Assembly: GCA_002753275.1 (NCBI GenBank)
Contig: PEAA01000001.1
Location: 62,001 to 126,000, forward strand
DNA length: 64,000 nucleotides
Direction of reading: 5' to 3'
Source: Zetaproteobacteria bacterium
Lineage (GTDB): Bacteria > Pseudomonadota > Zetaproteobacteria > Mariprofundales > Mariprofundaceae
Shown here piece after piece: positions 1-64,000 of the stretch. Both the position numbers and the translations under genes were made by a program. The notes under the pieces were generated by a model. The model had not been told where the DNA came from, did no database searches, and worked only from the letters and a program-made list of their open reading frames with translations. Positions within the stretch are counted from its first letter, which is position 1; every line of letters starts with the position of its first letter.

Positions 1-1194
1 CCGCATCATCTCATCCAAGACATCTTTAGCAATTTTTCCTGAAATGGTATTGTCGGCAATACGATCCAGTAAGAGTCCTAGCGCGCTGGCTGAAACAGGC
101 GAATTTACGATCTCATGCCCCGACTCTTTCAGGCGACCCAAAAGCTCATTGGCGAGCCAGTTGGCAGCGATTTTTGGATTGGCAGGATGCGCCGCGATTA
201 AATCTTCAAGGTAACGGGCAAGCTCCAGTGTTTGTGATAAAACATCAGCATCATAGGATGAAAGTCCATATTCGCGCTCAAAGCGTTGACGCAACTGGCT
301 AGGTAGTTCTGGCATGCCGGCTTTGATTGCTGCAACCTCTTCAGCAGTGACCCGCAGTGCTGGCAGATCAGGCTCGGGGAAGTAACGGTAGTCGTGCGCT
401 TCCTCTTTGCTACGCATTGAACGAGATTCGCCTTTGACGGAGTCATACAAACGGGTCTCTTGCACGACCTGACCGCCATCTTCGATAATCTCAATCTGAC
501 GGACAACCTCATAGTCAATTGCTTGTTTGATAAAGCGGAAGGAGTTAAGGTTTTTCAACTCGGCACGGGTGCCAAGAGGTGCGCCAAAACGACGCACGGA
601 AACATTGGCATCACAACGGAATTGGCCTTTTTCCATATCCGCACCGGATACATCGAGGAAGCGGATCAATTGATGTAACTGTTTTAAGTACGCGACGGCT
701 TCATCGGCACTACGCATATCGGGTTCGGAAACGATCTCCATTAATGGAACGCCCGAGCGGTTTAAGTCGATGTGTGAAACACTATCTAAACCTTCATGCA
801 TCGATTTTCCCGCATCCTCTTCCATGTGAATACGGGTAATACCAATCCGTTTTTCACCACCACCTTCTACAGGGATGTCGAGATGCCCATGTTCAACCAA
901 CGGTACAGTGAATTGTGAAATTTGATACCCTTTAGGGAGATCAGGGTAAAAATAATTTTTACGATCAAATTTCGATTCAAGATTGATGGTTGCATCAATC
1001 GCAAGGCCTGTAAGAATCGTTTTCTGTACCGCTTCATTGTTAAGGACAGGAAGCTGCCCTGGCATCCCCAAACAGACTGGACAAGTTTGCGAGTTGGGTT
1101 CTGCACCAAATTCTGTTGAACAACCACAAAACGCCTTGGTCTTTGAATTGATCTGTGTGTGGACCTCAAGTCCGATTACGACTTCCCAGCTCAT
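1..1194 (-). CDS. gatB: Aspartyl/glutamyl-tRNA(Asn/Gln) amidotransferase subunit B (partial, 3' end outside window)
   Basis: GatB binds the misacylated tRNA and activates its side chain in the GatCAB transamidosome, which converts Glu-tRNA(Gln) or Asp-tRNA(Asn) in the cytoplasm. The reading frame opens at 1194 with [14 protein letters not shown] and runs to base 1, giving 398 residues. The family is usually about 475 residues, so roughly the last 80 residues (end of the tRNA-binding tail domain) lie outside the window. Typical GatB stretches are visible: [26 protein letters not shown] and [10 protein letters not shown], with the Cys pair CGC/CPVC of the zinc site. Its ATG overlaps the gatA stop by four bases (ATGA), so it is translationally coupled as the third gene of gatC-gatA-gatB. 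Identification is secure; only the truncation by the window edge is a limitation. Confidence 0.96.
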
Positions 1195-2654
1195 TGAAAT
1201 GCCTCCGGATGTTGTTGATGCCAAGTTGTGGCGGATTCATAAGCACTTGCCGCACCAAGCAAACAATCTTCCTGCCATGCTGGTGCAATCCACTGCATGC
1301 CGACGGGGAGGCCGTTCACGAAGCCACATGGCTGTGACAGTGCAGGAAGCCCCGCCAAGTTTACCGCAATGGTGAAAATATCGGAGAGATACATGGTCAA
1401 TGGATCATCGGCTTTTTCACCCAAGGCAAAGGCTGTGATCGGGCTTGTGGGAGTGGCAATGAGATCTACTTTTTCAAAAGCCTCTAAAAAATCTTGACGA
1501 ATCAAGGTGCGAACACGCTGAGCTTTGATGTAATAGGCATCATAATAGCCGGATGAGAGCGCGAATGTTCCCGTTAAAATGCGTCGTTTGACCTCGTTGC
1601 CAAAGCCCTCATCACGCGAGCGCATATAGAGATCATTTAAATCTTCCGGGTTATCGCAGCGCTGACCAAAGCGTACACCATCATAGCGTGACAAATTTGC
1701 AGAGGCCTCCGAAGGTGCAATCACATAGTAGGCGGCAACAGCCGACTCGGTATGCGGCAGTGAGATATCAACAATTTCTGCGCCAAGTGCTTCGCACTGT
1801 TTGAGTGCGTTTTCAATGGTGGCTCGAACATCAGCATCCATACCTTCAATAAAATACTCTTTGGGTTTACCAATGCGTAAGCCTTTCATATCCCGTTGAT
1901 CACAAGCGCCGAGCCAATCGATAGTTGGTGCATCCATGACTGATGTGGAATCGCCCGCATCATGCCCAGACATTACAGCGGTTAACATCGCCGAATCTTT
2001 TACACATGAAGTCATTGGACCTGCTTGATCCAATGAGGAGGCAAACGCGATAATGCCACGACGGGAGATGCGTCCGTAGGTTGGTTTTAAACCTGTGAGT
2101 CCGCACAGCGCTGCGGGCTGGCGAATTGACCCCCCCGTGTCTGTACCCAGTGCTGCAGGCGTTAACGCCGCGGCCACCGCGGCAGCGGAGCCACCCGATG
2201 AGCCACCAGGAATTCGATCGGTATCCCAAGGGTTCCGGCAAGGGCCAAACGCTGAGGTTTCAGTCGATGAACCCATGGCAAACTCGTCCATATTGGTTTT
2301 TCCTACCAACACTGCGCCAGCCTCTTTAAGGCGTGTAATAACATGGGCGTCGTAAGGCGCATCAAATCCTTCAAGAATTTTGGAGCAACAACGGGTAGGA
2401 CCATCTTGTGTGCAGAAAATATCTTTGACAGCAATTGGGAGCCCTTCAAGCGGACGAGGGGTATCGTGGGCTGCACGGTAATCATCGGAGGCTTTGGCTT
2501 GTGCCATCACATGGTCATGATCAATATGAACAAAGGCGTTCAATAAAGTGTTGTGCGCATCAATACGGTCAAGGTAGAGCTTGGCCAGGTCTTGTGCGCT
2601 CACTTCCCTTTGGTCCAAGCGTTGTTTAAGTGTTTCTAAGGATGAAAATGGCAT
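1191..2654 (-). CDS. gatA: Aspartyl/glutamyl-tRNA amidotransferase subunit A
   Basis: GatA is the glutaminase/amidase subunit of GatCAB; it releases ammonia from glutamine and channels it to GatB. The protein has 487 residues, a normal length. The amidase signature is complete: Lys77 in AVKDIF, the glycine-serine run GGSSGGS at 150-156 with cis-Ser152, and nucleophile Ser176 in [10 protein letters not shown]. These are the Ser-cisSer-Lys triad, offset by two from the S. aureus numbering. The start ATG overlaps the gatC stop by one base (TAATG), and the stop overlaps the gatB start. Presence of GatCAB implies that at least one of Gln-tRNA or Asn-tRNA is made indirectly; which one cannot be decided here. 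Confidence 0.98.
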
Positions 2655-2932
2655 TATTCAATCACCTTCGGTACGACATATAAGCCGGATTCGGTTTGTG
2701 GTGCAATGGCTTGCAGTGCATCACGACGGTTGCTGTTGGTGACAATATCACTACGCAATGGCATCGCAGAATCGTGCGGATGTGCCATGGCGGCAACACC
2801 ATCGGTATTGACCTCTTGGAGTTGTTCGATATAGCCAAGAATACTATTTAGCTGGGGTCCCAGTTCTTGCGCTTCATGATTTGTGAGACGAATGCGCGAC
2901 AGTTGGGCTATCTTTCTGACATCAATGTCCAT
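2654..2932 (-). CDS. gatC: Aspartyl/glutamyl-tRNA amidotransferase subunit C
   Basis: GatC is the small belt-like subunit that wraps around GatA and GatB and is needed for stable complex formation. The 92-residue product starts MDIDVRKIAQLSRIRL and carries the family pattern of an N-terminal helix, a mid-protein LNSILGYIEQLQEVNTDGV and a C-terminal region rich in P, R and D. A good ribosome binding site (GGAAGG on the minus strand at 2941-2946) lies eight bases before the ATG. It is the first gene of the operon; a minus-strand promoter must lie in 2933-3011, but I see no clear -35/-10 pair there. Confidence 0.95.
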   Translation of the reverse strand: MDIDVRKIAQLSRIRLTNHEAQELGPQLNSILGYIEQLQEVNTDGVAAMAHPHDSAMPLRSDIVTNSNRRDALQAIAPQTESGLYVVPKVIE

Positions 2933-3011
2933 GCGATATGCCTTCCTTCTATGATTTTATAGATGCGAAGCATAGAATGAGTGTGAAAAAAATGCTAACA
3001 ATGAATATTGC

Positions 3012-3040
3012 TTGACATGATGTGAATAGCTTACAATAAT
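3012..3040 (+). promoter_or_regulatory. Sigma70-type promoter of tRNA-Leu
   Basis: A consensus -35 box TTGACA (3012-3017) is followed after 17 bases by AATAAT (3035-3040), a 5/6 match to the -10 consensus. The expected start is near 3047, just ahead of the tRNA. The bases after the -10 box (TCGCCCTGC) are GC-rich, as in discriminators of stringently controlled stable-RNA promoters; that regulatory reading is inference. Confidence 0.75.
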
Positions 3041-3059
3041 TCGCCCTGCTTCACGACAC

Positions 3060-3146
3060 GCCGGGATGGTGAAACTGGTAGACACGCCAGACTCAAAATC
3101 TGGTGCCTTCAGTGGCGTGCCGGTTCGACTCCGGCTCCCGGTACCA
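3060..3146 (+). tRNA. tRNA-Leu (anticodon CAA)
   Basis: The 87-base gene folds as a class II (long variable arm) tRNA. The acceptor arm GCCGGGA (3060-3066) pairs with TCCCGGT (3136-3142), with one G-U pair, followed by discriminator A and an encoded CCA (3144-3146). The anticodon stem CCAGA/TCTGG encloses the loop CTCAAAA with anticodon CAA, which reads UUG. The T arm contains GGTTCGACTCC. The variable arm TGCCTTCAGTGGCG is the length expected for leucine. It stands alone between its own promoter and terminator. Confidence 0.97.
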
Positions 3147-3180
3147 TATTAATATTATTGTTAATATAAATGTTATAAAA

Positions 3181-3215
3181 AGCCTGTAATCACATAGTGA
3201 TTGCAGGCTTTTTTA
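3181..3215 (+). terminator. Rho-independent terminator after tRNA-Leu
   Basis: AGCCTGTAATCAC (3181-3193) pairs with GTGATTGCAGGCT (3197-3209) through 13 base pairs including one G-U, with a three-base loop, followed by a T-run with one interrupting A. It ends the tRNA transcript 35 bases past the CCA and isolates it from ribD. Confidence 0.9.
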
Positions 3216-3345
3216 TTATTCGGTACAAAGTTGTTCCACGCATGGTTGCATCATTGGCTCCATGTTCCTTGCTGAAATTGTCAAAATCACCCAATATCAA
3301 ACCCATTCTACTCAGATTGAATCAGCACTTCCTCAAGGAGCTACG

Positions 3346-4479
3346 ATGAAAAATGATCAATATTGGATGCAGTATGCCATTGAATTGGCCAAACACGGTA
3401 TCGGCACGACGCATCCCAATCCTCGTGTTGGCGCAGTGATTGTTGATAAAAACGGAGCGATTCTTGGTGAAGGATGGCATGAACGGGCAGGGCAGCCACA
3501 TGCGGAACCGTGTGCTATTGCCGATGCACGCGCGCGACAACACTCTCAATTGGCGGAGAAATTTTCTGAAGCCACAATTTATGTGACGCTTGAGCCTTGC
3601 GCATCCGCAGGGCGTACCCCCGCTTGTACGCAGGCGATTATTGATGCAGGGATGGGTCGGGTGGTTTATGGTTCTTCTGACCCTAATCCTAGAATGGCAG
3701 GAGGGCACCAATCGCTTCAAAACGCAGGTTTGGTCGTATTGGGTGGAATATTGTGTGACCAAACGGATCTACTCAACCGTCCTTTTTTTCATTATCAATC
3801 GACGCAATTGCCGTATGTTATTGCCAAGGCTGCCATTTCATTGGATGGAAACCTTGCTACCCATGCCCACCATTCGCAGTGGATCAGCGGCCCTGCATCG
3901 CGGCATCATGCGCACCAATTGCGAGCGGAATCTGATGCGATCATGGTAGGAGCCGGGACTTTACTTCATGATAACCCAAGCCTCAATGTGCGTGAGACAC
4001 CAATGATTGGTGACACCCCGTTGCGTGTGGTGATGGCATTGGAGACTCCACCTTTTTTTCATCATTGTAAGTTGTTAAGTCAGGATGCACCTAGCCGGAT
4101 TTATAGCTGTCTTGGCAATGAAAATGATCAGCTTTGGCAGGATGCCGGGATGGAGCTGATCTTGGTGGATGACCTTCATAGTGCGTTACTCCATCTTGCC
4201 AGTGATGGAAAGTTACAGATTTTGGTTGAAGGGGGTGGGGCACTGCATGCGGCAATGTTTGAACAGCGTTTTGCAACGGAACTGGTATTGTATCAAGCCC
4301 CGCTACTCATTGGAGGAACGCATGCGATTGGTCTTTGGCAAGGGGAAGGCGCGGTCCATATTGACCATGCGCTGCGGTTGCAACATGTTGAGAGAACCAT
4401 GCTGGGGGAGGATCAGTTGATTCGCGGAAGGATTATCTACCCTGTTGATGCGAGCAGCTCCGTTGAATCGTCATGTTAA
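3346..4479 (+). CDS. ribD: Bifunctional diaminohydroxyphosphoribosylaminopyrimidine deaminase/reductase
   Basis: RibD performs the second (deaminase) and third (reductase) steps of riboflavin synthesis from GTP. I start it at ATG 3346, because AAGGAG lies five bases upstream; the frame is open further back, to 3262, but that stretch looks non-coding. This gives 377 residues. The N-terminal zinc deaminase has His52/Glu54 in PHAEPCA and cysteines 85 and 94 in EPCASAGRTPAC. The C-terminal reductase begins around residue 160 with AAISLDG, RAESDAIMVGAGT and DNPSLNVR. The segment between the two zinc cysteines reads ASAG where characterised enzymes usually have SHHG or SHYG, so the pterin-side contact is altered. 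It is not next to other rib genes. Confidence 0.93.
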   Translation: MKNDQYWMQYAIELAKHGIGTTHPNPRVGAVIVDKNGAILGEGWHERAGQPHAEPCAIADARARQHSQLAEKFSEATIYVTLEPCASAGRTPACTQAIIDAGMGRVVYGSSDPNPRMAGGHQSLQNAGLVVLGGILCDQTDLLNRPFFHYQSTQLPYVIAKAAISLDGNLATHAHHSQWISGPASRHHAHQLRAESDAIMVGAGTLLHDNPSLNVRETPMIGDTPLRVVMALETPPFFHHCKLLSQDAPSRIYSCLGNENDQLWQDAGMELILVDDLHSALLHLASDGKLQILVEGGGALHAAMFEQRFATELVLYQAPLLIGGTHAIGLWQGEGAVHIDHALRLQHVERTMLGEDQLIRGRIIYPVDASSSVESSC

Positions 4480-4518
4480 GTTAATGAAGTCAGGCTTTGT
4501 TGAATAGGTGCTGATCCT

Positions 4519-6969
4519 TTGAGGCCGCCAACATTGCCTCAGCTGCCGCTGTTATGGCCAGCCATTGCTTTTGCAATCGGGCTTGCGACCATTTATATGC
4601 AGAGCATTGCCTGGTCAATGTTTCTGTTCATATTTCCTGTTGTGATGGTGTTGATGCTATGGAAGCCGAGTCAAATGGTGGGGGCCTGGCTGATAGTTGG
4701 GATTGTTTGGGGCTTTGTGAATTTTTGGTGTAGTGCCGAGCGGCTTTATGTTGATCCGCAATGGTTTTCTGGCGATCAGAAGGTTACGGCAACAGTGGTC
4801 TCAGCTGAGGATTATCAACACTATTCGCGCTGGCGATTGCAGGGAATCACAAATCTCAGCCATGCGATTGCGTATGGTGGTGATGCTTACCTCTATCTCA
4901 ATAAAAATAGACGCATTGCAATCAAAACGGGGCAAACCATAGCGCTTGATATGGCTTTTAAGCAACCGCATAACCAGCAAAATCCACACGCTTTTGATTA
5001 CGAGAGCTATGCCTTTCATCAAAATATTGCACTGATTGGCAATGCAAAATCAACCCCTGTTGTTGTTGACCATCATGCCGATTTTTTGGACACGCCGCGC
5101 TATCGGATTCGCCAGCTTTTCTCACAGCTTCCTGAGCAAGAGCGCGGTGTATTGGAAGCGTTGGTTTTGGCTGAGAAAAATCATCTGGATTTGCAAGTGT
5201 ATGAGGCTTTTGCCGCCACGGGCACGGCGCATCTTTTGGCAATTTCCGGGCTCCATGTTGGCATGGTGATGGGGGCTGTCTTCTTTCTTGTTTATTTTAT
5301 TCTGCGTCGTCGGGAGCGGTGGATTGTTGAGCTTCCCATTGAGATGATGGCGATGATTTCAGCGCTTATTGTCGCTATTTTGTATGCTGCCATCGCCAAC
5401 TGGCCATTGCCGACACAGCGGGCGGTTTTGATGGCTGTTGCGCTCTTTGTTGCATGGCGATTTCGTAGCCAAGTGCACCCGCTGCAAATCATGCTTGCAG
5501 TCTTTCTTTTCATTTTAATTTTGCAGCCCAATGCCATTGTGTCACTCTCATTCTGGTTGTCTTTTTCATCGGTTGCGGCCTTGATCGCATGGGCCAATGT
5601 ATGGATTACCAGGGGGCAACAGGATGAAAGTAGAATGGGTGGAACGGATTCATCATGGCAGCGGATTTATGGCAAGGTGCGGGGTTTTGTTCAATCGCTA
5701 TTATGGATTAGTTTGATCTCAAGTTTAGTTACCATGCCGATGATTGTTGAATCCTTTGGGCGTATTGCAATCTATACGCTGATTGCCAACTTGATCATGG
5801 TGCCGCTTTACGCGATGGCGATTTTACCATTGGCACTGCTCTCATCGATGTGTGCAGTGATGGGATTAGATGAGATCGCGTACCCATTGTTACACCTTAA
5901 TGGCGTTGTTGTGCAGCTCGGTAATCAATGGGTGATTACGCTGCAACATTGGCCATGGGGAAACCTTTGGATAAAACCGGCACCGTGGTGGTTACAACTA
6001 AACTATGCTATGTTGATGCTGTTGGCCGGTTGGTTGATGTGGAAAAAGAGGATGCGCATCGCATTGCCGCTGCTTTTTTTTACTCTTGCGCTCTATATTT
6101 ATTTTGGCAGCCAAGAGCCTCAATCTGTCGATGCACATGCAACGATCATTGATGTTTGGGATGTAGGGCAAGGCGCTTCAACCTCGATTCATTTTCAGGA
6201 TGGTGAGGAGTGGTTAATTGATGTTCCAGGTGAATTTTCAGCCAAATTTAATGGTGGGACCATGGTTGCTGATGAATTGCGTGGACTGGGGATAACCCAC
6301 ATTGATACCTTGGTTTTGACCCATGCCCAATCAGATCACATGGGAGGTGCCATGCGTCTTCTGGATCATCTTAATCATGTCGGCGAACTATGGATTGCCG
6401 ATGTTCCCAGTAATCACAACCATCCTCAACTGAACGCGATCATTGCGCGCTTGAAGCGTGAAGATGCAACGGTTATCTGGCTGTCACAAGGGGATCATCG
6501 TACGCTTAATAATCAATCCCGCATCGATGTGCTTTGGCCACCCAAAGGGTATAATCCCAAGAATACCAACAATGCTTCACTGATCCTTTCGTTACAATTA
6601 CCAACAGGTCAACGCATGCTGTTCCCGGGGGATATGGAGGCCAAAACGGAAAAGGATCGCCGTTTTTTTGAACAACTTTCACCGTACGACCTTATGTTAA
6701 TTCCACATCATGGTAGCCGTACTTCGAGCACTGTAGATTTTGTAGCGCGGGTTCATCCTCGATACGCTGTGGCTCAAGTCGGTTATGGAAACCGCTTTGG
6801 TTTTCCAAAAAATGAAGTGATCGATCGTTATGAAAATATTGGTGCGCATGTTTACCGTAGCGATCAAGGCGCACTTCAATTCTCAATTGAAAACAACATC
6901 TCTATTGCGCAGTATGTGCCACTGCAACTTAAATATAATCAATTGTGGTTATATTTCCATGGAGGGTGA
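4519..6969 (+). CDS. comEC: ComEC/Rec2 competence DNA-uptake channel protein
   Basis: ComEC forms the inner-membrane channel that carries single-stranded DNA into the cytosol during natural transformation. The 816-residue protein has the full three-part architecture: an N-terminal membrane and OB-like region (about 1-190), the multi-span Competence domain (about 200-540, with GTAHLLAISGLHVGM typical of the family) and a C-terminal metallo-beta-lactamase domain (about 550-810). That last domain carries His602, Asp606 and His607 in HAQSDHMGG and IPHHGSRTSS further on. The start is TTG at 4519 and the ribosome binding site is weak, so the exact start is uncertain. The gene is complete, so uptake competence is plausible, but no pilus or comEA genes are in view. 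Confidence 0.93.
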   Translation: MRPPTLPQLPLLWPAIAFAIGLATIYMQSIAWSMFLFIFPVVMVLMLWKPSQMVGAWLIVGIVWGFVNFWCSAERLYVDPQWFSGDQKVTATVVSAEDYQHYSRWRLQGITNLSHAIAYGGDAYLYLNKNRRIAIKTGQTIALDMAFKQPHNQQNPHAFDYESYAFHQNIALIGNAKSTPVVVDHHADFLDTPRYRIRQLFSQLPEQERGVLEALVLAEKNHLDLQVYEAFAATGTAHLLAISGLHVGMVMGAVFFLVYFILRRRERWIVELPIEMMAMISALIVAILYAAIANWPLPTQRAVLMAVALFVAWRFRSQVHPLQIMLAVFLFILILQPNAIVSLSFWLSFSSVAALIAWANVWITRGQQDESRMGGTDSSWQRIYGKVRGFVQSLLWISLISSLVTMPMIVESFGRIAIYTLIANLIMVPLYAMAILPLALLSSMCAVMGLDEIAYPLLHLNGVVVQLGNQWVITLQHWPWGNLWIKPAPWWLQLNYAMLMLLAGWLMWKKRMRIALPLLFFTLALYIYFGSQEPQSVDAHATIIDVWDVGQGASTSIHFQDGEEWLIDVPGEFSAKFNGGTMVADELRGLGITHIDTLVLTHAQSDHMGGAMRLLDHLNHVGELWIADVPSNHNHPQLNAIIARLKREDATVIWLSQGDHRTLNNQSRIDVLWPPKGYNPKNTNNASLILSLQLPTGQRMLFPGDMEAKTEKDRRFFEQLSPYDLMLIPHHGSRTSSTVDFVARVHPRYAVAQVGYGNRFGFPKNEVIDRYENIGAHVYRSDQGALQFSIENNISIAQYVPLQLKYNQLWLYFHGG

Positions 6970-6978
6970 ATCAGCGTT

Positions 6979-7971
6979 ATGGAAAGAGTCAAAATCACCA
7001 GGTTCTATTTTTTTGCTGCCGCCATGGTTGCCACAATGATTTTACCTTCATGGAGCTGGGCAGAAAAGAATTTTTCATCTAAACATATGAATGAACCTAT
7101 TCAGCCACTTGAAGCGCCTGTTGTTGATAAACACAAAGTCGCTCTGGGCGATAAACTCTTTCATGATCCACGCCTTTCGGCGGATGATTCGATAAGTTGC
7201 GCTAGTTGCCATAGTTTGGATTTAGGTGGTACGGACAATCAGCCTCGATCACTGGGGATCAAGGGTCAGCTTGGTGCTGTCAATGCGCCAACCGTGTTCA
7301 ATTCGGGCTTTAATTTGGCACAGTTCTGGAATGGTCGTGCCTCTACATTGGAGGAGCAAGCAGCAGGGCCGATCCATAATCCTGTTGAGATGGGATCCAA
7401 TTTTAAACAGGTGATAGAGAAGCTTTCCGCTGATCGTGAATATGTGCAGCAGTTTCAAGCCATCTATCCAGATCAAGGGATAACATCGGAAACGCTTGTA
7501 GATGCGATAGCTACTTTTGAACGCTCCTTGGTCACCATTGATTCACCTTTTGATCGATATTTGCGTGGCGAAGAGCATGCCATTAATGCCCGCGAAAAGA
7601 GGGGGTATGAACTCTTTCAAGATTATGGTTGTGTTGCCTGCCATCAAGGGAAAAATGTTGGTGGAAACATGTACCAAAAATTCGGCATTATGGATGATTA
7701 CTTCGCTAAAAAGACTTTGACCGATGCCGATAATGGTCGTTTTTCTGTGACAGGTTTTGAAGAAGACCGTTTTGTTTTTAAGGTTCCTGGCTTACGACTT
7801 GCCGTATTGACGGCTCCCTATTTTCATAATGGTTCAACTGAAACGCTCGAAGAGGCCATTAACACGATGGCCCATTATCAACTGGGTCGTACGATTCCCA
7901 AAGAGGATGTTGAATATATTATCGATTTTTTACACTCTCTTGTCGGACAATATAAGGGAAAAACGCTCTAA
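6979..7971 (+). CDS. Periplasmic di-heme cytochrome c peroxidase (CcpA/MauG family)
   Basis: Bacterial cytochrome c peroxidases reduce hydrogen peroxide to water in the periplasm using electrons from cytochrome c or cupredoxins. The 330-residue product has a signal peptide (basic start, hydrophobic core 10-25, probable cleavage after SWSWA at about residue 28). It has two c-type heme sites, CASCH (Cys74, Cys77, His78) and CVACH (Cys218, Cys221, His222). Family segments around GPIHNPVEMG (131-140) and APYFHNGS (279-286) are also present. GGAGGG about 13 bases upstream, overlapping the comEC stop, is the likely ribosome binding site. Its stop overlaps the start of the sensor kinase gene (TAATG), so the two are coupled. 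MauG-type oxidase activity instead of peroxidase cannot be excluded. Confidence 0.93.
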   Translation: MERVKITRFYFFAAAMVATMILPSWSWAEKNFSSKHMNEPIQPLEAPVVDKHKVALGDKLFHDPRLSADDSISCASCHSLDLGGTDNQPRSLGIKGQLGAVNAPTVFNSGFNLAQFWNGRASTLEEQAAGPIHNPVEMGSNFKQVIEKLSADREYVQQFQAIYPDQGITSETLVDAIATFERSLVTIDSPFDRYLRGEEHAINAREKRGYELFQDYGCVACHQGKNVGGNMYQKFGIMDDYFAKKTLTDADNGRFSVTGFEEDRFVFKVPGLRLAVLTAPYFHNGSTETLEEAINTMAHYQLGRTIPKEDVEYIIDFLHSLVGQYKGKTL

Positions 7972-10418
7972 TGCATCTCCAGCACGATTCGCGTAAATTT
8001 TTTACGATCATCTTGACGCTACTACTGGTTCTTTTTTTTCTTTTTATTAAGACCCAGCAGGTCAACACAGAAAAAACATCCAATGTTACGCAAAAAATAC
8101 AGCAAATCGGTGAGATTCAGGATCATATTGTTACGGAGTTAATGCGTAATCGTTATGATAATATCTCCCATTATGATGATTTGAGTGAGATGATGCGGGT
8201 ATTGAAGAGCCAATTGAAGATGCTAATGGATGATGGCGAATTACAAATTTATCATCAAGGGAATAGTCGCCTGGATATTCAACTTGAAGAGTATATGCAT
8301 TCCCTTCAAGTTGAGGAGCGTCAAATTGACCTTTTTCGGCGCAATAATGCGCTGTTACACAATTCATTACGCTTTCTTCCTGTTGCAGTTGATGAATTAT
8401 CCAATCAAAATCTTGAACAGACATTAATTAATGATATTCATCGTATGTTGATCGATCTGTTTACTTATAATAATGAGCTCTCTGAAACCTCTAAGGCGCA
8501 GTTGCTGCAATCGAAAGCGCAGTTGTTTAAAGCGCAAGTGCAATATCCTGAGCTTAAAAATATCATGATGCATGTGGTCATTGCAGAAAAGTCGTTGCAA
8601 TATGTTTCAGCGACCATGAATGAAATGAACAAGATTCGTGAGTTACCCCTTTTGCAAACGATCCAAAAAGAGGTGGCGGATGATTACGAGGCGCAAGTAC
8701 AAAGGTCTAACAGCTATCGCATTATCCTTTTCTTGCTGACGCTCGCCCTGCTTGTTTACACCATTCTTTTCTTTGTCCGTCTGAGAAAAGTTGCAGAAAA
8801 GCTCAATGCAACGGTGAAAGAGTTGGAAAATCAAAAATTTGCCCTTGATCAACATTCGATTGTTGGCATTACGGATACCAAAGGCGATATTATTTATGCC
8901 AATGATATGTTTTGCGAAATCAGTCAATATTCTCGCAAAGAAATTTTTGGAAAAAATCATCGTATTTTAAAATCGGATGAACACTCATCACAGTTCTTCA
9001 AACAGATGTGGGCAACTATTTCCAGTGGCAAGGTTTGGAAAGGTGAAGTCAAAAACCGTAAAAAGAGCGGTGAATTTTACTGGGTAGATACGACCATTGT
9101 TCCCTTTGTCGATCACACGGGGAAACCTTATCAATATGTCGCAATTCGTACAGATATTACTCCGCGTAAGATTTATGAGCAGGAGTTGGAAGAGGCAACC
9201 CATTTGGCCATGGCGAGTAATCAAGCGAAGAGCGAGTTTTTAGCCAATATGTCCCATGAAATTCGTACCCCTATGAATGGTATTATGGGGATGACAGAGC
9301 TACTGCTTGAAACAGAGGTGACCGAGGAGCAGCGTAAACTTCTTAATGTGGTGGCTTCATCGGCTGACTCGTTGTTAGGGATTGTCAATGATATTCTTAA
9401 CTTTTCTAAAATTGAAGCTGGAAAGTTGGAGCTTGATCTGGTGCCTTTCCATTTTGAATCGGCGATTGGTGATATTATCGAGCTATTACGCACCAGTGCT
9501 TACAAAAAAGGATTGGAACTGATTTCCATCGCACCGCAAATTCATGGCCTTGAGATTGTTGGGGACTCGTTACGATTGCGACAAGTACTGATTAATTTGA
9601 TTGGTAATGCAATTAAGTTTACCGAGCGCGGTAAAGTAATCCTTAAGGTTGAGCAATTGCCTGCGACAATCGAGGGTAAAGTTGGGTTCTCATTTATCGT
9701 TGAAGATACTGGAATTGGCATTACAGCTGAACAGCAGAAAAAGATTTTTAAAGCCTTTGAACAAGCCGATACATCTTCCACAAGGCTTTTTGGTGGTACG
9801 GGGCTGGGTTTAGCCATTTGTGAACAACTGGTTCATTTGATGGGCGGAAAAATCCATCTGGAAAGTAAGTATGGTCAAGGTAGTCGTTTTAGCTTTTCCG
9901 TTCTGTTTGATCTCGTGACGGATGAAACCGAGCTCAAACATCGCCCAATTCCGCACGCTTCGAATCCACCTGTGAGTGATGAAGAAAAAAATAAGCAACG
10001 CAGTAAACAACTGCATGCGTTCAAATATCGGATCTTGATCGTAGAAGATAACAAGGTTAACCAGATGGTTATGCAGTCAAAAATGCAATCATTGGGGCAC
10101 CATGTCATGATTGCCAACGATGGGGTTGAGGCACTGGATATTCTTTCTGATGAGAAATTTGATCTTATTCTCATGGATATCCAAATGCCCAATATGGATG
10201 GTTACGAAGCGACCCGTCGCATTCGTGAAAAAGAGAAAGTTACCGGAGAATATATCTGTATCATTGCCGTCACGGCCCATGCACGAGAGGAAGATCGTCG
10301 AATGTCATTGGCTGCGGGGATGAATGCCCATGTAACCAAACCTGTTGATTTTGATTCGTTGGTTGAAACCATGGAGCAGCATGCCGCATGGAATTTATTG
10401 AATGGAATTGAGAAGTAG
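7971..10418 (+). CDS. Hybrid sensor histidine kinase with periplasmic helical sensor, PAS and receiver domains
   Basis: This 815-residue protein is a membrane-bound hybrid kinase. Membrane segments at about 10-27 and 250-270 flank an all-helical periplasmic region that resembles DAHL-type sensor domains. A PAS domain (about 290-400) follows, then the HisKA dimerisation helix with phospho-acceptor His429 in MSHEIRTPMNG. The ATPase domain (about 535-650) has the N box NLIGNAIKF, G1 EDTGIGI and G2 GGTGLGLAI. The C-terminal receiver (about 685-805) has Asp736 in ILMDIQMPNMDG and Lys790 in THxTKP-like HVTKP. There is no output or Hpt domain, so a separate phosphotransfer partner is expected. The ATG overlaps the peroxidase stop by one base, which suggests a functional link to respiration or peroxide; the signal is unknown. 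Confidence 0.93.
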   Translation: MHLQHDSRKFFTIILTLLLVLFFLFIKTQQVNTEKTSNVTQKIQQIGEIQDHIVTELMRNRYDNISHYDDLSEMMRVLKSQLKMLMDDGELQIYHQGNSRLDIQLEEYMHSLQVEERQIDLFRRNNALLHNSLRFLPVAVDELSNQNLEQTLINDIHRMLIDLFTYNNELSETSKAQLLQSKAQLFKAQVQYPELKNIMMHVVIAEKSLQYVSATMNEMNKIRELPLLQTIQKEVADDYEAQVQRSNSYRIILFLLTLALLVYTILFFVRLRKVAEKLNATVKELENQKFALDQHSIVGITDTKGDIIYANDMFCEISQYSRKEIFGKNHRILKSDEHSSQFFKQMWATISSGKVWKGEVKNRKKSGEFYWVDTTIVPFVDHTGKPYQYVAIRTDITPRKIYEQELEEATHLAMASNQAKSEFLANMSHEIRTPMNGIMGMTELLLETEVTEEQRKLLNVVASSADSLLGIVNDILNFSKIEAGKLELDLVPFHFESAIGDIIELLRTSAYKKGLELISIAPQIHGLEIVGDSLRLRQVLINLIGNAIKFTERGKVILKVEQLPATIEGKVGFSFIVEDTGIGITAEQQKKIFKAFEQADTSSTRLFGGTGLGLAICEQLVHLMGGKIHLESKYGQGSRFSFSVLFDLVTDETELKHRPIPHASNPPVSDEEKNKQRSKQLHAFKYRILIVEDNKVNQMVMQSKMQSLGHHVMIANDGVEALDILSDEKFDLILMDIQMPNMDGYEATRRIREKEKVTGEYICIIAVTAHAREEDRRMSLAAGMNAHVTKPVDFDSLVETMEQHAAWNLLNGIEK

Positions 10419-10461
10419 TGTCTAAAATGAAATGGAATTGTGAAAAACTAAAGGGGTGTCT

Positions 10462-11073
10462 GTGTTAGCATTTATCGAACAGGGCGGTATCGTCATGTAT
10501 ATTCTGGTGGCGGCTTCGCTCTTGGCAATGTCAATTATTTTTGAACGCGCTTGGAGCCTGCGTCGTGCTTATGTGTTGCCTGAGAAGGGTATTACGCTCA
10601 TTGAGAGTGCTGTGAGTCATGGTGATGTGGAAACAGCGGTTCACCTCTGTCAACATCAACAAACAACCATGGCGCGCATTTTGTTGGTTGCACTAAAAAA
10701 TCGTGGTTTGCGCCGTGCTGAGCTTAAAGAGGTGATTGAAGAGGTTGGGCGGCAAGAGATTGCCCATCTTGAACGCTACATTGGCACACTTGGTTTGATC
10801 GCGGCTATTGCTCCGCTGCTGGGGTTATTGGGGACGGTTGTTGGTATGATCGATGTGTTTCAAGTAATTGCTAACGAAGGGTTAGGCAAAGCGGATATGT
10901 TGGCGGGAGGAATTTCGAAAGCGCTCAATACGACGGCAGCAGGGCTGACTGTTGCGATTCCTGCGCTGGTTGCGTATCGCATGTTTGAGTCGCGGATCAA
11001 CCGGTTTGTTATTGAAATTGAGCACCATGCAATTCAATTTGTTGAGATGCTTAAAGGTAACCATGATTCATGA
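10462..11073 (+). CDS. exbB: MotA/TolQ/ExbB proton channel family protein
   Basis: ExbB/TolQ subunits form the pentameric inner-membrane proton channel that energises TonB or the Tol system. The product, about 203 residues from GTG 10462, has three membrane segments (about 8-28, 112-135 and 150-178). It carries the family core GTLGLIAAIAPLLGLLGTVVGM and ISKALNTTAAGLTVAIPALVAY. AAGGGG at 10451-10456 favours GTG 10462 over GTG 10456 as the start. It overlaps exbD by four bases. ExbB is preferred to TolQ because of its short N-terminus and the absence of tolA/tolB/pal, but no tonB is nearby either, so this is a moderate call. Confidence 0.88.
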   Translation: MLAFIEQGGIVMYILVAASLLAMSIIFERAWSLRRAYVLPEKGITLIESAVSHGDVETAVHLCQHQQTTMARILLVALKNRGLRRAELKEVIEEVGRQEIAHLERYIGTLGLIAAIAPLLGLLGTVVGMIDVFQVIANEGLGKADMLAGGISKALNTTAAGLTVAIPALVAYRMFESRINRFVIEIEHHAIQFVEMLKGNHDS

Positions 11074-11480
11074 ATCTGCGTAAAAGCAAGAAATCAGATC
11101 TTCTGGTTGATTTAACCCCCCTTATCGATGTGGTCTTTTTGATGTTGATTTTTTTCATGGTTTCAACCAGTTTTAAAGTGACCGCCGATGTTAAACTGGA
11201 CCTTCCCGATAGCCAACATGCAGAAAAAGAGAATCAGCAGCCTTCAGATCTGGTCATTAGCATCAACAGTGAAGGGGAATTTTTTATTCAAGGGGATCAG
11301 GTTCAGGTTGAGAATCTCGAAAAAACATTGTTAAAAGCTTCTGGAGAGAATAAGAATACGCGCGTTGTTTTACAAGCAGATGCGCAAGCAAGACATAAGC
11401 AAGTCGTCTTGGTTCTGGATACGCTGCAAGCGCTGGGAATGACTAAAGTTGGCATCGCAACGATGCCTGTTGGAGAATAG
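11070..11480 (+). CDS. exbD: ExbD/TolR family biopolymer transport protein
   Basis: ExbD dimerises inside the ExbB pentamer and couples proton flow to force on an envelope partner. The 136-residue protein has the family layout: a short cytosolic N-terminus, one membrane helix at about 17-36 starting DLTPLIDVVFLMLIFFM with the proton-carrying Asp (Asp18 or Asp21), and a periplasmic domain ending in MTKVGIATMPVGE. Its ATG overlaps the exbB stop (ATGA). The lysC gene follows six bases later, so a common transcript is likely even though the functions are unrelated. Confidence 0.92.
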   Translation: MNLRKSKKSDLLVDLTPLIDVVFLMLIFFMVSTSFKVTADVKLDLPDSQHAEKENQQPSDLVISINSEGEFFIQGDQVQVENLEKTLLKASGENKNTRVVLQADAQARHKQVVLVLDTLQALGMTKVGIATMPVGE

Positions 11481-11485
11481 ATAGA

Positions 11486-12703
11486 ATGCGTATCGTGCAA
11501 AAATTTGGTGGCACATCGGTGGGTTCTCTTGAACGCATCAAAAAAACAGCGATGATTGTCAAACAGTCGTTGGAAGCAGGCAATGAGATTGCTGTGGTTG
11601 TTTCAGCGATGAGTGGTGAAACCAACCGTTTGATTCAATTGGCCAAAGATATGTCAGATGAGCCAACCCCGCGTGAAATGGATGCATTGGTCGCCACCGG
11701 TGAGCAGGTGAGTGCGGCGCTGCTGGCGATTGAACTTCAGCGTCTTGGTATTGCGGCTTACTCATTCAATGGTGCGCAAGCAGGTTTTAAAACCAATGAC
11801 AGTTTTGAGCGGGCGAGTATCCAAACGGTTGAGAGCGATCATTTGATTGCGCACATGAAGAAGGGCGCTGTTCCTGTGGTAACAGGCTTCCAAGGTGTCG
11901 ATCAACATGGCAATATCACCACGCTGGGTCGGGGTGGTTCAGATACTTCGGCGGTGGCGTTGGCGATCGCAGTCAAGGCCGATATTTGTGATATCTATAC
12001 AGATGTTGATGGAATCTATACAACCGACCCTCGTATTACCAACAAAGCGAGTAAAATTGATCATATAAGCTATGAAGAGATGTTGGAGTTTGCATCGTTG
12101 GGCGCCAAGGTGTTGCAAACACGCAGTGTCGGCCTTGCAATGCGTTACAATATGCCCATTCACTTGCGTTCAAGTTTTGAGCCCGATGTTTTAGGAACCA
12201 TGGTTACCAAAGAGGATTGTCAGATGGAAAGAGCAGAAATTACAGGCGTGGCCTACAATCGCGATGAAGCGAAAATCACCATTCAGGGTATTCCTGATCA
12301 GCCGGGAATTGCGGGCAATGTTTTTGCACCTGTTGCCAATGCGGGGATCAATGTCGATGTGATTGTACAGAATGTGAGTGAAGATGGTTTTACGGATTTG
12401 ACATTTACGGTGCCTCGTAACGATTTTCATGCCACCATTAAGTTGTTGAATGATCTGCAAACCTCGCTTAATGCGCGCGCTGTCATTGGTGATGACTCTG
12501 TTGCTAAAGTCTCAATTATTGGTGTGGGCATGCGTTCTCATGCGGGTGTAGCGAAAAAGATGTTCCAGGTTCTTGCCAATGAAAACATTAATATTCAGAT
12601 GATCACCACCAGTGAGATTAAGGTAACGGTTGTTCTTGATGAGAAATATGTGGAATTGGCGGTGCGTGCGCTTCATCAAGCCTTTGGTCTTGATGGTAAA
12701 TAA
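11486..12703 (+). CDS. lysC: Aspartate kinase (monofunctional, ACT-regulated)
   Basis: Aspartokinase phosphorylates aspartate as the first step to lysine, threonine and methionine. The 405-residue protein starts MRIVQKFGGTSVG after a good GGAGAAT ribosome binding site. The amino-acid kinase domain spans about 1-235, with KFGGTSVGS, TLGRGGSDTSAVALA and YTDVDGIYTTDPR. Two ACT domains follow (about 260-330 and 340-400), including QMITTSEIKV, where lysine and threonine normally bind for feedback inhibition. It is the short, monofunctional type. The order lysC-csrA is common in gammaproteobacteria. An internal start producing a separate beta subunit is possible in this family but is not evident here. 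Confidence 0.97.
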   Translation: MRIVQKFGGTSVGSLERIKKTAMIVKQSLEAGNEIAVVVSAMSGETNRLIQLAKDMSDEPTPREMDALVATGEQVSAALLAIELQRLGIAAYSFNGAQAGFKTNDSFERASIQTVESDHLIAHMKKGAVPVVTGFQGVDQHGNITTLGRGGSDTSAVALAIAVKADICDIYTDVDGIYTTDPRITNKASKIDHISYEEMLEFASLGAKVLQTRSVGLAMRYNMPIHLRSSFEPDVLGTMVTKEDCQMERAEITGVAYNRDEAKITIQGIPDQPGIAGNVFAPVANAGINVDVIVQNVSEDGFTDLTFTVPRNDFHATIKLLNDLQTSLNARAVIGDDSVAKVSIIGVGMRSHAGVAKKMFQVLANENINIQMITTSEIKVTVVLDEKYVELAVRALHQAFGLDGK

Positions 12704-12778
12704 TGGGAAAGGGCTGCAGTCTCTTTGCCTAATCCTTGGCTGCTGCTTCTCTATAAATGTGTGTTGGAGGGATAATGT

Positions 12779-12994
12779 ATGCTCATTTTAACGCGCAAAG
12801 AGGGTGAGATTATTACCATTGGTGATGAGATTGAAGTGCAAATTATTGATGTGAAGAACGGCGTGGTGCGCATTGGTATCGAAGCTCCCAACAGCGTGAG
12901 TGTCTATCGCGAAGAGATTTATCATCAGCAAAAAGAAAAAGAGGCGAAAAATGCGACGGAGACGGATGCTACTACGAATAAAGAGCGCTCCTAA
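12779..12994 (+). CDS. csrA: Carbon storage regulator CsrA/RsmA (RNA-binding translational regulator)
   Basis: CsrA dimers bind GGA motifs in mRNA leaders and change translation or stability of targets for carbon flow, motility and biofilms. The 71-residue product [18 protein letters not shown], then VVRIGIEAP and VYREEIY, contains the key RNA-contact residues (Leu4 and Arg6 at the start, and Arg44 in YREE). The C-terminal tail after residue 50 is charged and longer than in E. coli. The ribosome binding site GGAGGG (12766-12771) is itself a GGA motif, so autoregulation is possible; that is inference. An out-of-frame ATG at 12775 precedes the real start at 12779. Confidence 0.96.
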
Positions 12995-13285
12995 GCCCTC
13001 TTTGTCAGACAGCAACGCCGTGTACAAGTGCTGCTGCTATCGAGCAATCTTACAGAGTGGTCGATAGCAAGAAGGCTAAGCTTCTAACTAATCCTGAGTG
13101 CACCTCTTATCCCCATTCAAAGAGCATGTTCATCCCATCACCAACGATATATAGCCTGGAATTTTGCGACCATGCCCGAGTAGCAAAGAAAGTTGTCTCA
13201 TAACACTGTTACTTCGTGCGATCGGTCGTGTACCGCGGAAACGATTGCTCTATGTAATCACTTCCATAATCGATGTTTTTTTCAA
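12995..13285. other. Gene-free stretch between csrA and a convergent membrane protein gene
   Basis: No supported ORF lies in these 291 bases. A perfect 9-bp inverted repeat, TGCTATCGA (13035-13043) and TCGATAGCA (13061-13069), encloses a 17-base loop, but no T-run follows, so it is not a standard terminator. On the minus strand there are about four scattered GGA motifs (ATGGA, ATGGGA, TGGGGA, CAGGA). I could not recognise a known small RNA. The neighbouring genes converge on this stretch. Confidence 0.4.
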
Positions 13286-14455
13286 TTAATCATAAGAGAT
13301 GACGCCAAAGGGCTTGGAAGCCTTGCCATAGATCGCATCATCCCAAATTTTTTTGAGTACTTGATTGCTAACTCGTTGTTGCGTTTCACTATCTTTGGCG
13401 CCTTTGAGTGAGACAGCGATCTGTATGACCTCTTTTTGCACCGCAAATATCTTTTCATTCATCGTGGTATTATTGATGGATACAGGTCGCGTTAACCAAG
13501 GCATTAATGCCCCCAGTTTGATTTCAGCGTAAAGTTGCTTTTGTGCTTCGCTGTAGCTTCCCAGTGTTGTAATCTCTTGCAAAAAGTTTTTACGAATCTC
13601 TTCAGGTTCAACTTTATCCCATTTGCTGGCTTCAACTTTCAATTTTGAGCGTAAGAATTGATAGGTGTCACTGTTGACCAAAACCTTTAATGCTTCAGGA
13701 AGGGTCGCTTGATTGGAAGCTTGAGCTTGTTTGGCAAGCTGTTCAGGTGTGGGTTTAATCACCAGTTCTTTAATTTTAATCACTTGGATGTCATCAGGCA
13801 TCGTTTTATTTTCAGTGGATGCTGTTGTGTTGTTTTTGGAGTTATCCGTAGAGCTCGGCGGTTGCCCGATGATTGTGTCGGCTTCAACCCGATAAACTGG
13901 CACATTGGGGTCGATAGGCTCATCACTTAGCCCCGCTTCAACTTGCTCCAGGGTATCAGGAGGAGCTGTTTGCCCTTTGCGATTTCCACCTCCTTTCACG
14001 CCGGCAATATTTTCAACTAAAAACTCACCATCGAGGATTTCACCTTTTTCAATTTTTTTATCGGTAAATTGTTTGTAGGTATCACGCAGGTCATCTTGGA
14101 ATGTGTACGCGAGTGCGACAAAGATGATGAAAAAGCCAAGGAATATAAAAAGTGCGCCACCATGGGGAATGCCTAAAAAACGCAGTTGTTGCGCTTCTAA
14201 ATGGTCGTCACGATGTTGTGCGGATTGTGCGTGCAGTTCTCGTTTGATTTTCTGTTCATGTTCATATTTTGTAACAATTTCTTGGCGCCATGCTTTTGCT
14301 TGCCCTGCAACATCATATTCTGAGACATTAATAAAAATGGTGCTGAACTGTTGACTGTCATAATCCAAATAGGCGACCCAACCCTCATCACCATTCTCCC
14401 ATCGTGTGTGCAAGATGCGAAGGTCCGGGGTATCATCGATGTTGAGATCAGCCAT
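13286..14455 (-). CDS. Unrecognised single-span membrane protein
   Basis: I do not recognise this 389-residue protein. It starts at ATG 14455 with GAGGA about six bases upstream. Visible parts are a small N-terminal domain (about 12-65) with strand-rich WENGDEGWVAYLDYD and a helix AGQAKAWRQEIVTKY, and a charged, His/Gln-rich linker (66-92). One strong membrane helix follows (about 99-118, GALFIFLGFFIIFVALAY), then a low-complexity Asn/Thr/Ser stretch (about 195-220) and a C-terminal soluble domain (about 235-389). The N-domain pattern loosely recalls AP2/integrase-like three-strand-plus-helix DNA-binding modules, but that is a weak visual match. It is convergent with csrA and upstream of nothing obvious. 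Codon use matches its neighbours. The function is unknown. Confidence 0.75.
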   Translation of the reverse strand: MADLNIDDTPDLRILHTRWENGDEGWVAYLDYDSQQFSTIFINVSEYDVAGQAKAWRQEIVTKYEHEQKIKRELHAQSAQHRDDHLEAQQLRFLGIPHGGALFIFLGFFIIFVALAYTFQDDLRDTYKQFTDKKIEKGEILDGEFLVENIAGVKGGGNRKGQTAPPDTLEQVEAGLSDEPIDPNVPVYRVEADTIIGQPPSSTDNSKNNTTASTENKTMPDDIQVIKIKELVIKPTPEQLAKQAQASNQATLPEALKVLVNSDTYQFLRSKLKVEASKWDKVEPEEIRKNFLQEITTLGSYSEAQKQLYAEIKLGALMPWLTRPVSINNTTMNEKIFAVQKEVIQIAVSLKGAKDSETQQRVSNQVLKKIWDDAIYGKASKPFGVISYD

Positions 14456-14525
14456 TTATTCCTCATGAATGTGTGTGTAATAATGGAGCCAAAGATGTGC
14501 GAGATTAACCCTTTTATGCTTTGAA

Positions 14526-15314
14526 TTAAAGTAACAGCAGTGCCGGTATCAAATCAGTTATCGATGGAATGATGAGATCAGGCTGGACCGATGATGCTTT
14601 GATGAGCTTTTTTCTGAATTTTCCTGTTTGAACCAAGATCGTGCGCATACCGAGCGCCTGTGCTCCGCCAATATCGATTTCAATATCATCTCCGACAAAG
14701 AGGGTGGATGTGATAGACTGCTTCGGCTCTCTAGCAATGGCGGTCAAAAAGGCCTCGGGACTCGGTTTTCCGGCGATATATGCCTTGCTCCCTGTCGCAT
14801 ACTCGAGTGCTGCAACATAGGCACCTAAATCGATATGTAAGCCTGTAGATTTTTGCCAATATCGATTTTTATGCAAGGCAATCAAGGTTGCACCACGCAT
14901 GATTTGTTGAAAAATGGATTGTAAAAGCTCTGGCGTATAGCCGCCCAAAACGCCATCTCCTAAAAGAACCACCTCTGGGTGATGATACTCTTGCTCAAAT
15001 TCTGAAAATTCTGCTTTGATATGAGGGTGGGTATAAAGTGCGACGGTTCTGTGGCTAATCATTTTTTTTACGATGGAAATAGGGGTGAATATTTGATCGC
15101 ATTTCAAATCAAAGCCAAGGTTTTGTAAATGACAAAAGAGTTCCTCTTGTGAACGGGTGGTTGCGTTTGTGACGCAGGCAATATGATAACCCAGTCCATG
15201 GAGGGTTTCGAGGGTGCGGACAGCACCCGGAATCGCCCGTTTTTCGATCGTGAGCACCCCCTCGATGTCCAAAAGGATCGTTGTGATGCGCGAATGCTGC
15301 CTCTTTCTAGCCAT
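14526..15314 (-). CDS. HAD-IIA family hydrolase (LHPP/NagD-like phosphatase)
   Basis: The 262-residue protein has the HAD phosphatase layout with a C2-type cap. Motif I is LLDIEGVLTI with nucleophile Asp16, motif II is CVTNATTRSQEE, the cap lies at about 80-180, motif III is AGKPSPEAF and motif IV is FVGDDIEIDIGGA. It most resembles the LHPP/NagD group, which removes phosphate from small molecules or phospho-amino acids; the real substrate is unknown. Residue 18 is Glu where most HAD phosphatases have the acid/base Asp; LHPP proteins have Ser there. The gene is divergent from pyrE, with about 130 bases between the starts. Confidence 0.85.
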   Translation of the reverse strand: MARKRQHSRITTILLDIEGVLTIEKRAIPGAVRTLETLHGLGYHIACVTNATTRSQEELFCHLQNLGFDLKCDQIFTPISIVKKMISHRTVALYTHPHIKAEFSEFEQEYHHPEVVLLGDGVLGGYTPELLQSIFQQIMRGATLIALHKNRYWQKSTGLHIDLGAYVAALEYATGSKAYIAGKPSPEAFLTAIAREPKQSITSTLFVGDDIEIDIGGAQALGMRTILVQTGKFRKKLIKASSVQPDLIIPSITDLIPALLLL

Positions 15315-15384
15315 GTGCGAAATATAGCATGTTTTAAATTTGGTGTGTTGTTATCTGCTTTGAACAGGGAACTTGAGATTGTGG

Positions 15385-15425
15385 TTTAGTGCAAGTGCAA
15401 ACCGTGTTAAAGTGCGCGCACTAAA
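15385..15425. repeat. Nested inverted repeat upstream of pyrE
   Basis: TTTAGTGC (15385-15392) and GCACTAAA (15418-15425) form an 8-bp inverted repeat 25 bases apart, and the right arm overlaps a second perfect palindrome GTGCGCGCAC (15412-15421). It ends 23 bases before the pyrE ATG. It may be an operator or a leader hairpin; there is no run of T typical of a terminator, although ATTTTTAGG follows. Confidence 0.45.
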
Positions 15426-15448
15426 ATTTTTAGGTGGAGAAACAATTC

Positions 15449-16030
15449 ATGAATCAAAACGAGATGCTCGCATTGTATGAAAACTCTGGAGCTTTGCTCA
15501 CAGGGCACTTTGTGCTCTCAAGTGGTCGCCATTCGGCGCGCTATTTGCAATCAGCATTGGTTTTAGAGCAGCCACAAAACAGTACCCAGTTGGCCCAACA
15601 ACTTGTCAATTTGGTTCAGGGTGAGGCCATTGACTTGGTTGTTGCACCTGCGCTTGGCGGATTGATTATTGGTTATGAAGTGGCGCGTCTATTAAACAAG
15701 CCCTTTATTTTTACCGAACGAAAAGAGGGTGAAATGCAACTGCGTAGAGGCTTTACCATTGCTTCTGGCGCCCGCGTTTTGGTTGTTGAAGATGTTATTA
15801 CCACGGGTGGATCGGTGCGCGAATGTATGGCGGTCGTCAAAGCGTGTGGGGGTGTGCCTTTTCAAGTGGTTGCGGTTGTGGATCGTGCTCCTGATGCTGA
15901 AGGTCGTTTTGATGTTCCGCATCAAACGGCGATTACGATGCAAGTCGAGACTTATACCGCAGAGGCATGTCCGCTGTGCGCTGCGGGGACATTGCCCGCT
16001 GTTAAGCCGGGTAGCCGAGGTCATGCATGA
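15449..16030 (+). CDS. pyrE: Orotate phosphoribosyltransferase
   Basis: PyrE joins orotate and PRPP to give orotidine 5'-phosphate in pyrimidine synthesis. I start it at ATG 15449, eight bases after GGAGA; a GTG at 15434 is also in frame but lies within the ribosome binding site region. The 193-residue protein has LSSGRHSARYLQ near the N-terminus, the PAPALGG-like VAPALGGLIIGYE, FTERKEGEMQLRRGF, and the PRPP-binding loop VVEDVITTGGSVRE. It ends LPAVKPGSRGHA, typical of the family. Its TGA overlaps the ATG of the RNase J gene. Confidence 0.96.
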   Translation: MNQNEMLALYENSGALLTGHFVLSSGRHSARYLQSALVLEQPQNSTQLAQQLVNLVQGEAIDLVVAPALGGLIIGYEVARLLNKPFIFTERKEGEMQLRRGFTIASGARVLVVEDVITTGGSVRECMAVVKACGGVPFQVVAVVDRAPDAEGRFDVPHQTAITMQVETYTAEACPLCAAGTLPAVKPGSRGHA

Positions 16031-17685
16031 GTTCATCACCCCTTATTCGTTGTTTTCCATTCGGCGGAGTCGGCGAATTTGGCAAAAACATGATGATTTA
16101 CGCGATCGATGCTGAGGCGGTTATTGTCGATTGTGGCATGGGTTTTCCCGAACCCGGCCAGCATGGCGTAGATCTGGTTGTTCCTGATATTTCAGCGCTT
16201 GAGTCATTGAATCTTAACATTCATGCCTATCTATTAACCCATGGTCACGAGGATCATATTGGTGGTCTTGCGTACCTCTGGCCGCAGTTGAAGCTGCCTA
16301 TTTATGGAACCGATGTGACCTTGGCATTGGTTGCTGGAAAGTTGGATGAAGCCGGTTTTAAGGCCGATTTGCGTCCACTTTCTGAAACGGAAATAACGCA
16401 GGTAGGGCCTTTTGAGGTTGAAGCTTTTCCTGTAACCCATTCAATTATGGATGCGGTCTCAGTAATTATTCATACGCCGTTAGGCGCGATTGTCCATACG
16501 GGTGATTTTAAATTTGATCTGGCACCCATTGATGGGCGACATACAGCCCTGCACCGTTTTTCAGCGCTTGGTGACAAAGGTGTATTGCTCCTTGCTTCAG
16601 ATTCGACCAATGCAACGAAAAAGGGAAGTGGTGCGTCTGAAAGCAGTGTTGGGCCAGCTTTAAAACAGGCTATCTCGCAGTGTGAGGGGAAAGTGGTCGT
16701 CACGACCTTTGCTTCCAATATGTTTCGCATTCAGCAAATCATTGATGCTGCCATTGCATGTGGCCGCAGCGTGGCCCTTGCGGGGCGAAGTCTTGAGAAA
16801 AACACCCACATTACTGAAAATTTAGGCCGTTTAAAAACGCCACTGGGAACCTTGGTTGATATTAAACAATGCAGTGATATTCCCGATCGCAACTTGTTAA
16901 TTATCGCGACAGGATCGCAAGGTGAATACCGTGCGGCGATGGCACGGTTGGCGCAAGATCGTTTTTCAGGGATTCATCTTGGCAAGGGGGATTTGGTGAT
17001 TTTTTCATCGTCCAACATTCCCGGCAATGAGCGGGTGATTGCGGGGCTGTTTAACCATATTTATCGCCGTGGTGCACGCGTGTTGCATGCAGGACAGGCG
17101 CCATTGCATGTTTCTGGCCATGCCCATGCCCACGAACTTAAAATGATGATGCAATTGACGCGGCCAAAATATTTTTATCCAGTTCATGGAGAGTTTCGGA
17201 ATTTGGTTGAGCATCAAGATCTTGCGGTGGCTTCAGGGATCAAGTTTGAAAACAGTGTCATTGCTGAAAATGGTCGCTCGGTTGTGATTGATAACGCTGG
17301 AATTCGCACTGGTGATTCATTCCATGTTGGGGCTATTTTTGTCGATGGCACCAGTCGTGATGAGATCGATGATATGGTTTTGCGTGATCGTCGTGTTCTT
17401 GCCGATGATGGGATGATCTCTGCGATTGTATTGATTTCACAGCATGAAGGCCGTTTACTTGGTAAGCCCGAATTGATTGCGCGCGGTGTATTGCGTCAAG
17501 AGATGAGTGAAGAGACATTGATGGAAGTGGCAGCCCATTTACAACACCATCTTGAATCGATGGATCATGAAACGGTGATTAACCTTGATGATATGAAGGA
17601 GGAGATCCGCCTCACTGTTCGTCGTTGGTTAAAACGGAAAATTGGTTGTCGTCCGATGGTTGTTCCTGTTCTCATTGAGGTGTAA
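16027..17685 (+). CDS. rnj: Ribonuclease J (metallo-beta-lactamase/beta-CASP)
   Basis: RNase J is a 5'-3' exo- and endoribonuclease for mRNA decay and RNA maturation. The 552-residue protein matches family length. The metallo-beta-lactamase core has FGGVGEFGKNM, the HxHxDH motif HGHEDH (His72, His74, Asp76, His77) and PVTHSIMDAVSV. The beta-CASP part has TFASNMFRIQ and SSSNIPGNE, and the later metal ligands sit in HVSGHAHAHEL and YPVHGEFRN. A C-terminal domain ends the protein. Start overlap with pyrE is four bases (ATGA). RNase J is common in Firmicutes, Actinobacteria and Alphaproteobacteria but unusual in gamma- and betaproteobacteria, so the gene is a taxonomic clue. Confidence 0.95.
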   Translation: MSSSPLIRCFPFGGVGEFGKNMMIYAIDAEAVIVDCGMGFPEPGQHGVDLVVPDISALESLNLNIHAYLLTHGHEDHIGGLAYLWPQLKLPIYGTDVTLALVAGKLDEAGFKADLRPLSETEITQVGPFEVEAFPVTHSIMDAVSVIIHTPLGAIVHTGDFKFDLAPIDGRHTALHRFSALGDKGVLLLASDSTNATKKGSGASESSVGPALKQAISQCEGKVVVTTFASNMFRIQQIIDAAIACGRSVALAGRSLEKNTHITENLGRLKTPLGTLVDIKQCSDIPDRNLLIIATGSQGEYRAAMARLAQDRFSGIHLGKGDLVIFSSSNIPGNERVIAGLFNHIYRRGARVLHAGQAPLHVSGHAHAHELKMMMQLTRPKYFYPVHGEFRNLVEHQDLAVASGIKFENSVIAENGRSVVIDNAGIRTGDSFHVGAIFVDGTSRDEIDDMVLRDRRVLADDGMISAIVLISQHEGRLLGKPELIARGVLRQEMSEETLMEVAAHLQHHLESMDHETVINLDDMKEEIRLTVRRWLKRKIGCRPMVVPVLIEV

Positions 17686-17691
17686 CTGACG

Positions 17692-20076
17692 GTGACCATG
17701 CAGTTTCTTGTTCGAGAGTCGATCGCCTTTATTTTATTGATGGTTACGGTGTTCATTGGATTATCCCTGTTTAGCTTTTCGCCCAATGATCCATCATTAA
17801 GTTACGAAACTTCATTGCCTGCGCACAATTCGCTCGGATTTGTCGGAGCCTACCTTGCCGATTTTCTCTATCAATTGTGGGGTTACACAGCGTGGGCGTT
17901 ATTGCTGTTGATGGTGACGCTGACTTATCGCATTGTGCGCAATCGTCGGCCCTTTTTTGGGCGTTGGACCACCTGGTTCTGGTTGCCATCTTTTTTATGT
18001 CTGGCGGTTCTTTTTCATCTTCATCAGCACTTTTCATGGTTTGCAGCATGGGGGGAACTTCCTTCGGGTTCGGGTGGTTTTTTAGGTACACTTTTAGGTG
18101 ACCTGATGGTTCAAGGGGTGCAGCCTTTAGGTGCCAACTTGATCGCGGTGACTCTGGGTATTAGCAGTTTTGTCATTGCATCGCATATTTCATTGATTGT
18201 TTTGGCACAGAATATTGCATTGATGAGTCATCGTGCTTTGCTGTATTGTAAAGATCTTATGGTTGATATTGTCTCCAAAGGCGGAGAGAAGGTTCAAGAG
18301 ATCAAACAACGCAAACTTGAAAGTCAATTTGCACAAGCGGCGCCGATTGAAGAAGCGCCATCGGCCCTTTTTCAGCGTAAAAAGAGAGAGCCCATTGATG
18401 AGAGAAATGAGCCCACGATTCATTTTTCCCAGCCGTTAACATCTGTTGCGGATGAAGGAGAGGCGCATCAACCACCGCTTGAAGCGCCACTGGCTTCTCC
18501 GAGTCGATTGAATAAATTCAAAGAACTTGTGGAAAAGGTCGCGCCCGTGATTGCACCGATCCAAGATGTGAAAGTACGCGATTATGTGAAACAAGAGCCT
18601 GAGATAGCTTTGAATGTTGGTGCCACAAGAGCCGATGATGGCTTCACGCTGCCATCGATCCAACTCTTTAAACCAACGCCCGCAACCAAACATCAAGTGA
18701 AACCCGAAGCGTTGCAAGAGCTTGCACGCGACCTTGAAAACAAACTGATGGATTACCGTGTTGAAGGGAAGGTGGTTGCTGTGCAACCGGGGCCGGTCGT
18801 GGTGCAATTTGAGTTGGAAGCCGCGCCAGGCACCAAGGTCTCCCGCATCATTACTTTGCAAGATGATTTGGCGCGCTCCATGGCTGCGATCAGCGTTCGT
18901 GTGGCTGGAAATATTCCCGGGAAAAATGTGATTGGCATTGAGCTTCCCAATGAACACCGGCAGATGGTTTCAATGCATGAGGTGTTGGTTTCCCCTGCAT
19001 TCTCCGATAAAAAACATCTTTTGCCGATGGCATTGGGGGTCAATATTGCCGGTCAGGCAGTGGTGGTTGATCTCGCCAAAATGCCCCATTTGTTGGTCGC
19101 TGGTACAACGGGATCTGGTAAGTCTGTTTCGGTCAATACCATGATTTGCTCGCTTTTGATGAAGCATACGCCGCAATCGCTACGCCTGATCATGGTCGAT
19201 CCCAAAATGCTTGAACTCTCGATGTATAATGATATTCCCCATCTTTTGGTTCCTGTGGTGACCAGTCCGCATAAAGCGGCGCAGGCATTGGCGTGGGCGG
19301 TCTATGAGATGGAACGCCGTTATCAATTGATGTCGCAAAACAAGGTGCGCAACTTGGCAGGGTTTAATGAGTTGGTTGAACAGCAAAAAGCCAATGGCGA
19401 AGATACAGATCTTGAACCGCTCCCTTTTATTGTGATTTTGATTGATGAGTTGGCCGATTTGATGATGGTTGCAGGAAAAGAGGTGGAGCAGTCGATTTGT
19501 CGCTTGGCGCAAAAAGCACGTGCTGCCGGTTTGCACCTTATTCTGGCGACCCAACGCCCCAGTGTTGATGTGATTACAGGGTTGATCAAAGCCAATTTGC
19601 CCAGTCGCCTCTCATTTCAAGTTTCATCAAAAATTGACTCACGCACGGTGCTTGATCAGATGGGTGCTGAGCAGTTATTGGGCATGGGGGATTCGCTTTT
19701 CTTGCAAGGTGGCCGTGATCTGATTCGTGTGCATGGCGCGTTTGTTTCCGATGCCGAAGTGATTGATCTTGTCGATTATATTAAGACGCAAGGCGAGCCT
19801 AACTACCACATGGAGATGTTTGAGATCAATACCGATGGTGAAAATTTTGGTGAAGGGTTGGCAGAAGAGAGCGACAGCAAATATGATGAAGCTGCGGCAC
19901 TGGTGATTGAAAAAGGGCAGTGCTCCGTCTCAATGGTGCAACGATTTTTACGCATTGGCTATAACCGTGCCAGTCGTATTGTTGAGCAGATGGAGCAGAA
20001 TGGCTTGGTGACACCTCCTGGGGCAGGAGGGATTCGTAAGGTTCTTGGGCGCTCCCCCTTGGATGGCTTTGAATGA
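17692..20076 (+). CDS. ftsK: DNA translocase FtsK
   Basis: FtsK anchors at the division septum and pumps chromosome ends towards dif for XerCD resolution. The 794-residue protein has about four N-terminal membrane helices (about 8-180), a linker (about 190-310) and the motor. The Walker A VAGTTGSGKSVSV lies at about 468-480 and the Walker B IVILIDELADLMMV at about 578-592. RAAGLHLILATQRPSVDVITG and a C-terminal winged-helix gamma domain follow (about 725-785, with AALVIEKGQCSVSMVQR), which reads KOPS. The linker is short compared with E. coli. GTG 17692 is preferred to ATG 17698 by spacing from GAGGTG. Confidence 0.97.
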   Translation: MTMQFLVRESIAFILLMVTVFIGLSLFSFSPNDPSLSYETSLPAHNSLGFVGAYLADFLYQLWGYTAWALLLLMVTLTYRIVRNRRPFFGRWTTWFWLPSFLCLAVLFHLHQHFSWFAAWGELPSGSGGFLGTLLGDLMVQGVQPLGANLIAVTLGISSFVIASHISLIVLAQNIALMSHRALLYCKDLMVDIVSKGGEKVQEIKQRKLESQFAQAAPIEEAPSALFQRKKREPIDERNEPTIHFSQPLTSVADEGEAHQPPLEAPLASPSRLNKFKELVEKVAPVIAPIQDVKVRDYVKQEPEIALNVGATRADDGFTLPSIQLFKPTPATKHQVKPEALQELARDLENKLMDYRVEGKVVAVQPGPVVVQFELEAAPGTKVSRIITLQDDLARSMAAISVRVAGNIPGKNVIGIELPNEHRQMVSMHEVLVSPAFSDKKHLLPMALGVNIAGQAVVVDLAKMPHLLVAGTTGSGKSVSVNTMICSLLMKHTPQSLRLIMVDPKMLELSMYNDIPHLLVPVVTSPHKAAQALAWAVYEMERRYQLMSQNKVRNLAGFNELVEQQKANGEDTDLEPLPFIVILIDELADLMMVAGKEVEQSICRLAQKARAAGLHLILATQRPSVDVITGLIKANLPSRLSFQVSSKIDSRTVLDQMGAEQLLGMGDSLFLQGGRDLIRVHGAFVSDAEVIDLVDYIKTQGEPNYHMEMFEINTDGENFGEGLAEESDSKYDEAAALVIEKGQCSVSMVQRFLRIGYNRASRIVEQMEQNGLVTPPGAGGIRKVLGRSPLDGFE

Positions 20077-20711
20077 GATATATTTTTACAATGCTATGGC
20101 TATTGCTTATTTCATCATCTGTGTGGGCTGCGGATGAAAATCAATATTTTGACCGTATGTTGGAGGGGTTTTCAAACAGCAACGGCTTTACCTGCCAGTT
20201 CATTCAAACCATCGATTATGCCGATGATTCAAGCCAACAATACCGTGGCGAGTTGGCCATTCGGCAGCCCAACATGTTTCGTTGGCAATACCATCAACCT
20301 TATGAACAGCTCTATGTTAGCGCAGGAAAAGGGATTTGGCATTATGAGGAAGAGCTCATGCAAGCGGAGTGGTTGGCTCAATTGGAGAGCGTTGACCCCG
20401 TGGTGATGCGTTTGCTCAATGGTCGTATTGATCATGAAGAAATTGATCGTTTGACGGTGCAACACAATGGCGAAGATGGGGTGATTGTTTACAATGTGCG
20501 TTTGAAAAAAGGGCCGGAATTATGGATGGCTATCGAGAAACATTCGTCTGAACTGTTATGGATTGAAAGCCACGATACACTTGGCAACAAAAACCGCATG
20601 CGTTTTGAACAGTTGGAAAAGCGTACGCCTGAGCCCGCGTTATTTCAATTTACCCCTCCGGAAGGGGTCGATGTGATAGGCATTGGCATTCCGGGTGAAA
20701 TCAAGCAATGA
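20073..20711 (+). CDS. lolA: Outer-membrane lipoprotein carrier protein LolA
   Basis: LolA takes lipoproteins from LolCDE and ferries them through the periplasm to LolB. The 212-residue precursor has a signal peptide (residues 1-19, ending SSSVWA) and the family body: YFDRMLEGFSNSNGFTCQF, RGELAIRQPNMFRWQYHQPY and a C-terminal FTPPEGVDVIG. Its ATG overlaps the ftsK TGA and its own stop overlaps the next ORF. The order ftsK-lolA-rarA-crcB is a widely conserved gammaproteobacterial neighbourhood, here interrupted by a porin gene. Confidence 0.95.
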   Translation: MRYIFTMLWLLLISSSVWAADENQYFDRMLEGFSNSNGFTCQFIQTIDYADDSSQQYRGELAIRQPNMFRWQYHQPYEQLYVSAGKGIWHYEEELMQAEWLAQLESVDPVVMRLLNGRIDHEEIDRLTVQHNGEDGVIVYNVRLKKGPELWMAIEKHSSELLWIESHDTLGNKNRMRFEQLEKRTPEPALFQFTPPEGVDVIGIGIPGEIKQ

Positions 20712-20719
20712 GGATGAGT

Positions 20720-21853
20720 ATGATAAACATAAAACAGATAGCTATGGTTGGAATTTCATGTTTGGTGACGATGCAGATGGCTCAGGCAAGTGGTCTCGAT
20801 ACCGCCTATGATTCAGCGGCTGCGATTGGGCTCGCTAACGCGGATTTAGCCACCAGTGAGAATGTTTCAGCGGCAGCCAATGCAGCAGCGGGGCTTGCTT
20901 GGCAGCCAGGGAAACAGTTGATGGTAGGCAGCATGGGGCAGTATCGTAACAGCTCCGTTAAGCTAGGAAACAACAGTATACTTGCGAACAGTGGTAGAAT
21001 TATCAGCCCCAACTATCTTTATGCCTCGTGGAAACCTAAAGATAGTGATTTTGGCCTCTCATTCGCCTACCACACCCCCATAGGGCTTGATAATAACTGG
21101 CCAACTTCGGTGACGGGAGGGGATGGTCGAACCGACATTCGTGCCGATCGTTTTGCTATGGATGGGATTTATGCAGTGAATAGTAATCTTGCTTTCGCCA
21201 TCGGTGCAGATATGTACAAAAGTAAAATGATTTTGACCCAGGGCGGTGCCTTGTTTAGTGGTAAAGATGCGGCTGCATTTTCAGGTCACGCTTCGATGAA
21301 ATATAAGTTTTCGCCGTCGTGGGTCGTTGCAGCGAGCCTTCATAAAGGGGCGAAGATTAATGCTTCATCAGGTGGAGGAAATAGCGCCACGCTCCAGCTT
21401 CCTGATGAGATCAAAGTAGGTCTGTCAAAGGCAATGGTCAATAATATCTCTGTTGAGATGGATGTGCGTTATAGCCGTTGGTCGCAATTGAAAAATCTTA
21501 ATGTGGTCAGCAATGGTGTGGTCAGTCAGAGCAACAATCTATCCAGTTTGAAGAACGATTGGGGCGTGATGTTGGGGAGCGCTTGGCATTGGCGTCCCGA
21601 TGCACAATTGCGTTTAGGTTTTGCCTATGATTCAGGACGATCCACTCTAGATGCGGGAGAGCTGCGTACCCTTTTTAGCAATCAAAAGGCGATGCACTTT
21701 ACCACAGGGCTAGGTGCGGATATTTTCGGTGTCCATGTTGATGCGGGTTACGCCTATGTTCATAGCCCTAAACGCACCATTACAGGTGCACTTACAGGAA
21801 CTTACCGTGAGCGGCGTCAGATTGTTGCATGTGATATCACCAAAAAATTCTAG
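20720..21853 (+). CDS. FadL/OmpP1-type outer-membrane transport protein
   Basis: This protein belongs to the 14-strand beta-barrel family that takes hydrophobic compounds such as long-chain fatty acids across the outer membrane. Three in-frame ATGs (20708, 20714, 20720) are possible; 20720 is best placed after AGGA at 20711-20714 and gives 377 residues with a signal peptide ending MAQA. The mature N-terminus, with SAAAIGLANADLAT and NVSAAANAAAGLAW, has the FadL hatch-like pattern. The rest alternates polar and apolar residues and ends in Phe (KKF), as outer-membrane barrels do. The substrate is unknown. It sits between lolA and rarA, an unusual location. Confidence 0.85.
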   Translation: MINIKQIAMVGISCLVTMQMAQASGLDTAYDSAAAIGLANADLATSENVSAAANAAAGLAWQPGKQLMVGSMGQYRNSSVKLGNNSILANSGRIISPNYLYASWKPKDSDFGLSFAYHTPIGLDNNWPTSVTGGDGRTDIRADRFAMDGIYAVNSNLAFAIGADMYKSKMILTQGGALFSGKDAAAFSGHASMKYKFSPSWVVAASLHKGAKINASSGGGNSATLQLPDEIKVGLSKAMVNNISVEMDVRYSRWSQLKNLNVVSNGVVSQSNNLSSLKNDWGVMLGSAWHWRPDAQLRLGFAYDSGRSTLDAGELRTLFSNQKAMHFTTGLGADIFGVHVDAGYAYVHSPKRTITGALTGTYRERRQIVACDITKKF

Positions 21854-21877
21854 AGCTCACACTTTGTTGATCTGATT

Positions 21878-23188
21878 GTGTTAGGTTTAGGCTTTCCATC
21901 TTCCGCAGCGCCACTGCCGCATCAGTTGCGCCCCGCTCTTTTGCATGATGTTGTGGGGCATGATTTTGCTCATAAACATCGTTGGATTGTTGAAGCAATA
22001 GAGCAGCAACGGGTGGTTTCAGCCATTTTCTGGGGGCCGCCGGGTGTGGGTAAAACCACCATTGCCACCATTATCGCAAAATCTTCACAACTGCCATTTC
22101 ACATACTCTCAGCGGTCTCTGCAGGTAAAAAAGAGATTCAAGATATTGTGGCGCAAGCGGAGGCGAGTGGTCGTCCGCAGGTGCTTTTCCTTGATGAAAT
22201 TCACCGTTTTACCAAAGCACAGCAAGATGTGTTGTTACCCTACATGGAGTCTGGGCGATTGATTTTGATTGGCGCTACTACAGAAAATCCATCCTTTGCT
22301 TTGAATAATGCTCTGCTCTCTCGCTGTCGAATTGTGGTTTTAGAATCGCTGAGTAAGGACGATTTGCAAGAGATTTTAGATCGCGGTATCGCCAGGTTGC
22401 AGCAACAGCAACCGCAATTTTCTCTCGATAATGATGCTGTGACATGGTTGGCCAATTTTAGCAATGGCGATGCTCGCTATGCCCTTAATATGCTTGAATC
22501 CCTTGGTTCATCAAGGGGTGCGCAGCGATGGTCGCTTGATGCTGTGCAGTTGCATTGTACTGAAAAAAGTATCCAGTATGATCGTGATGGTGAGCAGCAC
22601 TATGATTTGATCTCTGCATTGCATAAAAGCATTCGCAGTTCCGATGTGCAAGCGGCGCTCTACTGGTTGGCGCGCATGCTTGAAGCGGGTGAAACGCCGC
22701 TCTATCTTGCCCGCCGGTTGGTGCGTATTGCGACTGAAGATGTTGGTCTGGCGGATCCCAAAGCCTTGACCTTCTGCTTGGATGCCGAGCGTATGTTCTC
22801 TTTTCTAGGTTCACCGGAGGGGGAGCAAGGGCTCTTCCAAGCAGCGGCATACTTGGCGCTTGCCCCCAAAAGTAATGCACTCTATTTGGCTGAAAAAGCG
22901 GCGCGTAAACTTGCCCGAGAGACGCACACGGCGGATGTCCCCATCCATTTGCGTAATGCTCCCACAAAGATGATGAAAGATTTGGGTTACGGCCAAGCCT
23001 ATCAATATGCCCACGACTATAAAAATGGTGTGGTGACGCAGAAGCATTTTCCCGATTCAATGGAGGAGCAGACGCTTTATCAACCGACCACCCGCGGTTT
23101 TGAAAAAACATTGCTCGAACGGCAGCAGTGGCTGTTGCAGAAGCGTAACCATCAGCGCCAAACGCTGCAAAACCGGCAAGAGAAATAG
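21878..23188 (+). CDS. rarA: Replication-associated recombination protein A (AAA+ ATPase)
   Basis: RarA (MgsA) acts at stalled replication forks and ssDNA gaps. The 436-residue protein shows Walker A FWGPPGVGKTT at about 50-60, Walker B VLFLDEIHRF at about 103-112, sensor 1 LIGATTENPSFALN, arginine finger region LLSRCRIV, and the MgsA C-terminal tetramerisation region (LARRLVRIATEDVGLADP and DLGYGQAYQYAH). The start is GTG 21878 without a clear ribosome binding site, so the N-terminus is somewhat uncertain. It is followed within four bases by crcB. Confidence 0.95.
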   Translation: MLGLGFPSSAAPLPHQLRPALLHDVVGHDFAHKHRWIVEAIEQQRVVSAIFWGPPGVGKTTIATIIAKSSQLPFHILSAVSAGKKEIQDIVAQAEASGRPQVLFLDEIHRFTKAQQDVLLPYMESGRLILIGATTENPSFALNNALLSRCRIVVLESLSKDDLQEILDRGIARLQQQQPQFSLDNDAVTWLANFSNGDARYALNMLESLGSSRGAQRWSLDAVQLHCTEKSIQYDRDGEQHYDLISALHKSIRSSDVQAALYWLARMLEAGETPLYLARRLVRIATEDVGLADPKALTFCLDAERMFSFLGSPEGEQGLFQAAAYLALAPKSNALYLAEKAARKLARETHTADVPIHLRNAPTKMMKDLGYGQAYQYAHDYKNGVVTQKHFPDSMEEQTLYQPTTRGFEKTLLERQQWLLQKRNHQRQTLQNRQEK

Positions 23189-23191
23189 GTT

Positions 23192-23557
23192 ATGTATGAG
23201 TGGTTGGCTGTTGCAATCGGGGGAGCACTGGGGGCGATGCTTCGCTTTGGATTGCAGAAACTGTTTGTCGGTTCACTTTTTCCATGGGGAACATTTGTTG
23301 TCAATGCAATAGGAAGTTTATTGATTGGCCTACTGTTTGTATGGATGGTTGAGCGAGGATTGGCTGTCGATTGGCTGCGTGCGATGATGATCACGGGTCT
23401 TTTAGGTGCACTAACCACTTTTTCAACCTTTTCACTCGATTCCATTCGGCTGCTACAGATGGGTGAGTGGAATATGCTGATCACCAATATCTTGGGGCAA
23501 GTGATTGTATGTTTGCTCTTAACATGGCTGGGTATACAACTCGCAAGACTCTTTTAA
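23192..23557 (+). CDS. crcB: Fluoride efflux channel CrcB/Fluc
   Basis: Fluc proteins form dual-topology dimers that export fluoride. The 121-residue product has four membrane helices and the signature segments GGALGAMLRFG, FPWGTFVVNAIGSLLIG (with the pore Asn) and GLLGALTTFSTFSLD (Phe box and Ser/Thr track). Start ATG 23192 follows AGAAATAGG. No fluoride riboswitch is seen, since the gene is internal to an operon three bases after rarA. Its stop lies 20 bases before radC. Confidence 0.95.
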   Translation: MYEWLAVAIGGALGAMLRFGLQKLFVGSLFPWGTFVVNAIGSLLIGLLFVWMVERGLAVDWLRAMMITGLLGALTTFSTFSLDSIRLLQMGEWNMLITNILGQVIVCLLLTWLGIQLARLF

Positions 23558-23577
23558 AACGGATAAAAGGAGAGGGT

Positions 23578-24255
23578 ATGGTTGATGAGAGTGTTCAAGG
23601 TCACCGTTTGCGATTGAAGGCGCGGTTTCAAAAAAGTGGATTTCTTGGTTTCCATGATTATGAGAAAATAGAACTTCTGCTCACCTATACCCTTGCAAGA
23701 AAAGATGTGAAACCCATTGCCAAGCGTTTAATGGCGCTTTTTGGGAATCTCGCTGGCGTATTGGATGCCCCGATACATGAGCTCCAACAAGTTGAAGGTG
23801 TCGGTGAACAGTGCGCGCTTTTTTTGACCATGTTACGGGCGTTGGAAGTGGAGCATCTTCAATCAAAAGTGATTGGCCGCTCTGTTTTTAATCACCCTGA
23901 TATTGTCAAAGATCATCTTCGGTTGTGGTTGCAGGGGCGGCGAACAGAGTGCTTTGGTGCGATCTTCACTGATCAACAACACCATTGTTTGCTGACGGAA
24001 ATTATCTTTGAGGGTACCATTGACCGCACTGCGGTTTACCCGAGAGAACTTTTAAAACGCGCGCTCATTGAAGATGCTAAAGGGATGATCCTATTTCATA
24101 ACCACCCTGGTGGAAGCACCCAGGCGAGTGAGGCAGATTTGGAGCTTACGCGGCGCGTTGTTGAGGCTTCAGCGCTGCTTGATATGCGTGTGCTCGACCA
24201 TTTTATTGTCGCTGGGGATCAAGTCGTATCATTTAAAGAAAAAGGGTGGTTTTGA
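23578..24255 (+). CDS. radC: RadC family JAB/MPN-domain protein
   Basis: RadC-like proteins carry a helix-hairpin-helix segment and a JAMM metalloprotease-type domain; their role is unresolved despite the old DNA-repair name. I start at ATG 23578, five bases after AAGGAG, giving 225 residues; an upstream in-frame ATG at 23467 lies inside crcB. The JAMM motif is complete as HNHPGGSTQASEAD, with Glu in the upstream strand (EIIFEGT), so the metal site is likely functional. The HhH region QQVEGVGEQCALFL lies at about 70-83. The stop overlaps the rlmB start (TGATG). Confidence 0.93.
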   Translation: MVDESVQGHRLRLKARFQKSGFLGFHDYEKIELLLTYTLARKDVKPIAKRLMALFGNLAGVLDAPIHELQQVEGVGEQCALFLTMLRALEVEHLQSKVIGRSVFNHPDIVKDHLRLWLQGRRTECFGAIFTDQQHHCLLTEIIFEGTIDRTAVYPRELLKRALIEDAKGMILFHNHPGGSTQASEADLELTRRVVEASALLDMRVLDHFIVAGDQVVSFKEKGWF

Positions 24256-24980
24256 TGTTAGCAGGTATTCATGCCGTAATGCACGCACTACAGGCGGGTT
24301 CAGAAGTTCAAGAGTTATGGATTGCCAGCAGTAAGCCCAATCCAAAGTTGCAGCAATTGATTCATAAGGCGCAAGCCAAATATATTCCGATCAACTATGT
24401 CTCGCGGGAGATGCTCGATCAGATGTCCGATGGTGCGCGTCACCAAGGGGTGATGGCCAAAACAGCAGGGCAAGTGCGTGTTGGCTTTGATGCCTGGTTG
24501 CAAGAAATTGATATGGATGCAGCGCCCTTGGTGCTATTGCTTGATCAGGTGACAGATCCCCACAACATGGGGGCCTGTGTGCGTACCGCTGAAGCTGCAG
24601 GGTGCGCAGCAGTAATTGTTCCTAAGGATGGTTCTGCAGATCTTAATTCCCCCGTTGTCGCCAAGAGTGCTTGTGGGGCGCTGGCGACTATTCCTGTGCT
24701 GACAGTGACCAATTTGGCGCGTGCGATTGAGCAGTTACAAGCAGCTGGTTTTTGGGTCTATGGCTTGGCGGGTGAAGGCGAACATTCTATTTATGAGGCA
24801 AAATTCCAAGGTGCCAACGCGGTGGTGATGGGTGCCGAGGGGAGTGGAATGCGCCGCTTGGTTCGAGAAAAATGTGATCAACTTTGCCATATTCCAATGC
24901 CAGGAAGTGTTGAATCGCTTAATGTTTCTGTGGCGACGGGTGTCGCACTTTTTGAGGCCATTCGACAACGAAAGGGTTAA
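24255..24980 (+). CDS. rlmB: 23S rRNA (guanosine-2'-O-)-methyltransferase RlmB (TrmH/SPOUT family)
   Basis: RlmB methylates Gm2251 in the peptidyltransferase loop of 23S rRNA. From ATG 24255 the protein has 241 residues, beginning LAGIHAVMHALQAG, with an N-terminal L30e-like substrate-binding domain. The SPOUT motif 1 is DQVTDPHNMGACVRTAEAAG, motif 2 is VVMGAEGSGM and motif 3 is IPMPGSVESLNVSVATGVAL. The start overlaps radC by one base and AAGGGTGG lies five bases upstream. An upstream GTG at 24246 is also in frame but less likely. Another Gm-methylating TrmH paralogue is the alternative. Confidence 0.92.
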   Translation: MLAGIHAVMHALQAGSEVQELWIASSKPNPKLQQLIHKAQAKYIPINYVSREMLDQMSDGARHQGVMAKTAGQVRVGFDAWLQEIDMDAAPLVLLLDQVTDPHNMGACVRTAEAAGCAAVIVPKDGSADLNSPVVAKSACGALATIPVLTVTNLARAIEQLQAAGFWVYGLAGEGEHSIYEAKFQGANAVVMGAEGSGMRRLVREKCDQLCHIPMPGSVESLNVSVATGVALFEAIRQRKG

Positions 24981-25018
24981 TGCATCTTGATTCGAATGGG
25001 TAGAAAAGGTGGGTAGAA

Positions 25019-25165
25019 TTACTTACTTGGAACTTTTTCGAAGCGTTGACCGCAATAATGGCAGGTTCCACTTCCAGCCTTTACATTAATAAAGACTTGA
25101 GGATGTTGACCATTATCCGAGCATGCGATGGTATCTTTGGTTGTTTTAATAGCATTCTTATTCAT
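25019..25165 (-). CDS. Small CHCC-type zinc-finger protein (NDUFS6-like)
   Basis: A 48-codon ORF on the minus strand reads MNKNAIKTTKDTIACSDNG at its start and TCHYCGQRFEKVPSK at its end. Cys15, His21, Cys35 and Cys38 form the C-x5-H-x13-C-x2-C pattern of the zf-CHCC family, which includes the mitochondrial complex I subunit NDUFS6. Bacterial members are uncharacterised small proteins. AAGGCGG precedes the ATG, and further upstream TTGACA (minus strand, 25223-25228) with CAAAAT 18 bases on may be its promoter. It sits alone between rlmB and folB in opposite orientation. Confidence 0.85.
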   Translation of the reverse strand: MNKNAIKTTKDTIACSDNGQHPQVFINVKAGSGTCHYCGQRFEKVPSK

Positions 25166-25251
25166 GGTTTCCGCCTTGTTATGGATCAAAACTTGGCTAT
25201 TTTGGCTTGAAAAATATCAATGTGTCAAGGATGTGACAAAAAGGAGAGGGT

Positions 25252-25605
25252 ATGGATAAAGTTCATATTGAAGGATTGGAAATCCGCACCGTGATTGGAA
25301 TTTATGATTGGGAACGGGAAATACGCCAAACCGTTCGTCTCGATTTGGAGATGGCTTGGGATATTCGTAAAGCGGCTGAGAGCGATTGTATTAATGATAC
25401 CTTGGACTACAAAGCGGTCTCCAAGCGCCTGATTGAATATGTCGAACAATCCTCTTTTGGCTTGATTGAATCGTTGGCAGAAGCGTGTGCAAATATTGTA
25501 CTCCATGAATTTCATGTGTCGCAGTTGCGTTTGAAGATGTCCAAACCAGGTGCTGTGCGAGGTTCTGAAAATGTGGCTGTTTCCATTGAACGGCGGGCCA
25601 AGTAG
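25252..25605 (+). CDS. folB: Dihydroneopterin aldolase
   Basis: FolB cleaves (and often epimerises) 7,8-dihydroneopterin to 6-hydroxymethyl-dihydropterin in folate synthesis. The 117-residue protein has the family pattern: VHIEGLEIRTVIGIYDWERE at 4-23 with the active-site Glu in its first helix, NDTLDYKAVSKRL, and SFGLIESLAEACANIVL containing the catalytic Glu. The ATG follows AAGGAGAGGG. The folK GTG begins directly after the TAG, so folB-folK is a two-gene unit covering consecutive pathway steps. Confidence 0.94.
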   Translation: MDKVHIEGLEIRTVIGIYDWEREIRQTVRLDLEMAWDIRKAAESDCINDTLDYKAVSKRLIEYVEQSSFGLIESLAEACANIVLHEFHVSQLRLKMSKPGAVRGSENVAVSIERRAK

Positions 25606-26034
25606 GTGCTGAAACGCATCATTATTGGACTGGGCTCAAATATTGAACCAGAACAACACCTTACTTCTGCTGCGCAAGCCCTTCGTCAACATTTTTCCGA
25701 TATTATTTTTTCCCCTGTTTATCGCTCACAAGCGGTAGGAATGGAGGGCGATGATTTTCTCAATGCGTGTGCGATGTTTACCTATGGTGGCGGGCGAGAG
25801 GCGTTGCTTTCACAACTCAAAGGGCTCGAGGATCAACATGGACGTGATCGCTCGCATGGTTCTTGGAAACCACGCACATTGGATTTGGATCTGTTGATGC
25901 AAGATGACCAAGTTGTCGATGCCGATATCTACAAATATGCCCATATTTATGTGCCTATTGGCCATCTTATCGCATTGAAATTACCGTGTGAAAACGATAT
26001 AAACCAACTGTTGAAGGTCAATATATGCTTGTAA
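25606..26034 (+). CDS. folK: 2-amino-4-hydroxy-6-hydroxymethyldihydropteridine pyrophosphokinase
   Basis: FolK transfers pyrophosphate from ATP to hydroxymethyl-dihydropterin, immediately after the FolB step. The 142-residue protein has IIIGLGSNIEPEQHL at its start, YRSQAVGMEGDDFLNAC and the signature DRSHGSWKPRTLDLDLLM, with the Mg-binding Asp pair in LDLDLL. It is slightly short at the C-terminus relative to E. coli (159). The start codon is GTG, immediately adjacent to the folB stop. Confidence 0.94.
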   Translation: MLKRIIIGLGSNIEPEQHLTSAAQALRQHFSDIIFSPVYRSQAVGMEGDDFLNACAMFTYGGGREALLSQLKGLEDQHGRDRSHGSWKPRTLDLDLLMQDDQVVDADIYKYAHIYVPIGHLIALKLPCENDINQLLKVNICL

Positions 26035-26077
26035 ATCATGGCGCCCAGCATAAACTCCCGCTCGATCATTTATCGAT

Positions 26078-26114
26078 CAAAAGGTCGGTGCGACGGTGCG
26101 ATTTCGATCTTTTG
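26078..26114. repeat. Inverted repeat with internal tandem repeat before pntAA
   Basis: CAAAAGGTCG (26078-26087) can pair with CGATCTTTTG (26105-26114), ten pairs including one G-U; the loop holds most of a tandem GGTGCGA-C-GGTGCGA. Further CGATC copies flank it on the left. It could be a weak folK terminator or an operator for the transhydrogenase genes, which begin 43 bases on. There is no trailing T-run outside the stem. Confidence 0.4.
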
Positions 26115-26156
26115 GCGCATTGTTGTTGATCATATTTGCTAAAATTAGGGGTAGCC

Positions 26157-27293
26157 ATGCGTATCGCAGTTCCTGCTGAAATTGCCAATCATGAAAACCG
26201 TGTTGCCATTACACCTGAAGTAGCGAAGAAGCTAGTTTTATTGGGGCATCGCGTGGTCGTGCAAAAGGGGGCAGGGGTTGCCAGCCGTTATACGGATGCA
26301 AGCTATGAAGCTGTTGGTGCTGAAATGGCCTGTGATGCAGCTGCGACCTATGCTGATGCTTCGATGGTTTTAAAGGTTAAAGCCCCTCTTGCTGAAGAGG
26401 TGAAGTTAATTGCTGAAAATGCCGTGGTTGTTGCCATGTTTTCACCCTACACCAATCCACTTTTGCAAACATACAATGAGGCCAAACTGAGCTGTTTTTC
26501 GATGGAGATGATTCCTCGAACATCACGCGCCCAGAGCATGGATGTGCTATCAAGCCAAGCCAACATTGCGGGCTACAAAGCGGTGTTGATGGCGGTTGAA
26601 TATTATCAACGCTTTATGCCGATGTTGATGACGGCGGCTGGCACAGTCCAACCTGCTAAAGTATTGGTTATGGGCGCGGGTGTTGCAGGGCTGCAAGCGA
26701 TTGCCACAGCGCGTCGTTTGGGTGCGATGGTTGAAGCCTTTGATGTGCGAGCCGCGGCCAAAGAACAGGTTGAAAGTTTGGGCGCTCGTTTTGTTGAAGT
26801 TCCTGTGGAAGGCGAGGGGGAAGATGCGGGTGGCTACGCCAAAGAGATGTCCGATGCCTATAAGCAGAAGCAGTCGGAGTTGATCGCCAAGCATGTGGCC
26901 GCGGCAGATATTATTATTACAACGGCATTGATTCCAGGTCGTTCCGCGCCTGTTTTGGTCAGTGAAACGATGCTGGAAACGATGAAGCCTGGCAGTGTTG
27001 TTGTTGATTTGGCTGCCGAGATGGGGGGAAATTGTCCGTTGACCAAACTGAATGAGGTCTATGAACATCAAGGGGTGACTTTGGTGGGTATTGCCAATAT
27101 TCCATCGCTTATGGCAACCGATGCCAGTAGTCTATATGCACGCAATGTTCTTAATTTTATCACTTTGATGTTAAACAAAGAGGATCAATCACTTCACCTT
27201 GAAGGCAATAGTGATGATATCATTGTTGCAAGCATGCTTTGTCATCAAGGTGAATTTATGAAACCCCAACTATTGTCAGGAGGTGCAGCATGA
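26157..27293 (+). CDS. pntA: NAD(P) transhydrogenase subunit alpha, NAD(H)-binding domain I (PntAA)
   Basis: This is the soluble NAD(H)-binding domain I of proton-translocating transhydrogenase, which uses the proton gradient to reduce NADP+ with NADH. ATG 26157 follows AGGGG and gives 378 residues starting [20 protein letters not shown]. Visible motifs are [20 protein letters not shown] (the RQD loop region) and the nucleotide-binding [20 protein letters not shown], with an acidic [16 protein letters not shown] strand and [10 protein letters not shown]. The membrane part is encoded separately by the next gene, as in Rhodospirillum-type three-subunit enzymes. The stop overlaps it by four bases. 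Confidence 0.94.
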
Positions 27294-27640
27294 GCGAAGC
27301 AGTGCTTAATGTCAGCAGTGCAGCTACACAGCTTGTAGAGATGAGTCATCAAGTTGAGTCTGTAGATCCTTTTGTTTCTGCTTTTATGGTTTTCGTCTTG
27401 GCTATTTTTGTGGGTTACCATGTGGTGTGGAATGTTACCCCTGCATTACATACCCCTTTAATGAGTGTCACCAACGCGATTTCCAGTATTATCATTGTGG
27501 GCGCAATTTTGGCTTCAGGTCCTGTCGAGATGAGTTTAGCAACGATCCTTGGTCTTGTTGCTGTGATGTTGGCTGCGATCAATATTTTCGGTGGTTTTAT
27601 GTTGACGCAGCGTATGCTTGCTATGTTTAAGAAGCGCTGA
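27290..27640 (+). CDS. pntAB: NAD(P) transhydrogenase subunit alpha part 2, membrane domain (PntAB)
   Basis: The 116-residue protein supplies the first part of membrane domain II of transhydrogenase. After a polar N-terminus (1-25) it has about three to four hydrophobic helices: [36 protein letters not shown] and [18 protein letters not shown], matching the C-terminus of the fused E. coli PntA. The ATG overlaps the pntAA stop (ATGA), so the two halves are translationally coupled. Confidence 0.92.
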
Positions 27641-27675
27641 GACATGACATTAATTCTATCAGCTAAGGATTTGAA

Positions 27676-29073
27676 ATGAGTGCAAACTTTGTCGCGTTAG
27701 CCTATCTTCTGGCTTCAGTTTTGGTTATTCTTGCCTTGAAAGGTTTGTCATCACCTGCATCTGCCCGCCGTGGTAATCTCTATGGCATGTTGGGAATGGG
27801 CATTGCGATTGTGGTTACGCTCCAACTTAGCAGTGTACAAAATTATGTGTGGATTTTTGTTGCGCTTGGTATGGGGGCCGCCATTGGCGGAAGTGTTGCA
27901 CGCAAAATTCCGATGACCCATATGCCGCAGTTGGTTGCCTTTATGCACTCATTGGTAGGGCTTGCAGCGGTATTGATTGCAGTTTCAGCCCTCTATGATC
28001 CTGCCAGTTATGGGATTTCCACCCATGATGGTGCTCTTGCTATGGCCAGTCGTATTGAACTCTTTTTAGGAACCTTCATTGGTGCCATTACTTTTACGGC
28101 TTCTCTGGTCGCTTTTGCCAAGCTTCAAGGCCTTGTTTCAGGGCAACCGGTGGTTTTTGCAGGGCAGCATCTTCTCAATTTGTTGCTTGGAATTATCATG
28201 ATCGTCTCGGGTATAATCTTTTGTGTGGATCAAAGCTGGCTTGCTTTCTTGGTGATGCTTGGCATCGCTTTGCTCTTGGGCGTATTGTTAATCATCCCCA
28301 TTGGTGGCGCTGATATGCCGGTGATCGTTTCAATGTTGAACTCCTATTCAGGTTGGGCAGCTGCGGGTATTGGCTTTACATTGATGAACCACATGCTGAT
28401 TGTCGCGGGTGCATTGGTAGGGTCGTCGGGTGCGATTCTTTCATATATCATGTGCAAAGCGATGAACCGTTCGCTCTTTAATGTGTTGCTTGGGGGCTTT
28501 GGTGCAGAGGTGGGGAGTAGCTCCAACAACGCGGCACAGGTTGATCGTCCTTACAAAAGCGGTGCGGCTGCGGATGCAGGATTTCTTCTCGCCAATGCAC
28601 GCAGCGTTGTCATTGTTCCAGGTTATGGCTTGGCCGTTGCGCGCGCCCAACATGCATTAAAAGAGATGGTCGAAAGCTTGATGGCCAAAGGGGTGACGGT
28701 GAAGTTTGCTATTCATCCCGTTGCGGGTCGTATGCCAGGTCATATGAATGTGTTACTTGCGGAAGCGGACATTCCGTATGATATTGTTTTTGAAATGGAT
28801 GAGATTAATTCCGAATTTGCCGATACAGATGTTGCACTCATTATTGGTGCCAATGATGTCACCAACCCTGCGGCAAAGACCGACCCCTCCAGTCCAATTT
28901 ATGGCATGCCTATTTTAGAGGTGAACCGAGCGCAACATGTGTTGGTCATTAAACGCTCCATGGCTGTCGGTTATGCCGGTCTTGATAATGACCTGTTTTA
29001 CATGGATAAAACGATGATGATTTTTGCCGATGCAAAGAAGGCGTGTGAGGAGATTATCCAAGCACTTGATTAA
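27676..29073 (+). CDS. pntB: NAD(P) transhydrogenase subunit beta
   Basis: PntB provides the remaining membrane helices and the NADP(H)-binding domain III, where proton flow is coupled to hydride transfer. The 465-residue protein has about nine N-terminal helices (about 1-265) with the proton-path His in MTHMPQLVAFMHSLVGLAA. The C-terminal domain (about 290-465) has IVPGYGLAVARAQHAL, KFAIHPVAGRMPGHMNVLLA, IGANDVTNPAA and KRSMAVGYAGLDNDLFY. An AAGGATTTG ribosome binding site precedes the ATG. A hairpin 79 bases downstream probably ends the operon. Confidence 0.97.
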   Translation: MSANFVALAYLLASVLVILALKGLSSPASARRGNLYGMLGMGIAIVVTLQLSSVQNYVWIFVALGMGAAIGGSVARKIPMTHMPQLVAFMHSLVGLAAVLIAVSALYDPASYGISTHDGALAMASRIELFLGTFIGAITFTASLVAFAKLQGLVSGQPVVFAGQHLLNLLLGIIMIVSGIIFCVDQSWLAFLVMLGIALLLGVLLIIPIGGADMPVIVSMLNSYSGWAAAGIGFTLMNHMLIVAGALVGSSGAILSYIMCKAMNRSLFNVLLGGFGAEVGSSSNNAAQVDRPYKSGAAADAGFLLANARSVVIVPGYGLAVARAQHALKEMVESLMAKGVTVKFAIHPVAGRMPGHMNVLLAEADIPYDIVFEMDEINSEFADTDVALIIGANDVTNPAAKTDPSSPIYGMPILEVNRAQHVLVIKRSMAVGYAGLDNDLFYMDKTMMIFADAKKACEEIIQALD

Positions 29074-29153
29074 TTCTATCAAATGATGATGGAATAAGCC
29101 GGAAAAATGCAAGTCATCATGCATTTGAAGTAGGAATTTTATCTTACTGTTAA

Positions 29154-29177
29154 GGCGATCTTCGGGTCGCCTTTTTT
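29154..29177 (+). terminator. UUCG-capped intrinsic terminator in the pntB-leuC gap (possible leuC attenuator)
   Basis: GGCGATC (29154-29160) pairs with GGTCGCC (29165-29171) across a TTCG tetraloop, followed by six T bases. It is a strong terminator by appearance. It ends only about 30 bases before the leuC ATG, so either it terminates pntB while leuC has a promoter overlapping it, or it lies within the leuC leader and acts as an attenuator. Confidence 0.85.
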
Positions 29178-29207
29178 GTATCAAAGTTTAAACGCAAAGG
29201 GGTTGTC

Positions 29208-30611
29208 ATGGGACAAACATTGTTTGATAAAGTTTGGGAGCAACATATCGTCAATCAACATGATGATGGTTCGGTTTTGCTCTATATTGATCGCCATTTG
29301 GTGCATGAAGTCACCAGTCCACAGGCTTTTGAAGGGTTGCGCTTGGCCAAGCGTAAGCCTTGGAAAATTTCATCCATTGCGGCGACGCCGGACCACAATG
29401 TGCCGACTACATTGCGTGAAGCAGGCATTACCGATGAGATTGCGCGTACTCAAGTTGAAGCCTTGGATAGCAACTGTACCGAGTTTGGTATTTTAGAATT
29501 TGGTCTTGATGATATACGGCAGGGTATTGTTCATGTGGTGGGGCCAGAACAGGGATTAACACTGCCTGGAATGACAGTCGTTTGTGGTGACTCGCACACT
29601 TCAACCCACGGGGCCTTTGGTGCAATTGCGATGGGCATTGGAACTTCAGAAGTTGAGCATGTGTTAGCAACCCAATGTTTGATTCAGAAAAAACCGAAAG
29701 TGATGCGTATTAATGTTGAAGGAAATCTGGCAGGTGGCATCACCGGCAAAGATGTTGCACTCTATATTATTGGTAAAATGGGTACAGCTGGTGGAACAGG
29801 TTATGCCATTGAGTTTGCTGGTTCTGCGATCCGTTCTCTCTCCATGGAAGGGCGTATGAGCCTTTGCAACATGACCATTGAGGCGGGCGCACGCTGTGGC
29901 ATGGTGGCTGTCGATGATGTGACATTAGATTATGTTAAAGGGCGCCCCTTTGCACCTGATGCGAGTCAATGGACGCAAGCTGAAGCGGCTTGGCGACAAT
30001 TGCATTCAGACAGTGATGCGGTCTTTGATTGTGAAATCAATCTGGATGCGGCGAATATTGCACCGCAAGTCTCGTGGGGAACTAGCCCTGAAATGGTGGT
30101 TTCTATCACCGAGGATGTACCGATGTTGACGCAGGCACGCGATAGCGTTCAGCACGAAGGTTGGGCGCGCGCCCTGCAATATATGGGACTTGAAGCGGGG
30201 TGTAAGATTCGTGACATTGCGATTGATAAAGTATTTATCGGTTCTTGCACCAATGCACGCATTGAAGATCTTCGTGAAGCGGCAGCAATCGTAAAAGGAA
30301 GGACCAAAGCGGCAAGTGTGAAACAAGCCTTGATCGTGCCAGGATCAGGTGTGGTCAAAGCTGCGGCTGAAGCGGAAGGTTTACACCAAATTTTTATCGA
30401 TGCCGGTTTTGAGTGGAGAGAGCCTGGATGTTCGATGTGTTTGGCGATGAACGCGGACCGCTTGGAACCAGGCGAGCGTTGTGCTTCGACCAGTAATCGT
30501 AATTTTGAAGGTCGTCAAGGATTGGGTGGACGAACCCATCTAGTCAGTCCTGCCATGGCTGCTGCGGCAGGTATTGCTGGTCATTTTGTAGATATTCGGG
30601 AGTGGAAATAA
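29208..30611 (+). CDS. leuC: 3-isopropylmalate dehydratase large subunit
   Basis: LeuC carries the 4Fe-4S cluster of isopropylmalate isomerase in leucine synthesis. The 467-residue protein has the aconitase-family layout: [12 protein letters not shown] at the start, [19 protein letters not shown], and cluster cysteines 347 ([11 protein letters not shown]), 408 and 411 ([10 protein letters not shown]). It ends [28 protein letters not shown] lies just upstream of ATG 29208. leuD follows with a one-base overlap; leuB is not in the cluster, since purC comes next. Confidence 0.97.
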
Positions 30612-31252
30612 TGGATGCGTTAACCATACATCAAGGGCTTGTCGTACCGCTTGATCGTGCCAATGTGGATACGGATGCGATCATTCCCAAACAATTTTTA
30701 AAGAGTATTCAACGGGCGGGGTATGGCCCCTATCTTTTCGATGAGTGGCGTTATGAGGATCGTGGTGAACCGGGCATGGATTGCACCCATCGACCCAAAC
30801 GCCAAGATTTCGTATTAAATCAGCCGCGCTATCAAGGTGCAACCGTTTTGCTGGCGCGTGAAAATTTTGGCTGTGGTTCAAGCCGTGAACATGCACCATG
30901 GGCCCTGCTTGATTTTGGTATTCGCTGCGTGATTGCACTAAGTTTTGCGGATATTTTTTATAACAACTGTTTTAAAAACGGCATTTTGCCCGTCGCACTT
31001 GATGATGCCGCAATGGATCAATTGTTTACCGCATGTTTTTCACAACAAGGCTTTCAACTCACTGTAAACCTTGAAACCCAACAAGTTTCAACAGACAGTG
31101 GATTGCAGTTTTCCTTTGAGGTGGATGCATTTCGTAAACACTGCCTTCTTCATGGACTTGATGATATCGGTTTAACCTTACAGGAAGTCAATCATATTCA
31201 TGCCTATGAAGCGCGTCGAAAAAATGAAGCCCCATGGCTTTTTCAAGCATAA
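30611..31252 (+). CDS. leuD: 3-isopropylmalate dehydratase small subunit
   Basis: LeuD completes isopropylmalate isomerase as the swivelling substrate-recognition domain. ATG 30611 overlaps the leuC TAA (TAATG) and GGGAG precedes it; an upstream in-frame GTG at 30602 is less likely. The 213-residue protein starts [26 protein letters not shown] and contains [31 protein letters not shown] and [17 protein letters not shown], all typical of the proteobacterial long form. Confidence 0.97.
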
Positions 31253-31266
31253 GGATGGTAATTCCA

Positions 31267-32160
31267 ATGAACAATTCACTTTTAAGTTCAACGGTGAGCA
31301 ACTTGAAGTTGGTGCATCGAGGTAAAGTACGAGATATTTATGAAGTGGATAGCAATCACCTGTTGATGATTGCGACCGATCGCCTCTCCGCTTTTGATGT
31401 CGTATTGCCAACAGCGATTCCACAAAAAGGGGAGATTTTAACGGAACTCTCGAACTTTTGGTTTGAAAAAACGACGCATCTGATTCCTAATCATTTGACG
31501 CATATTTCTGTAGCTGATGTGATCGATGACAGCCAAGAGTGCGTTGCTGTAGGTGGCCGCGGTGTGGTGGTTAAAAAACTTACCCCGCTTCCCATCGAGG
31601 CCATTGTGCGCGGCTATTTGGTCGGTTCGGGCTGGAAGGATTATAAGCGAACAGGCGAAGTGTGTGGTATCAAACTTCCTGACAACCTTCAAGAAGCTGC
31701 CCAGTTTCCAGCACCTATCTTCACCCCTTCGACCAAAGCCGCAGTGGGTGTTCATGATGAAAATATCGCGTTTGCGCGCGCCATTGAATTGGTGGGTGAA
31801 GCGATGGCCAATCAAGTGCGTGATATTAGCATCGCATTGTATCAATTTGCGTCAGCGTACGCGCTCTCTCGCGGCATTATTATTGCTGATACCAAGTTTG
31901 AATTTGGTTTGGATGACGCGGGTCGCTTAGTTTTGATGGATGAGATTTTCACGCCTGACTCCTCCCGTTTTTGGCCTGCGGATCAATACCAGTTGGGCAG
32001 TCCCCCCCCCAGTTTTGACAAACAGTTTGTACGCGACTATTTAGAGTCGATTGCGTGGGATAAAAATCCACCTGCGCCTGATCTTCCTGAGGAACTGGCC
32101 ATAAAAACCGCCGAAAAATATCGTGAAGCGTTGGTGAAATTGACGCGTGAGGCTGCGTGA
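31267..32160 (+). CDS. purC: Phosphoribosylaminoimidazole-succinocarboxamide synthase
   Basis: PurC joins CAIR and aspartate using ATP in purine synthesis. I start at ATG 31267, eight bases after AAGGATGG; the frame is open further upstream inside leuD. The 297-residue protein belongs to the longer (about 300-residue) SAICAR synthetase class, with VHRGKVRDIYEVD, ATDRLSAFDVVLP, PIEAIVRGYLVGSGWKDY, IADTKFEFGLD and LMDEIFTPDSSRFWP. A run of nine C bases (32002-32010) encodes three prolines near the C-terminus. Its stop overlaps the next gene's GTG. Confidence 0.96.
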   Translation: MNNSLLSSTVSNLKLVHRGKVRDIYEVDSNHLLMIATDRLSAFDVVLPTAIPQKGEILTELSNFWFEKTTHLIPNHLTHISVADVIDDSQECVAVGGRGVVVKKLTPLPIEAIVRGYLVGSGWKDYKRTGEVCGIKLPDNLQEAAQFPAPIFTPSTKAAVGVHDENIAFARAIELVGEAMANQVRDISIALYQFASAYALSRGIIIADTKFEFGLDDAGRLVLMDEIFTPDSSRFWPADQYQLGSPPPSFDKQFVRDYLESIAWDKNPPAPDLPEELAIKTAEKYREALVKLTREAA

Positions 32161-32792
32161 TCGAACAGCTTATCGCAGGTTATCAGCGCTTTAAACAGGG
32201 TTACTTTCAAGAGAATCAAGCATTGTTGCAGCGCTTGGCGGATGAGGGACAAAATCCGCGCGTGGCGATTATCGCTTGCTGTGATTCGCGTGTTGATCCA
32301 TCGCTGATGCTCGATTGCTCCCCAGGAGATCTGTTTATTGTACGCAATGTGGCCAATCTTGTCCCGCCATGCGAAGCCTCAGGTGCATGGCATGGTACCA
32401 GTGCGGCACTACAATTTGCGGTGTGTGGCCTTAATGTGGAGCACATTGTGGTTTTGGGACATACCCAATGCGGTGGAATAAAATCGATGTTTGATGACCA
32501 AGAGCATGATGAGATGGAGTTTATTCGTCCATGGATGTTACTTGCGGGGCGGGCAAAACAGACCGTTTTGGCAAATCCTTCGATAGAAAGTGTTGAAGAT
32601 CGGGTGCACCAATGTGGATTGGAGAGTATCAAAACATCACTTGGCAACCTTCTTACATTTCCATGGATTTCAGAGAAGATTCGCGAAAATAAGTTGCAAA
32701 TTCATGGTTGGCACTATGATATAGCTACGGCACAACTGCTTAGTTTTGATTCTGTCCAAGGGGCGTTTCATGCTGTAGATCAAAAAACATAG
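32157..32792 (+). CDS. Beta-class carbonic anhydrase
   Basis: Beta-carbonic anhydrases interconvert CO2 and bicarbonate, here presumably supplying bicarbonate for carboxylations such as the purine pathway. The 211-residue product has zinc ligands Cys41 (ACCDSRVD), His102 and Cys105 (GHTQCGG) and the Asp43/Arg45 dyad. The gene starts with GTG overlapping the purC TGA (GTGA), so it is coupled to purC. A clear terminator follows. No signal peptide is seen, so it is cytoplasmic. Confidence 0.95.
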   Translation: MIEQLIAGYQRFKQGYFQENQALLQRLADEGQNPRVAIIACCDSRVDPSLMLDCSPGDLFIVRNVANLVPPCEASGAWHGTSAALQFAVCGLNVEHIVVLGHTQCGGIKSMFDDQEHDEMEFIRPWMLLAGRAKQTVLANPSIESVEDRVHQCGLESIKTSLGNLLTFPWISEKIRENKLQIHGWHYDIATAQLLSFDSVQGAFHAVDQKT

Positions 32793-32803
32793 ATCGGATA
32801 ACG

Positions 32804-32836
32804 CGCTGATTGGATGATAAAATCAGCGCATTTTTT
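32804..32836 (+). terminator. Rho-independent terminator after carbonic anhydrase gene
   Basis: GCGCTGATT (32804-32812) pairs perfectly with AATCAGCGC (32821-32829) over an eight-base loop, followed by A and six T bases. It lies between convergent genes. On the opposite strand the stem has only an A-rich upstream side and no T-run after it, so termination there is less certain. Confidence 0.88.
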
Positions 32837-32839
32837 GCA

Positions 32840-34771
32840 TTAATGCACTTGCTGAGGTTGACCATTTTTTAAGCGATAAATATTAAAGCGTTTGTGACCC
32901 ACGCCATCACGATCAAAGGATAGATGCCCTGTGATGGCAGGGAATCCTTCTGATGACATTAAGGCTCGTATGGCACGCTCTTTCGTTACATGTTGACGGG
33001 TTGCTAAGAAGGTGACGATATTCATGGTATCGTATGCCGTTGCAAAGAGTTTGCCCAGAGGGTATTTCTCGCCCCAAACAGATTTATAGTCATGTCTCAC
33101 CTGGAGCGTTTTTTCATCATCGCCATTTGGAAAGGGGATATCAATAAAACGAGCATTACCTAAATACCGTCCTTTATCATTTTGTAAATGGTGGTCTTGC
33201 CAACGATCGCTGCCATAAATAGGTGTATTGGTGATCTCTAGATAGGCAAGTTGCCCCGCCAATGCGGCAACTTTTTTTCCGTAGGCCACAATATAAATCG
33301 CATCAAAATTGACGGGTACTTGAATCGTCATATTGATCTCTGGTGAAAGTAAAAATAAATCTTCTGAGAGTTCACTTAAAAGCAGGGCGTCGTCAGTTTC
33401 TCGGCGTAAGGTTTGTAATTCCAAACGGTTGTCAACTTGATGGGCGAGTCGTAATTGCATTGAAATCTCCCCGCCCAGTTTGATAAAAGTATTTGCGAAA
33501 GCCGATGACTCTTTTTCAAAGCTGGCATCACTCTCTTGAATGATTACAATTTTCCTCGCTCCACGATCCCATGCTTGCTCGGCCATAAATTGTGCTTGAA
33601 TAGTGTGCGAGAGGTTGTGAATAAAGAGTGCTGGGTGCTGCGTTGCTAAACGACTATCGCTGCTCAACGCAAGCATTGGGATATGTGGATTTAAATAGGG
33701 AATGAGTGCTTCAACATGTTGCGAGAGCAGTGGGCCAACAACCCAATCGACACGCTTACCTATCAACCGTTGATAGGCTGCAATGCAACTCGCGCTTCCA
33801 TCGCCACTATCTTCAATATGCAAATGGATATTTCCTGCAATCAGTTGTTTCGAAATCGCCATACGAATGCCGCGAAGTGCTTCTTGTCCATATTGGGAAT
33901 AAGCACCTGATAAGGGGAGAAGTACGCCGACTTCTATGACGGTGTCATTTTTTTGATTTAACCAGCTTTTGAGCGTGCGGTTTATTTGTGTTGAAGGTAA
34001 ATATTGTTCAACCCATGCGTTGATTTGTGCGACCTCCTCCATTTGATTTAAAATTAAATGCTGGCGAGCCATCATTAATATAAAAGGAGCCATTTGTTCA
34101 TTAAGGTCGCCGCTATTTGCCAACTGCTCCAATGTCTCCATTGTCGAGGTTTGTGCAGCAAGTCCAAGCCAATCATCACGAAACTCAGGTTGTTGCTGTG
34201 CGACAACCAACAACCAACGCACAGCTGACAAATTGGAGGCTTGTGCAATCATTTCAACGCCATTATCAAGCGCTTTGACTTTGATCATTTCGGTTGATTT
34301 TGGATGTTTTAATATGCTTTCTAAAGCGGTCAGTGCCTGGGAAACATTGCCGTGCTGAAGGTACCAATTGGAAAGGGTGAGGTTGAGATCGGGCGCAAGT
34401 GCATGATCAGGGAAAACGGTCAATAAGTTTTCAGCTTCGGAAATATCCGTTATGCGATTCCACTCCACCATTAACTGGATACGGCGGAAATCCGCATCAA
34501 CATTATCAGGAAAACTTAATGCAGAAGTGAGGGTATCCAAACATGCCAAAGCATCATCCAAGAATTTATCTTGCGTAGCCTGTTTAACACAATCTTTGAT
34601 GTATTGATGTTCGGAATATTTTTCAACGGGGGCTGGTGAGTAGCCACTTCTTTCATTGGAATGGGTCGAAGTTGGCCGATCATCCATTTTACTGTTTGAG
34701 GTGGATTGAATATTGTGAGGGGTACATCCTGCAATGATTAAACCGATAAAAGGGATAAGCCACGGTTTCAT
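32840..34771 (-). CDS. lpoA: LppC/LpoA family penicillin-binding protein activator (outer-membrane lipoprotein)
   Basis: LpoA-type lipoproteins reach from the outer membrane through the peptidoglycan to stimulate PBP1A. I start at ATG 34771, where a signal peptide with lipobox LIIAGC (lipid-anchored Cys16) begins; the frame is open to 34843, but that would put 24 charged residues before the signal. This gives 643 residues. The N-terminal half (about 60-280) is helical and TPR-like. The C-terminal half (about 300-640) is a periplasmic-binding-protein fold with VGVLLPLSGAYSQYGQEALRGI and VDWVVGPLLSQHVEAL. No good ribosome binding site precedes the ATG. It is divergent from rsmI, matching the conserved lpoA/rsmI pair. 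Confidence 0.88.
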   Translation of the reverse strand: MKPWLIPFIGLIIAGCTPHNIQSTSNSKMDDRPTSTHSNERSGYSPAPVEKYSEHQYIKDCVKQATQDKFLDDALACLDTLTSALSFPDNVDADFRRIQLMVEWNRITDISEAENLLTVFPDHALAPDLNLTLSNWYLQHGNVSQALTALESILKHPKSTEMIKVKALDNGVEMIAQASNLSAVRWLLVVAQQQPEFRDDWLGLAAQTSTMETLEQLANSGDLNEQMAPFILMMARQHLILNQMEEVAQINAWVEQYLPSTQINRTLKSWLNQKNDTVIEVGVLLPLSGAYSQYGQEALRGIRMAISKQLIAGNIHLHIEDSGDGSASCIAAYQRLIGKRVDWVVGPLLSQHVEALIPYLNPHIPMLALSSDSRLATQHPALFIHNLSHTIQAQFMAEQAWDRGARKIVIIQESDASFEKESSAFANTFIKLGGEISMQLRLAHQVDNRLELQTLRRETDDALLLSELSEDLFLLSPEINMTIQVPVNFDAIYIVAYGKKVAALAGQLAYLEITNTPIYGSDRWQDHHLQNDKGRYLGNARFIDIPFPNGDDEKTLQVRHDYKSVWGEKYPLGKLFATAYDTMNIVTFLATRQHVTKERAIRALMSSEGFPAITGHLSFDRDGVGHKRFNIYRLKNGQPQQVH

Positions 34772-34828
34772 AAAAAACGACGCAAGATGATTGGAAGATG
34801 GTGAGGGTTCAGATATGGTTCTGCGTTC

Positions 34829-35698
34829 ATGGATAACAATCATAAAGCCAACCCTACATCAGGACAACTATTCATTGTCGCAACGCCGATTGGTCACTTG
34901 TCAGATATCACTTTGCGCGCGCTTGAGATCCTCAAGTCCGTTGATTGTATTGCGGCTGAAGATAAGCGGAACAGTGTTAAATTGCTCAACCATTTTGCTA
35001 TTCATACCCCAATGATCGCATACCATGAACATAATGAATCAAGTATGGTCGAGCAGATCAAGTTTCGATTGCTGCAAGGGGAGAAGGTCGCCTTGATCTC
35101 CGATGCAGGTACACCGCTTATTAATGATCCCGGTTATGCATTGGTTCGAACATTAAGGTTGGAAGGGTTTCAGGTGACGCCTATTCCCGGGGCTTGTAGT
35201 CCGATTGTCGCGATGAGTGTTTCAGGGCTCCCGACCGATCAATTTACCTATTTTGGTTTTTTGCCGCGCAGTGGTCAATCACGCGAAAAACTTTTAACAG
35301 AAATTGCGCAAAGCCCACGCACCTCAGTGATTTTGGAATCACCTAAGCGGGTGATCAAAACAGTTCAGGCGTTGCAAAAGCATTGCTCTGATGATCGTGA
35401 AGTTTGCATGGCGCGTGAATTGACCAAACTGCATGAAACTATCGTGACACTACCGATTTCAAGATTTGCACACTATTTTGAATCCCAACCGTTAAAGGGT
35501 GAAGTGGTGTTGGTGATTGCGCCATTGACAGAATCCGAAGAAGTGAGTGATGATCAAATTCGCTCTTGTTTAATGCGATCGCCCTTTGTTGATTTAGCTC
35601 CTTCTAAGCGGGCCCAAGCGGTTGCAGCGCATTTGCATATTCATAAATCAACGGTTTACGATCAGCTCCTTGTGTTAAAAAATGAACAAGAGGAATAA
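34829..35698 (+). CDS. rsmI: 16S rRNA (cytidine1402-2'-O)-methyltransferase
   Basis: RsmI 2'-O-methylates C1402 in the ribosomal P site. The 289-residue protein is a tetrapyrrole-methylase-fold enzyme: GQLFIVATPIGHLSDITLRA at about 12-31, IAAEDKRNSVKLL, HEHNES, VALISDAGTPLINDPGY (SAM-binding loop) and PIPGACSPIVAMSVSGLP. The C-terminal helix-turn-helix-like part ends LVLKNEQEE. Only 57 bases separate it from the divergent lpoA-like gene, so both promoters must lie there or overlap coding sequence; no clear boxes are seen. yraN follows six bases after the stop. Confidence 0.96.
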   Translation: MDNNHKANPTSGQLFIVATPIGHLSDITLRALEILKSVDCIAAEDKRNSVKLLNHFAIHTPMIAYHEHNESSMVEQIKFRLLQGEKVALISDAGTPLINDPGYALVRTLRLEGFQVTPIPGACSPIVAMSVSGLPTDQFTYFGFLPRSGQSREKLLTEIAQSPRTSVILESPKRVIKTVQALQKHCSDDREVCMARELTKLHETIVTLPISRFAHYFESQPLKGEVVLVIAPLTESEEVSDDQIRSCLMRSPFVDLAPSKRAQAVAAHLHIHKSTVYDQLLVLKNEQEE

Positions 35699-35704
35699 TG
35701 TTTC

Positions 35705-36067
35705 ATGAGCACCGTCAAGGGCCAAGCAGGCGAGGTGCTTGCCGCAGAATATTTGCTCTCCCGCGGTTATCGTGTTGTGGCGCGCAATGTTCGCTTGGCG
35801 CGAGGAGAGATCGATCTGATTGTTGAAAAAGATGATCTGTTGGTGATTGTGGAGGTGAAAAGTTATCAGCAGCGTTTGGGGGCACTGTTGGCCGTCGGTG
35901 CGCAAAAGCAGCAGCGCATTATATCCGCAACAAAAGCTTACCTTTGCCACCATCCTGAAAAGGTTTCATTGCAATGCCGCTTTGATTTAATAATCCTTAC
36001 GCCCGATAAAAAACAACCGAGTGGCTACGCTGTCGAACATTTTGATGATGCTTTTCGTTGTTTTTAA
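35705..36067 (+). CDS. yraN: YraN family protein (UPF0102, endonuclease-like fold)
   Basis: YraN proteins have a restriction-endonuclease-like core of uncertain function. The 120-residue product carries GQAGEVLAAEYLLSRGYRV at its N-terminus and the PD-(D/E)xK-like pattern GEIDLIVE, then LVIVEVKSYQ, with the acidic and Lys residues retained. It sits in the rsmI-yraN-diaA-dolP order known from E. coli. The start ATG 35705 lies six bases after the rsmI stop. Confidence 0.92.
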   Translation: MSTVKGQAGEVLAAEYLLSRGYRVVARNVRLARGEIDLIVEKDDLLVIVEVKSYQQRLGALLAVGAQKQQRIISATKAYLCHHPEKVSLQCRFDLIILTPDKKQPSGYAVEHFDDAFRCF

Positions 36068-36154
36068 TGGATGAAGACTTCAGCATAGCAATGATCATTG
36101 ACGATGCGTGAATTAAAGAAAATCTGAGAATTTAATAGAGAGAGAATTGAACCT

Positions 36155-36877
36155 ATGGGAAGAGCATTTGCAAATAGAAAAGAGTCCATGGCGAAAACCG
36201 CGGCACAAAAAACGAAAATCTATTCGAAGTATGGGCGTGAAATTTATGTCTGTGCTAAGAGTAGTGGTACGGACCCCAATGGAAATCTCTCACTTCGTCG
36301 TTTAATGGATAAAGCCAAAAAAGATCAAGTTCCGACCCATGTAATTGATAAAGCTTTAGAAAAAGCACAAGGATCAGGTGGGGAAGATTATTCAACAGCC
36401 CGCTATGAAGGCTTTGGGCCTGGTGGATGTATGGTGATTGTCGATTGTTTGACCGATAATAATAACCGTACATTTGCGGATGTTCGCCAGTGTTTTATAA
36501 AAAATGATGGGAAGATTGGTACACCCGGAACGGTGTTACACATGTTTGATCATCAAGCTGTTTTTGCTTTTAAGGGTGATGATGAAGACCGAATCCTAGA
36601 AATTTTAATGGAAGCGGATATCGATGTAACGGAAGTCGAACTTGAAGAGGGAATTATTACGGTTCTTGCACCAACGCAAGAGTTTTATAAAATAAAAACA
36701 GCCTTAAGCGAAGGTGTTGCCGGCATTCATTTTGAAGTGGAAGATATCTCGTATGAGCCAAAAACGATCACAGACTTGAGTGGTGACGATGTCTTAACCT
36801 TTGAAAAGTTTTTGGATGCGCTCAATGATTGTGATGATGTGCAGCAAGTTTATCACAATGCGAACCTTCTCGATTGA
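36155..36877 (+). CDS. yebC: YebC/PmpR family protein (TACO1-like translational regulator)
   Basis: YebC-family proteins associate with ribosomes and help synthesis of difficult proline-rich sequences; some members regulate transcription. The 240-residue product starts [20 protein letters not shown] and shows [39 protein letters not shown] and [11 protein letters not shown]. Domains 2 and 3 occupy the rest. The N-terminus, with FANRKE, is the E. coli YeeN/YebC-II style rather than the GHSKW type. A GAGAGAG ribosome binding site precedes ATG 36155. An 87-base gap separates it from yraN. Its stop overlaps the next gene (TGATG). Confidence 0.93.
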
Positions 36878-37494
36878 TGGCAACGATTCATCCCCAACAG
36901 GTGATTCAATCGGCCCTTGAAGAGGGGGTTTTACTTCGTCAATCGTGTATCCAGGTATTGGATCAAACCCTCATGGATGCCGCCCATTTGATGGTTAAGT
37001 CGCTTCAAGCCGGGCATAAGATTTTGGCATGTGGCAATGGTGGTTCTGCTGCCGATGCACAACATTTTGCAGGGGAGTTGGTGAACCGTTTTGAGTGCAA
37101 TCGTCCTGCATTGGCTGCCATCGCCTTGACCCATGATGCCTCGGTGATTACCAGTATTGCCAATGATTTTTGTTTTGATGTGATCTTTTCACGGCAAGTT
37201 GAAGCGTTGGGTCGTGAAGGCGATATTCTCTTGGCCATCTCAACCAGTGGTAACTCTAAAAATGTGATCAATGCGGTGGACGCTGCCGCACATCATGGGA
37301 TGAAAGTCATTGCGGTTACAGGTGGCGGTGGTGGTGTGCTGGGTGCGCATGATGCGGTTGATATTCATCTCAATATTAACCATCCATCGACCCCTCGAGT
37401 GCAAGAGATGCACATTACCTGCCTACATATTTTATGCACATTGATTGACCAACAGATGTTTCCAGAAGAGTATTTAAGTTCGCAATCTGTTTGA
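36877..37494 (+). CDS. gmhA: SIS-domain phosphoheptose isomerase/DiaA family protein
   Basis: The 205-residue SIS protein has ILACGNGGSAADAQHFAGELVNRFE and DILLAISTSGNSKNVINA, diagnostic for the GmhA/DiaA pair. GmhA turns sedoheptulose-7-phosphate into the heptose precursor of LPS; DiaA stimulates DnaA assembly at oriC. Position after yraN and before dolP matches diaA, while the heptose adenylyltransferase gene two loci on and the residues PRVQEMHITCLHILC (His in the zinc/active region) favour GmhA. A dual role is possible. The ATG overlaps the yebC stop by one base. Confidence 0.85.
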   Translation: MATIHPQQVIQSALEEGVLLRQSCIQVLDQTLMDAAHLMVKSLQAGHKILACGNGGSAADAQHFAGELVNRFECNRPALAAIALTHDASVITSIANDFCFDVIFSRQVEALGREGDILLAISTSGNSKNVINAVDAAAHHGMKVIAVTGGGGGVLGAHDAVDIHLNINHPSTPRVQEMHITCLHILCTLIDQQMFPEEYLSSQSV

Positions 37495-37522
37495 TTGAAT
37501 ATCCACAAGGAGTCCCCCTGCT

Positions 37523-38098
37523 ATGCGTATATCTTATCTTTTCTACTCAATATTTTTGGCTCTGATGCTCAATGGCTGTTCAAGTTCGCTCAAATGGGTG
37601 GAGGAGAAGAGTGATGCCAGTAAAACGGCCTATGAAAAGTCTGAAACCAAGGTGGTAATTGATGATGCTTGGATTGCGACGCAGATCGATTCAAAGCTCT
37701 TGATTGAGCCTAACCTTCCCTATCGTGGTGTAAGTATTCAGGTTGTGAACGGTGAAGTTTTGTTAACAGGGGTAATGCCTACGCAGAATCATATCAATCA
37801 AGCCATGACCATTTGTCAATCGGTCAAAGGTGTTCGCCATGTTGATAGCCGTTTGCAACTGGGCGAAGTGAAAATGAAATCGCTTTTTACCGATGCCATT
37901 ATCACAGCAAAAATCAAGGCGAGACTGCTTGATGATCCTGTAACTCCAGGGTGGGCGATTCGTATCAAGACGGAGCAGGGACGCGTCTATCTTCGTGGTG
38001 AGATTAGAGATCCTGCGGAGCGTTATCGTGCCCGCTCTGTGATTGAAAAGGTTGAAGGTGTGACGGCCATTGTTGATATGCTGCGACTTCGCCCATGA
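37523..38098 (+). CDS. dolP: Dual BON-domain outer-membrane lipoprotein (DolP/YraP-like)
   Basis: DolP maintains outer-membrane integrity and binds anionic phospholipid at the division site and BAM complex. The 191-residue precursor has a lipoprotein signal with Cys19 (ALMLNGC). Two BON domains follow, at about 48-115 (ATQIDSKLLIEPNLPYRGV, then VNGEVLLTGVM) and 120-190 (ITAKIKARLLDDPVT, then TEQGRVYLRGEI). AAGGAG lies upstream of ATG 37523. The residue after Cys is Ser, consistent with outer-membrane sorting. Confidence 0.93.
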   Translation: MRISYLFYSIFLALMLNGCSSSLKWVEEKSDASKTAYEKSETKVVIDDAWIATQIDSKLLIEPNLPYRGVSIQVVNGEVLLTGVMPTQNHINQAMTICQSVKGVRHVDSRLQLGEVKMKSLFTDAIITAKIKARLLDDPVTPGWAIRIKTEQGRVYLRGEIRDPAERYRARSVIEKVEGVTAIVDMLRLRP

Positions 38099-38129
38099 AC
38101 AGACTATCTTTTCCTAGCCAGGTGGCGTG

Positions 38130-38597
38130 ATGTTGCAAGCATGGAGGCAAGCGGAACAAATTTGTCACGCATGGCGTGAGCAAGGTTTGCGAGTTGTCTT
38201 TACCAATGGCTGTTTTGATTTATTGCATCCTGGGCATGTTGCTTATTTAGAAGAGGCGAAGGCTTTGGGAGACCGTTTGGTTGTCGGTATTAATGACGAT
38301 GCTTCTATTGTCCGATTAAAGGGAGCTTCGCGGCCTATTAATCGTCTGGGAGATCGTATCCTGATGCTTGAAGCGTTACGCGCTGTTGATCTGATTGTAA
38401 GTTTTTCTGAAGATACGCCGCTCAACCTTATTCAAACGCTTTTGCCCGATATATTGGTGAAAGGTGGCGATTATGATCTTACAACCATTGTGGGTGCCGA
38501 GGAGGTTCTAAAATCAGGTGGGTGCGTTAAAACACTCTCGTTTTTGCCGGGTTATTCAAGCTCAGCGCTCATTCAGCGGATTCAAGAACGCGCCTGA
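38130..38597 (+). CDS. rfaE2: D-glycero-beta-D-manno-heptose 1-phosphate adenylyltransferase
   Basis: This enzyme makes ADP-heptose from heptose 1-phosphate for the LPS inner core. The 155-residue product is the nucleotidyltransferase half of HldE on its own: VVFTNGCFDLLHPGHVAYLE (HxGH motif), LVVGINDDASIVRLKG and a C-terminal LPGYSSSALIQRI. I prefer ATG 38130, four bases after AGGTGG, to GTG 38127. The kinase half (HldE domain I) must be encoded elsewhere. pdxB starts five bases beyond the stop. Confidence 0.94.
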   Translation: MLQAWRQAEQICHAWREQGLRVVFTNGCFDLLHPGHVAYLEEAKALGDRLVVGINDDASIVRLKGASRPINRLGDRILMLEALRAVDLIVSFSEDTPLNLIQTLLPDILVKGGDYDLTTIVGAEEVLKSGGCVKTLSFLPGYSSSALIQRIQERA

Positions 38598-38601
38598 TTC
38601 G

Positions 38602-39807
38602 ATGAGAGCATTGAAAATTATTGCCGATCAGAGCATTTGGAATATTTCTGATGCATTGAAAACATTGGCACAAACGATCCCTTTAGATGTGACAGTTTTT
38701 CCTCCCTATGAGATTAACGCAGAGGTTGTGCGAAAGGCCGATGTTTTGTTGGTTCGCTCTTCTGTTAAGGTTAATGCTTCGCTTTTGGAAGGGTCAACCC
38801 TTCGCTTTGTTGGCACCGCGACGATTGGTGATGATCATATTGATCTTGATTATCTTTCACGCAACCATATTGCTTTTGCATCTGCGGCAGGGAGTTCAAC
38901 CGAGTCTGTCGTTGAGTATATTCTTGCATCATTGCTTGAACTTCATGTTCACGACCATATTGATCTTAGCAAAGTCAACATCGGCGTCATTGGTGTTGGG
39001 AGAATTGGATCAATGCTCTCCAGCCAGCTGAAAAAAATATCTGTCCATGTGCTTCATAATGATCCACCGCGTCAGCGTTATGAAAACCATCTGGCCGAAG
39101 ACTCATCATGGCAAACATTGCCGCAAATATTGCAGCATGCTGATTTATTAACCTTACATACGCCATTAACCTACGGCGGGTTTGATGCGACCCATCATCT
39201 TATCAATGCGGCCACCTTGGATGCATTTAAGGGTCGAGGAATTATTAATGCGGGTCGCGGTGGCATCATCGATAATCAAGCCCTGCTTGCATGGTTGAAT
39301 CATGATGTCTCGCGTTTTGTGATTCTTGATTGTTGGGAAAATGAACCTGCGATTTCAGCTGAATTGCTTGCTTCTACGCAGGTGGTGCTCGCAACACCGC
39401 ATATTGCAGGCCATTCGGTAGATGGAAAAGCTGCCAACACTGCGTATGTTTTTAAGGCGTTGGCTCATTTTTTACAGCAAGGGGTTCAATGGGAGTATCA
39501 CCACTTAATGCCCAAAAGCCAACGGCTTCTTGTTCACGATCATCTTACCTACCCAACGGTATGGCATCGACTTCATGCCTATGTGGAACAGGCTTACCCC
39601 ATTGTGGATGACCACCTCAATTTCCGAGCTTCTTTAATGGGAGCAGGGCCTGAAAGTATAAAAAATACTTTTAATCAATTGCGCAAAGCTTATCCTGAAC
39701 GACGATCGTGGTCTTGCCATACATTTGCCCCAAGTCAAAATGGATCGCCAATCGATAAAATCTGTAACAACCATTTAACATCACTTGGCTTTATTCCCCA
39801 ATCCTAA
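38602..39807 (+). CDS. pdxB: Erythronate-4-phosphate dehydrogenase
   Basis: PdxB oxidises 4-phosphoerythronate in the DXP-dependent route to pyridoxal phosphate. From ATG 38602 the protein has 401 residues. It is a D-2-hydroxyacid dehydrogenase with NADH site VGRIGSMLSSQLKKI and catalytic Arg in INAGRGGIIDNQ, Glu in DCWENEPAI and His in TPHIAGHSVDGK. The additional C-terminal PdxB dimerisation region (about 290-401) separates it from SerA-type enzymes. PdxB is mostly found in gammaproteobacteria and Bacteroidota, which is a taxonomic hint. The frame is open upstream to 38518 inside rfaE2. Confidence 0.9.
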   Translation: MRALKIIADQSIWNISDALKTLAQTIPLDVTVFPPYEINAEVVRKADVLLVRSSVKVNASLLEGSTLRFVGTATIGDDHIDLDYLSRNHIAFASAAGSSTESVVEYILASLLELHVHDHIDLSKVNIGVIGVGRIGSMLSSQLKKISVHVLHNDPPRQRYENHLAEDSSWQTLPQILQHADLLTLHTPLTYGGFDATHHLINAATLDAFKGRGIINAGRGGIIDNQALLAWLNHDVSRFVILDCWENEPAISAELLASTQVVLATPHIAGHSVDGKAANTAYVFKALAHFLQQGVQWEYHHLMPKSQRLLVHDHLTYPTVWHRLHAYVEQAYPIVDDHLNFRASLMGAGPESIKNTFNQLRKAYPERRSWSCHTFAPSQNGSPIDKICNNHLTSLGFIPQS

Positions 39808-39817
39808 GGAGAAAAAT

Positions 39818-40366
39818 ATGAGATCATTATCCAATGAACAGCGATGGGTCTGGATGGATTTAGAGATGACCGGACTGGATCCCGAAAAAGAGGTGATTCT
39901 TGAAATTGCCACCGTGATTACAGATGGTGATCTTAATATCATTGCTGAAGGCCCCAATCTGGTCGTTCACCAACCACAATCGATATTGGAAAATATGGAT
40001 GCATGGTGTGTGCAACACCATGGTGACTCTGGCTTAACGGCAAAAGTTCAATCGTCCAACATCTCGGTTGCCGAAGCAGAACAGATCACCTTGGCATTTA
40101 TTCGTCAACATGTCGATGCGCGGAAATCACCGCTGTGCGGGAACTCAATCCACCAAGATCGCCGTTTTTTGGTGCGTTACATGCCGGAGTTGGAAGCCCA
40201 TTTGCATTATCGGAATATCGATGTCAGCACGGTCAAAGAGTTGGTTAAATCGTGGCAGCCTGATGCCAATAGGTATGTCAAAAAGGGAGAGCATCTTGCG
40301 CTTGCAGATATTCAAGAGTCCATCGCAGAGTTGCGTTTTTATCGTGAATGCTATTTTAATATCTGA
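39818..40366 (+). CDS. orn: Oligoribonuclease
   Basis: Orn degrades dinucleotides left by RNA decay and cyclic-di-GMP turnover. ATG 39818 follows AAGGAG by six bases and gives 182 residues. The DEDDh exonuclease motifs are DLEMTGLD (Asp14, Glu16), GNSIHQDRRFL with the second Asp, and HLALADIQESIAEL with the catalytic His and last Asp. An upstream in-frame ATG at 39785 lies inside pdxB and lacks support. Presence of Orn together with RNase J in one genome is notable. Confidence 0.96.
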   Translation: MRSLSNEQRWVWMDLEMTGLDPEKEVILEIATVITDGDLNIIAEGPNLVVHQPQSILENMDAWCVQHHGDSGLTAKVQSSNISVAEAEQITLAFIRQHVDARKSPLCGNSIHQDRRFLVRYMPELEAHLHYRNIDVSTVKELVKSWQPDANRYVKKGEHLALADIQESIAELRFYRECYFNI

Positions 40367-40395
40367 ATGATATTTTATCCTCATACTTTTTTTCA

Positions 40396-40423
40396 TTGAC
40401 CCGATCACTAGGATCAACATAAT
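40396..40423 (+). promoter_or_regulatory. Candidate promoter of the yceD-rpmF-plsX-fab cluster
   Basis: TTGACC (40396-40401) and CATAAT (40418-40423) are separated by 16 bases and followed by the GC-rich GCGCCGG, about 45 bases before the yceD start. It is the best -35/-10 pair in the 102-base gap after orn and is placed to drive ribosomal L32 and the fatty acid genes. Confidence 0.6.
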
Positions 40424-40468
40424 GCGCCGGCATTTGTCACTGCAATGTGATAACTTGGGGAGTTGATA

Positions 40469-41008
40469 GTGTCGTTCAACATGCTTGTAAATTTACAGGA
40501 TCTTCCTGCCAATGGTCGGCAGTGGAACTGGACGCTACCCAAATCTTTGCTGGAAGATCCACTCCGTGGAACGGTTGATGCTCTGGTTGATCTGGAGTCT
40601 GATGTTGTATGGAACGGTGAAATAAGGGCTGATGGTCAAATATTTATACTGCAAGGGCAGTGGTGTTTGACATTAAAGCGACAGTGTGATCGGTGCAATA
40701 TGATTTTCTCTTTTGTGATGCAAGGGGAGAGTGTACAAGATTTTTCACTTTTTCCACTGGGTAAAGAGATGCTGGAAGAGGATGAAATTGATACATGTGA
40801 ACATCTAGATCCACCAGGGTTGGTCGATCTTCTGGATGTGTTACGTGAGAGTGTTTGGCTCGCTTATAAGCCGGTTGTGGTTTGTGATGGGGGCTGTTTG
40901 GGTTTGTGCCAGCATTGTGGCGTGAATTTGAACATAGAGAGTTGTAAGTGTACACAGACGCATGTGAATAGTGCGTTTGCTGCATTGAAAAACATCAAGT
41001 TTGATTGA
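40469..41008 (+). CDS. yceD: YceD/DUF177 family protein (23S rRNA accumulation)
   Basis: YceD proteins affect 23S rRNA accumulation and are almost always encoded before rpmF. GTG 40469 follows GGGGAG by six bases and gives 179 residues. Conserved Cys pairs are visible: CDRCNM in the middle and CDGGCLGLCQHCGVNLN, then CKC, near the C-terminus, ending AFAALKNIKFD. The cysteines suggest a metal site. The direct biochemical role is not established. Confidence 0.9.
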   Translation: MSFNMLVNLQDLPANGRQWNWTLPKSLLEDPLRGTVDALVDLESDVVWNGEIRADGQIFILQGQWCLTLKRQCDRCNMIFSFVMQGESVQDFSLFPLGKEMLEEDEIDTCEHLDPPGLVDLLDVLRESVWLAYKPVVVCDGGCLGLCQHCGVNLNIESCKCTQTHVNSAFAALKNIKFD

Positions 41009-41038
41009 TACCGTTGATATAACGAAAGGTGGTTGAAA

Positions 41039-41221
41039 ATGGCAGTTCCAAAGAGAAAAACCAGTACTTCAAAGCGTAATATGCGTCGTGCACATGATAG
41101 CATTACTGTATCGAGCATGAGCTCTTGCACGGAGTGCGGCGAAACCGTTCGCCCACATTACGCATGCCCTCACTGTGGCTATTATAAAGGTCGTGAAGTT
41201 GTCGCTAAAGACGAGGCTTGA
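41039..41221 (+). CDS. rpmF: 50S ribosomal protein L32
   Basis: L32 is a small protein of the large subunit. ATG 41039 follows AAAGGTGG and gives 60 residues starting MAVPKRKTSTSKRNMRRAHD. The zinc-ribbon cysteines Cys30/Cys33 (SCTECG) and Cys43/Cys46 (ACPHCG) are all present, so this is the zinc-containing (C+) form. It lies between yceD and plsX as in most proteobacteria. Confidence 0.97.
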   Translation: MAVPKRKTSTSKRNMRRAHDSITVSSMSSCTECGETVRPHYACPHCGYYKGREVVAKDEA

Positions 41222-41262
41222 TTATCTCTAAGCCGCTCTATTGTCGATATCATATTTAATCG

Positions 41263-42273
41263 ATGTCTACACGGATTTTAGTTGACGGGCACGGGGGCGA
41301 TCACGCTCCCGGTGTTGTCATTGAAGCATTATCTAAGATTATTCACCAATCCTCTTCTAAGGTTACCTTGGGCGTTGTTGGTGTTGCTGATATTCTCATT
41401 CCTGAGTTGGAAAAGTGGAATATTAAAGGACATGTGATGCTGGTTGAAGCCAGTGATATTGTTGCGATGTGTGATGCTCCAGCTAACGCCTTGCGTAGAA
41501 AGCGCAACTCGTCGATGCATGTTGGGGCCAAGTGTGTCCGTGATGGTCAATGGGATGCCTTTGTTAGCGCTGGAAATACAGGTGCACTTATGGCAATTTC
41601 TAAACTGGTGTTAAAGACATTGCCTGGCGTTGATAGGCCAGCATTTGCTTCGATGATTCCATCAGCGACAGGTGGTACATTTTTTCTTGATATTGGTGCC
41701 AATGTGGATTCAACCGCTGAGCATCTTTTTCAATTTGCGGTTATGGGTTCATGCTATTTGCAGGTGGCTGAAGGAATTCAATCACCGCGTATTGGATTGT
41801 TAAATATTGGCAGTGAAGATATTAAAGGTACCGATGTCATCAAAGAGGCTGCCGAGCGTTTACGGGGCTCGAGTCTTAATTTCATCGGCAATGTTGAGGG
41901 GACCAATCTTTTTGATGGCTCCGTTGATGTTGTGGTTTGCGATGGCTTTATTGGTAATGTTTCGCTTAAAACCATGGAAGGGGTGGCCAAGTTGATTATT
42001 CAGACACTTAAGAAGGAACTTACCTCAAGCCCTGTTGCGAAAATGGGCGCACTTTTATCAAAAAGTGCCTTGGGGCGTGTCCGGGATGCGATGAACCCCA
42101 GTGAACATAATGGCGCTCCACTTCTTGGGTTGAACGGAATTGTAGTTAAAAGTCATGGTTCAGCTGATGCGCACGCCTTTACTTGTGCGATTGATGTGGC
42201 GCGTCGTGAAGTCGAATCGAACCTGTTAGGTACCATTACTGAATCGATGGCAACGATTCATCAATCCTCATGA
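41263..42273 (+). CDS. plsX: Phosphate acyltransferase PlsX
   Basis: PlsX makes acyl-phosphate from acyl-ACP for phospholipid synthesis. The 336-residue protein has ILVDGHGGDHAPGVVIEAL (most family members read DAMGGDHAP), SMHVGAKCVRDGQWDAFVSAGNTGALMA, FFLDIGANVDSTAEHL, VEGTNLFDGSVDVVVCDGFIGNVSLK, and GLNGIVVKSHGSADA. No clear ribosome binding site precedes ATG 41263. Its stop overlaps fabH (ATGA). Confidence 0.96.
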   Translation: MSTRILVDGHGGDHAPGVVIEALSKIIHQSSSKVTLGVVGVADILIPELEKWNIKGHVMLVEASDIVAMCDAPANALRRKRNSSMHVGAKCVRDGQWDAFVSAGNTGALMAISKLVLKTLPGVDRPAFASMIPSATGGTFFLDIGANVDSTAEHLFQFAVMGSCYLQVAEGIQSPRIGLLNIGSEDIKGTDVIKEAAERLRGSSLNFIGNVEGTNLFDGSVDVVVCDGFIGNVSLKTMEGVAKLIIQTLKKELTSSPVAKMGALLSKSALGRVRDAMNPSEHNGAPLLGLNGIVVKSHGSADAHAFTCAIDVARREVESNLLGTITESMATIHQSS

Positions 42274-43292
42274 AACATACCCATATTATAGGCCTTGGTG
42301 GTTATCTTCCAGAGCAGATTCTTCATAATAAAGATCTTCCCGCAGCCCTTGAAACATCCGATGCATGGATTCGTGAGCGTACAGGTATCGAACAGCGTCA
42401 TATTGCGGCAGAGGGTCAGTTTACTTCTGATTTGGCAACGGCAGCCGCCAAACAAGCCCTTGAGGATGCTGGTTTAACCATTGATGATATTGACGCCATT
42501 ATTGTAGCAACAACAACGCCCGACATGGTTTTCCCATCCACAGCCAGTATCGTCCAATTTAAGCTGGGTGCGACTTCGATTCCTGCTTGGGATATTCAGG
42601 CCGTTTGTTCGGGTTTCGTCTATGGTTTGGCGCAAGTTGATGGTATGATGCGTGGAGGAATGTTTGAACGCGTATTGCTCATTGGCGCCGAGCGAATGTC
42701 CCATATTTTAGATTGGAGTGATCGCTCTACCTGCGTGTTGTTTGGCGATGGCGCAGGGGCTGTGGTATTGGAGTATCGCGATGATGGCACGGAGCACGGC
42801 GTGATCGGCTCAACGCTTCATGCCGATGGTGCCTACCGTGATCTGCTGATGGCCAATCACGCACAGCGCAATCAGGTTATTCCTGGATTTGGAGGTCAAA
42901 ACGCCCCTGATCTTCGATTGGATTCGGCAGGCGTTGCCGCTGTTGAAATGCGTGGCAATGAGGTCTTTCGCACAGCCGTGAAGCAGCTTGGGGCCGTTGT
43001 CGATGAAGTGTTGGAATTGCATGGCCTTACCCATAATGATCTTGATCATCTTATTCCTCACCAAGCCAATTTACGCATTATACAAGCGACGGCTAAAAAA
43101 TTAAAAATGTCACTGGACCATGTTGCAGTGACTGTCAATAAACATGCCAATACATCGGCTGCCAGTGTTCCTTTGGCGATGCATGCACTCTACCAACAAA
43201 ATGCCTTTAAGGCTGGAGATTTGCTGCTGCTTGAGGCCTTTGGCGCAGGCTTTGTTTGGGGCGCAAACTTAGTGCGTTGGTCCAAACAGTAG
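42270..43292 (+). CDS. fabH: 3-oxoacyl-ACP synthase III (FabH)
   Basis: FabH condenses acetyl-CoA with malonyl-ACP to start fatty acid synthesis. The 340-residue protein has the catalytic triad Cys113 (IQAVCSGFVYGL), His264 (IPHQANLRI) and Asn294 (VNKHANTSAAS). It is slightly longer than E. coli FabH because of a loop near residues 190-220. ATG 42270 overlaps the plsX stop by four bases. Confidence 0.97.
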   Translation: MKHTHIIGLGGYLPEQILHNKDLPAALETSDAWIRERTGIEQRHIAAEGQFTSDLATAAAKQALEDAGLTIDDIDAIIVATTTPDMVFPSTASIVQFKLGATSIPAWDIQAVCSGFVYGLAQVDGMMRGGMFERVLLIGAERMSHILDWSDRSTCVLFGDGAGAVVLEYRDDGTEHGVIGSTLHADGAYRDLLMANHAQRNQVIPGFGGQNAPDLRLDSAGVAAVEMRGNEVFRTAVKQLGAVVDEVLELHGLTHNDLDHLIPHQANLRIIQATAKKLKMSLDHVAVTVNKHANTSAASVPLAMHALYQQNAFKAGDLLLLEAFGAGFVWGANLVRWSKQ

Positions 43293-43308
43293 GTCATTAG
43301 GAGTCAAT

Positions 43309-44259
43309 TTGAACCACATTGCTTTTTTATTTCCAGGTCAAGGTTCCCAGAGTAAGGGGATGCTGGCGGATTTGATCGCTTCTGAATTCATCGTTAACGA
43401 TACATTTTTAGAGGCCTCAGATCTCCTTGGCTATGATATGAAGTCATTGGTGCTTGAAGATTCTAACCAACAACTTGATGTGACCGAATATACGCAACCC
43501 GCCCTTTTGACAGCATCGATCGCCATGTTTCGGCTTTGGAATTATCGCAGTGGGGTGATGGCAAGCCAAATGGCAGGCCATAGCTTGGGGGAGTATTCGG
43601 CGCTGGTTGCCGCCGGAGCGCTAACATTTGAAGATGGCATCGCATTGGTGGCTTACCGTGGCCGCATGATGAGCGAATCTGTGGCGCCAGGCGTAGGGAA
43701 AATGGCGGCAATTATTGGTTTGAGCGATGAGACCATCGTAGAAATTTGTGAGCAATGTTCTAATGAGAATGACGCTGTTTGGGCTGCAAACTTTAATTGT
43801 CCTGGGCAGTTGGTGGTTGCTGGTCATGCTGATGCAGTGGAGCGATTAATGGTTGCGGCTAAAAATGCCGGGGCAAAACGGGCGCTTCCATTGGCTGTTA
43901 GTGCACCTTCGCATACGCCACTTATGCAGCCTGCGGCAGATGCGATCCAAGCTCGTTTGGCCAGTACCATGATTGAATCCCCCGACATCCCCGTTTGGAG
44001 CAATGCATTGGCGGCGCCGTTAGTAGACCCTAACTTGATTCGAGAGGCTTTGGTTCAACAGTTGGTATCTCCTGTTCGCTGGACTGAGACGGTCGAAAAA
44101 TTGAGCCATCTTGGTGTTACGCGTGCGGTTGAAATGGGGCCTGGAAAAGTCTTGGCAGGGTTGGTTCGTCGGATTGATAAAAATTTAAATGTCGCTTCTG
44201 TATTAACCTCTGCAGAGATGCACATGGTGATTCAAGAGTTGGAGGCTTATCATGGGTAG
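43309..44259 (+). CDS. fabD: Malonyl-CoA:ACP transacylase
   Basis: FabD loads malonyl groups on ACP. The 316-residue protein has FLFPGQGSQSKGM, the nucleophile Ser92 in AGHSLGEYSALVAAGAL, and the catalytic His in SAPSHTPLM at about 202. The start is TTG 43309, well supported by AGGAG at 43299-43303 with five-base spacing. It overlaps fabG by eight bases. Confidence 0.97.
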   Translation: MNHIAFLFPGQGSQSKGMLADLIASEFIVNDTFLEASDLLGYDMKSLVLEDSNQQLDVTEYTQPALLTASIAMFRLWNYRSGVMASQMAGHSLGEYSALVAAGALTFEDGIALVAYRGRMMSESVAPGVGKMAAIIGLSDETIVEICEQCSNENDAVWAANFNCPGQLVVAGHADAVERLMVAAKNAGAKRALPLAVSAPSHTPLMQPAADAIQARLASTMIESPDIPVWSNALAAPLVDPNLIREALVQQLVSPVRWTETVEKLSHLGVTRAVEMGPGKVLAGLVRRIDKNLNVASVLTSAEMHMVIQELEAYHG

Positions 44260-45016
44260 TGAAATAACTGAACAAACCTTAGACCGCCGGGTTGCCGTCA
44301 TCACCGGAGCAAGCCGTGGTATTGGCTATGCTATTGCGGAAGCCTTTGCAAAGCATGGCTATGATCTTGCCATTTGTGGTACGCGTGAAGAGACCATTCA
44401 AAAAGCGTCCGACATGCTTGCGGCAACCTATGGTGTGTGTGTGAAAGGTTTTGTGGTTGATGTCACGCAAGCGGACGCTGTTAAAACATTTATTCAACAG
44501 GTTGTCAGTGACTTCGGTCGTTTAGATGTATTGGTGAACAATGCAGGGATTACACGCGATACCTTGGCGCTTCGTATGAAAACAGAAGATTGGCAAGTCG
44601 TTATTGACACCAATCTATCTTCGGTTTTTTATGCTTCACAGGCGGCATTAAAGTCTCTTTTACGGGCTCCTTACGGTCGTATTATTAATATATCCTCTGT
44701 TGTCGCAGCCATGGGCAATCCTGGTCAGCTTAACTATTGTGCAAGCAAAGGCGGCATCGAAAGCATGACGCGTTCACTTGCCCGTGAAATTGGTCGCAAA
44801 GGTGTGACTGTGAATGCGATTGCCCCTGGTTTTATTGCAACTGATATGACGGCTGAGCTTGGGGATGCAGCCCATGCGCGTTTAACCGATCAAATTCCAC
44901 TTGGCCGTTTGGGGCAGCCTGAGGATATTGCTGCTGCGGCACTCTTTTTAGCCAGTGAAAACAGCAGTTATATCACGGGGCAAGTTTTGCATGTCAACGG
45001 CGGTATGTACATGTAG
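44252..45016 (+). CDS. fabG: 3-oxoacyl-ACP reductase
   Basis: FabG is the NADPH-dependent short-chain reductase of the elongation cycle. The 254-residue protein has ITGASRGIGYAIAEAF, NNAGITRD, ISSVVAAMGNPGQLNYCASKGG (Ser, Tyr and Lys of the active site) and NAIAPGFIATDMT. It has a slightly extended N-terminus (about ten residues) relative to E. coli. GGAGG lies upstream, inside fabD. Confidence 0.96.
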   Translation: MGSEITEQTLDRRVAVITGASRGIGYAIAEAFAKHGYDLAICGTREETIQKASDMLAATYGVCVKGFVVDVTQADAVKTFIQQVVSDFGRLDVLVNNAGITRDTLALRMKTEDWQVVIDTNLSSVFYASQAALKSLLRAPYGRIINISSVVAAMGNPGQLNYCASKGGIESMTRSLAREIGRKGVTVNAIAPGFIATDMTAELGDAAHARLTDQIPLGRLGQPEDIAAAALFLASENSSYITGQVLHVNGGMYM

Positions 45017-45027
45017 TATTACCACGC

Positions 45028-45057
45028 TTGGCGTTTGGCTCGGCGTGTAAGTATAAT
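45028..45057 (+). promoter_or_regulatory. Candidate acpP promoter
   Basis: TTGGCG (45028-45033) and a perfect TATAAT (45052-45057) are 18 bases apart in the 148-base gap between fabG and acpP, leaving a leader of about 100 bases. A dedicated strong promoter is expected for the abundant acyl carrier protein. A CACGC/GCGTG inverted repeat (45023-45027 and 45043-45047) overlaps the spacer and might mark an operator. Confidence 0.65.
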
Positions 45058-45164
45058 GATTACAACTGGTAAAGCGTTTTGTGCGCTCCATAGTCGTAGT
45101 TGTTCTTGTGTGTCCTTCACTGACATGGTAGAAGCCACACTTAATTTAATTCGGGAGGACATAA

Positions 45165-45404
45165 ATGTCTGCAGAAATCGAAGGTAAAATTATTAAAATC
45201 GTCGCGGATCAATTGAATGTTGATGAGAGCGAAATCAATCCAGATTCATCATTTGTTGATGATTTGGGCGCAGACTCTTTGGATACAGTTGAGTTGGTGA
45301 TGGCGTTTGAAGAGGAGTTTGGTATTGAAATACCAGATGATGATGCTGAAAAAATCCAAAGCGTTCAAAACGCTATCGATTATGTAGCAACAAAAACTGA
45401 ATAG
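45165..45404 (+). CDS. acpP: Acyl carrier protein
   Basis: ACP carries growing acyl chains on a phosphopantetheine arm. The 79-residue acidic protein has the attachment site Ser38 in [20 protein letters not shown] and the usual four-helix length. GGGAGGAC is a strong ribosome binding site seven bases before the ATG. It is followed by fabF after 14 bases. Confidence 0.98.
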
Positions 45405-45418
45405 TACGAGTCGCATTT

Positions 45419-46663
45419 ATGGGTAAACGTGTTGTCATCACCGGTATTGGTCTAATCACACCTCTAGGAACCGGGACGGAAAAAACTTGGAATCATTTGA
45501 TCTCTGGAAAGTCTGGTATCCGCCGCATCTCCACATTTGATGCGGTTGCCAAAGGAATGGCTTGTACCATTGCTGGAGAAGTACCTGACTTTGATGTCAA
45601 TGCGTTTATCAATAAAAAAGATGCGAAAAAAATGGATACTTTTATCCAGTATGGCATTGCTGCATCATTGATGGCACTGCAGCAATCGGGTTTAGAGATT
45701 AATGAGCAGAATGCAGCGCGTGTAGGCGTTGGAATTGGCTCTGGGATTGGTGGTCTCCCATCTATTGAAAAAACCATGCGTGCCTACGAACAATCAGGGC
45801 CGCGTAAGATTTCACCATTTTTTATTCCACAAACCATTATCAACATGATTTCTGGCTGGGTCTCCATGATGACAGGGGCGAAAGGTCCCAATGTGGCAAC
45901 CGTAACCGCCTGTGCGACTGGAACGCACGCCATTGGCGATGCTTTTGAAATTATTAAGCGCGGTGATGCCGATGCGATGCTTGCTGGCGGTGCGGAATCG
46001 TGTGTGTGTGAATTAGGTATTGGTGGTTTTTGTGCATCCCGTGCGCTCTCTACGCGCAATGATTCGCCTGAAACAGCTTCGCGTCCATGGGATGTTGATC
46101 GCGATGGATTTGTAATGGGTGAAGGTGCGGGCGTGTTAATGCTAGAATCCCTTGATTCTGCAATGGCGCGAGGTGCCAATATTATTGCTGAAGTTGTGGG
46201 TTATGGTCTTACAGGTGATGCTTACCACATGACATCTCCATCGCCTGGTGGAGAAGGTGGGGCACGATGCATGACGATGGCGCTGAACTCAGCTAAACTT
46301 AATCCGCAAGATGTGGATTATATCAATGCGCATGGCACATCGACGCCTGCCGGCGATGTTGCAGAAACACAAGGCATCCAGTCAGTATTTGGAGCGCATG
46401 CGAACCACTTGATGGTTTCCTCAAGTAAATCAATGACAGGCCATCTTTTAGGAGCGGCCGGTGGTATCGAAGCGGCATTTACCGCTCTTACCGTATTCCA
46501 TGACATTGTTCCTCCAACGATTAATCTTGAGAATCAAGATCCCAATTGTCCACTTGACTATGTAGCCAACACGGCACGCGATGCTGATATTCAAGTCGCT
46601 ATCTCTAACTCTTTTGGATTTGGTGGCACAAACGCATCTTTGATTGTTAAAAAATTCGCCTAA
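45419..46663 (+). CDS. fabF: 3-oxoacyl-ACP synthase II (FabF)
   Basis: FabF performs the main chain-elongating condensation, including temperature control of cis-vaccenate. The 414-residue protein has catalytic Cys165 in VTACATGTHAIG, His in NAHGTSTPAGD (about 305) and His in SKSMTGHLLGAAGG (about 342), and GFGGTNASLI at the end. The ribosome binding site is weak. The 3' end overlaps the frame of the next gene by 20 bases. Confidence 0.97.
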   Translation: MGKRVVITGIGLITPLGTGTEKTWNHLISGKSGIRRISTFDAVAKGMACTIAGEVPDFDVNAFINKKDAKKMDTFIQYGIAASLMALQQSGLEINEQNAARVGVGIGSGIGGLPSIEKTMRAYEQSGPRKISPFFIPQTIINMISGWVSMMTGAKGPNVATVTACATGTHAIGDAFEIIKRGDADAMLAGGAESCVCELGIGGFCASRALSTRNDSPETASRPWDVDRDGFVMGEGAGVLMLESLDSAMARGANIIAEVVGYGLTGDAYHMTSPSPGGEGGARCMTMALNSAKLNPQDVDYINAHGTSTPAGDVAETQGIQSVFGAHANHLMVSSSKSMTGHLLGAAGGIEAAFTALTVFHDIVPPTINLENQDPNCPLDYVANTARDADIQVAISNSFGFGGTNASLIVKKFA

Positions 46664-48002
46664 AATTTATAAGAAGCGTTTTGCTTGGCCAAATGGTGCA
46701 CCTTCGCCCCATGCTGTTTTTTCAATATTGGGGGAACGCTGTTGTGCCATTCTTGAAAACCCTTTGGGTCGAGGTAAACATTTTATTGCTTCGACCGTTG
46801 GGGAATCTCGATTTTTACCCTTTGAAGCCAATCAACACGAGGTAGAGCTTTTTTTCAATCGGTGGCGAGAACGCCTTGTTGTCACGGATGATCAAGAGGA
46901 GACTGGCATTCAGTGTATTGTTTATGCGGCCTATGAGGCCTCTGCGCTTATTGAACCCACCTTACCTAGATCCAAGTCATCGCCTCCAATGGGGGCAGCA
47001 ATTTGGTTACACTCCCCCGTATGGACCATTGATTTTGATTGTGATCTGCATCAATGCACGATTTATACCATCGAAAGCGAAAAAAAACTTGAGCAATTAA
47101 CCGGGTGGTTACTCTCAATTCAAGTTGATAAAACAGTCCATTATGAGCAAATTGAAGTGGATGAACCGTTATGTTTACAAGAAAATCTTTATACATCTTC
47201 GGTTGAAAAGGTGAAAGATTATATTGCTGCAGGTGATATCTTTCAGGCCAATATAGCACGCTATTGGTATACGCCATTCTGCTCCGGTGAAACCCGAGCG
47301 CTCTATGCGAAACTTCGTGAAGTGAATCCTGCACCATTTTCCTGCTATGTTGAGATGCAGGTCGATGATCGCGCATGTACAATTATTTCGGCATCGCCAG
47401 AACGACTTTTTCGTTTATCTGCTGAAGGTGTGGTGGAAACGCGTCCGATTGCAGGTACGCGTCGTCGTGATGAAAATGAAGAAGATCAACGCTTGCAAGA
47501 TGAGCTTCTTCTTTCAGAAAAAGAGCGTGCGGAACATATTATGTTGGTTGATCTTGAGCGTAATGACTTGGGACGCATTGCCATCCCAGGCTCTGTTTGT
47601 GTCAATGAATGTATGAGCATTGAAAAGTATTCAACAGTGCAGCACATCGTTTCTAATATCAAAGCTCAACTTGACCCAAGGTATGATGTTATTGATCTTT
47701 TAAAAGCAACATTTCCAGGGGGAACCATTACTGGATGCCCTAAAGTGCGTTGTATGCAAATTATTCATGAGCAGGAAAATAATGCACGGGGACCCTATAC
47801 TGGTTCTTTGGGTTATATTGCATGGAATGGTAGTAGTGATCTGAATATTTTGATTCGAACTTTTTGGCACGAAAATGGTATTCTAAACTGGGCTGCTGGT
47901 GCTGGTATTGTTGCTGATTCTGATGCAATGCTTGAGCTGGAAGAGACTTCCCATAAAGCTGCTGGATTAATTCGAGCCTTGAAAATAACGACGCATCAAT
48001 AA
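46644..48002 (+). CDS. pabB: Chorismate-binding enzyme, aminodeoxychorismate synthase component I-like
   Basis: The 452-residue protein belongs to the TrpE/PabB family, which aminates chorismate. Visible are an N-terminal TrpE_N-like part and the chorismate-binding domain from about residue 190: VKDYIAAGDIFQANIARYW, SPERLFRL, RPIAGTRRR, EHIMLVDLERNDLGRI, TFPGGTITGCPKVRCM and GPYTGSLGYIAWNG. PabB is favoured over TrpE by context, since no trp genes are near and many genomes place pab genes beside fabF. Residue 270 is Ala (PIAGT), as in TrpE, where classical PabB has Lys. The start is uncertain: TTG 46644 has no ribosome binding site and overlaps fabF. Confidence 0.82.
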   Translation: MLKNSPKIYKKRFAWPNGAPSPHAVFSILGERCCAILENPLGRGKHFIASTVGESRFLPFEANQHEVELFFNRWRERLVVTDDQEETGIQCIVYAAYEASALIEPTLPRSKSSPPMGAAIWLHSPVWTIDFDCDLHQCTIYTIESEKKLEQLTGWLLSIQVDKTVHYEQIEVDEPLCLQENLYTSSVEKVKDYIAAGDIFQANIARYWYTPFCSGETRALYAKLREVNPAPFSCYVEMQVDDRACTIISASPERLFRLSAEGVVETRPIAGTRRRDENEEDQRLQDELLLSEKERAEHIMLVDLERNDLGRIAIPGSVCVNECMSIEKYSTVQHIVSNIKAQLDPRYDVIDLLKATFPGGTITGCPKVRCMQIIHEQENNARGPYTGSLGYIAWNGSSDLNILIRTFWHENGILNWAAGAGIVADSDAMLELEETSHKAAGLIRALKITTHQ

Positions 48003-48012
48003 AAGGAAACTC

Positions 48013-49140
48013 ATGGCCAATTACCACTTTTATGCAGTTGTTCTTCCCGGTTTGGAAGAGCTTGCTGTTGAAGAACTACAAACACTGGCAGCACAAAGCA
48101 TTACTTCGGGTAATGGTTATGTCCGTTTCAGTGGAACGCAAGATACAATGTATCGGGTCAACCTTCGTTCACGCTGTATTACGCGTGTGATGCTCTCGTT
48201 ACAGCGCTGTCAGGTAATGAGTATTGATCAGCTTCATCATGCTTTGAGTCAAATAGATTGGGGGCGCTATTTGACTCAAGGTTGTGCAGTGAAGTTTCAT
48301 GTGGCTACTACCCATTCTCGGCTTATGCACACGGGTAAACTTGAAGATGCCATGGATCAATACATTCAATCACTTTCATTACCCAACAGTATGGAGGATG
48401 GAAACAATGCGATTGAGCAGAAAATTCACCTCTATCTTAACAATAATCGTTGTGATATTCGTATCGATACATCAGGTGAGCGTTTAGACAAACGGGGATA
48501 TCGCTTAGAGTCAGGCAAAGCACCTGTGCGTGAAACGCTGGCAGCAGCTGTTTTACGCTGGATGCAATGGGTTCCTTCAGCGGAACCATTATGGGTACCG
48601 ATGTGCGGTTCTGGGACATTTGCCATTGAAGCTGCACAAATGGCGACCCATACTATCACGCACCGTGATTATGCTTTTTTGCATTGGCCAACCATGAATA
48701 TGAAAAGCTGGCAGCGCGTGTTAAAAAAATCTCCTAAACGAAAATCTTGTGCGATGCTTTCTATTGAGGCTTCGGATTCAAATATTGCTGCTATTCAAAT
48801 TACCAAGAACAATGCTGAAAGGGCAGGGGTTGTTGATTCTATACAGTTAGAACAATGTGCGTTGAAAGCCCTTCAGATAGGTGAGATCACATCTCCTGGC
48901 GTGATGATTTTTAACCCCCCTTACAATGATCGTATCACAGACCCTGATCGGATCTATTTTCAAATAGGTGAAATGATTCGTAACCATTTTAAAGAACAAC
49001 GCATTGCCATTCTCATGCCATCTTCGAACCATCATGCTTGTAAAAAAGCACTGGGCTTGCCAATTCATCGATCGACCCGGATGATGCATGGTGGTAAATA
49101 TATTGAAGTGATTCAGGTGGGAAAGTCTCTTGAGTTGTAG
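48013..49140 (+). CDS. THUMP-domain RNA N2-guanine methyltransferase (RlmL N-terminal/YpsC-like)
   Basis: The 375-residue protein has an N-terminal THUMP-type region (about 45-165, with DIRIDTSGERLDKRGYR at its end) and a Rossmann methyltransferase. SAM-binding CGSGTFAIEAAQMA lies at about 197-210 and the catalytic NPPYNDRI at about 299-306. It matches the m2G2445 half of E. coli RlmL and the stand-alone YpsC type. The precise rRNA or tRNA target is inferred from the family. AAAAGGAAA precedes ATG 48013. Confidence 0.88.
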   Translation: MANYHFYAVVLPGLEELAVEELQTLAAQSITSGNGYVRFSGTQDTMYRVNLRSRCITRVMLSLQRCQVMSIDQLHHALSQIDWGRYLTQGCAVKFHVATTHSRLMHTGKLEDAMDQYIQSLSLPNSMEDGNNAIEQKIHLYLNNNRCDIRIDTSGERLDKRGYRLESGKAPVRETLAAAVLRWMQWVPSAEPLWVPMCGSGTFAIEAAQMATHTITHRDYAFLHWPTMNMKSWQRVLKKSPKRKSCAMLSIEASDSNIAAIQITKNNAERAGVVDSIQLEQCALKALQIGEITSPGVMIFNPPYNDRITDPDRIYFQIGEMIRNHFKEQRIAILMPSSNHHACKKALGLPIHRSTRMMHGGKYIEVIQVGKSLEL

Positions 49141-49594
49141 AAGTGAGGATCTCTCTTTTTATTTGCACCGGCAGCTTGATCACGACACATTCCCATTGGG
49201 TGATTTGTCATTATGCCGGCTATTGTTGATGAATGATCAACAATACCCATGGTGTATTCTTGTGCCAAAAAAGGCGGGGCTGCAAGAGATTCATCAACTT
49301 ACAACCGAAGAGCAGCAACAATTTATACAGGAGTCTTCACAGGTGGCCAAGTGTTTGGAATCACTGTTTCAAGCCGATAAAATGAATATCGCAGCTCTAG
49401 GTAACATGGTTCCGCAACTCCATATTCATTATGTGGTGCGCTATAAACATGATAAAAGTTGGCCAAAACCGGTTTGGGGGCAATTTGCTGCCGAACCTTA
49501 TGATAAAGTGCTATTGCAAAAAAGAGTTGCGCAACTTGCAGCCGCAGGATTGCCTACAGATATCTTTTACCAAAACCACCCTGAAGGTTGCTGA
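49130..49594 (+). CDS. HIT family nucleotide-binding protein
   Basis: The 154-residue product has the histidine-triad core LHIHYVVRYK at about 100-109 (the last position of the classical HxHxHxx is replaced) and the upstream LVPKKAGLQEIHQL and NIAALGNMVPQLHIH. These proteins hydrolyse nucleotide phosphoramidates or related compounds; the substrate is unknown. The likely start is TTG 49130, with AGGTGG nine bases upstream, overlapping the methyltransferase gene by 11 bases. Its 3' end overlaps the convergent transglycosylase gene by 28 bases. Confidence 0.83.
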   Translation: MSCRSEDLSFYLHRQLDHDTFPLGDLSLCRLLLMNDQQYPWCILVPKKAGLQEIHQLTTEEQQQFIQESSQVAKCLESLFQADKMNIAALGNMVPQLHIHYVVRYKHDKSWPKPVWGQFAAEPYDKVLLQKRVAQLAAAGLPTDIFYQNHPEGC

Positions 49595-50181
49595 AGTTGA
49601 TGTTCACATCGGCTTAACTGGTAGGCATATCCATCGGCTTTGCGCTGCACTTTCTTTGCAACTTGAACCAGCCATGTTTTTGTACGGTATGTTTTGCGTT
49701 TCCAGCCCGCATGCCCTTCATGGTAAGCAAGGTAGAGGTTGTAAGTATCTGTTTTCGCAATTCCTAATGTGCGATGTGAATAACTGCAATACCATCCAAT
49801 GAAATCAACAACATCTGTAAAGTCATCACGATCAGCTCCCCAATTTCCACTCTGGTCAATGTACCAGTCCCAAGTGTCATCCTTGACTTGTCCAAACCCA
49901 TAGGCCGAGGATTTCCGCCCCCAAGGGATAAAGCCAAACAAGGTATCTTTAGGTGCTTTTGCATCGTATTGAAAGCGAGACTCTTGCCAAATAATTGCCA
50001 GTTGAACGGATATAGGGATTCCCCATTTTTTATATGAGGCAAGAGATGCAGGATACCAATCATCCTTTTCTTGGAAGATTGCACAGCTATCATTTAAATT
50101 TTTTGGTGGGCTGATTGCACAGCCTGTGAGCAGCGTAATGCTTGCAAGCAAGCAAAAAACGAGGCTATAAGGGTTCGTCAT
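49567..50181 (-). CDS. Lipoprotein lytic transglycosylase, SLT domain
   Basis: The product cleaves peptidoglycan glycan strands with anhydro-muramyl formation, by family. I start at ATG 50181 because a lipoprotein signal (TLLTGC, Cys21) follows; the frame is open upstream to 50292. The 204-residue protein has the catalytic Glu67 in AIIWQESRF and AYGFGQVKDDTWDWY downstream, then AYHEGHAGW. It lacks the large superhelical domain of Slt70. GAGGA lies just before the start, inside the upstream gene, which it overlaps by 17 bases. Confidence 0.88.
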   Translation of the reverse strand: MTNPYSLVFCLLASITLLTGCAISPPKNLNDSCAIFQEKDDWYPASLASYKKWGIPISVQLAIIWQESRFQYDAKAPKDTLFGFIPWGRKSSAYGFGQVKDDTWDWYIDQSGNWGADRDDFTDVVDFIGWYCSYSHRTLGIAKTDTYNLYLAYHEGHAGWKRKTYRTKTWLVQVAKKVQRKADGYAYQLSRCEHQLQQPSGWFW

Positions 50182-50557
50182 CGTCCTCGAATCCCACTTG
50201 AGAGTTGTCGCCTTGTAGTTCATCTTGCGCATCATCCAAGAGGCAGCGGATCTCTTCAATGATAGGGTCTTGTGAAGTTTCAACAGCATCAATGATAAAG
50301 TTTTCTACCATTCGCGGTAATAGGTCTGGTTCATCAATAGAGCCCCGTGCATAGATGATTAAACCATTTAGGAAGGCCTCAAGGTACTGATCTGAAAGCT
50401 TTTCATGGTTCTTGTGGTTGGATCCAGCCATGTAGGCTTTGATCTGACTGCTGCTTAAATTGATTTCAGCCAACGAAAACACCTCTTTAATTTCAAAGTG
50501 TTTTAAGTTGTTGGCAATAGAAATTTTTTTTAATATGGTGTTGTTTGATATACCCAC
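50165..50557 (-). CDS. DUF1456 (YehS-like) protein
   Basis: The 130-residue protein has one copy of the DUF1456 pattern: NNTILKKISIANNLKHFEIK, VFSLAEINLSSSQIKAYM and LSDQYLEAFLNGLIIYARG. The tail (about 85-130) is acidic. E. coli YehS has two such repeats; here only the first is seen. The function of the family is unknown. GTG 50557 follows AAGGATT and lies three bases after the mazG stop, so the gene is co-transcribed with mazG and the transglycosylase. Confidence 0.8.
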   Translation of the reverse strand: MGISNNTILKKISIANNLKHFEIKEVFSLAEINLSSSQIKAYMAGSNHKNHEKLSDQYLEAFLNGLIIYARGSIDEPDLLPRMVENFIIDAVETSQDPIIEEIRCLLDDAQDELQGDNSQVGFEDDDEPL

Positions 50558-50560
50558 GGT

Positions 50561-51376
50561 TTAATCCTTACGCTCTGAGAGCATTTTTTTTACGAACTGA
50601 TAAACTTTCTCTTGTTCCGTTAACGACAATATTTCCAGTGAGCTGTTCTGATCCAACATATATTGCTCCATCGCACGAAATCGTTTGGCAAATTTTCGAT
50701 TGCTCTGCATTAAACAGAGCTCAGCATCTAAATCGAGTTTACGCGCCAAGTTAACGACTGTAAACAATACATCTCCGAGCTCATCCTCAAGGTGAGACAG
50801 ATTGCTGGCTCCTGAATGGAATTGACGCACCTCTTCGGCAAACTCTCCGAGCTCTTCATACATTTTTTCAATGACCTCATTGGCATGCTCCCAATCAAAG
50901 CCAACACGCGCAGCGCGTGATTGCTGCTTTTTTGCATAACTTAAAGCAGGGAGGGGAGGGATTCCATCCATAAGACTTTTTCGATTGCTGTGCTGGACTG
51001 ATTTAAGATCTTCCCACTGTTTCAAGATATCATCGGGTTTGGCCTCGGCAAATACATGGGGATGTCGATAGATCATCTTTTCAACCAAGCGATCGATGAT
51101 CGATTCTAAATCAAATTTATTTTTCTCTTTTGCAATCTCTGCATAAAACAAAATCTGCATCAACAGATCGCCAAGCTCATCTTCGAGCATCTGCCAATCA
51201 TCATCTGAAATTGCAAAATCGACAGCTTCAAGGACTTCATGAACCTCTTCGAGTGTATATTGTCGGAGGGTTTGAAGCGTTTGTTTTTTATCCCAGGAGC
51301 ATTCATTGCGCAAAACATTCATAAGGACTTTTAACTTATTGAAATAATTTATCTCATTTCTAATTCTATTTGGCAT
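50561..51376 (-). CDS. mazG: Nucleoside triphosphate pyrophosphohydrolase MazG
   Basis: MazG hydrolyses non-canonical and excess NTPs to NMPs. The 271-residue protein has two MazG repeats. The first (about 20-115) has CSWDKKQTLQTLRQYTLEEV, EVLEAVDF and EDELGDLLMQILFYAEIA. The second (about 155-250) has VGFDWEHANEVIEKMYEELGE and LEDELGDVLFTVVNLARKL. Both carry the ExxE/ExxD metal ligands. It heads a minus-strand group with the DUF1456 and transglycosylase genes. Confidence 0.95.
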   Translation of the reverse strand: MPNRIRNEINYFNKLKVLMNVLRNECSWDKKQTLQTLRQYTLEEVHEVLEAVDFAISDDDWQMLEDELGDLLMQILFYAEIAKEKNKFDLESIIDRLVEKMIYRHPHVFAEAKPDDILKQWEDLKSVQHSNRKSLMDGIPPLPALSYAKKQQSRAARVGFDWEHANEVIEKMYEELGEFAEEVRQFHSGASNLSHLEDELGDVLFTVVNLARKLDLDAELCLMQSNRKFAKRFRAMEQYMLDQNSSLEILSLTEQEKVYQFVKKMLSERKD

Positions 51377-51396
51377 TTTATCACTCTCTAACTTTA

Positions 51397-51412
51397 CATA
51401 ATATACATTATG
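51397..51412. promoter_or_regulatory. AT-rich palindrome in the mazG upstream region
   Basis: CATAAT (51397-51402) and ATTATG (51407-51412) form a perfect 6-bp inverted repeat with a 4-base spacer, 21 bases before the mazG start. It may be part of the mazG promoter or an operator; the sequence alone does not decide. Confidence 0.35.
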
Positions 51413-51432
51413 CGACTTTATTTTTATGCGTT

Positions 51433-51466
51433 AAAAAAGCGGCGAAATCGCCGTGAATGCTTTTTT
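51433..51466 (-). terminator. Intrinsic terminator downstream of hflX
   Basis: On the minus strand GGCGA-TT-TCGCC forms a tight hairpin followed by GCTTTTTT; outer AAAAAAGC/GCTTTTTT extends the pairing with a bulge. It begins 16 bases past the hflX stop and separates the mutL-hflX run from mazG. The opposite strand also ends in GCTTTTTT, so it may act in both directions. Confidence 0.85.
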
Positions 51467-51481
51467 ATTGTAATTTAACCT

Positions 51482-52855
51482 CTAAGCCTTGCCCGCCCCA
51501 TTCCCATCGATTAATGGCAAATCTGCGATAAAAAATTCAGGATGATTAGATTGTAGTTGGCGCGCATATTTGATGGGCAACATAGCCATCAATTGCAGAA
51601 TGCCATCATCATGCTGTTGTTCAAGAATGCGACCATTGGCATAACAAAAAGCCAATGTTTTGCCATCAGAAATAGGAAGCCGTAATGCATAAGGTTTCAT
51701 TTCCATCTCCGCTTCTGCCCAGTCGCGTAATGTCGTAAATAATTGCTCGATTCCTTGACCATGCAGTGCCGAACATGCAATCCGACTGCCTGAAATTGTG
51801 GGCAGTATTCGCGAATGAATTTCAGGCATTGCATCTACTTTGTTAAGAATTTCAATTACCATAGGTGTTGAATCCCCTATTAATCCTAGTTCGATAAGCA
51901 TTTGATCGACCACGCGTTTTTGCAAATCCGTTTCGGGGTCAGAAATGTCACGAACATGAAGAATCAAATCAGCTTCTGTCACCTCTTCAAGGGTAGCACG
52001 AAAGGCATTGACCAATTCATGTGGAAGATCTTGCACAAAGCCAACCGTATCTGACAACATAATGGAACAATGTTTACCGAGAGGTAATTCGCGTAATGTT
52101 GGGTCGAGTGTTGCGAAGAGTTGATCGGCAGCAAATACCTCAGCATTGGTAAGCCGATTAAATAGCGTCGATTTTCCAGCATTCGTATATCCAACCAAGG
52201 CCACGGTTGGCACACCTTTGCGCTGGCGACCTTGACGCTGTGTAGCACGCATTTTTTGCACATGGGCAAGGTCCTGCTCAAGGGATTGGATGCGATTGCG
52301 AATCATGCGTCGATCCAGTTCAATCTGTCGTTCTCCTGGGCCTCCCATAAAACCAAATCCACCCCGTTGACGCTCTAGATGGGTCCATGAGCGAACCAGA
52401 CGACTTATTTGATAATTGAGGCTCGCCAATTCAACTTGAAGGACCCCTTCGCGCGTTTTTGCACGCGAAGCAAAAATTTCAAGAATTAGTCCTGTTCGAT
52501 CAACAACTTTCGCGTTTAAAGCTTTCTCAAGATTGCGCTGTTGAACGGGCGTGAGTTGGTGGTCGATAAAAACGACGGTAATTTCGTTGCGCTCGATACC
52601 ATCGGCAATGGTTTGACACTGCCCACTGCCAAGTAGTGTTTTAGAGCTTATTTTACGCAATGGCATGGCCATAGATTCAATCAACTGGCAATGACTTGAA
52701 ATCACCAAACGATCAAACTCCTCTTTTCTTGAGGCTATGGTATGGGCTGTTTTTTGTTCACGCACCCAATGGGGATGTATACTCATGACGCGTGTGATTG
52801 GAGTGCCCGTTAAAATCATCTCAGACATGGTGGTAAATTGAGGCTCCTTGAGCAA
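51482..52855 (-). CDS. hflX: GTPase HflX
   Basis: HflX is a ribosome-associated GTPase that rescues or splits stalled and stressed ribosomes. The 457-residue protein has the HflX N-domain (about 25-130, VVFIDHQLTPVQQRNLE), the coiled glycine-rich segment FMGGPGERQIELDRRMI, Walker A VALVGYTNAGKSTL and switch LSDTVGFVQDLPHELV, then a C-terminal tail. The start is given as TTG 52855; ATG 52828 is an alternative and neither has a well-spaced ribosome binding site. It directly follows miaA, with no hfq between them and no hflK/hflC after it. Confidence 0.94.
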   Translation of the reverse strand: MLKEPQFTTMSEMILTGTPITRVMSIHPHWVREQKTAHTIASRKEEFDRLVISSHCQLIESMAMPLRKISSKTLLGSGQCQTIADGIERNEITVVFIDHQLTPVQQRNLEKALNAKVVDRTGLILEIFASRAKTREGVLQVELASLNYQISRLVRSWTHLERQRGGFGFMGGPGERQIELDRRMIRNRIQSLEQDLAHVQKMRATQRQGRQRKGVPTVALVGYTNAGKSTLFNRLTNAEVFAADQLFATLDPTLRELPLGKHCSIMLSDTVGFVQDLPHELVNAFRATLEEVTEADLILHVRDISDPETDLQKRVVDQMLIELGLIGDSTPMVIEILNKVDAMPEIHSRILPTISGSRIACSALHGQGIEQLFTTLRDWAEAEMEMKPYALRLPISDGKTLAFCYANGRILEQQHDDGILQLMAMLPIKYARQLQSNHPEFFIADLPLIDGNGAGKA

Positions 52856-52860
52856 GGCAT

Positions 52861-53793
52861 TTAAAACTTCTGTGTAGATTGTTCAATATAGTCCTGCATC
52901 TGTCCATATAAATAGCGATAATCGCCCCAGAGGGCTTCTTTTTGCTGATGCCTAAACCAGGTATTTTGACGCTTGGCAAAACGGCGTGTGGCCGTAATTC
53001 CTTGTTCGATGGCGAGTTCTTTAGAACATTTTCCATCTAAGTAATCAAGAAGTTGCCTGTAGCCTACAGCGCGCATAGCAGGGTGCGTTTCGGCTAGGTG
53101 AAGTTGATGTAACCACTGAACTTCTGTGAGCCATCCCCTTTCTATCATGAGAAAAAAACGATCAGCTATGCGTTTTCTTAATATTTCTCGTTCGAGATCA
53201 AGTACAAAAACTTTGCATGCAATGGGTGGGATGTTCGGTTCCTGCTGTTGCCATTCGCTCAATGGGCGCCCACTACTGTGATAAACACCCAGCCCGCGCA
53301 ATATTCGCTGCGTGTCATGTTCAGGAAGACGGGAAGCCAATGGTGGATCGACCTTGGTTAATTGTGCATGTAAGTAGGGTGTTCCGTATTGCTCTTGCAA
53401 TGCTTGATAGTGGGCTCGAATCGTATCAGAGACCTCTGGAATGGTGGCAAACCCCTTGATTAGCGCTTGCAAATATAAGCCGGTTCCTCCACAAACAATG
53501 GCGATGCGCCCTACTTCGTTTTGCGCACGAATTTTTTCACGCGCCAATTCCGCCCAAGCTGCTGCGGAAAAAAGTTCAGGAAGATGTGCGCAGTTAATCG
53601 CTTCATGTGGTACATATCGTTGCTCTTCTTCACTTGGCTTGGCCGTACCAATATCTAGTTCGTGATAAACCTGCATCGAATCGCATGAGATAATCGAGAG
53701 ACCATGTTGTGCAGCCAGTTCCATTGCCAATGCTGATTTCCCAACGCTGGTTGCACCCATGATTGCAATGGCTTGCAATGGCCTCTTAGACAT
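52861..53793 (-). CDS. miaA: tRNA dimethylallyltransferase
   Basis: MiaA adds an isopentenyl group to A37 of tRNAs that read UNN codons. The 310-residue protein from ATG 53793 has P-loop AIMGATSVGKSALAMEL, SCDSMQVYHELDIGTAKPS, CGGTGLYLQALIKG and the C-terminal QNTWFRHQ. An in-frame TTG at 53799 overlaps the mutL stop; ATG 53793, two bases after that stop, is preferred. Confidence 0.96.
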   Translation of the reverse strand: MSKRPLQAIAIMGATSVGKSALAMELAAQHGLSIISCDSMQVYHELDIGTAKPSEEEQRYVPHEAINCAHLPELFSAAAWAELAREKIRAQNEVGRIAIVCGGTGLYLQALIKGFATIPEVSDTIRAHYQALQEQYGTPYLHAQLTKVDPPLASRLPEHDTQRILRGLGVYHSSGRPLSEWQQQEPNIPPIACKVFVLDLEREILRKRIADRFFLMIERGWLTEVQWLHQLHLAETHPAMRAVGYRQLLDYLDGKCSKELAIEQGITATRRFAKRQNTWFRHQQKEALWGDYRYLYGQMQDYIEQSTQKF

Positions 53794-53795
53794 GC

Positions 53796-55658
53796 TCAAG
53801 ACTCTTTACGCCCAAAGAGTCTATCCAGTTCATTTAAGCTCAACGGAACATAAGTGGGTCGACCATGGTTGCATTGTGCAATGTTTGGGGTCTTCTCCAT
53901 CTCTCGTAGCAGTGCATTTTGTTCTGAAAGCGTTAATGCACGCCCTGCTTTGATGGAACATTTACAAGCGCGATTGCCCATCCAGCGTTCGAGAATGCGA
54001 CCATGTCCTTCGGTTGCAATGCCTATGAACATACACGATTCGATCAATTCAGTTAAAAGCGCTTCGGGAGATTCTTTAATCAAGAGCGCAGGTATTGTCA
54101 TGAGTAAGTAGTGATATTCATTCTCTTTCTTAAGTTTGAAGCCAAATGATTGTAATTGTTGGTAGTGGTCTTCAAGCCAGTGAGATAATTCATCATCGAC
54201 ATGCCATAGGAAAGGGACCAGTAATAACTGTTGTTTTATTCCCTCATGGTCGAGTTCCTGTTTCATTTTTTCATAATTAATGCGTTCATGGGCTGCGTGT
54301 TGATCGACCAGCATCATGCCAAAGTCAGTCTGTGTTAAAATGTAACAATGGTGCAGTTGCGCCAGTGCAACGCCAAGGTTAACGCCTTGATTATGCTCTG
54401 AATAGTTTGTTTCGGGACTTTCTGCAGCAAGATGATGGCCAAAAAGACGCTGTTGGATATCGAGATCATAATGCGAAGTACTTCTGACTGCTGGTGAAAA
54501 ACGCCCCCCTTCTGCCGAGTGTGTGTTGGAAATGCGCATACTGGGTGTTTTCATCGCTTCACCCTGTATTGGAGTGTCAGAATACTCTCTTCCTCTTTCA
54601 CTTTGGTATTGCATTTGACTTAATGCCTTATCCGTGGTCGTTGAAGAGACCTTATTGCCAATACTTTCAATTCCTTGTCGTAAGCATACCACAATTGCGG
54701 AGTAAACATCTTGCGGGGTCTTAAAGCGTACTTCGCGTTTTGAGGGATGAACATTAATATCAACATGTGCAGGGTCCATCGAGATCGAGATAACCGCAAC
54801 AGGGTAACGGTCATGAAACATCACATCACGGTAACCCGTGCGCACGGCGTTGATTAGTGCTTTCTCACGAATCACACGACCATTGAGTAAAAATACCATG
54901 CGCGAAGCATTGCGATGATGCAGTGTTGGAAGCCCCATAAAGGCTTGAATATCGATGCCTTGGTGCGCACTTTGTTGATAAGCGCTGTTGGTGATGAAGT
55001 CATCCCCCATCAATGCGTGGATGCGTGATTGTTCATGGGTGTGGGTAGGGATATCCATACGAATTTTACCATCACATTCAAGACGAAATGCAATCAAGTG
55101 ATGCGCCAATGCCAACGATTTAAACACATCAACAACGGCGGCATCTTCGGTTTTTTCACTGCGCATAAAGTGCAATCGAGCCGGTGTGTTGAGAAAAAGA
55201 TCGAGAACCTCAATTCGCGTTCCTTGACGCTTAGGGATGGGTTTCACTTCGAGCCCAATCCCCCCATGCAAATAAACCTCTATACCGTGTTCATCTTCTG
55301 ATCGGCAGGTCTGCATACGAAAGCGTGAAACCGATGCGATCGATGGCAGTGCTTCACCGCGAAACCCATGGCTGGCAATCCGATGCAAATCATCGAGTTG
55401 AGAAATTTTACTGGTTGCATGCCGCTCAATAGCCATTGTTGCATCTTCTTCGGACATGCCCAAGCCATTATCTTCAACCTCAATTTTTCGCTTTCCAGCT
55501 TGCAGAAGACGAACAATAACCCGTGTGGCTCCAGCATCTACGCTGTTTTCCATTAACTCTTTGACGACAGAGGCGGGTCTTTCTACGACCTCGCCTGCGG
55601 CGATTTGATTGGCGATATGATCAGGTAAACGATGAATGGTTTGCAAGGGGATCGTCAC
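53796..55658 (-). CDS. mutL: DNA mismatch repair protein MutL (endonuclease type)
   Basis: MutL links MutS recognition to strand cutting. The 620-residue protein has the GHKL ATPase: VVKELMENSVDAGAT, DNGLGMSEEDA and SHGFRGEALPSI. After a linker (about 345-420) comes the C-terminal dimerisation domain, with the endonuclease motif DQHAAHERINYE, ACKCSIKAG and CNHGRPT. These are metal-site motifs that E. coli MutL lacks, so strand nicking without MutH is expected. The start is GTG 55658, overlapping the stop of the upstream monooxygenase by one base. Confidence 0.96.
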   Translation of the reverse strand: MTIPLQTIHRLPDHIANQIAAGEVVERPASVVKELMENSVDAGATRVIVRLLQAGKRKIEVEDNGLGMSEEDATMAIERHATSKISQLDDLHRIASHGFRGEALPSIASVSRFRMQTCRSEDEHGIEVYLHGGIGLEVKPIPKRQGTRIEVLDLFLNTPARLHFMRSEKTEDAAVVDVFKSLALAHHLIAFRLECDGKIRMDIPTHTHEQSRIHALMGDDFITNSAYQQSAHQGIDIQAFMGLPTLHHRNASRMVFLLNGRVIREKALINAVRTGYRDVMFHDRYPVAVISISMDPAHVDINVHPSKREVRFKTPQDVYSAIVVCLRQGIESIGNKVSSTTTDKALSQMQYQSERGREYSDTPIQGEAMKTPSMRISNTHSAEGGRFSPAVRSTSHYDLDIQQRLFGHHLAAESPETNYSEHNQGVNLGVALAQLHHCYILTQTDFGMMLVDQHAAHERINYEKMKQELDHEGIKQQLLLVPFLWHVDDELSHWLEDHYQQLQSFGFKLKKENEYHYLLMTIPALLIKESPEALLTELIESCMFIGIATEGHGRILERWMGNRACKCSIKAGRALTLSEQNALLREMEKTPNIAQCNHGRPTYVPLSLNELDRLFGRKES

Positions 55659-56875
55659 TATGCTTCAAGTTGTTTAGGCACAGGCAACGAGAGTCCCGTG
55701 CTATGTTGCATCAACATTTGCTTGATGATTCCACTGTTTCCAACCATGCGCATCCCAAGACCACGCAACAATGGCATGCCCGGGAGTTGGCTGGTATAGA
55801 TGTGATTCAACCCTTCCATCGAGGCCATAACAGTTAAAATATCGGGCACTCTTTGCGCAATGAGCCGGGAGAGAATTTCGCTTGATCCATAATCTTCTTT
55901 GAAGCGAATGGCATCCAATATTTCACGACCGAGAATCATGGCATCACGCAAACCTAGGTTAACCCCAAGTCCGGCCAGTGGATGAATTGTGTGTGCCGCA
56001 TCACCAATTAATGCAATATTGGGGCGAATCATATGCGCAGCCAGCCGCGTTTTTAGAGGGAATGCTGCCCGTTGCCCCACTTCAGTGACGCGGCCTAGCA
56101 CAGGACCCATTGCTAAATTCAGTGATTCAATAAACCCAATATCATCAAGCTGCATCAACCGATCTGCTTCTTCTGTTTGCGCACTCCATACAATCGATAT
56201 CATGCCGTTGATCATGGGCAAAAACGCCAATGGACCTGTGGGTAGAAAGCGCTGATATGCCGAGTTCTGGTGTGGAAGTTGTGTGCGAATATTGGCGACG
56301 ATCCCTTTTTGATGCATGTCATGTTCATATAAATGAATCTCAGCATTGCTGCGTACCCAAGAGTTTGCACCATCCGCGCCAACCAATAACGGTGTTTCAA
56401 CGACGCGCCCATCTTCAAATCGCACTTGCAGTTTTCCATTGTTGCGTTGCCATGATTGAATGACCGCAGGGTAGTAAAGTTCAATATTAACATCTTGTAA
56501 TAATGTGAGTTTCATTGCTTCTTGCATTTTTGAGTTTTCAATCAAGTAGCCAAGCGCTGTTTTTTTAATTTCCTCTGCATCAAAGCGGATACCACCGGCA
56601 TGTTGATTATCCCATATACGCATCGTATGGATGGGGGAAGCCACCGTTTGCAAGCGTTCCCAAACACCAATGGCTTGAAACATTTCAATATTGGCCGCCA
56701 CAATCGCCGAAACGCGGCAATCATACCCAAGTGAAATAAAGGGTGCGCTCTCTTCCCGTTCTACAATGAGGATCTTTAATCCTTGCAATCGCAACGCTGC
56801 GGCAAGGCAAAGACCAACCATTCCTGCACCGACGATGATTAAATCTACCTGCTCATTAAAGGGGGAACTTTTCAT
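55658..56875 (-). CDS. ubiI: UbiI/VisC-like FAD-dependent ubiquinone-biosynthesis hydroxylase
   Basis: This is a class A flavoprotein monooxygenase of the UbiH/UbiI/UbiF/VisC group. From ATG 56875 it has 405 residues: FAD-binding DLIIVGAGMVGLCLAAAL, the mid-protein LVGADGANSWVR and GDAAHTIHPLAGLGVNLGL. The GDAAHTIHPLAG form matches UbiI/UbiF rather than UbiH. As coq7 nearby can perform the step UbiF does in E. coli, C5 hydroxylation (UbiI role) is the likeliest function; that is inference. The ATG overlaps the ubiH stop (ATGA). The frame is open upstream to 56980. Confidence 0.85.
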   Translation of the reverse strand: MKSSPFNEQVDLIIVGAGMVGLCLAAALRLQGLKILIVEREESAPFISLGYDCRVSAIVAANIEMFQAIGVWERLQTVASPIHTMRIWDNQHAGGIRFDAEEIKKTALGYLIENSKMQEAMKLTLLQDVNIELYYPAVIQSWQRNNGKLQVRFEDGRVVETPLLVGADGANSWVRSNAEIHLYEHDMHQKGIVANIRTQLPHQNSAYQRFLPTGPLAFLPMINGMISIVWSAQTEEADRLMQLDDIGFIESLNLAMGPVLGRVTEVGQRAAFPLKTRLAAHMIRPNIALIGDAAHTIHPLAGLGVNLGLRDAMILGREILDAIRFKEDYGSSEILSRLIAQRVPDILTVMASMEGLNHIYTSQLPGMPLLRGLGMRMVGNSGIIKQMLMQHSTGLSLPVPKQLEA

Positions 56876-58116
56876 GATTGCATAGAATGGGGTTGTGATG
56901 ACATTTGTGCTACTCCTGCAGCATGTTGAATAAGCAGTTTTTTTAATGAAGATGAGCCATGAATACGGTCCATTATCCATTGCCGTGTTTGACTTGCCAG
57001 TGCGCCTTCAAATGAAAAACCTTGCACCATGGCCTCTGTAAACCCTGCCACTGCGAGTGTGTCTAAAATGCGTTGATCTGCATAGGTTTTTAATAGGGTT
57101 GCATCTCCAGGGTTTTGTTGACTTGCATGCGCAACTGAAAGGGTGTTGGCCAATGCTTCAACATCGCGCAAACCAAGATTCATCCCCTGCCCAGCCACGG
57201 GATGAATGGTATGTGCGGCATTACCAACAAGCGCAATGCGTGGCGCCACAAATTGTTTGGCGATGCGAAGTTCTAAAGGAAAACAGAAGCGTGCGCCGAC
57301 ATCCATAACTCGGCCTGTTTTTTCAATAACCTGCATCCCCAATGCTTGATTGAGTTTTTTTAAAAAGAGTGTCGGAGAGAGTGATGCGATGATGGCTGCC
57401 TCGCGAGGCTCCATCGCCCAAACAACCGAGTAGCGCCCGTCGCCCATTGGCAACAAAGCCAAGGGGCCGCTTGACTTAAAACACTCATAGGCGACATCAA
57501 AATGTCCCAGTTCGACTTGAACAGAGCAGACCAGGCCAAAACGGTTGTAATCCCACCCTCGGGTGCTGATGCCCGCCATTTTTCGAATGGCGCTGTGCGT
57601 ACCATCTGCGCCGACAACCAAGGCAGTCGTCATGGTTTGAAGTACGCCATTTCGATCTGTTTGTAATGCAATATGGGTTGCTAAAGTATCAACCTGGAGA
57701 ACTCTTGATTGCGTAAACCATTGGATACCACTTTTTTGGGCGAGTGTGTGAAGTTCTTGGTTAAGTATAGACATATCAACAACATAACCTAATGCATCGG
57801 CAAAGGATCTATTGTTGGTCTGTAGATCATGGTTGTGGAGCGCAATGCGAGAGCCTTCGGTTGAATCGAACACATCAATATGGCGAATACGACCAGCATG
57901 GTTGTCCAATAGGTGCGACCATGCGCCAATCCTTTGCAGGTGGTTCTTTGAACCATACGAGAGCGCGATCATCCGTTCAGGGTCGCTTAATCGATAGTTT
58001 AAGGCCGATGATTCAATGATGGCAATTCGATAGCCTTGCAACTGTAACTGCAGTGCCAAGGTTATGCCTACAGCACCGCCACCTACGATGATTAAATCAT
58101 AATCCAACTGTTCCAT
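56872..58116 (-). CDS. ubiH: 2-octaprenyl-6-methoxyphenol hydroxylase-like UbiH
   Basis: UbiH-type hydroxylase acting on a ubiquinone precursor ring. ATG 58116 follows GGAGAGGTGGT and gives 414 residues with LIIVGGGAVGITLALQLQL, VVGADGTHSAIRK and GNAAHTIHPVAGQGMNLGLR. The GNAA...GQG variant is that of E. coli UbiH (GNAAQTLHPIAGQG), which distinguishes it from the downstream paralogue. It is divergent from coq7, with 72 bases between the starts. Confidence 0.88.
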   Translation of the reverse strand: MEQLDYDLIIVGGGAVGITLALQLQLQGYRIAIIESSALNYRLSDPERMIALSYGSKNHLQRIGAWSHLLDNHAGRIRHIDVFDSTEGSRIALHNHDLQTNNRSFADALGYVVDMSILNQELHTLAQKSGIQWFTQSRVLQVDTLATHIALQTDRNGVLQTMTTALVVGADGTHSAIRKMAGISTRGWDYNRFGLVCSVQVELGHFDVAYECFKSSGPLALLPMGDGRYSVVWAMEPREAAIIASLSPTLFLKKLNQALGMQVIEKTGRVMDVGARFCFPLELRIAKQFVAPRIALVGNAAHTIHPVAGQGMNLGLRDVEALANTLSVAHASQQNPGDATLLKTYADQRILDTLAVAGFTEAMVQGFSFEGALASQTRQWIMDRIHGSSSLKKLLIQHAAGVAQMSSQPHSMQS

Positions 58117-58173
58117 ACCACCTCTCCGGCAAGAAGGGTACAATATTTATGATTGATTAGGAAATAGTTCAAT

Positions 58174-58179
58174 TATAAT
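58174..58179 (+). promoter_or_regulatory. Possible -10 box of coq7 close to its start codon
   Basis: A perfect TATAAT at 58174-58179 is preceded by TTGATT (58153-58158) with a short 15-base spacer. Transcription would begin around 58186, only a few bases before the coq7 ATG at 58189, implying a leaderless mRNA if the box is real. Confidence 0.45.
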
Positions 58180-58188
58180 CTTTTGCTG

Positions 58189-58851
58189 ATGAAATATAAT
58201 CCCCCATCCACTTTCCGACATTACACCCTTGCCGATCAATTCATCTCTCACCTGGATCTTGCCTTGGATCATATTTTTTGCGAACAAAATACGCAAAGAG
58301 CTTACCCTGCAGAGGGTATTGCTCATGATCGACCAATTAGCAATGAAGAGAGACAATCATCGGCATCTATGATGCGTGTCAATCATGCGGGTGAAATGGC
58401 TGCGCAAGCGCTTTATCATGGGCAAAGCTTAACGGCGCGCGACCCCAGCTTAAGGGAAAAGTTGCGGCAAGCCTCTGTGGATGAAAGTGATCATTTGAAT
58501 TGGTGTCGTCGCAGACTGACTGAGTTGGATGAGAGGCCGTCGTTGCTTGATCCATTCTGGTATGCAGGTTCATTTGTGATTGGTGTGGGCGCAGGTATCG
58601 CGGGGGATCGTTGGAACTTAGGGTTTCTGGCAGAGACAGAGTGTCAAGTTGTCAAGCACTTAGAGGGGCACTTGCAACGATTGCCTGAGTCTGATGTTAA
58701 AAGTCGAGCCATTGCGGCGCAGATGCGTGATGATGAGCAGGGTCATGCGGATCTTGCTGTCAACTTGGGGGCGGCACCACTGCCTGCGCCAATCAAAGTT
58801 GCTATGCAACTTACATCTAAGATTATGACAGCGTTGGCAAGTCGTATCTAA
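58189..58851 (+). CDS. coq7: Demethoxyubiquinone hydroxylase, di-iron Coq7 type
   Basis: Coq7 hydroxylates demethoxyubiquinone, the last ring hydroxylation of ubiquinone synthesis, and replaces UbiF. The 220-residue protein has the carboxylate-bridged di-iron ligands Glu69 (NHAGEMAAQ), Glu99 and His102 (DESDHLNW), Glu151 (AETECQVVKHLEGH), and Glu183 and His186 (DDEQGHAD). Neither ATG 58189 nor TTG 58183 has a ribosome binding site. It lies divergent from two flavin hydroxylase genes, so all ring hydroxylases are together. Confidence 0.95.
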   Translation: MKYNPPSTFRHYTLADQFISHLDLALDHIFCEQNTQRAYPAEGIAHDRPISNEERQSSASMMRVNHAGEMAAQALYHGQSLTARDPSLREKLRQASVDESDHLNWCRRRLTELDERPSLLDPFWYAGSFVIGVGAGIAGDRWNLGFLAETECQVVKHLEGHLQRLPESDVKSRAIAAQMRDDEQGHADLAVNLGAAPLPAPIKVAMQLTSKIMTALASRI

Positions 58852-58906
58852 GCTGTCAGCTGGGATAAATTTATTTGCGGGCATATCGCCTTGCGATCGA
58901 GGCTGT

Positions 58907-59392
58907 ATGAAAAACAGTTCCACTATTATTGAGAATCAACTCCATATCGTTCTATTTGAGCCCGAGATCCCTCCTAATACTGGCAATATTGCTAGGCTTT
59001 GCGCATGTACAGGTTGTAGTTTACACCTCATTCACCCCCTCGGGTTTTCAATTAATGATAAGCACTTGAAGCGTGCAGGGCTCGACTATTGGCATCACCT
59101 TGATATCCATGAGTATGATAACTGGTCTGAATTTAAATCGGTTGTACCGGTGATGGATCGCTGCTTTGGCCTTTCGACAAAGGCTGTTGAAAGTATCTGG
59201 AATGTTCAATTTCAAGCTGGAGATATGATTGTGTTTGGTCCTGAGAGTCGAGGGCTTCCAGAGTATATTCGTAATGAAATCAGTTTGCTAAAAGTGCCGA
59301 TGTTGCAGCATGACAGTTTGCGCTCTTTAAATCTCTCATCCGCATGTTCCATTGTCACATATGAAGCCCTTCGTCAACTAAATTGTGCGTGA
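58907..59392 (+). CDS. trmL: tRNA (cytidine34-2'-O)-methyltransferase TrmL
   Basis: TrmL 2'-O-methylates the wobble base of tRNA-Leu isoacceptors (CAA and UAA anticodons in E. coli), which would include the tRNA-Leu(CAA) gene in this window. The 161-residue SPOUT protein has IVLFEPEIPPNTGNIARLCA, HLIHPLGFSINDKHLKRAGLDYW, FGPESRGLPE and LRSLNLSSACSIVTYEALRQ, and no additional RNA-binding domain. The start ATG 58907 is preceded by GATCGAGGCTGT. Confidence 0.95.
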   Translation: MKNSSTIIENQLHIVLFEPEIPPNTGNIARLCACTGCSLHLIHPLGFSINDKHLKRAGLDYWHHLDIHEYDNWSEFKSVVPVMDRCFGLSTKAVESIWNVQFQAGDMIVFGPESRGLPEYIRNEISLLKVPMLQHDSLRSLNLSSACSIVTYEALRQLNCA

Positions 59393-59579
59393 CCGTAGAA
59401 TTTTCTCCACCGTTTTTTAACCGACTTTGCGATACATGGACCTGGATAATATTACGAAACCTTAACATTCACTATATAGAATATCGCATTGTTTTTAATT
59501 ATATAATCTGTCATGTATATTTTTTAACCATGATATTTTTTAATGGAAATTATTATATTATGTCGCAAAAAGAGAAAAG

Positions 59580-59614
59580 TTATACACTGAGTTATCCACA
59601 GATTTTGTGAGTAA
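59580..59614. promoter_or_regulatory. Cluster of three DnaA-box-like sequences in an AT-rich gap
   Basis: In the 279-base, strongly AT-rich gene-free stretch 59393-59671 lie TTATACACT (59580-59588, one mismatch), a perfect consensus box TTATCCACA (59592-59600), and the reverse TGTGAGTAA (59606-59614, one mismatch). A/T-rich runs flank both sides, including many TTTTT and TTAAAAAA tracts. The context GAGTTATCCACAG closely resembles box R4 of E. coli oriC. The rest of the gap holds no supported gene; a 75-codon frame across it is rich in Ile/Tyr/Asn and looks like AT-driven chance. Confidence 0.5.
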
Positions 59615-59671
59615 GAAAAAGTATCATAATAATGCTTTACTTTTGTTAAAAAACATTCATAAAGCACCCTA

Positions 59672-60220
59672 ATGAACTGGACTATTTCAAATCAATTAAC
59701 CATTGCTCGCGTTTTGCTTATCCCTTTACTTGCGGGCTGTTTTTATATTCCAAACACCATGGGATATATTCTCGCAACATCTGTTTTTGCCATTGCATCG
59801 ATTACGGATTGGCTTGATGGCTATCTCGCACGCACGCGTAACGAAGTGACTGCATTTGGTCGTTTCTTGGATCCAGTTGCAGATAAGCTCCTGGTTGCGA
59901 CAGCGTTGGTGCTTTTGGTTGAAGATGAGCGCGTCCCTGCCCTACTCGCTGCGATTATCATTGGGCGTGAAATTACCATCAGTGCGCTGCGCGAATGGCT
60001 TGCTGAACAATCTACGGTTGTGCATGTCTCCTTTCTTGGTAAGGCAAAAACAGCCGTGCAGATGGGCGCTATTGTTGCGCTTTTGATTCACCTTCCGCTT
60101 GGTGGTGTTGATTTTCATCTCGTGGGTCTCATTTTACTTTGGGTTGCTGCTGGGCTAACGCTTTGGTCAGGGTATGATTATATAAGGAATGCATGGCCAT
60201 CGCTGACAGCCAAACAATAA
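59672..60220 (+). CDS. pgsA: CDP-diacylglycerol-glycerol-3-phosphate 3-phosphatidyltransferase
   Basis: PgsA makes phosphatidylglycerophosphate for PG and cardiolipin. The 182-residue membrane protein has the CDP-alcohol phosphatidyltransferase motif with Asp46, Asp49, Gly50, Ala53, Arg54, Gly63, Asp67 and Asp71 in DWLDGYLARTRNEV and AFGRFLDPVADK, and about five membrane helices. No clear ribosome binding site precedes ATG 59672. A bidirectional terminator begins at its stop codon. Confidence 0.95.
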   Translation: MNWTISNQLTIARVLLIPLLAGCFYIPNTMGYILATSVFAIASITDWLDGYLARTRNEVTAFGRFLDPVADKLLVATALVLLVEDERVPALLAAIIIGREITISALREWLAEQSTVVHVSFLGKAKTAVQMGAIVALLIHLPLGGVDFHLVGLILLWVAAGLTLWSGYDYIRNAWPSLTAKQ

Positions 60221-60252
60221 AAGACCGCCTTTGGTTACAAAGGCGGTCTTTT
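60219..60252. terminator. Bidirectional intrinsic terminator between pgsA and purA
   Basis: AAAAGACCGCCTTTG pairs perfectly with CAAAGGCGGTCTTTT (15 bp) across a GTTA loop. The A-run and T-run on the two sides make it a terminator for both convergent genes. It starts within the pgsA TAA. Confidence 0.93.
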
Positions 60253-60281
60253 ATCAGCGTAAGTGATCTTGTTGCTATTGA

Positions 60282-61571
<1,290 letters not shown>

Positions 61572-61620
61572 CTATGACCCCGATTTATATGAACTATTCA
61601 AACTAAAACTATAATAAAAA

Positions 61621-62595
61621 CTATTGTACATCCAGCCAACGCCACAAATCAAATGAAAACCCGGTTGCTGCCATTGATCGTCCATGAGCAGACATCATGT
61701 CATCGTAGCGTCCACCGTGTAGGATAACCTCAGCGGATCCGTAGGCGTAACCGGCAAAAATAACACCACTATGGTATAAAAAACGCGGCATGAGAGCGGC
61801 ATCCAGTAAAATTTTGACGCTGCCTTCAAGGCGCGCATTCAATGCATCATAGAGTTGAATTAAATCCCCTGATGCTTTGGCAAAATCACCGTTAACTGTG
61901 TGTTGATATTTACGCAGCCATGTTTGGTCAGCCACGCCCATGATCATGTCCAGTAAGAGTATGCGGCGATTTTCAGGCAGGTTATGGGTTGCACAATAGC
62001 TATTGAAATCATCAGGGGAGCGGCGCATCAATAGATCCGCGATGTCTTCAATATGCGTAGGTTCAACCAAGGCATGCAGCAATCCAATGTGTCCAATTTG
62101 TAGCAGTGGTGATTGTAGTCCCGCCTGTTGCATGCAAAGCGCTGCCAAGTAGATCACTTCAAAATCAGCTTGATCCGATGAAAGTCCTAGGGCTTCAACT
62201 CCCATCTGCCACTGTTGGCGTGAATCCATGTGGCCATGAGGACGGGATTGCAATACTGGGCCTGAATAGCAAAGTTTCAGGCAAGCCTCTTGTTGCATGC
62301 GAGTTGCTGCAATGCGCGCAATTTGTGGCGTCATGTCGGGGCGAATCGCTAGCAATCCTGCCCCTGCGGGATCGGGAAATACAAGCGTTTGATCGGAAAG
62401 AAAACGCCCTGCGCCAGCCATTAACGATTCTGGGCGTTCAACAAGGGGTGGAATCACCTCTTGGTAGCCATGTTCATCAAACAGTTGGAATAATAGTGCC
62501 TGTAACTGGCGCATCTTTTTTGCACGGATGCCAAACACATCATCCAGACCTACAACTGGTTTTAAATCACTCACGCTCCCCCCATCTTCAATCAT
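61621..62595 (-). CDS. hisZ: ATP phosphoribosyltransferase regulatory subunit HisZ
   Basis: HisZ is a catalytically inactive histidyl-tRNA-synthetase-like protein that activates the short form of HisG in histidine synthesis. The 324-residue product has GLDDVFGIRAKKMRQLQALL, PLVERPESLMAGAG, LAIRPDMTPQIARIAA and CYSGPVLQSRPHG, but lacks the anticodon-binding domain of HisS. Its presence predicts a short HisG elsewhere. No ribosome binding site is evident at ATG 62595; GGGGGGAG lies just inside the gene. Confidence 0.92.
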   Translation of the reverse strand: MIEDGGSVSDLKPVVGLDDVFGIRAKKMRQLQALLFQLFDEHGYQEVIPPLVERPESLMAGAGRFLSDQTLVFPDPAGAGLLAIRPDMTPQIARIAATRMQQEACLKLCYSGPVLQSRPHGHMDSRQQWQMGVEALGLSSDQADFEVIYLAALCMQQAGLQSPLLQIGHIGLLHALVEPTHIEDIADLLMRRSPDDFNSYCATHNLPENRRILLLDMIMGVADQTWLRKYQHTVNGDFAKASGDLIQLYDALNARLEGSVKILLDAALMPRFLYHSGVIFAGYAYGSAEVILHGGRYDDMMSAHGRSMAATGFSFDLWRWLDVQ

Positions 62596-62615
62596 ACGCT
62601 GTCACAACAAGCGCG

Positions 62616-62634
62616 TTTGTATTTTTTATACAAA
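62616..62634. repeat. Short AT-rich hairpin between aminotransferase and hisZ genes
   Basis: TTTGTAT (62616-62622) and ATACAAA (62628-62634) form a 7-bp hairpin with a five-T loop in the 48-base gap. It is too AT-rich to be a convincing terminator; it may slow polymerase or tune hisZ expression. Confidence 0.3.
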
Positions 62635-62643
62635 AGTCTTTAC

Positions 62644-63807
62644 TTATTGATGGCGTGGAAAACGCGCTACCAATACTTCCTGAGCTGCGGCAACACCTGT
62701 GCCCATTTTTACAGGGTATCCAAAGCGGTTCAACCCCATCTCCAATGCGCTCATAGCCGTTACCATATCAAAGGCGTCATAATAACCCAAATGTGCAATT
62801 CGAACGATTTTTCCTGTTAAATCATCCTGACCACCCGCAAAGGTAACCCCCATCGATTGACGCAAATAGTTTACAAAGGCGCCACCATCAATGGATTCTG
62901 GAATGAACGCTCCCGTTGCTGATGTTGCTGGGGCTTTTGAAACTAAACGCATGCCCAAGGCAGTAACCCCAGCGCGAATGGATGCTGCTAAAATCTTATG
63001 GCGTGCATACATGGCCTCAAAACCTTCTTCATGCATCATTTTTAGAACCTCATTAAGACCAATGATTAAGGATGCTGCAGGTGTCCATGCAGTGGTGTCT
63101 TTGCCTTTTTTCTGATTTTTTCGTTCAGTTAGGAGGTCAAAATAGAATGTTTTTCGTGATGGATTTTTCTCAATGGCAGCCCATGCTTTTTCTGAAATGG
63201 CAATCGTTGCTAATCCTGGCGGCAACATTAAAGCTTTTTGTGAGCCTGAAATGACCACATCAAGCCCCCATGTATCCATCGGCATATCAATGACGCCCAA
63301 TGCGGTAATTGCATCGACAACCGTCACGCAATTTTCCAGATCTTTCGTTAAAGCAGCGATCGCTTGAATGGGTTGTTCTGTGGTTGTTGATGTTTCTGAT
63401 GCTTGTACAAAAACAGCTTTGGCATGTGGGTTTTCAGATAATGATTTTGCCACATCTTCCACGGCAATCGCTTCACCCCAAGCCGTTTTGACTTCGATGG
63501 CATGAATACCATGCTTGGCTGCGATATCACCCCAACGCTCACCAAACTTCCCTGCATTGACATAGATGATGGTATCGCCACTGGCGCAAAGGTTGATCAT
63601 TGCGGCTTCCATGGCGCCTGATCCACTGCATGAGAGCATCAAGGCATCACTTTCAGTTTGATATAACTGCTCAAGCATCATCTTGGTTTCGGCAAAAATA
63701 GCTGAAAATTCAGGTGTGCGATGGTGCATCATCGGTGCAGCCATTCGCAACAATGCGCGCTCAGGAACCATCGTTGGGCCTGGTGATAACAAATAGCGTT
63801 TGAGCAT
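62644..63807 (-). CDS. PLP-dependent aminotransferase, alanine/serine-glyoxylate type
   Basis: The 387-residue class V aminotransferase starts at ATG 63807, eight bases after GAGGAAT. Family residues include LLSPGPTMVPERALLRM, SCSGSGAMEAAMINL, VVDAITALGVIDMPMD and the PLP lysine Lys191 in SGSQKALMLPPGLA. Such enzymes work as serine-glyoxylate, alanine-glyoxylate or phosphoserine-pathway aminotransferases; the exact substrate is not decided by sequence. The frame is open upstream to 63978, but the additional 57 residues do not match the family. It heads a run with hisZ and purA. Confidence 0.9.
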   Translation of the reverse strand: MLKRYLLSPGPTMVPERALLRMAAPMMHHRTPEFSAIFAETKMMLEQLYQTESDALMLSCSGSGAMEAAMINLCASGDTIIYVNAGKFGERWGDIAAKHGIHAIEVKTAWGEAIAVEDVAKSLSENPHAKAVFVQASETSTTTEQPIQAIAALTKDLENCVTVVDAITALGVIDMPMDTWGLDVVISGSQKALMLPPGLATIAISEKAWAAIEKNPSRKTFYFDLLTERKNQKKGKDTTAWTPAASLIIGLNEVLKMMHEEGFEAMYARHKILAASIRAGVTALGMRLVSKAPATSATGAFIPESIDGGAFVNYLRQSMGVTFAGGQDDLTGKIVRIAHLGYYDAFDMVTAMSALEMGLNRFGYPVKMGTGVAAAQEVLVARFPRHQ

Positions 63808-64000
63808 AGATAGATTCCTCAATTCGAAATTTTCCTCAATGCGAAACCTGTAAAATGGATGGGCTCTGGTATCCACTTTATAAAACGGTTTCCTATAAGC
63901 AAACGGGGCGAGACTATAGCCAAGATAGGTAGCTTCAAGGTGAAATTGCGAATTGATGATTTCTTCCTTGGTTTTCATCGTAAAAAGACGCTATTGTTTG
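63808..64000. other. Upstream region of the aminotransferase gene to the window edge
   Basis: No supported gene is seen in these 193 bases. A minus-strand frame continues 57 codons upstream of the aminotransferase ATG but has no family similarity. A nearly repeated GAGGAAAATTTCGAATT / GAGGAATCT pair precedes the start. A promoter for the minus-strand genes is expected here, but I cannot point to a convincing one. Confidence 0.4.

Follow-up and report, generated by a model that had tools for sequence, protein, structure and literature searches.

The AT-rich gap before pgsA in the window (the whole 64,000-nucleotide stretch analysed here) carries a cluster of three DnaA boxes that, by analogy with E. 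coli, is probably the core of a DARS (DnaA-reactivating sequence), an element promoting ADP release from DnaA. The cluster forms the right-hand end of a 216-bp composite. This reading is based on the observed box geometry, its conservation, the layout of the composite, the IHF genes and the lack of an origin signature at the site; the reaction itself would be the one described in E. coli, the organism from which the mechanism of DnaA recharging by DNA is mainly known. Judging from named close relatives, the window probably belongs in or near the Zetaproteobacteria/Mariprofundaceae. The features are listed below, with negative positions counted from box II.

58907..59392, plus strand: trmL-like gene, upstream of the element (TIGR00185, 169.2 bits, below the curated cut-off of 190.6)
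59399..59614, plus strand: whole DARS-like composite, 216 bp (profile R1, 68.2 bits, E 3.4e-20, model positions 4-219 of 222)
59403..59411, plus strand: distal DnaA box TTCTCCACC, 189 bp before box II, aligning with TTATCCAC followed by C or T in relatives
59462..59561, no strand: most AT-rich 100 bp of the window (83% AT), inside the composite
59482..59494, minus strand: IHF-like site, AAACAATGCGATA on the minus strand, at -110, 2 mismatches to WATCAANNNNTTR
59515..59529, no strand: AT-cored palindrome GTATATTTTTTAACC at -77, fitting the Fis consensus
59580..59588, plus strand: DnaA box III, TTATACACT
59592..59600, plus strand: DnaA box II, TTATCCACA
59606..59614, minus strand: DnaA box I, TGTGAGTAA in forward-strand letters, TTACTCACA on the reverse strand, head-to-head with box II across a 5-bp gap
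59672..60220, plus strand: pgsA, downstream of the element (TIGR00560, 170.8 bits, cut-off 109.1)

In the window sequence, the boxes follow the order forward, forward, reverse, with starts 12 and 14 bases apart, in the right part of the 279-bp intergenic gap (59393-59671) between the trmL-like gene and pgsA. The preliminary description had reported three boxes at 59580, 59592 and 59606-59614 with this spacing, in the most AT-rich gap of the window, and both statements were confirmed (AT maxima over 100, 200 and 279 bp of 0.83, 0.78 and 0.742). The single mismatch that it gave for each outer box is correct against the degenerate TTWTNCACA; against TTATCCACA each has two. Its interval 59580-59614 contains the core, but the feature is larger (59399-59614); it took the cluster for a genuine DnaA site but missed the core geometry of DARS. 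Of the two neighbouring genes, pgsA passed its NCBIfam cut-off, as did coq7 elsewhere in the window, whereas trmL fell below. A terminator scan found none.

There is one TTATCCACA box in the window, and the whole genome has 20. The count of TTWTNCACA in the window was near chance (12 versus 8.9 expected), and that of boxes with one mismatch to TTATCCACA was modestly raised (27 versus 17.1; 1 of 100 shuffles reached 27). A comparable cluster, defined as a perfect box plus at least two boxes with up to 2 mismatches within 30 bp, was found in 3 of 60 Markov-simulated windows, and the exact 12/14 trio in none of the 60. Stronger proof than this simulation that the cluster is real came from its conservation: the trio is kept before pgsA in same-family relatives.

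Searching 30 relatives with the window pgsA identified the 12/14 trio before this gene in 8 of the 18 belonging to the same family, 16 of which have a close pgsA and 2 a distant paralogue alone. Counting the window's own genome, the trio is carried by 9 of the 17 same-family genomes whose pgsA is close; it was absent in 8 same-family relatives with a close pgsA and in all 12 more distant relatives. Among 80 named pgsA loci the trio was detected in two, from Zetaproteobacteria bacterium J030 (L144) and isolate NORP111 (L146), which amounts to two of the three Zetaproteobacteria-like loci in that set.

The geometry was also followed without reference to pgsA. The pattern made of boxes II and I was present in 57 of 61 family genomes, with nearly none for the reversed pattern, and the gap was 5 in 37 of 45 head-to-head pairs (gaps of 0-30 considered, counted by hand). 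Of 28 loci selected on boxes II and I alone, 20 had box III exactly at -12, compared with 5 that had it at the mirror position. Across the phylum, the core pattern with up to 3 mismatches was found in 181 of 398 genomes, the reversed pattern being absent among the matches listed; the other 217 had no core at this threshold. Core matches in one family (f24) resemble E. coli DARS1.

Both DARS1 (bioD-uvrB gap) and DARS2 (rppH-mutH gap) of E. coli K-12 contain the 12/14 trio, oriented as in the window. Their cores read TAATACACA-N3-TTATCCACA-N5-AGTGGATAA and TTCTTCACA-N3-CTATCCACA-N5-GGTGAATAA, respectively. Passages of one review state that core boxes I-III have equal spacing at DARS1 and DARS2 and that box I is opposite to boxes II and III (PMC5742627); those of another describe the head-to-head pair of boxes I and II as characteristic of and essential to DARS (PMC10380432). 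The primers given in PMC4585315 for deleting boxes I-III of DARS2 flank exactly the 35 bases that we identified as the DARS2 core. The window cluster has three boxes, box I opposite to II and III, the DARS1/DARS2 spacing and an intergenic position.

Alignment of the nine pgsA-upstream regions revealed two further parts of the element, the distal box about 189 bp before box II and the palindrome at -77. In 31 copies, all picked as trio carriers (9 pgsA copies, 20 other loci and 2 named loci), the palindrome was always present with at most one mismatch and was perfect in 27. A set of 51 distinct elements was then considered, after 10 of 61 listed loci fell away (no trio, duplicates, such as L144, and one too short). 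Within this set, the Fis consensus with up to one mismatch was located at -76..-78 in 48 elements (perfect in 43), and the distal box, within one mismatch of TTATCCAC, at -187..-192 in 40, some of the others having a box near -180. Of 40 aligned copies, 32 had the IHF motif YAANNNNTTGWTW with up to one mismatch at -112..-107, and 18 had the strict consensus.

Parts of the same layout were recovered among 20 loci outside the family that were picked on the core alone, without R1 or the layout, and compared with control windows elsewhere in the same loci. The IHF consensus was found at -111..-107 in 13 of these loci (302 controls: mean 0.07, maximum 2), the palindrome at -79..-76 in 10 (377 controls: maximum 1) and the distal box in 7 (84 controls: maximum 1).

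Profile R1 is a sequence profile of 222 positions, with no structure, built from 40 of the 51 distinct elements. The 11 elements omitted were mostly near-duplicates and included three without the palindrome (L052, L053 and L062) and one without the distal box (L074), so that R1 leans to the full layout. Its E-values are rough. R1 matched 75 of the 78 genomes of the order, with 1 to 9 copies each; the three negative genomes are 56, 87 and 89% complete. In a phylum sample, 116 of 150 genomes were matched, 38 of them from the order itself, weak matches with E-values near 0.01 being possibly core-only or due to chance; the other 34 had no match. Near-full matches over the 222 positions were found outside the order, for example in G127, G115, G096, G147, G132 and G117. 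R1 also picked up E. coli DARS2 (24.7 bits) and DARS1 (21.7 bits), and its IHF site aligns with the place of IBS1 in DARS2. A second, weaker match (17.8 bits) was noted in the right half of the E. coli DARS2 locus, on the minus strand (L115:962-1105); it ends in a forward TTATCCACA box with a degenerate head-to-head partner.

Genomes of families f7, f17, f22 and f27 were without R1 among the matches listed, and the element seems to have been lost or altered in these whole families. At the other extreme, some genomes of genus g9 have many copies (9 R1 matches in G053 and 7 in G050), which would be odd for a simple two-site recharge. The composite at 59399..59614 is the only R1 match in the window's genome (G000), where no second copy of the element was found. 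This copy has its weak points: the outer boxes, the distal box (against TTATCCACA) and the IHF-like site each carry 2 mismatches.

The element shares with DARS2 its three-box core and the location of the regulatory half beyond box III, where a site for IHF (IHF-like here) around -100 has the same strand in both and a distal box is some 190-197 bp away. Unlike DARS2, it has the palindrome at -77, where E. coli has IBS2 (-83..-71), its distal box is forward and not reverse, its IHF-like site lies about 11 bp further out, it is found by pgsA, and no canonical fis was found in four genomes. According to the DARS2 literature, the IHF sites of E. coli lie between the core and FBS2-3; the outward order is therefore core-IHF-FBS2-3 in E. 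coli and core-palindrome-IHF here, which makes the element a variant and not a plain DARS2. An FBS2-3-like arrangement with Fis beyond the IHF site was not found, the palindrome being on the core side and the four genomes having no Fis-sized frame. DARS1 shares the core geometry, and copies in other genomes lie by uvrB or uvrC, the former being the neighbour of DARS1. A passage of PMC5742627 describes DARS1 as active in vitro without IHF or Fis, whereas the element described here has a conserved IHF-like site and the palindrome.

Genes for the expected partners were then sought. The gene for IHF beta (ihfB) scored above both curated cut-offs, and that for IHF alpha (ihfA) above the NF001401 cut-off and just under that of TIGR00987. 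A canonical fis gene was not found in G000, G002, G008 or G016, where all HTH_8 matches were in frames of 182-555 aa, none of them Fis-sized; activation of the E. coli DARS2 type is therefore not directly transferable. No Hda scored above the curated cut-off, the best candidate being a 244-aa DnaA-family frame at C53:56467 (64.9 bits versus 194.8), which could be an Hda-like protein. Next to it is a second PgsA-like frame (33% identity), both being on the dnaA contig (G000:C53:56467-57699).

If the element works as in E. coli, box I (59606, reverse) and box II (59592) would hold two ADP-DnaA molecules head to head, and box III (59580) would stabilise the complex. Contact between the AAA+ domains would loosen ADP, and apo-DnaA would then depart and bind ATP, enlarging the supply of ATP-DnaA for the following round of initiation at oriC, a site that lies elsewhere, near dnaA. 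IHF would bend the DNA from its site at about -110, and the timing might be tuned by a protein on the palindrome at -77 acting with DnaA at the distal box (-189). The E. coli literature is the source both for ADP release by head-to-head DnaA and for what IHF does, and the same reaction would presumably take place in the window's organism.

An unlikely alternative, raised in the preliminary description, is a DnaA-controlled pgsA promoter, in which DnaA on the boxes would activate or repress pgsA and couple the supply of acidic phospholipids to the replication cycle. It draws on the trio preceding pgsA in 9 of 17 same-family genomes and in two of three named Zetaproteobacteria-like loci, on promoter-like hexamers at 59605-59633 that overlap box I (5 found in the scan versus 2.4 expected), and on the regulation by DnaA of uvrB, the neighbour of E. 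coli DARS1, reported in PMC6015884. In addition, a copy in G127 precedes uvrC, then pgsA, the other eight stretches tested alongside having no pgsA match. Against a promoter, box II and the pgsA start are separated by anything from 67 to 160 bp across relatives, which is loose for an operator, and the element keeps its internal distances next to other genes. Copies in relatives were found between hpnE-like and coq7-like genes, beside trmL-like and nitrilase-like genes, beside recG-like genes and at other sites, these neighbours being named by eye from translations. Outside the order, where NCBIfam naming of neighbours covered 7 of 20 loci, the element adjoins uvrC in four (L291, L292, L304 and L307), uvrB in one (L297) and priA in two (L295 and L296). 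Copies thus occur in varied gaps (pgsA, trmL, coq7, recG, uvrC, uvrB and priA), so the element is not a pgsA-specific operator. The many copies away from pgsA weaken the promoter proposal for the element in general but leave it a small chance at the window copy, where the position by pgsA may give the element a second, regulatory role.

Distant copies were seen near repair or restart genes (uvrC, uvrB, priA, and recG-like genes in L102, L105 and L108) more often than we would expect, comparable to DARS1 by uvrB.

A DnaA titration site, where the boxes would soak up free DnaA without nucleotide exchange, is a still less probable account. DnaA-box clusters outside oriC exist in B. subtilis, and their deletion leads to early initiation according to PMC13220808. 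These clusters and E. coli datA, which also needs IHF as stated in a passage of PMC5742627, resemble the element, by description, in placing DnaA boxes outside the origin; datA is marked by an IHF site that separates its essential boxes 2 and 3 and by the hydrolysis of ATP-DnaA. They may differ in the head-to-head pair of boxes I and II, described as characteristic of DARS (PMC10380432), and titration needs no fixed head-to-head spacing, IHF site, palindrome or distal box, all of which are fixed over the order and beyond.

A chromosomal or secondary replication origin at the cluster, suggested by a perfect box adjoining the window's most AT-rich stretch, was rejected as extremely improbable on account of the dnaA gene and GC-skew switch on another contig, the G008 copies in the half of the circle far from dnaA, and up to nine copies of the element per genome. 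The genome is a 1.86-Mb draft of 55 contigs, with the element on a contig other than that of dnaA (C53:39248). On C53 the skew stays near -0.2 over roughly the first 36 kb and is positive by 40 kb; dnaA sits where the sign changes, and AT-rich DNA lies at 40.2-40.5 kb. On the window contig C1 (201.7 kb), the cumulative skew climbs over about the first 110 kb and levels off thereafter, with no minimum at the site (121.6 kb). The single-contig relative G008 has dnaA at position 413, and its skew, sampled in 20 stretches each 20 kb long, has a positive sign as far as 0.45 of the circle and a negative one from 0.5 onwards. In the complete relatives G008 and G056, all 8 R1 copies lie at 0.35-0.63 of the circle from dnaA; a DARS is expected at a distance from oriC, on the way to the terminus. 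The origin that the preliminary description had mentioned, and itself doubted, was thus not borne out, and the doubt was justified; skew switch and dnaA lie elsewhere, which tells against an origin, and the boxes are conserved in relatives, which speaks for a function.

For the DARS reading, the conservation of the 216-bp layout in relatives suggests that the recharging switch is old and widespread. According to a passage of the review PMC10380432, many proteobacterial species conserve DARS-like sequences; apart from that statement, the open-licence literature listed nothing specific on DARS outside E. coli. PMC4245941 confines both Fis and the DARS2 core to those gamma-proteobacteria that are relatives of E. 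coli. In the accessible portions of the open-licence literature, no account was found of a composite with a distal box and a palindrome, or of a linkage to pgsA; no title dealt with DnaA or oriC of Zetaproteobacteria, and pgsA together with DnaA boxes returned E. coli papers, none of them with 'upstream of pgsA'. We consider it conceivable, though short of probable, that the E. coli DARS derive from an ancient composite (distal box, IHF site, palindrome and three-box core) of the Pseudomonadota ancestor, that in lineages lacking Fis another protein binds GCCTA-N5-TAGGC as a growth signal, and that the element tends to stay by pgsA, uvrB, uvrC, recG and priA.

The fixed layout is a searchable handle for the site in Pseudomonadota genomes. 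With it, one can look for organisms that operate an ATP/ADP-DnaA cycle, for the substitute of Fis in genomes lacking fis, and for an effect of oriC-distant copies on the timing of the following initiation. The position next to pgsA joins at one locus two proposed routes of DnaA rejuvenation, DARS and acidic phospholipids.

Elsewhere in the window, two tandem UbiH-like FAD monooxygenase frames, named by eye from their translation, precede coq7 (55658-58143).
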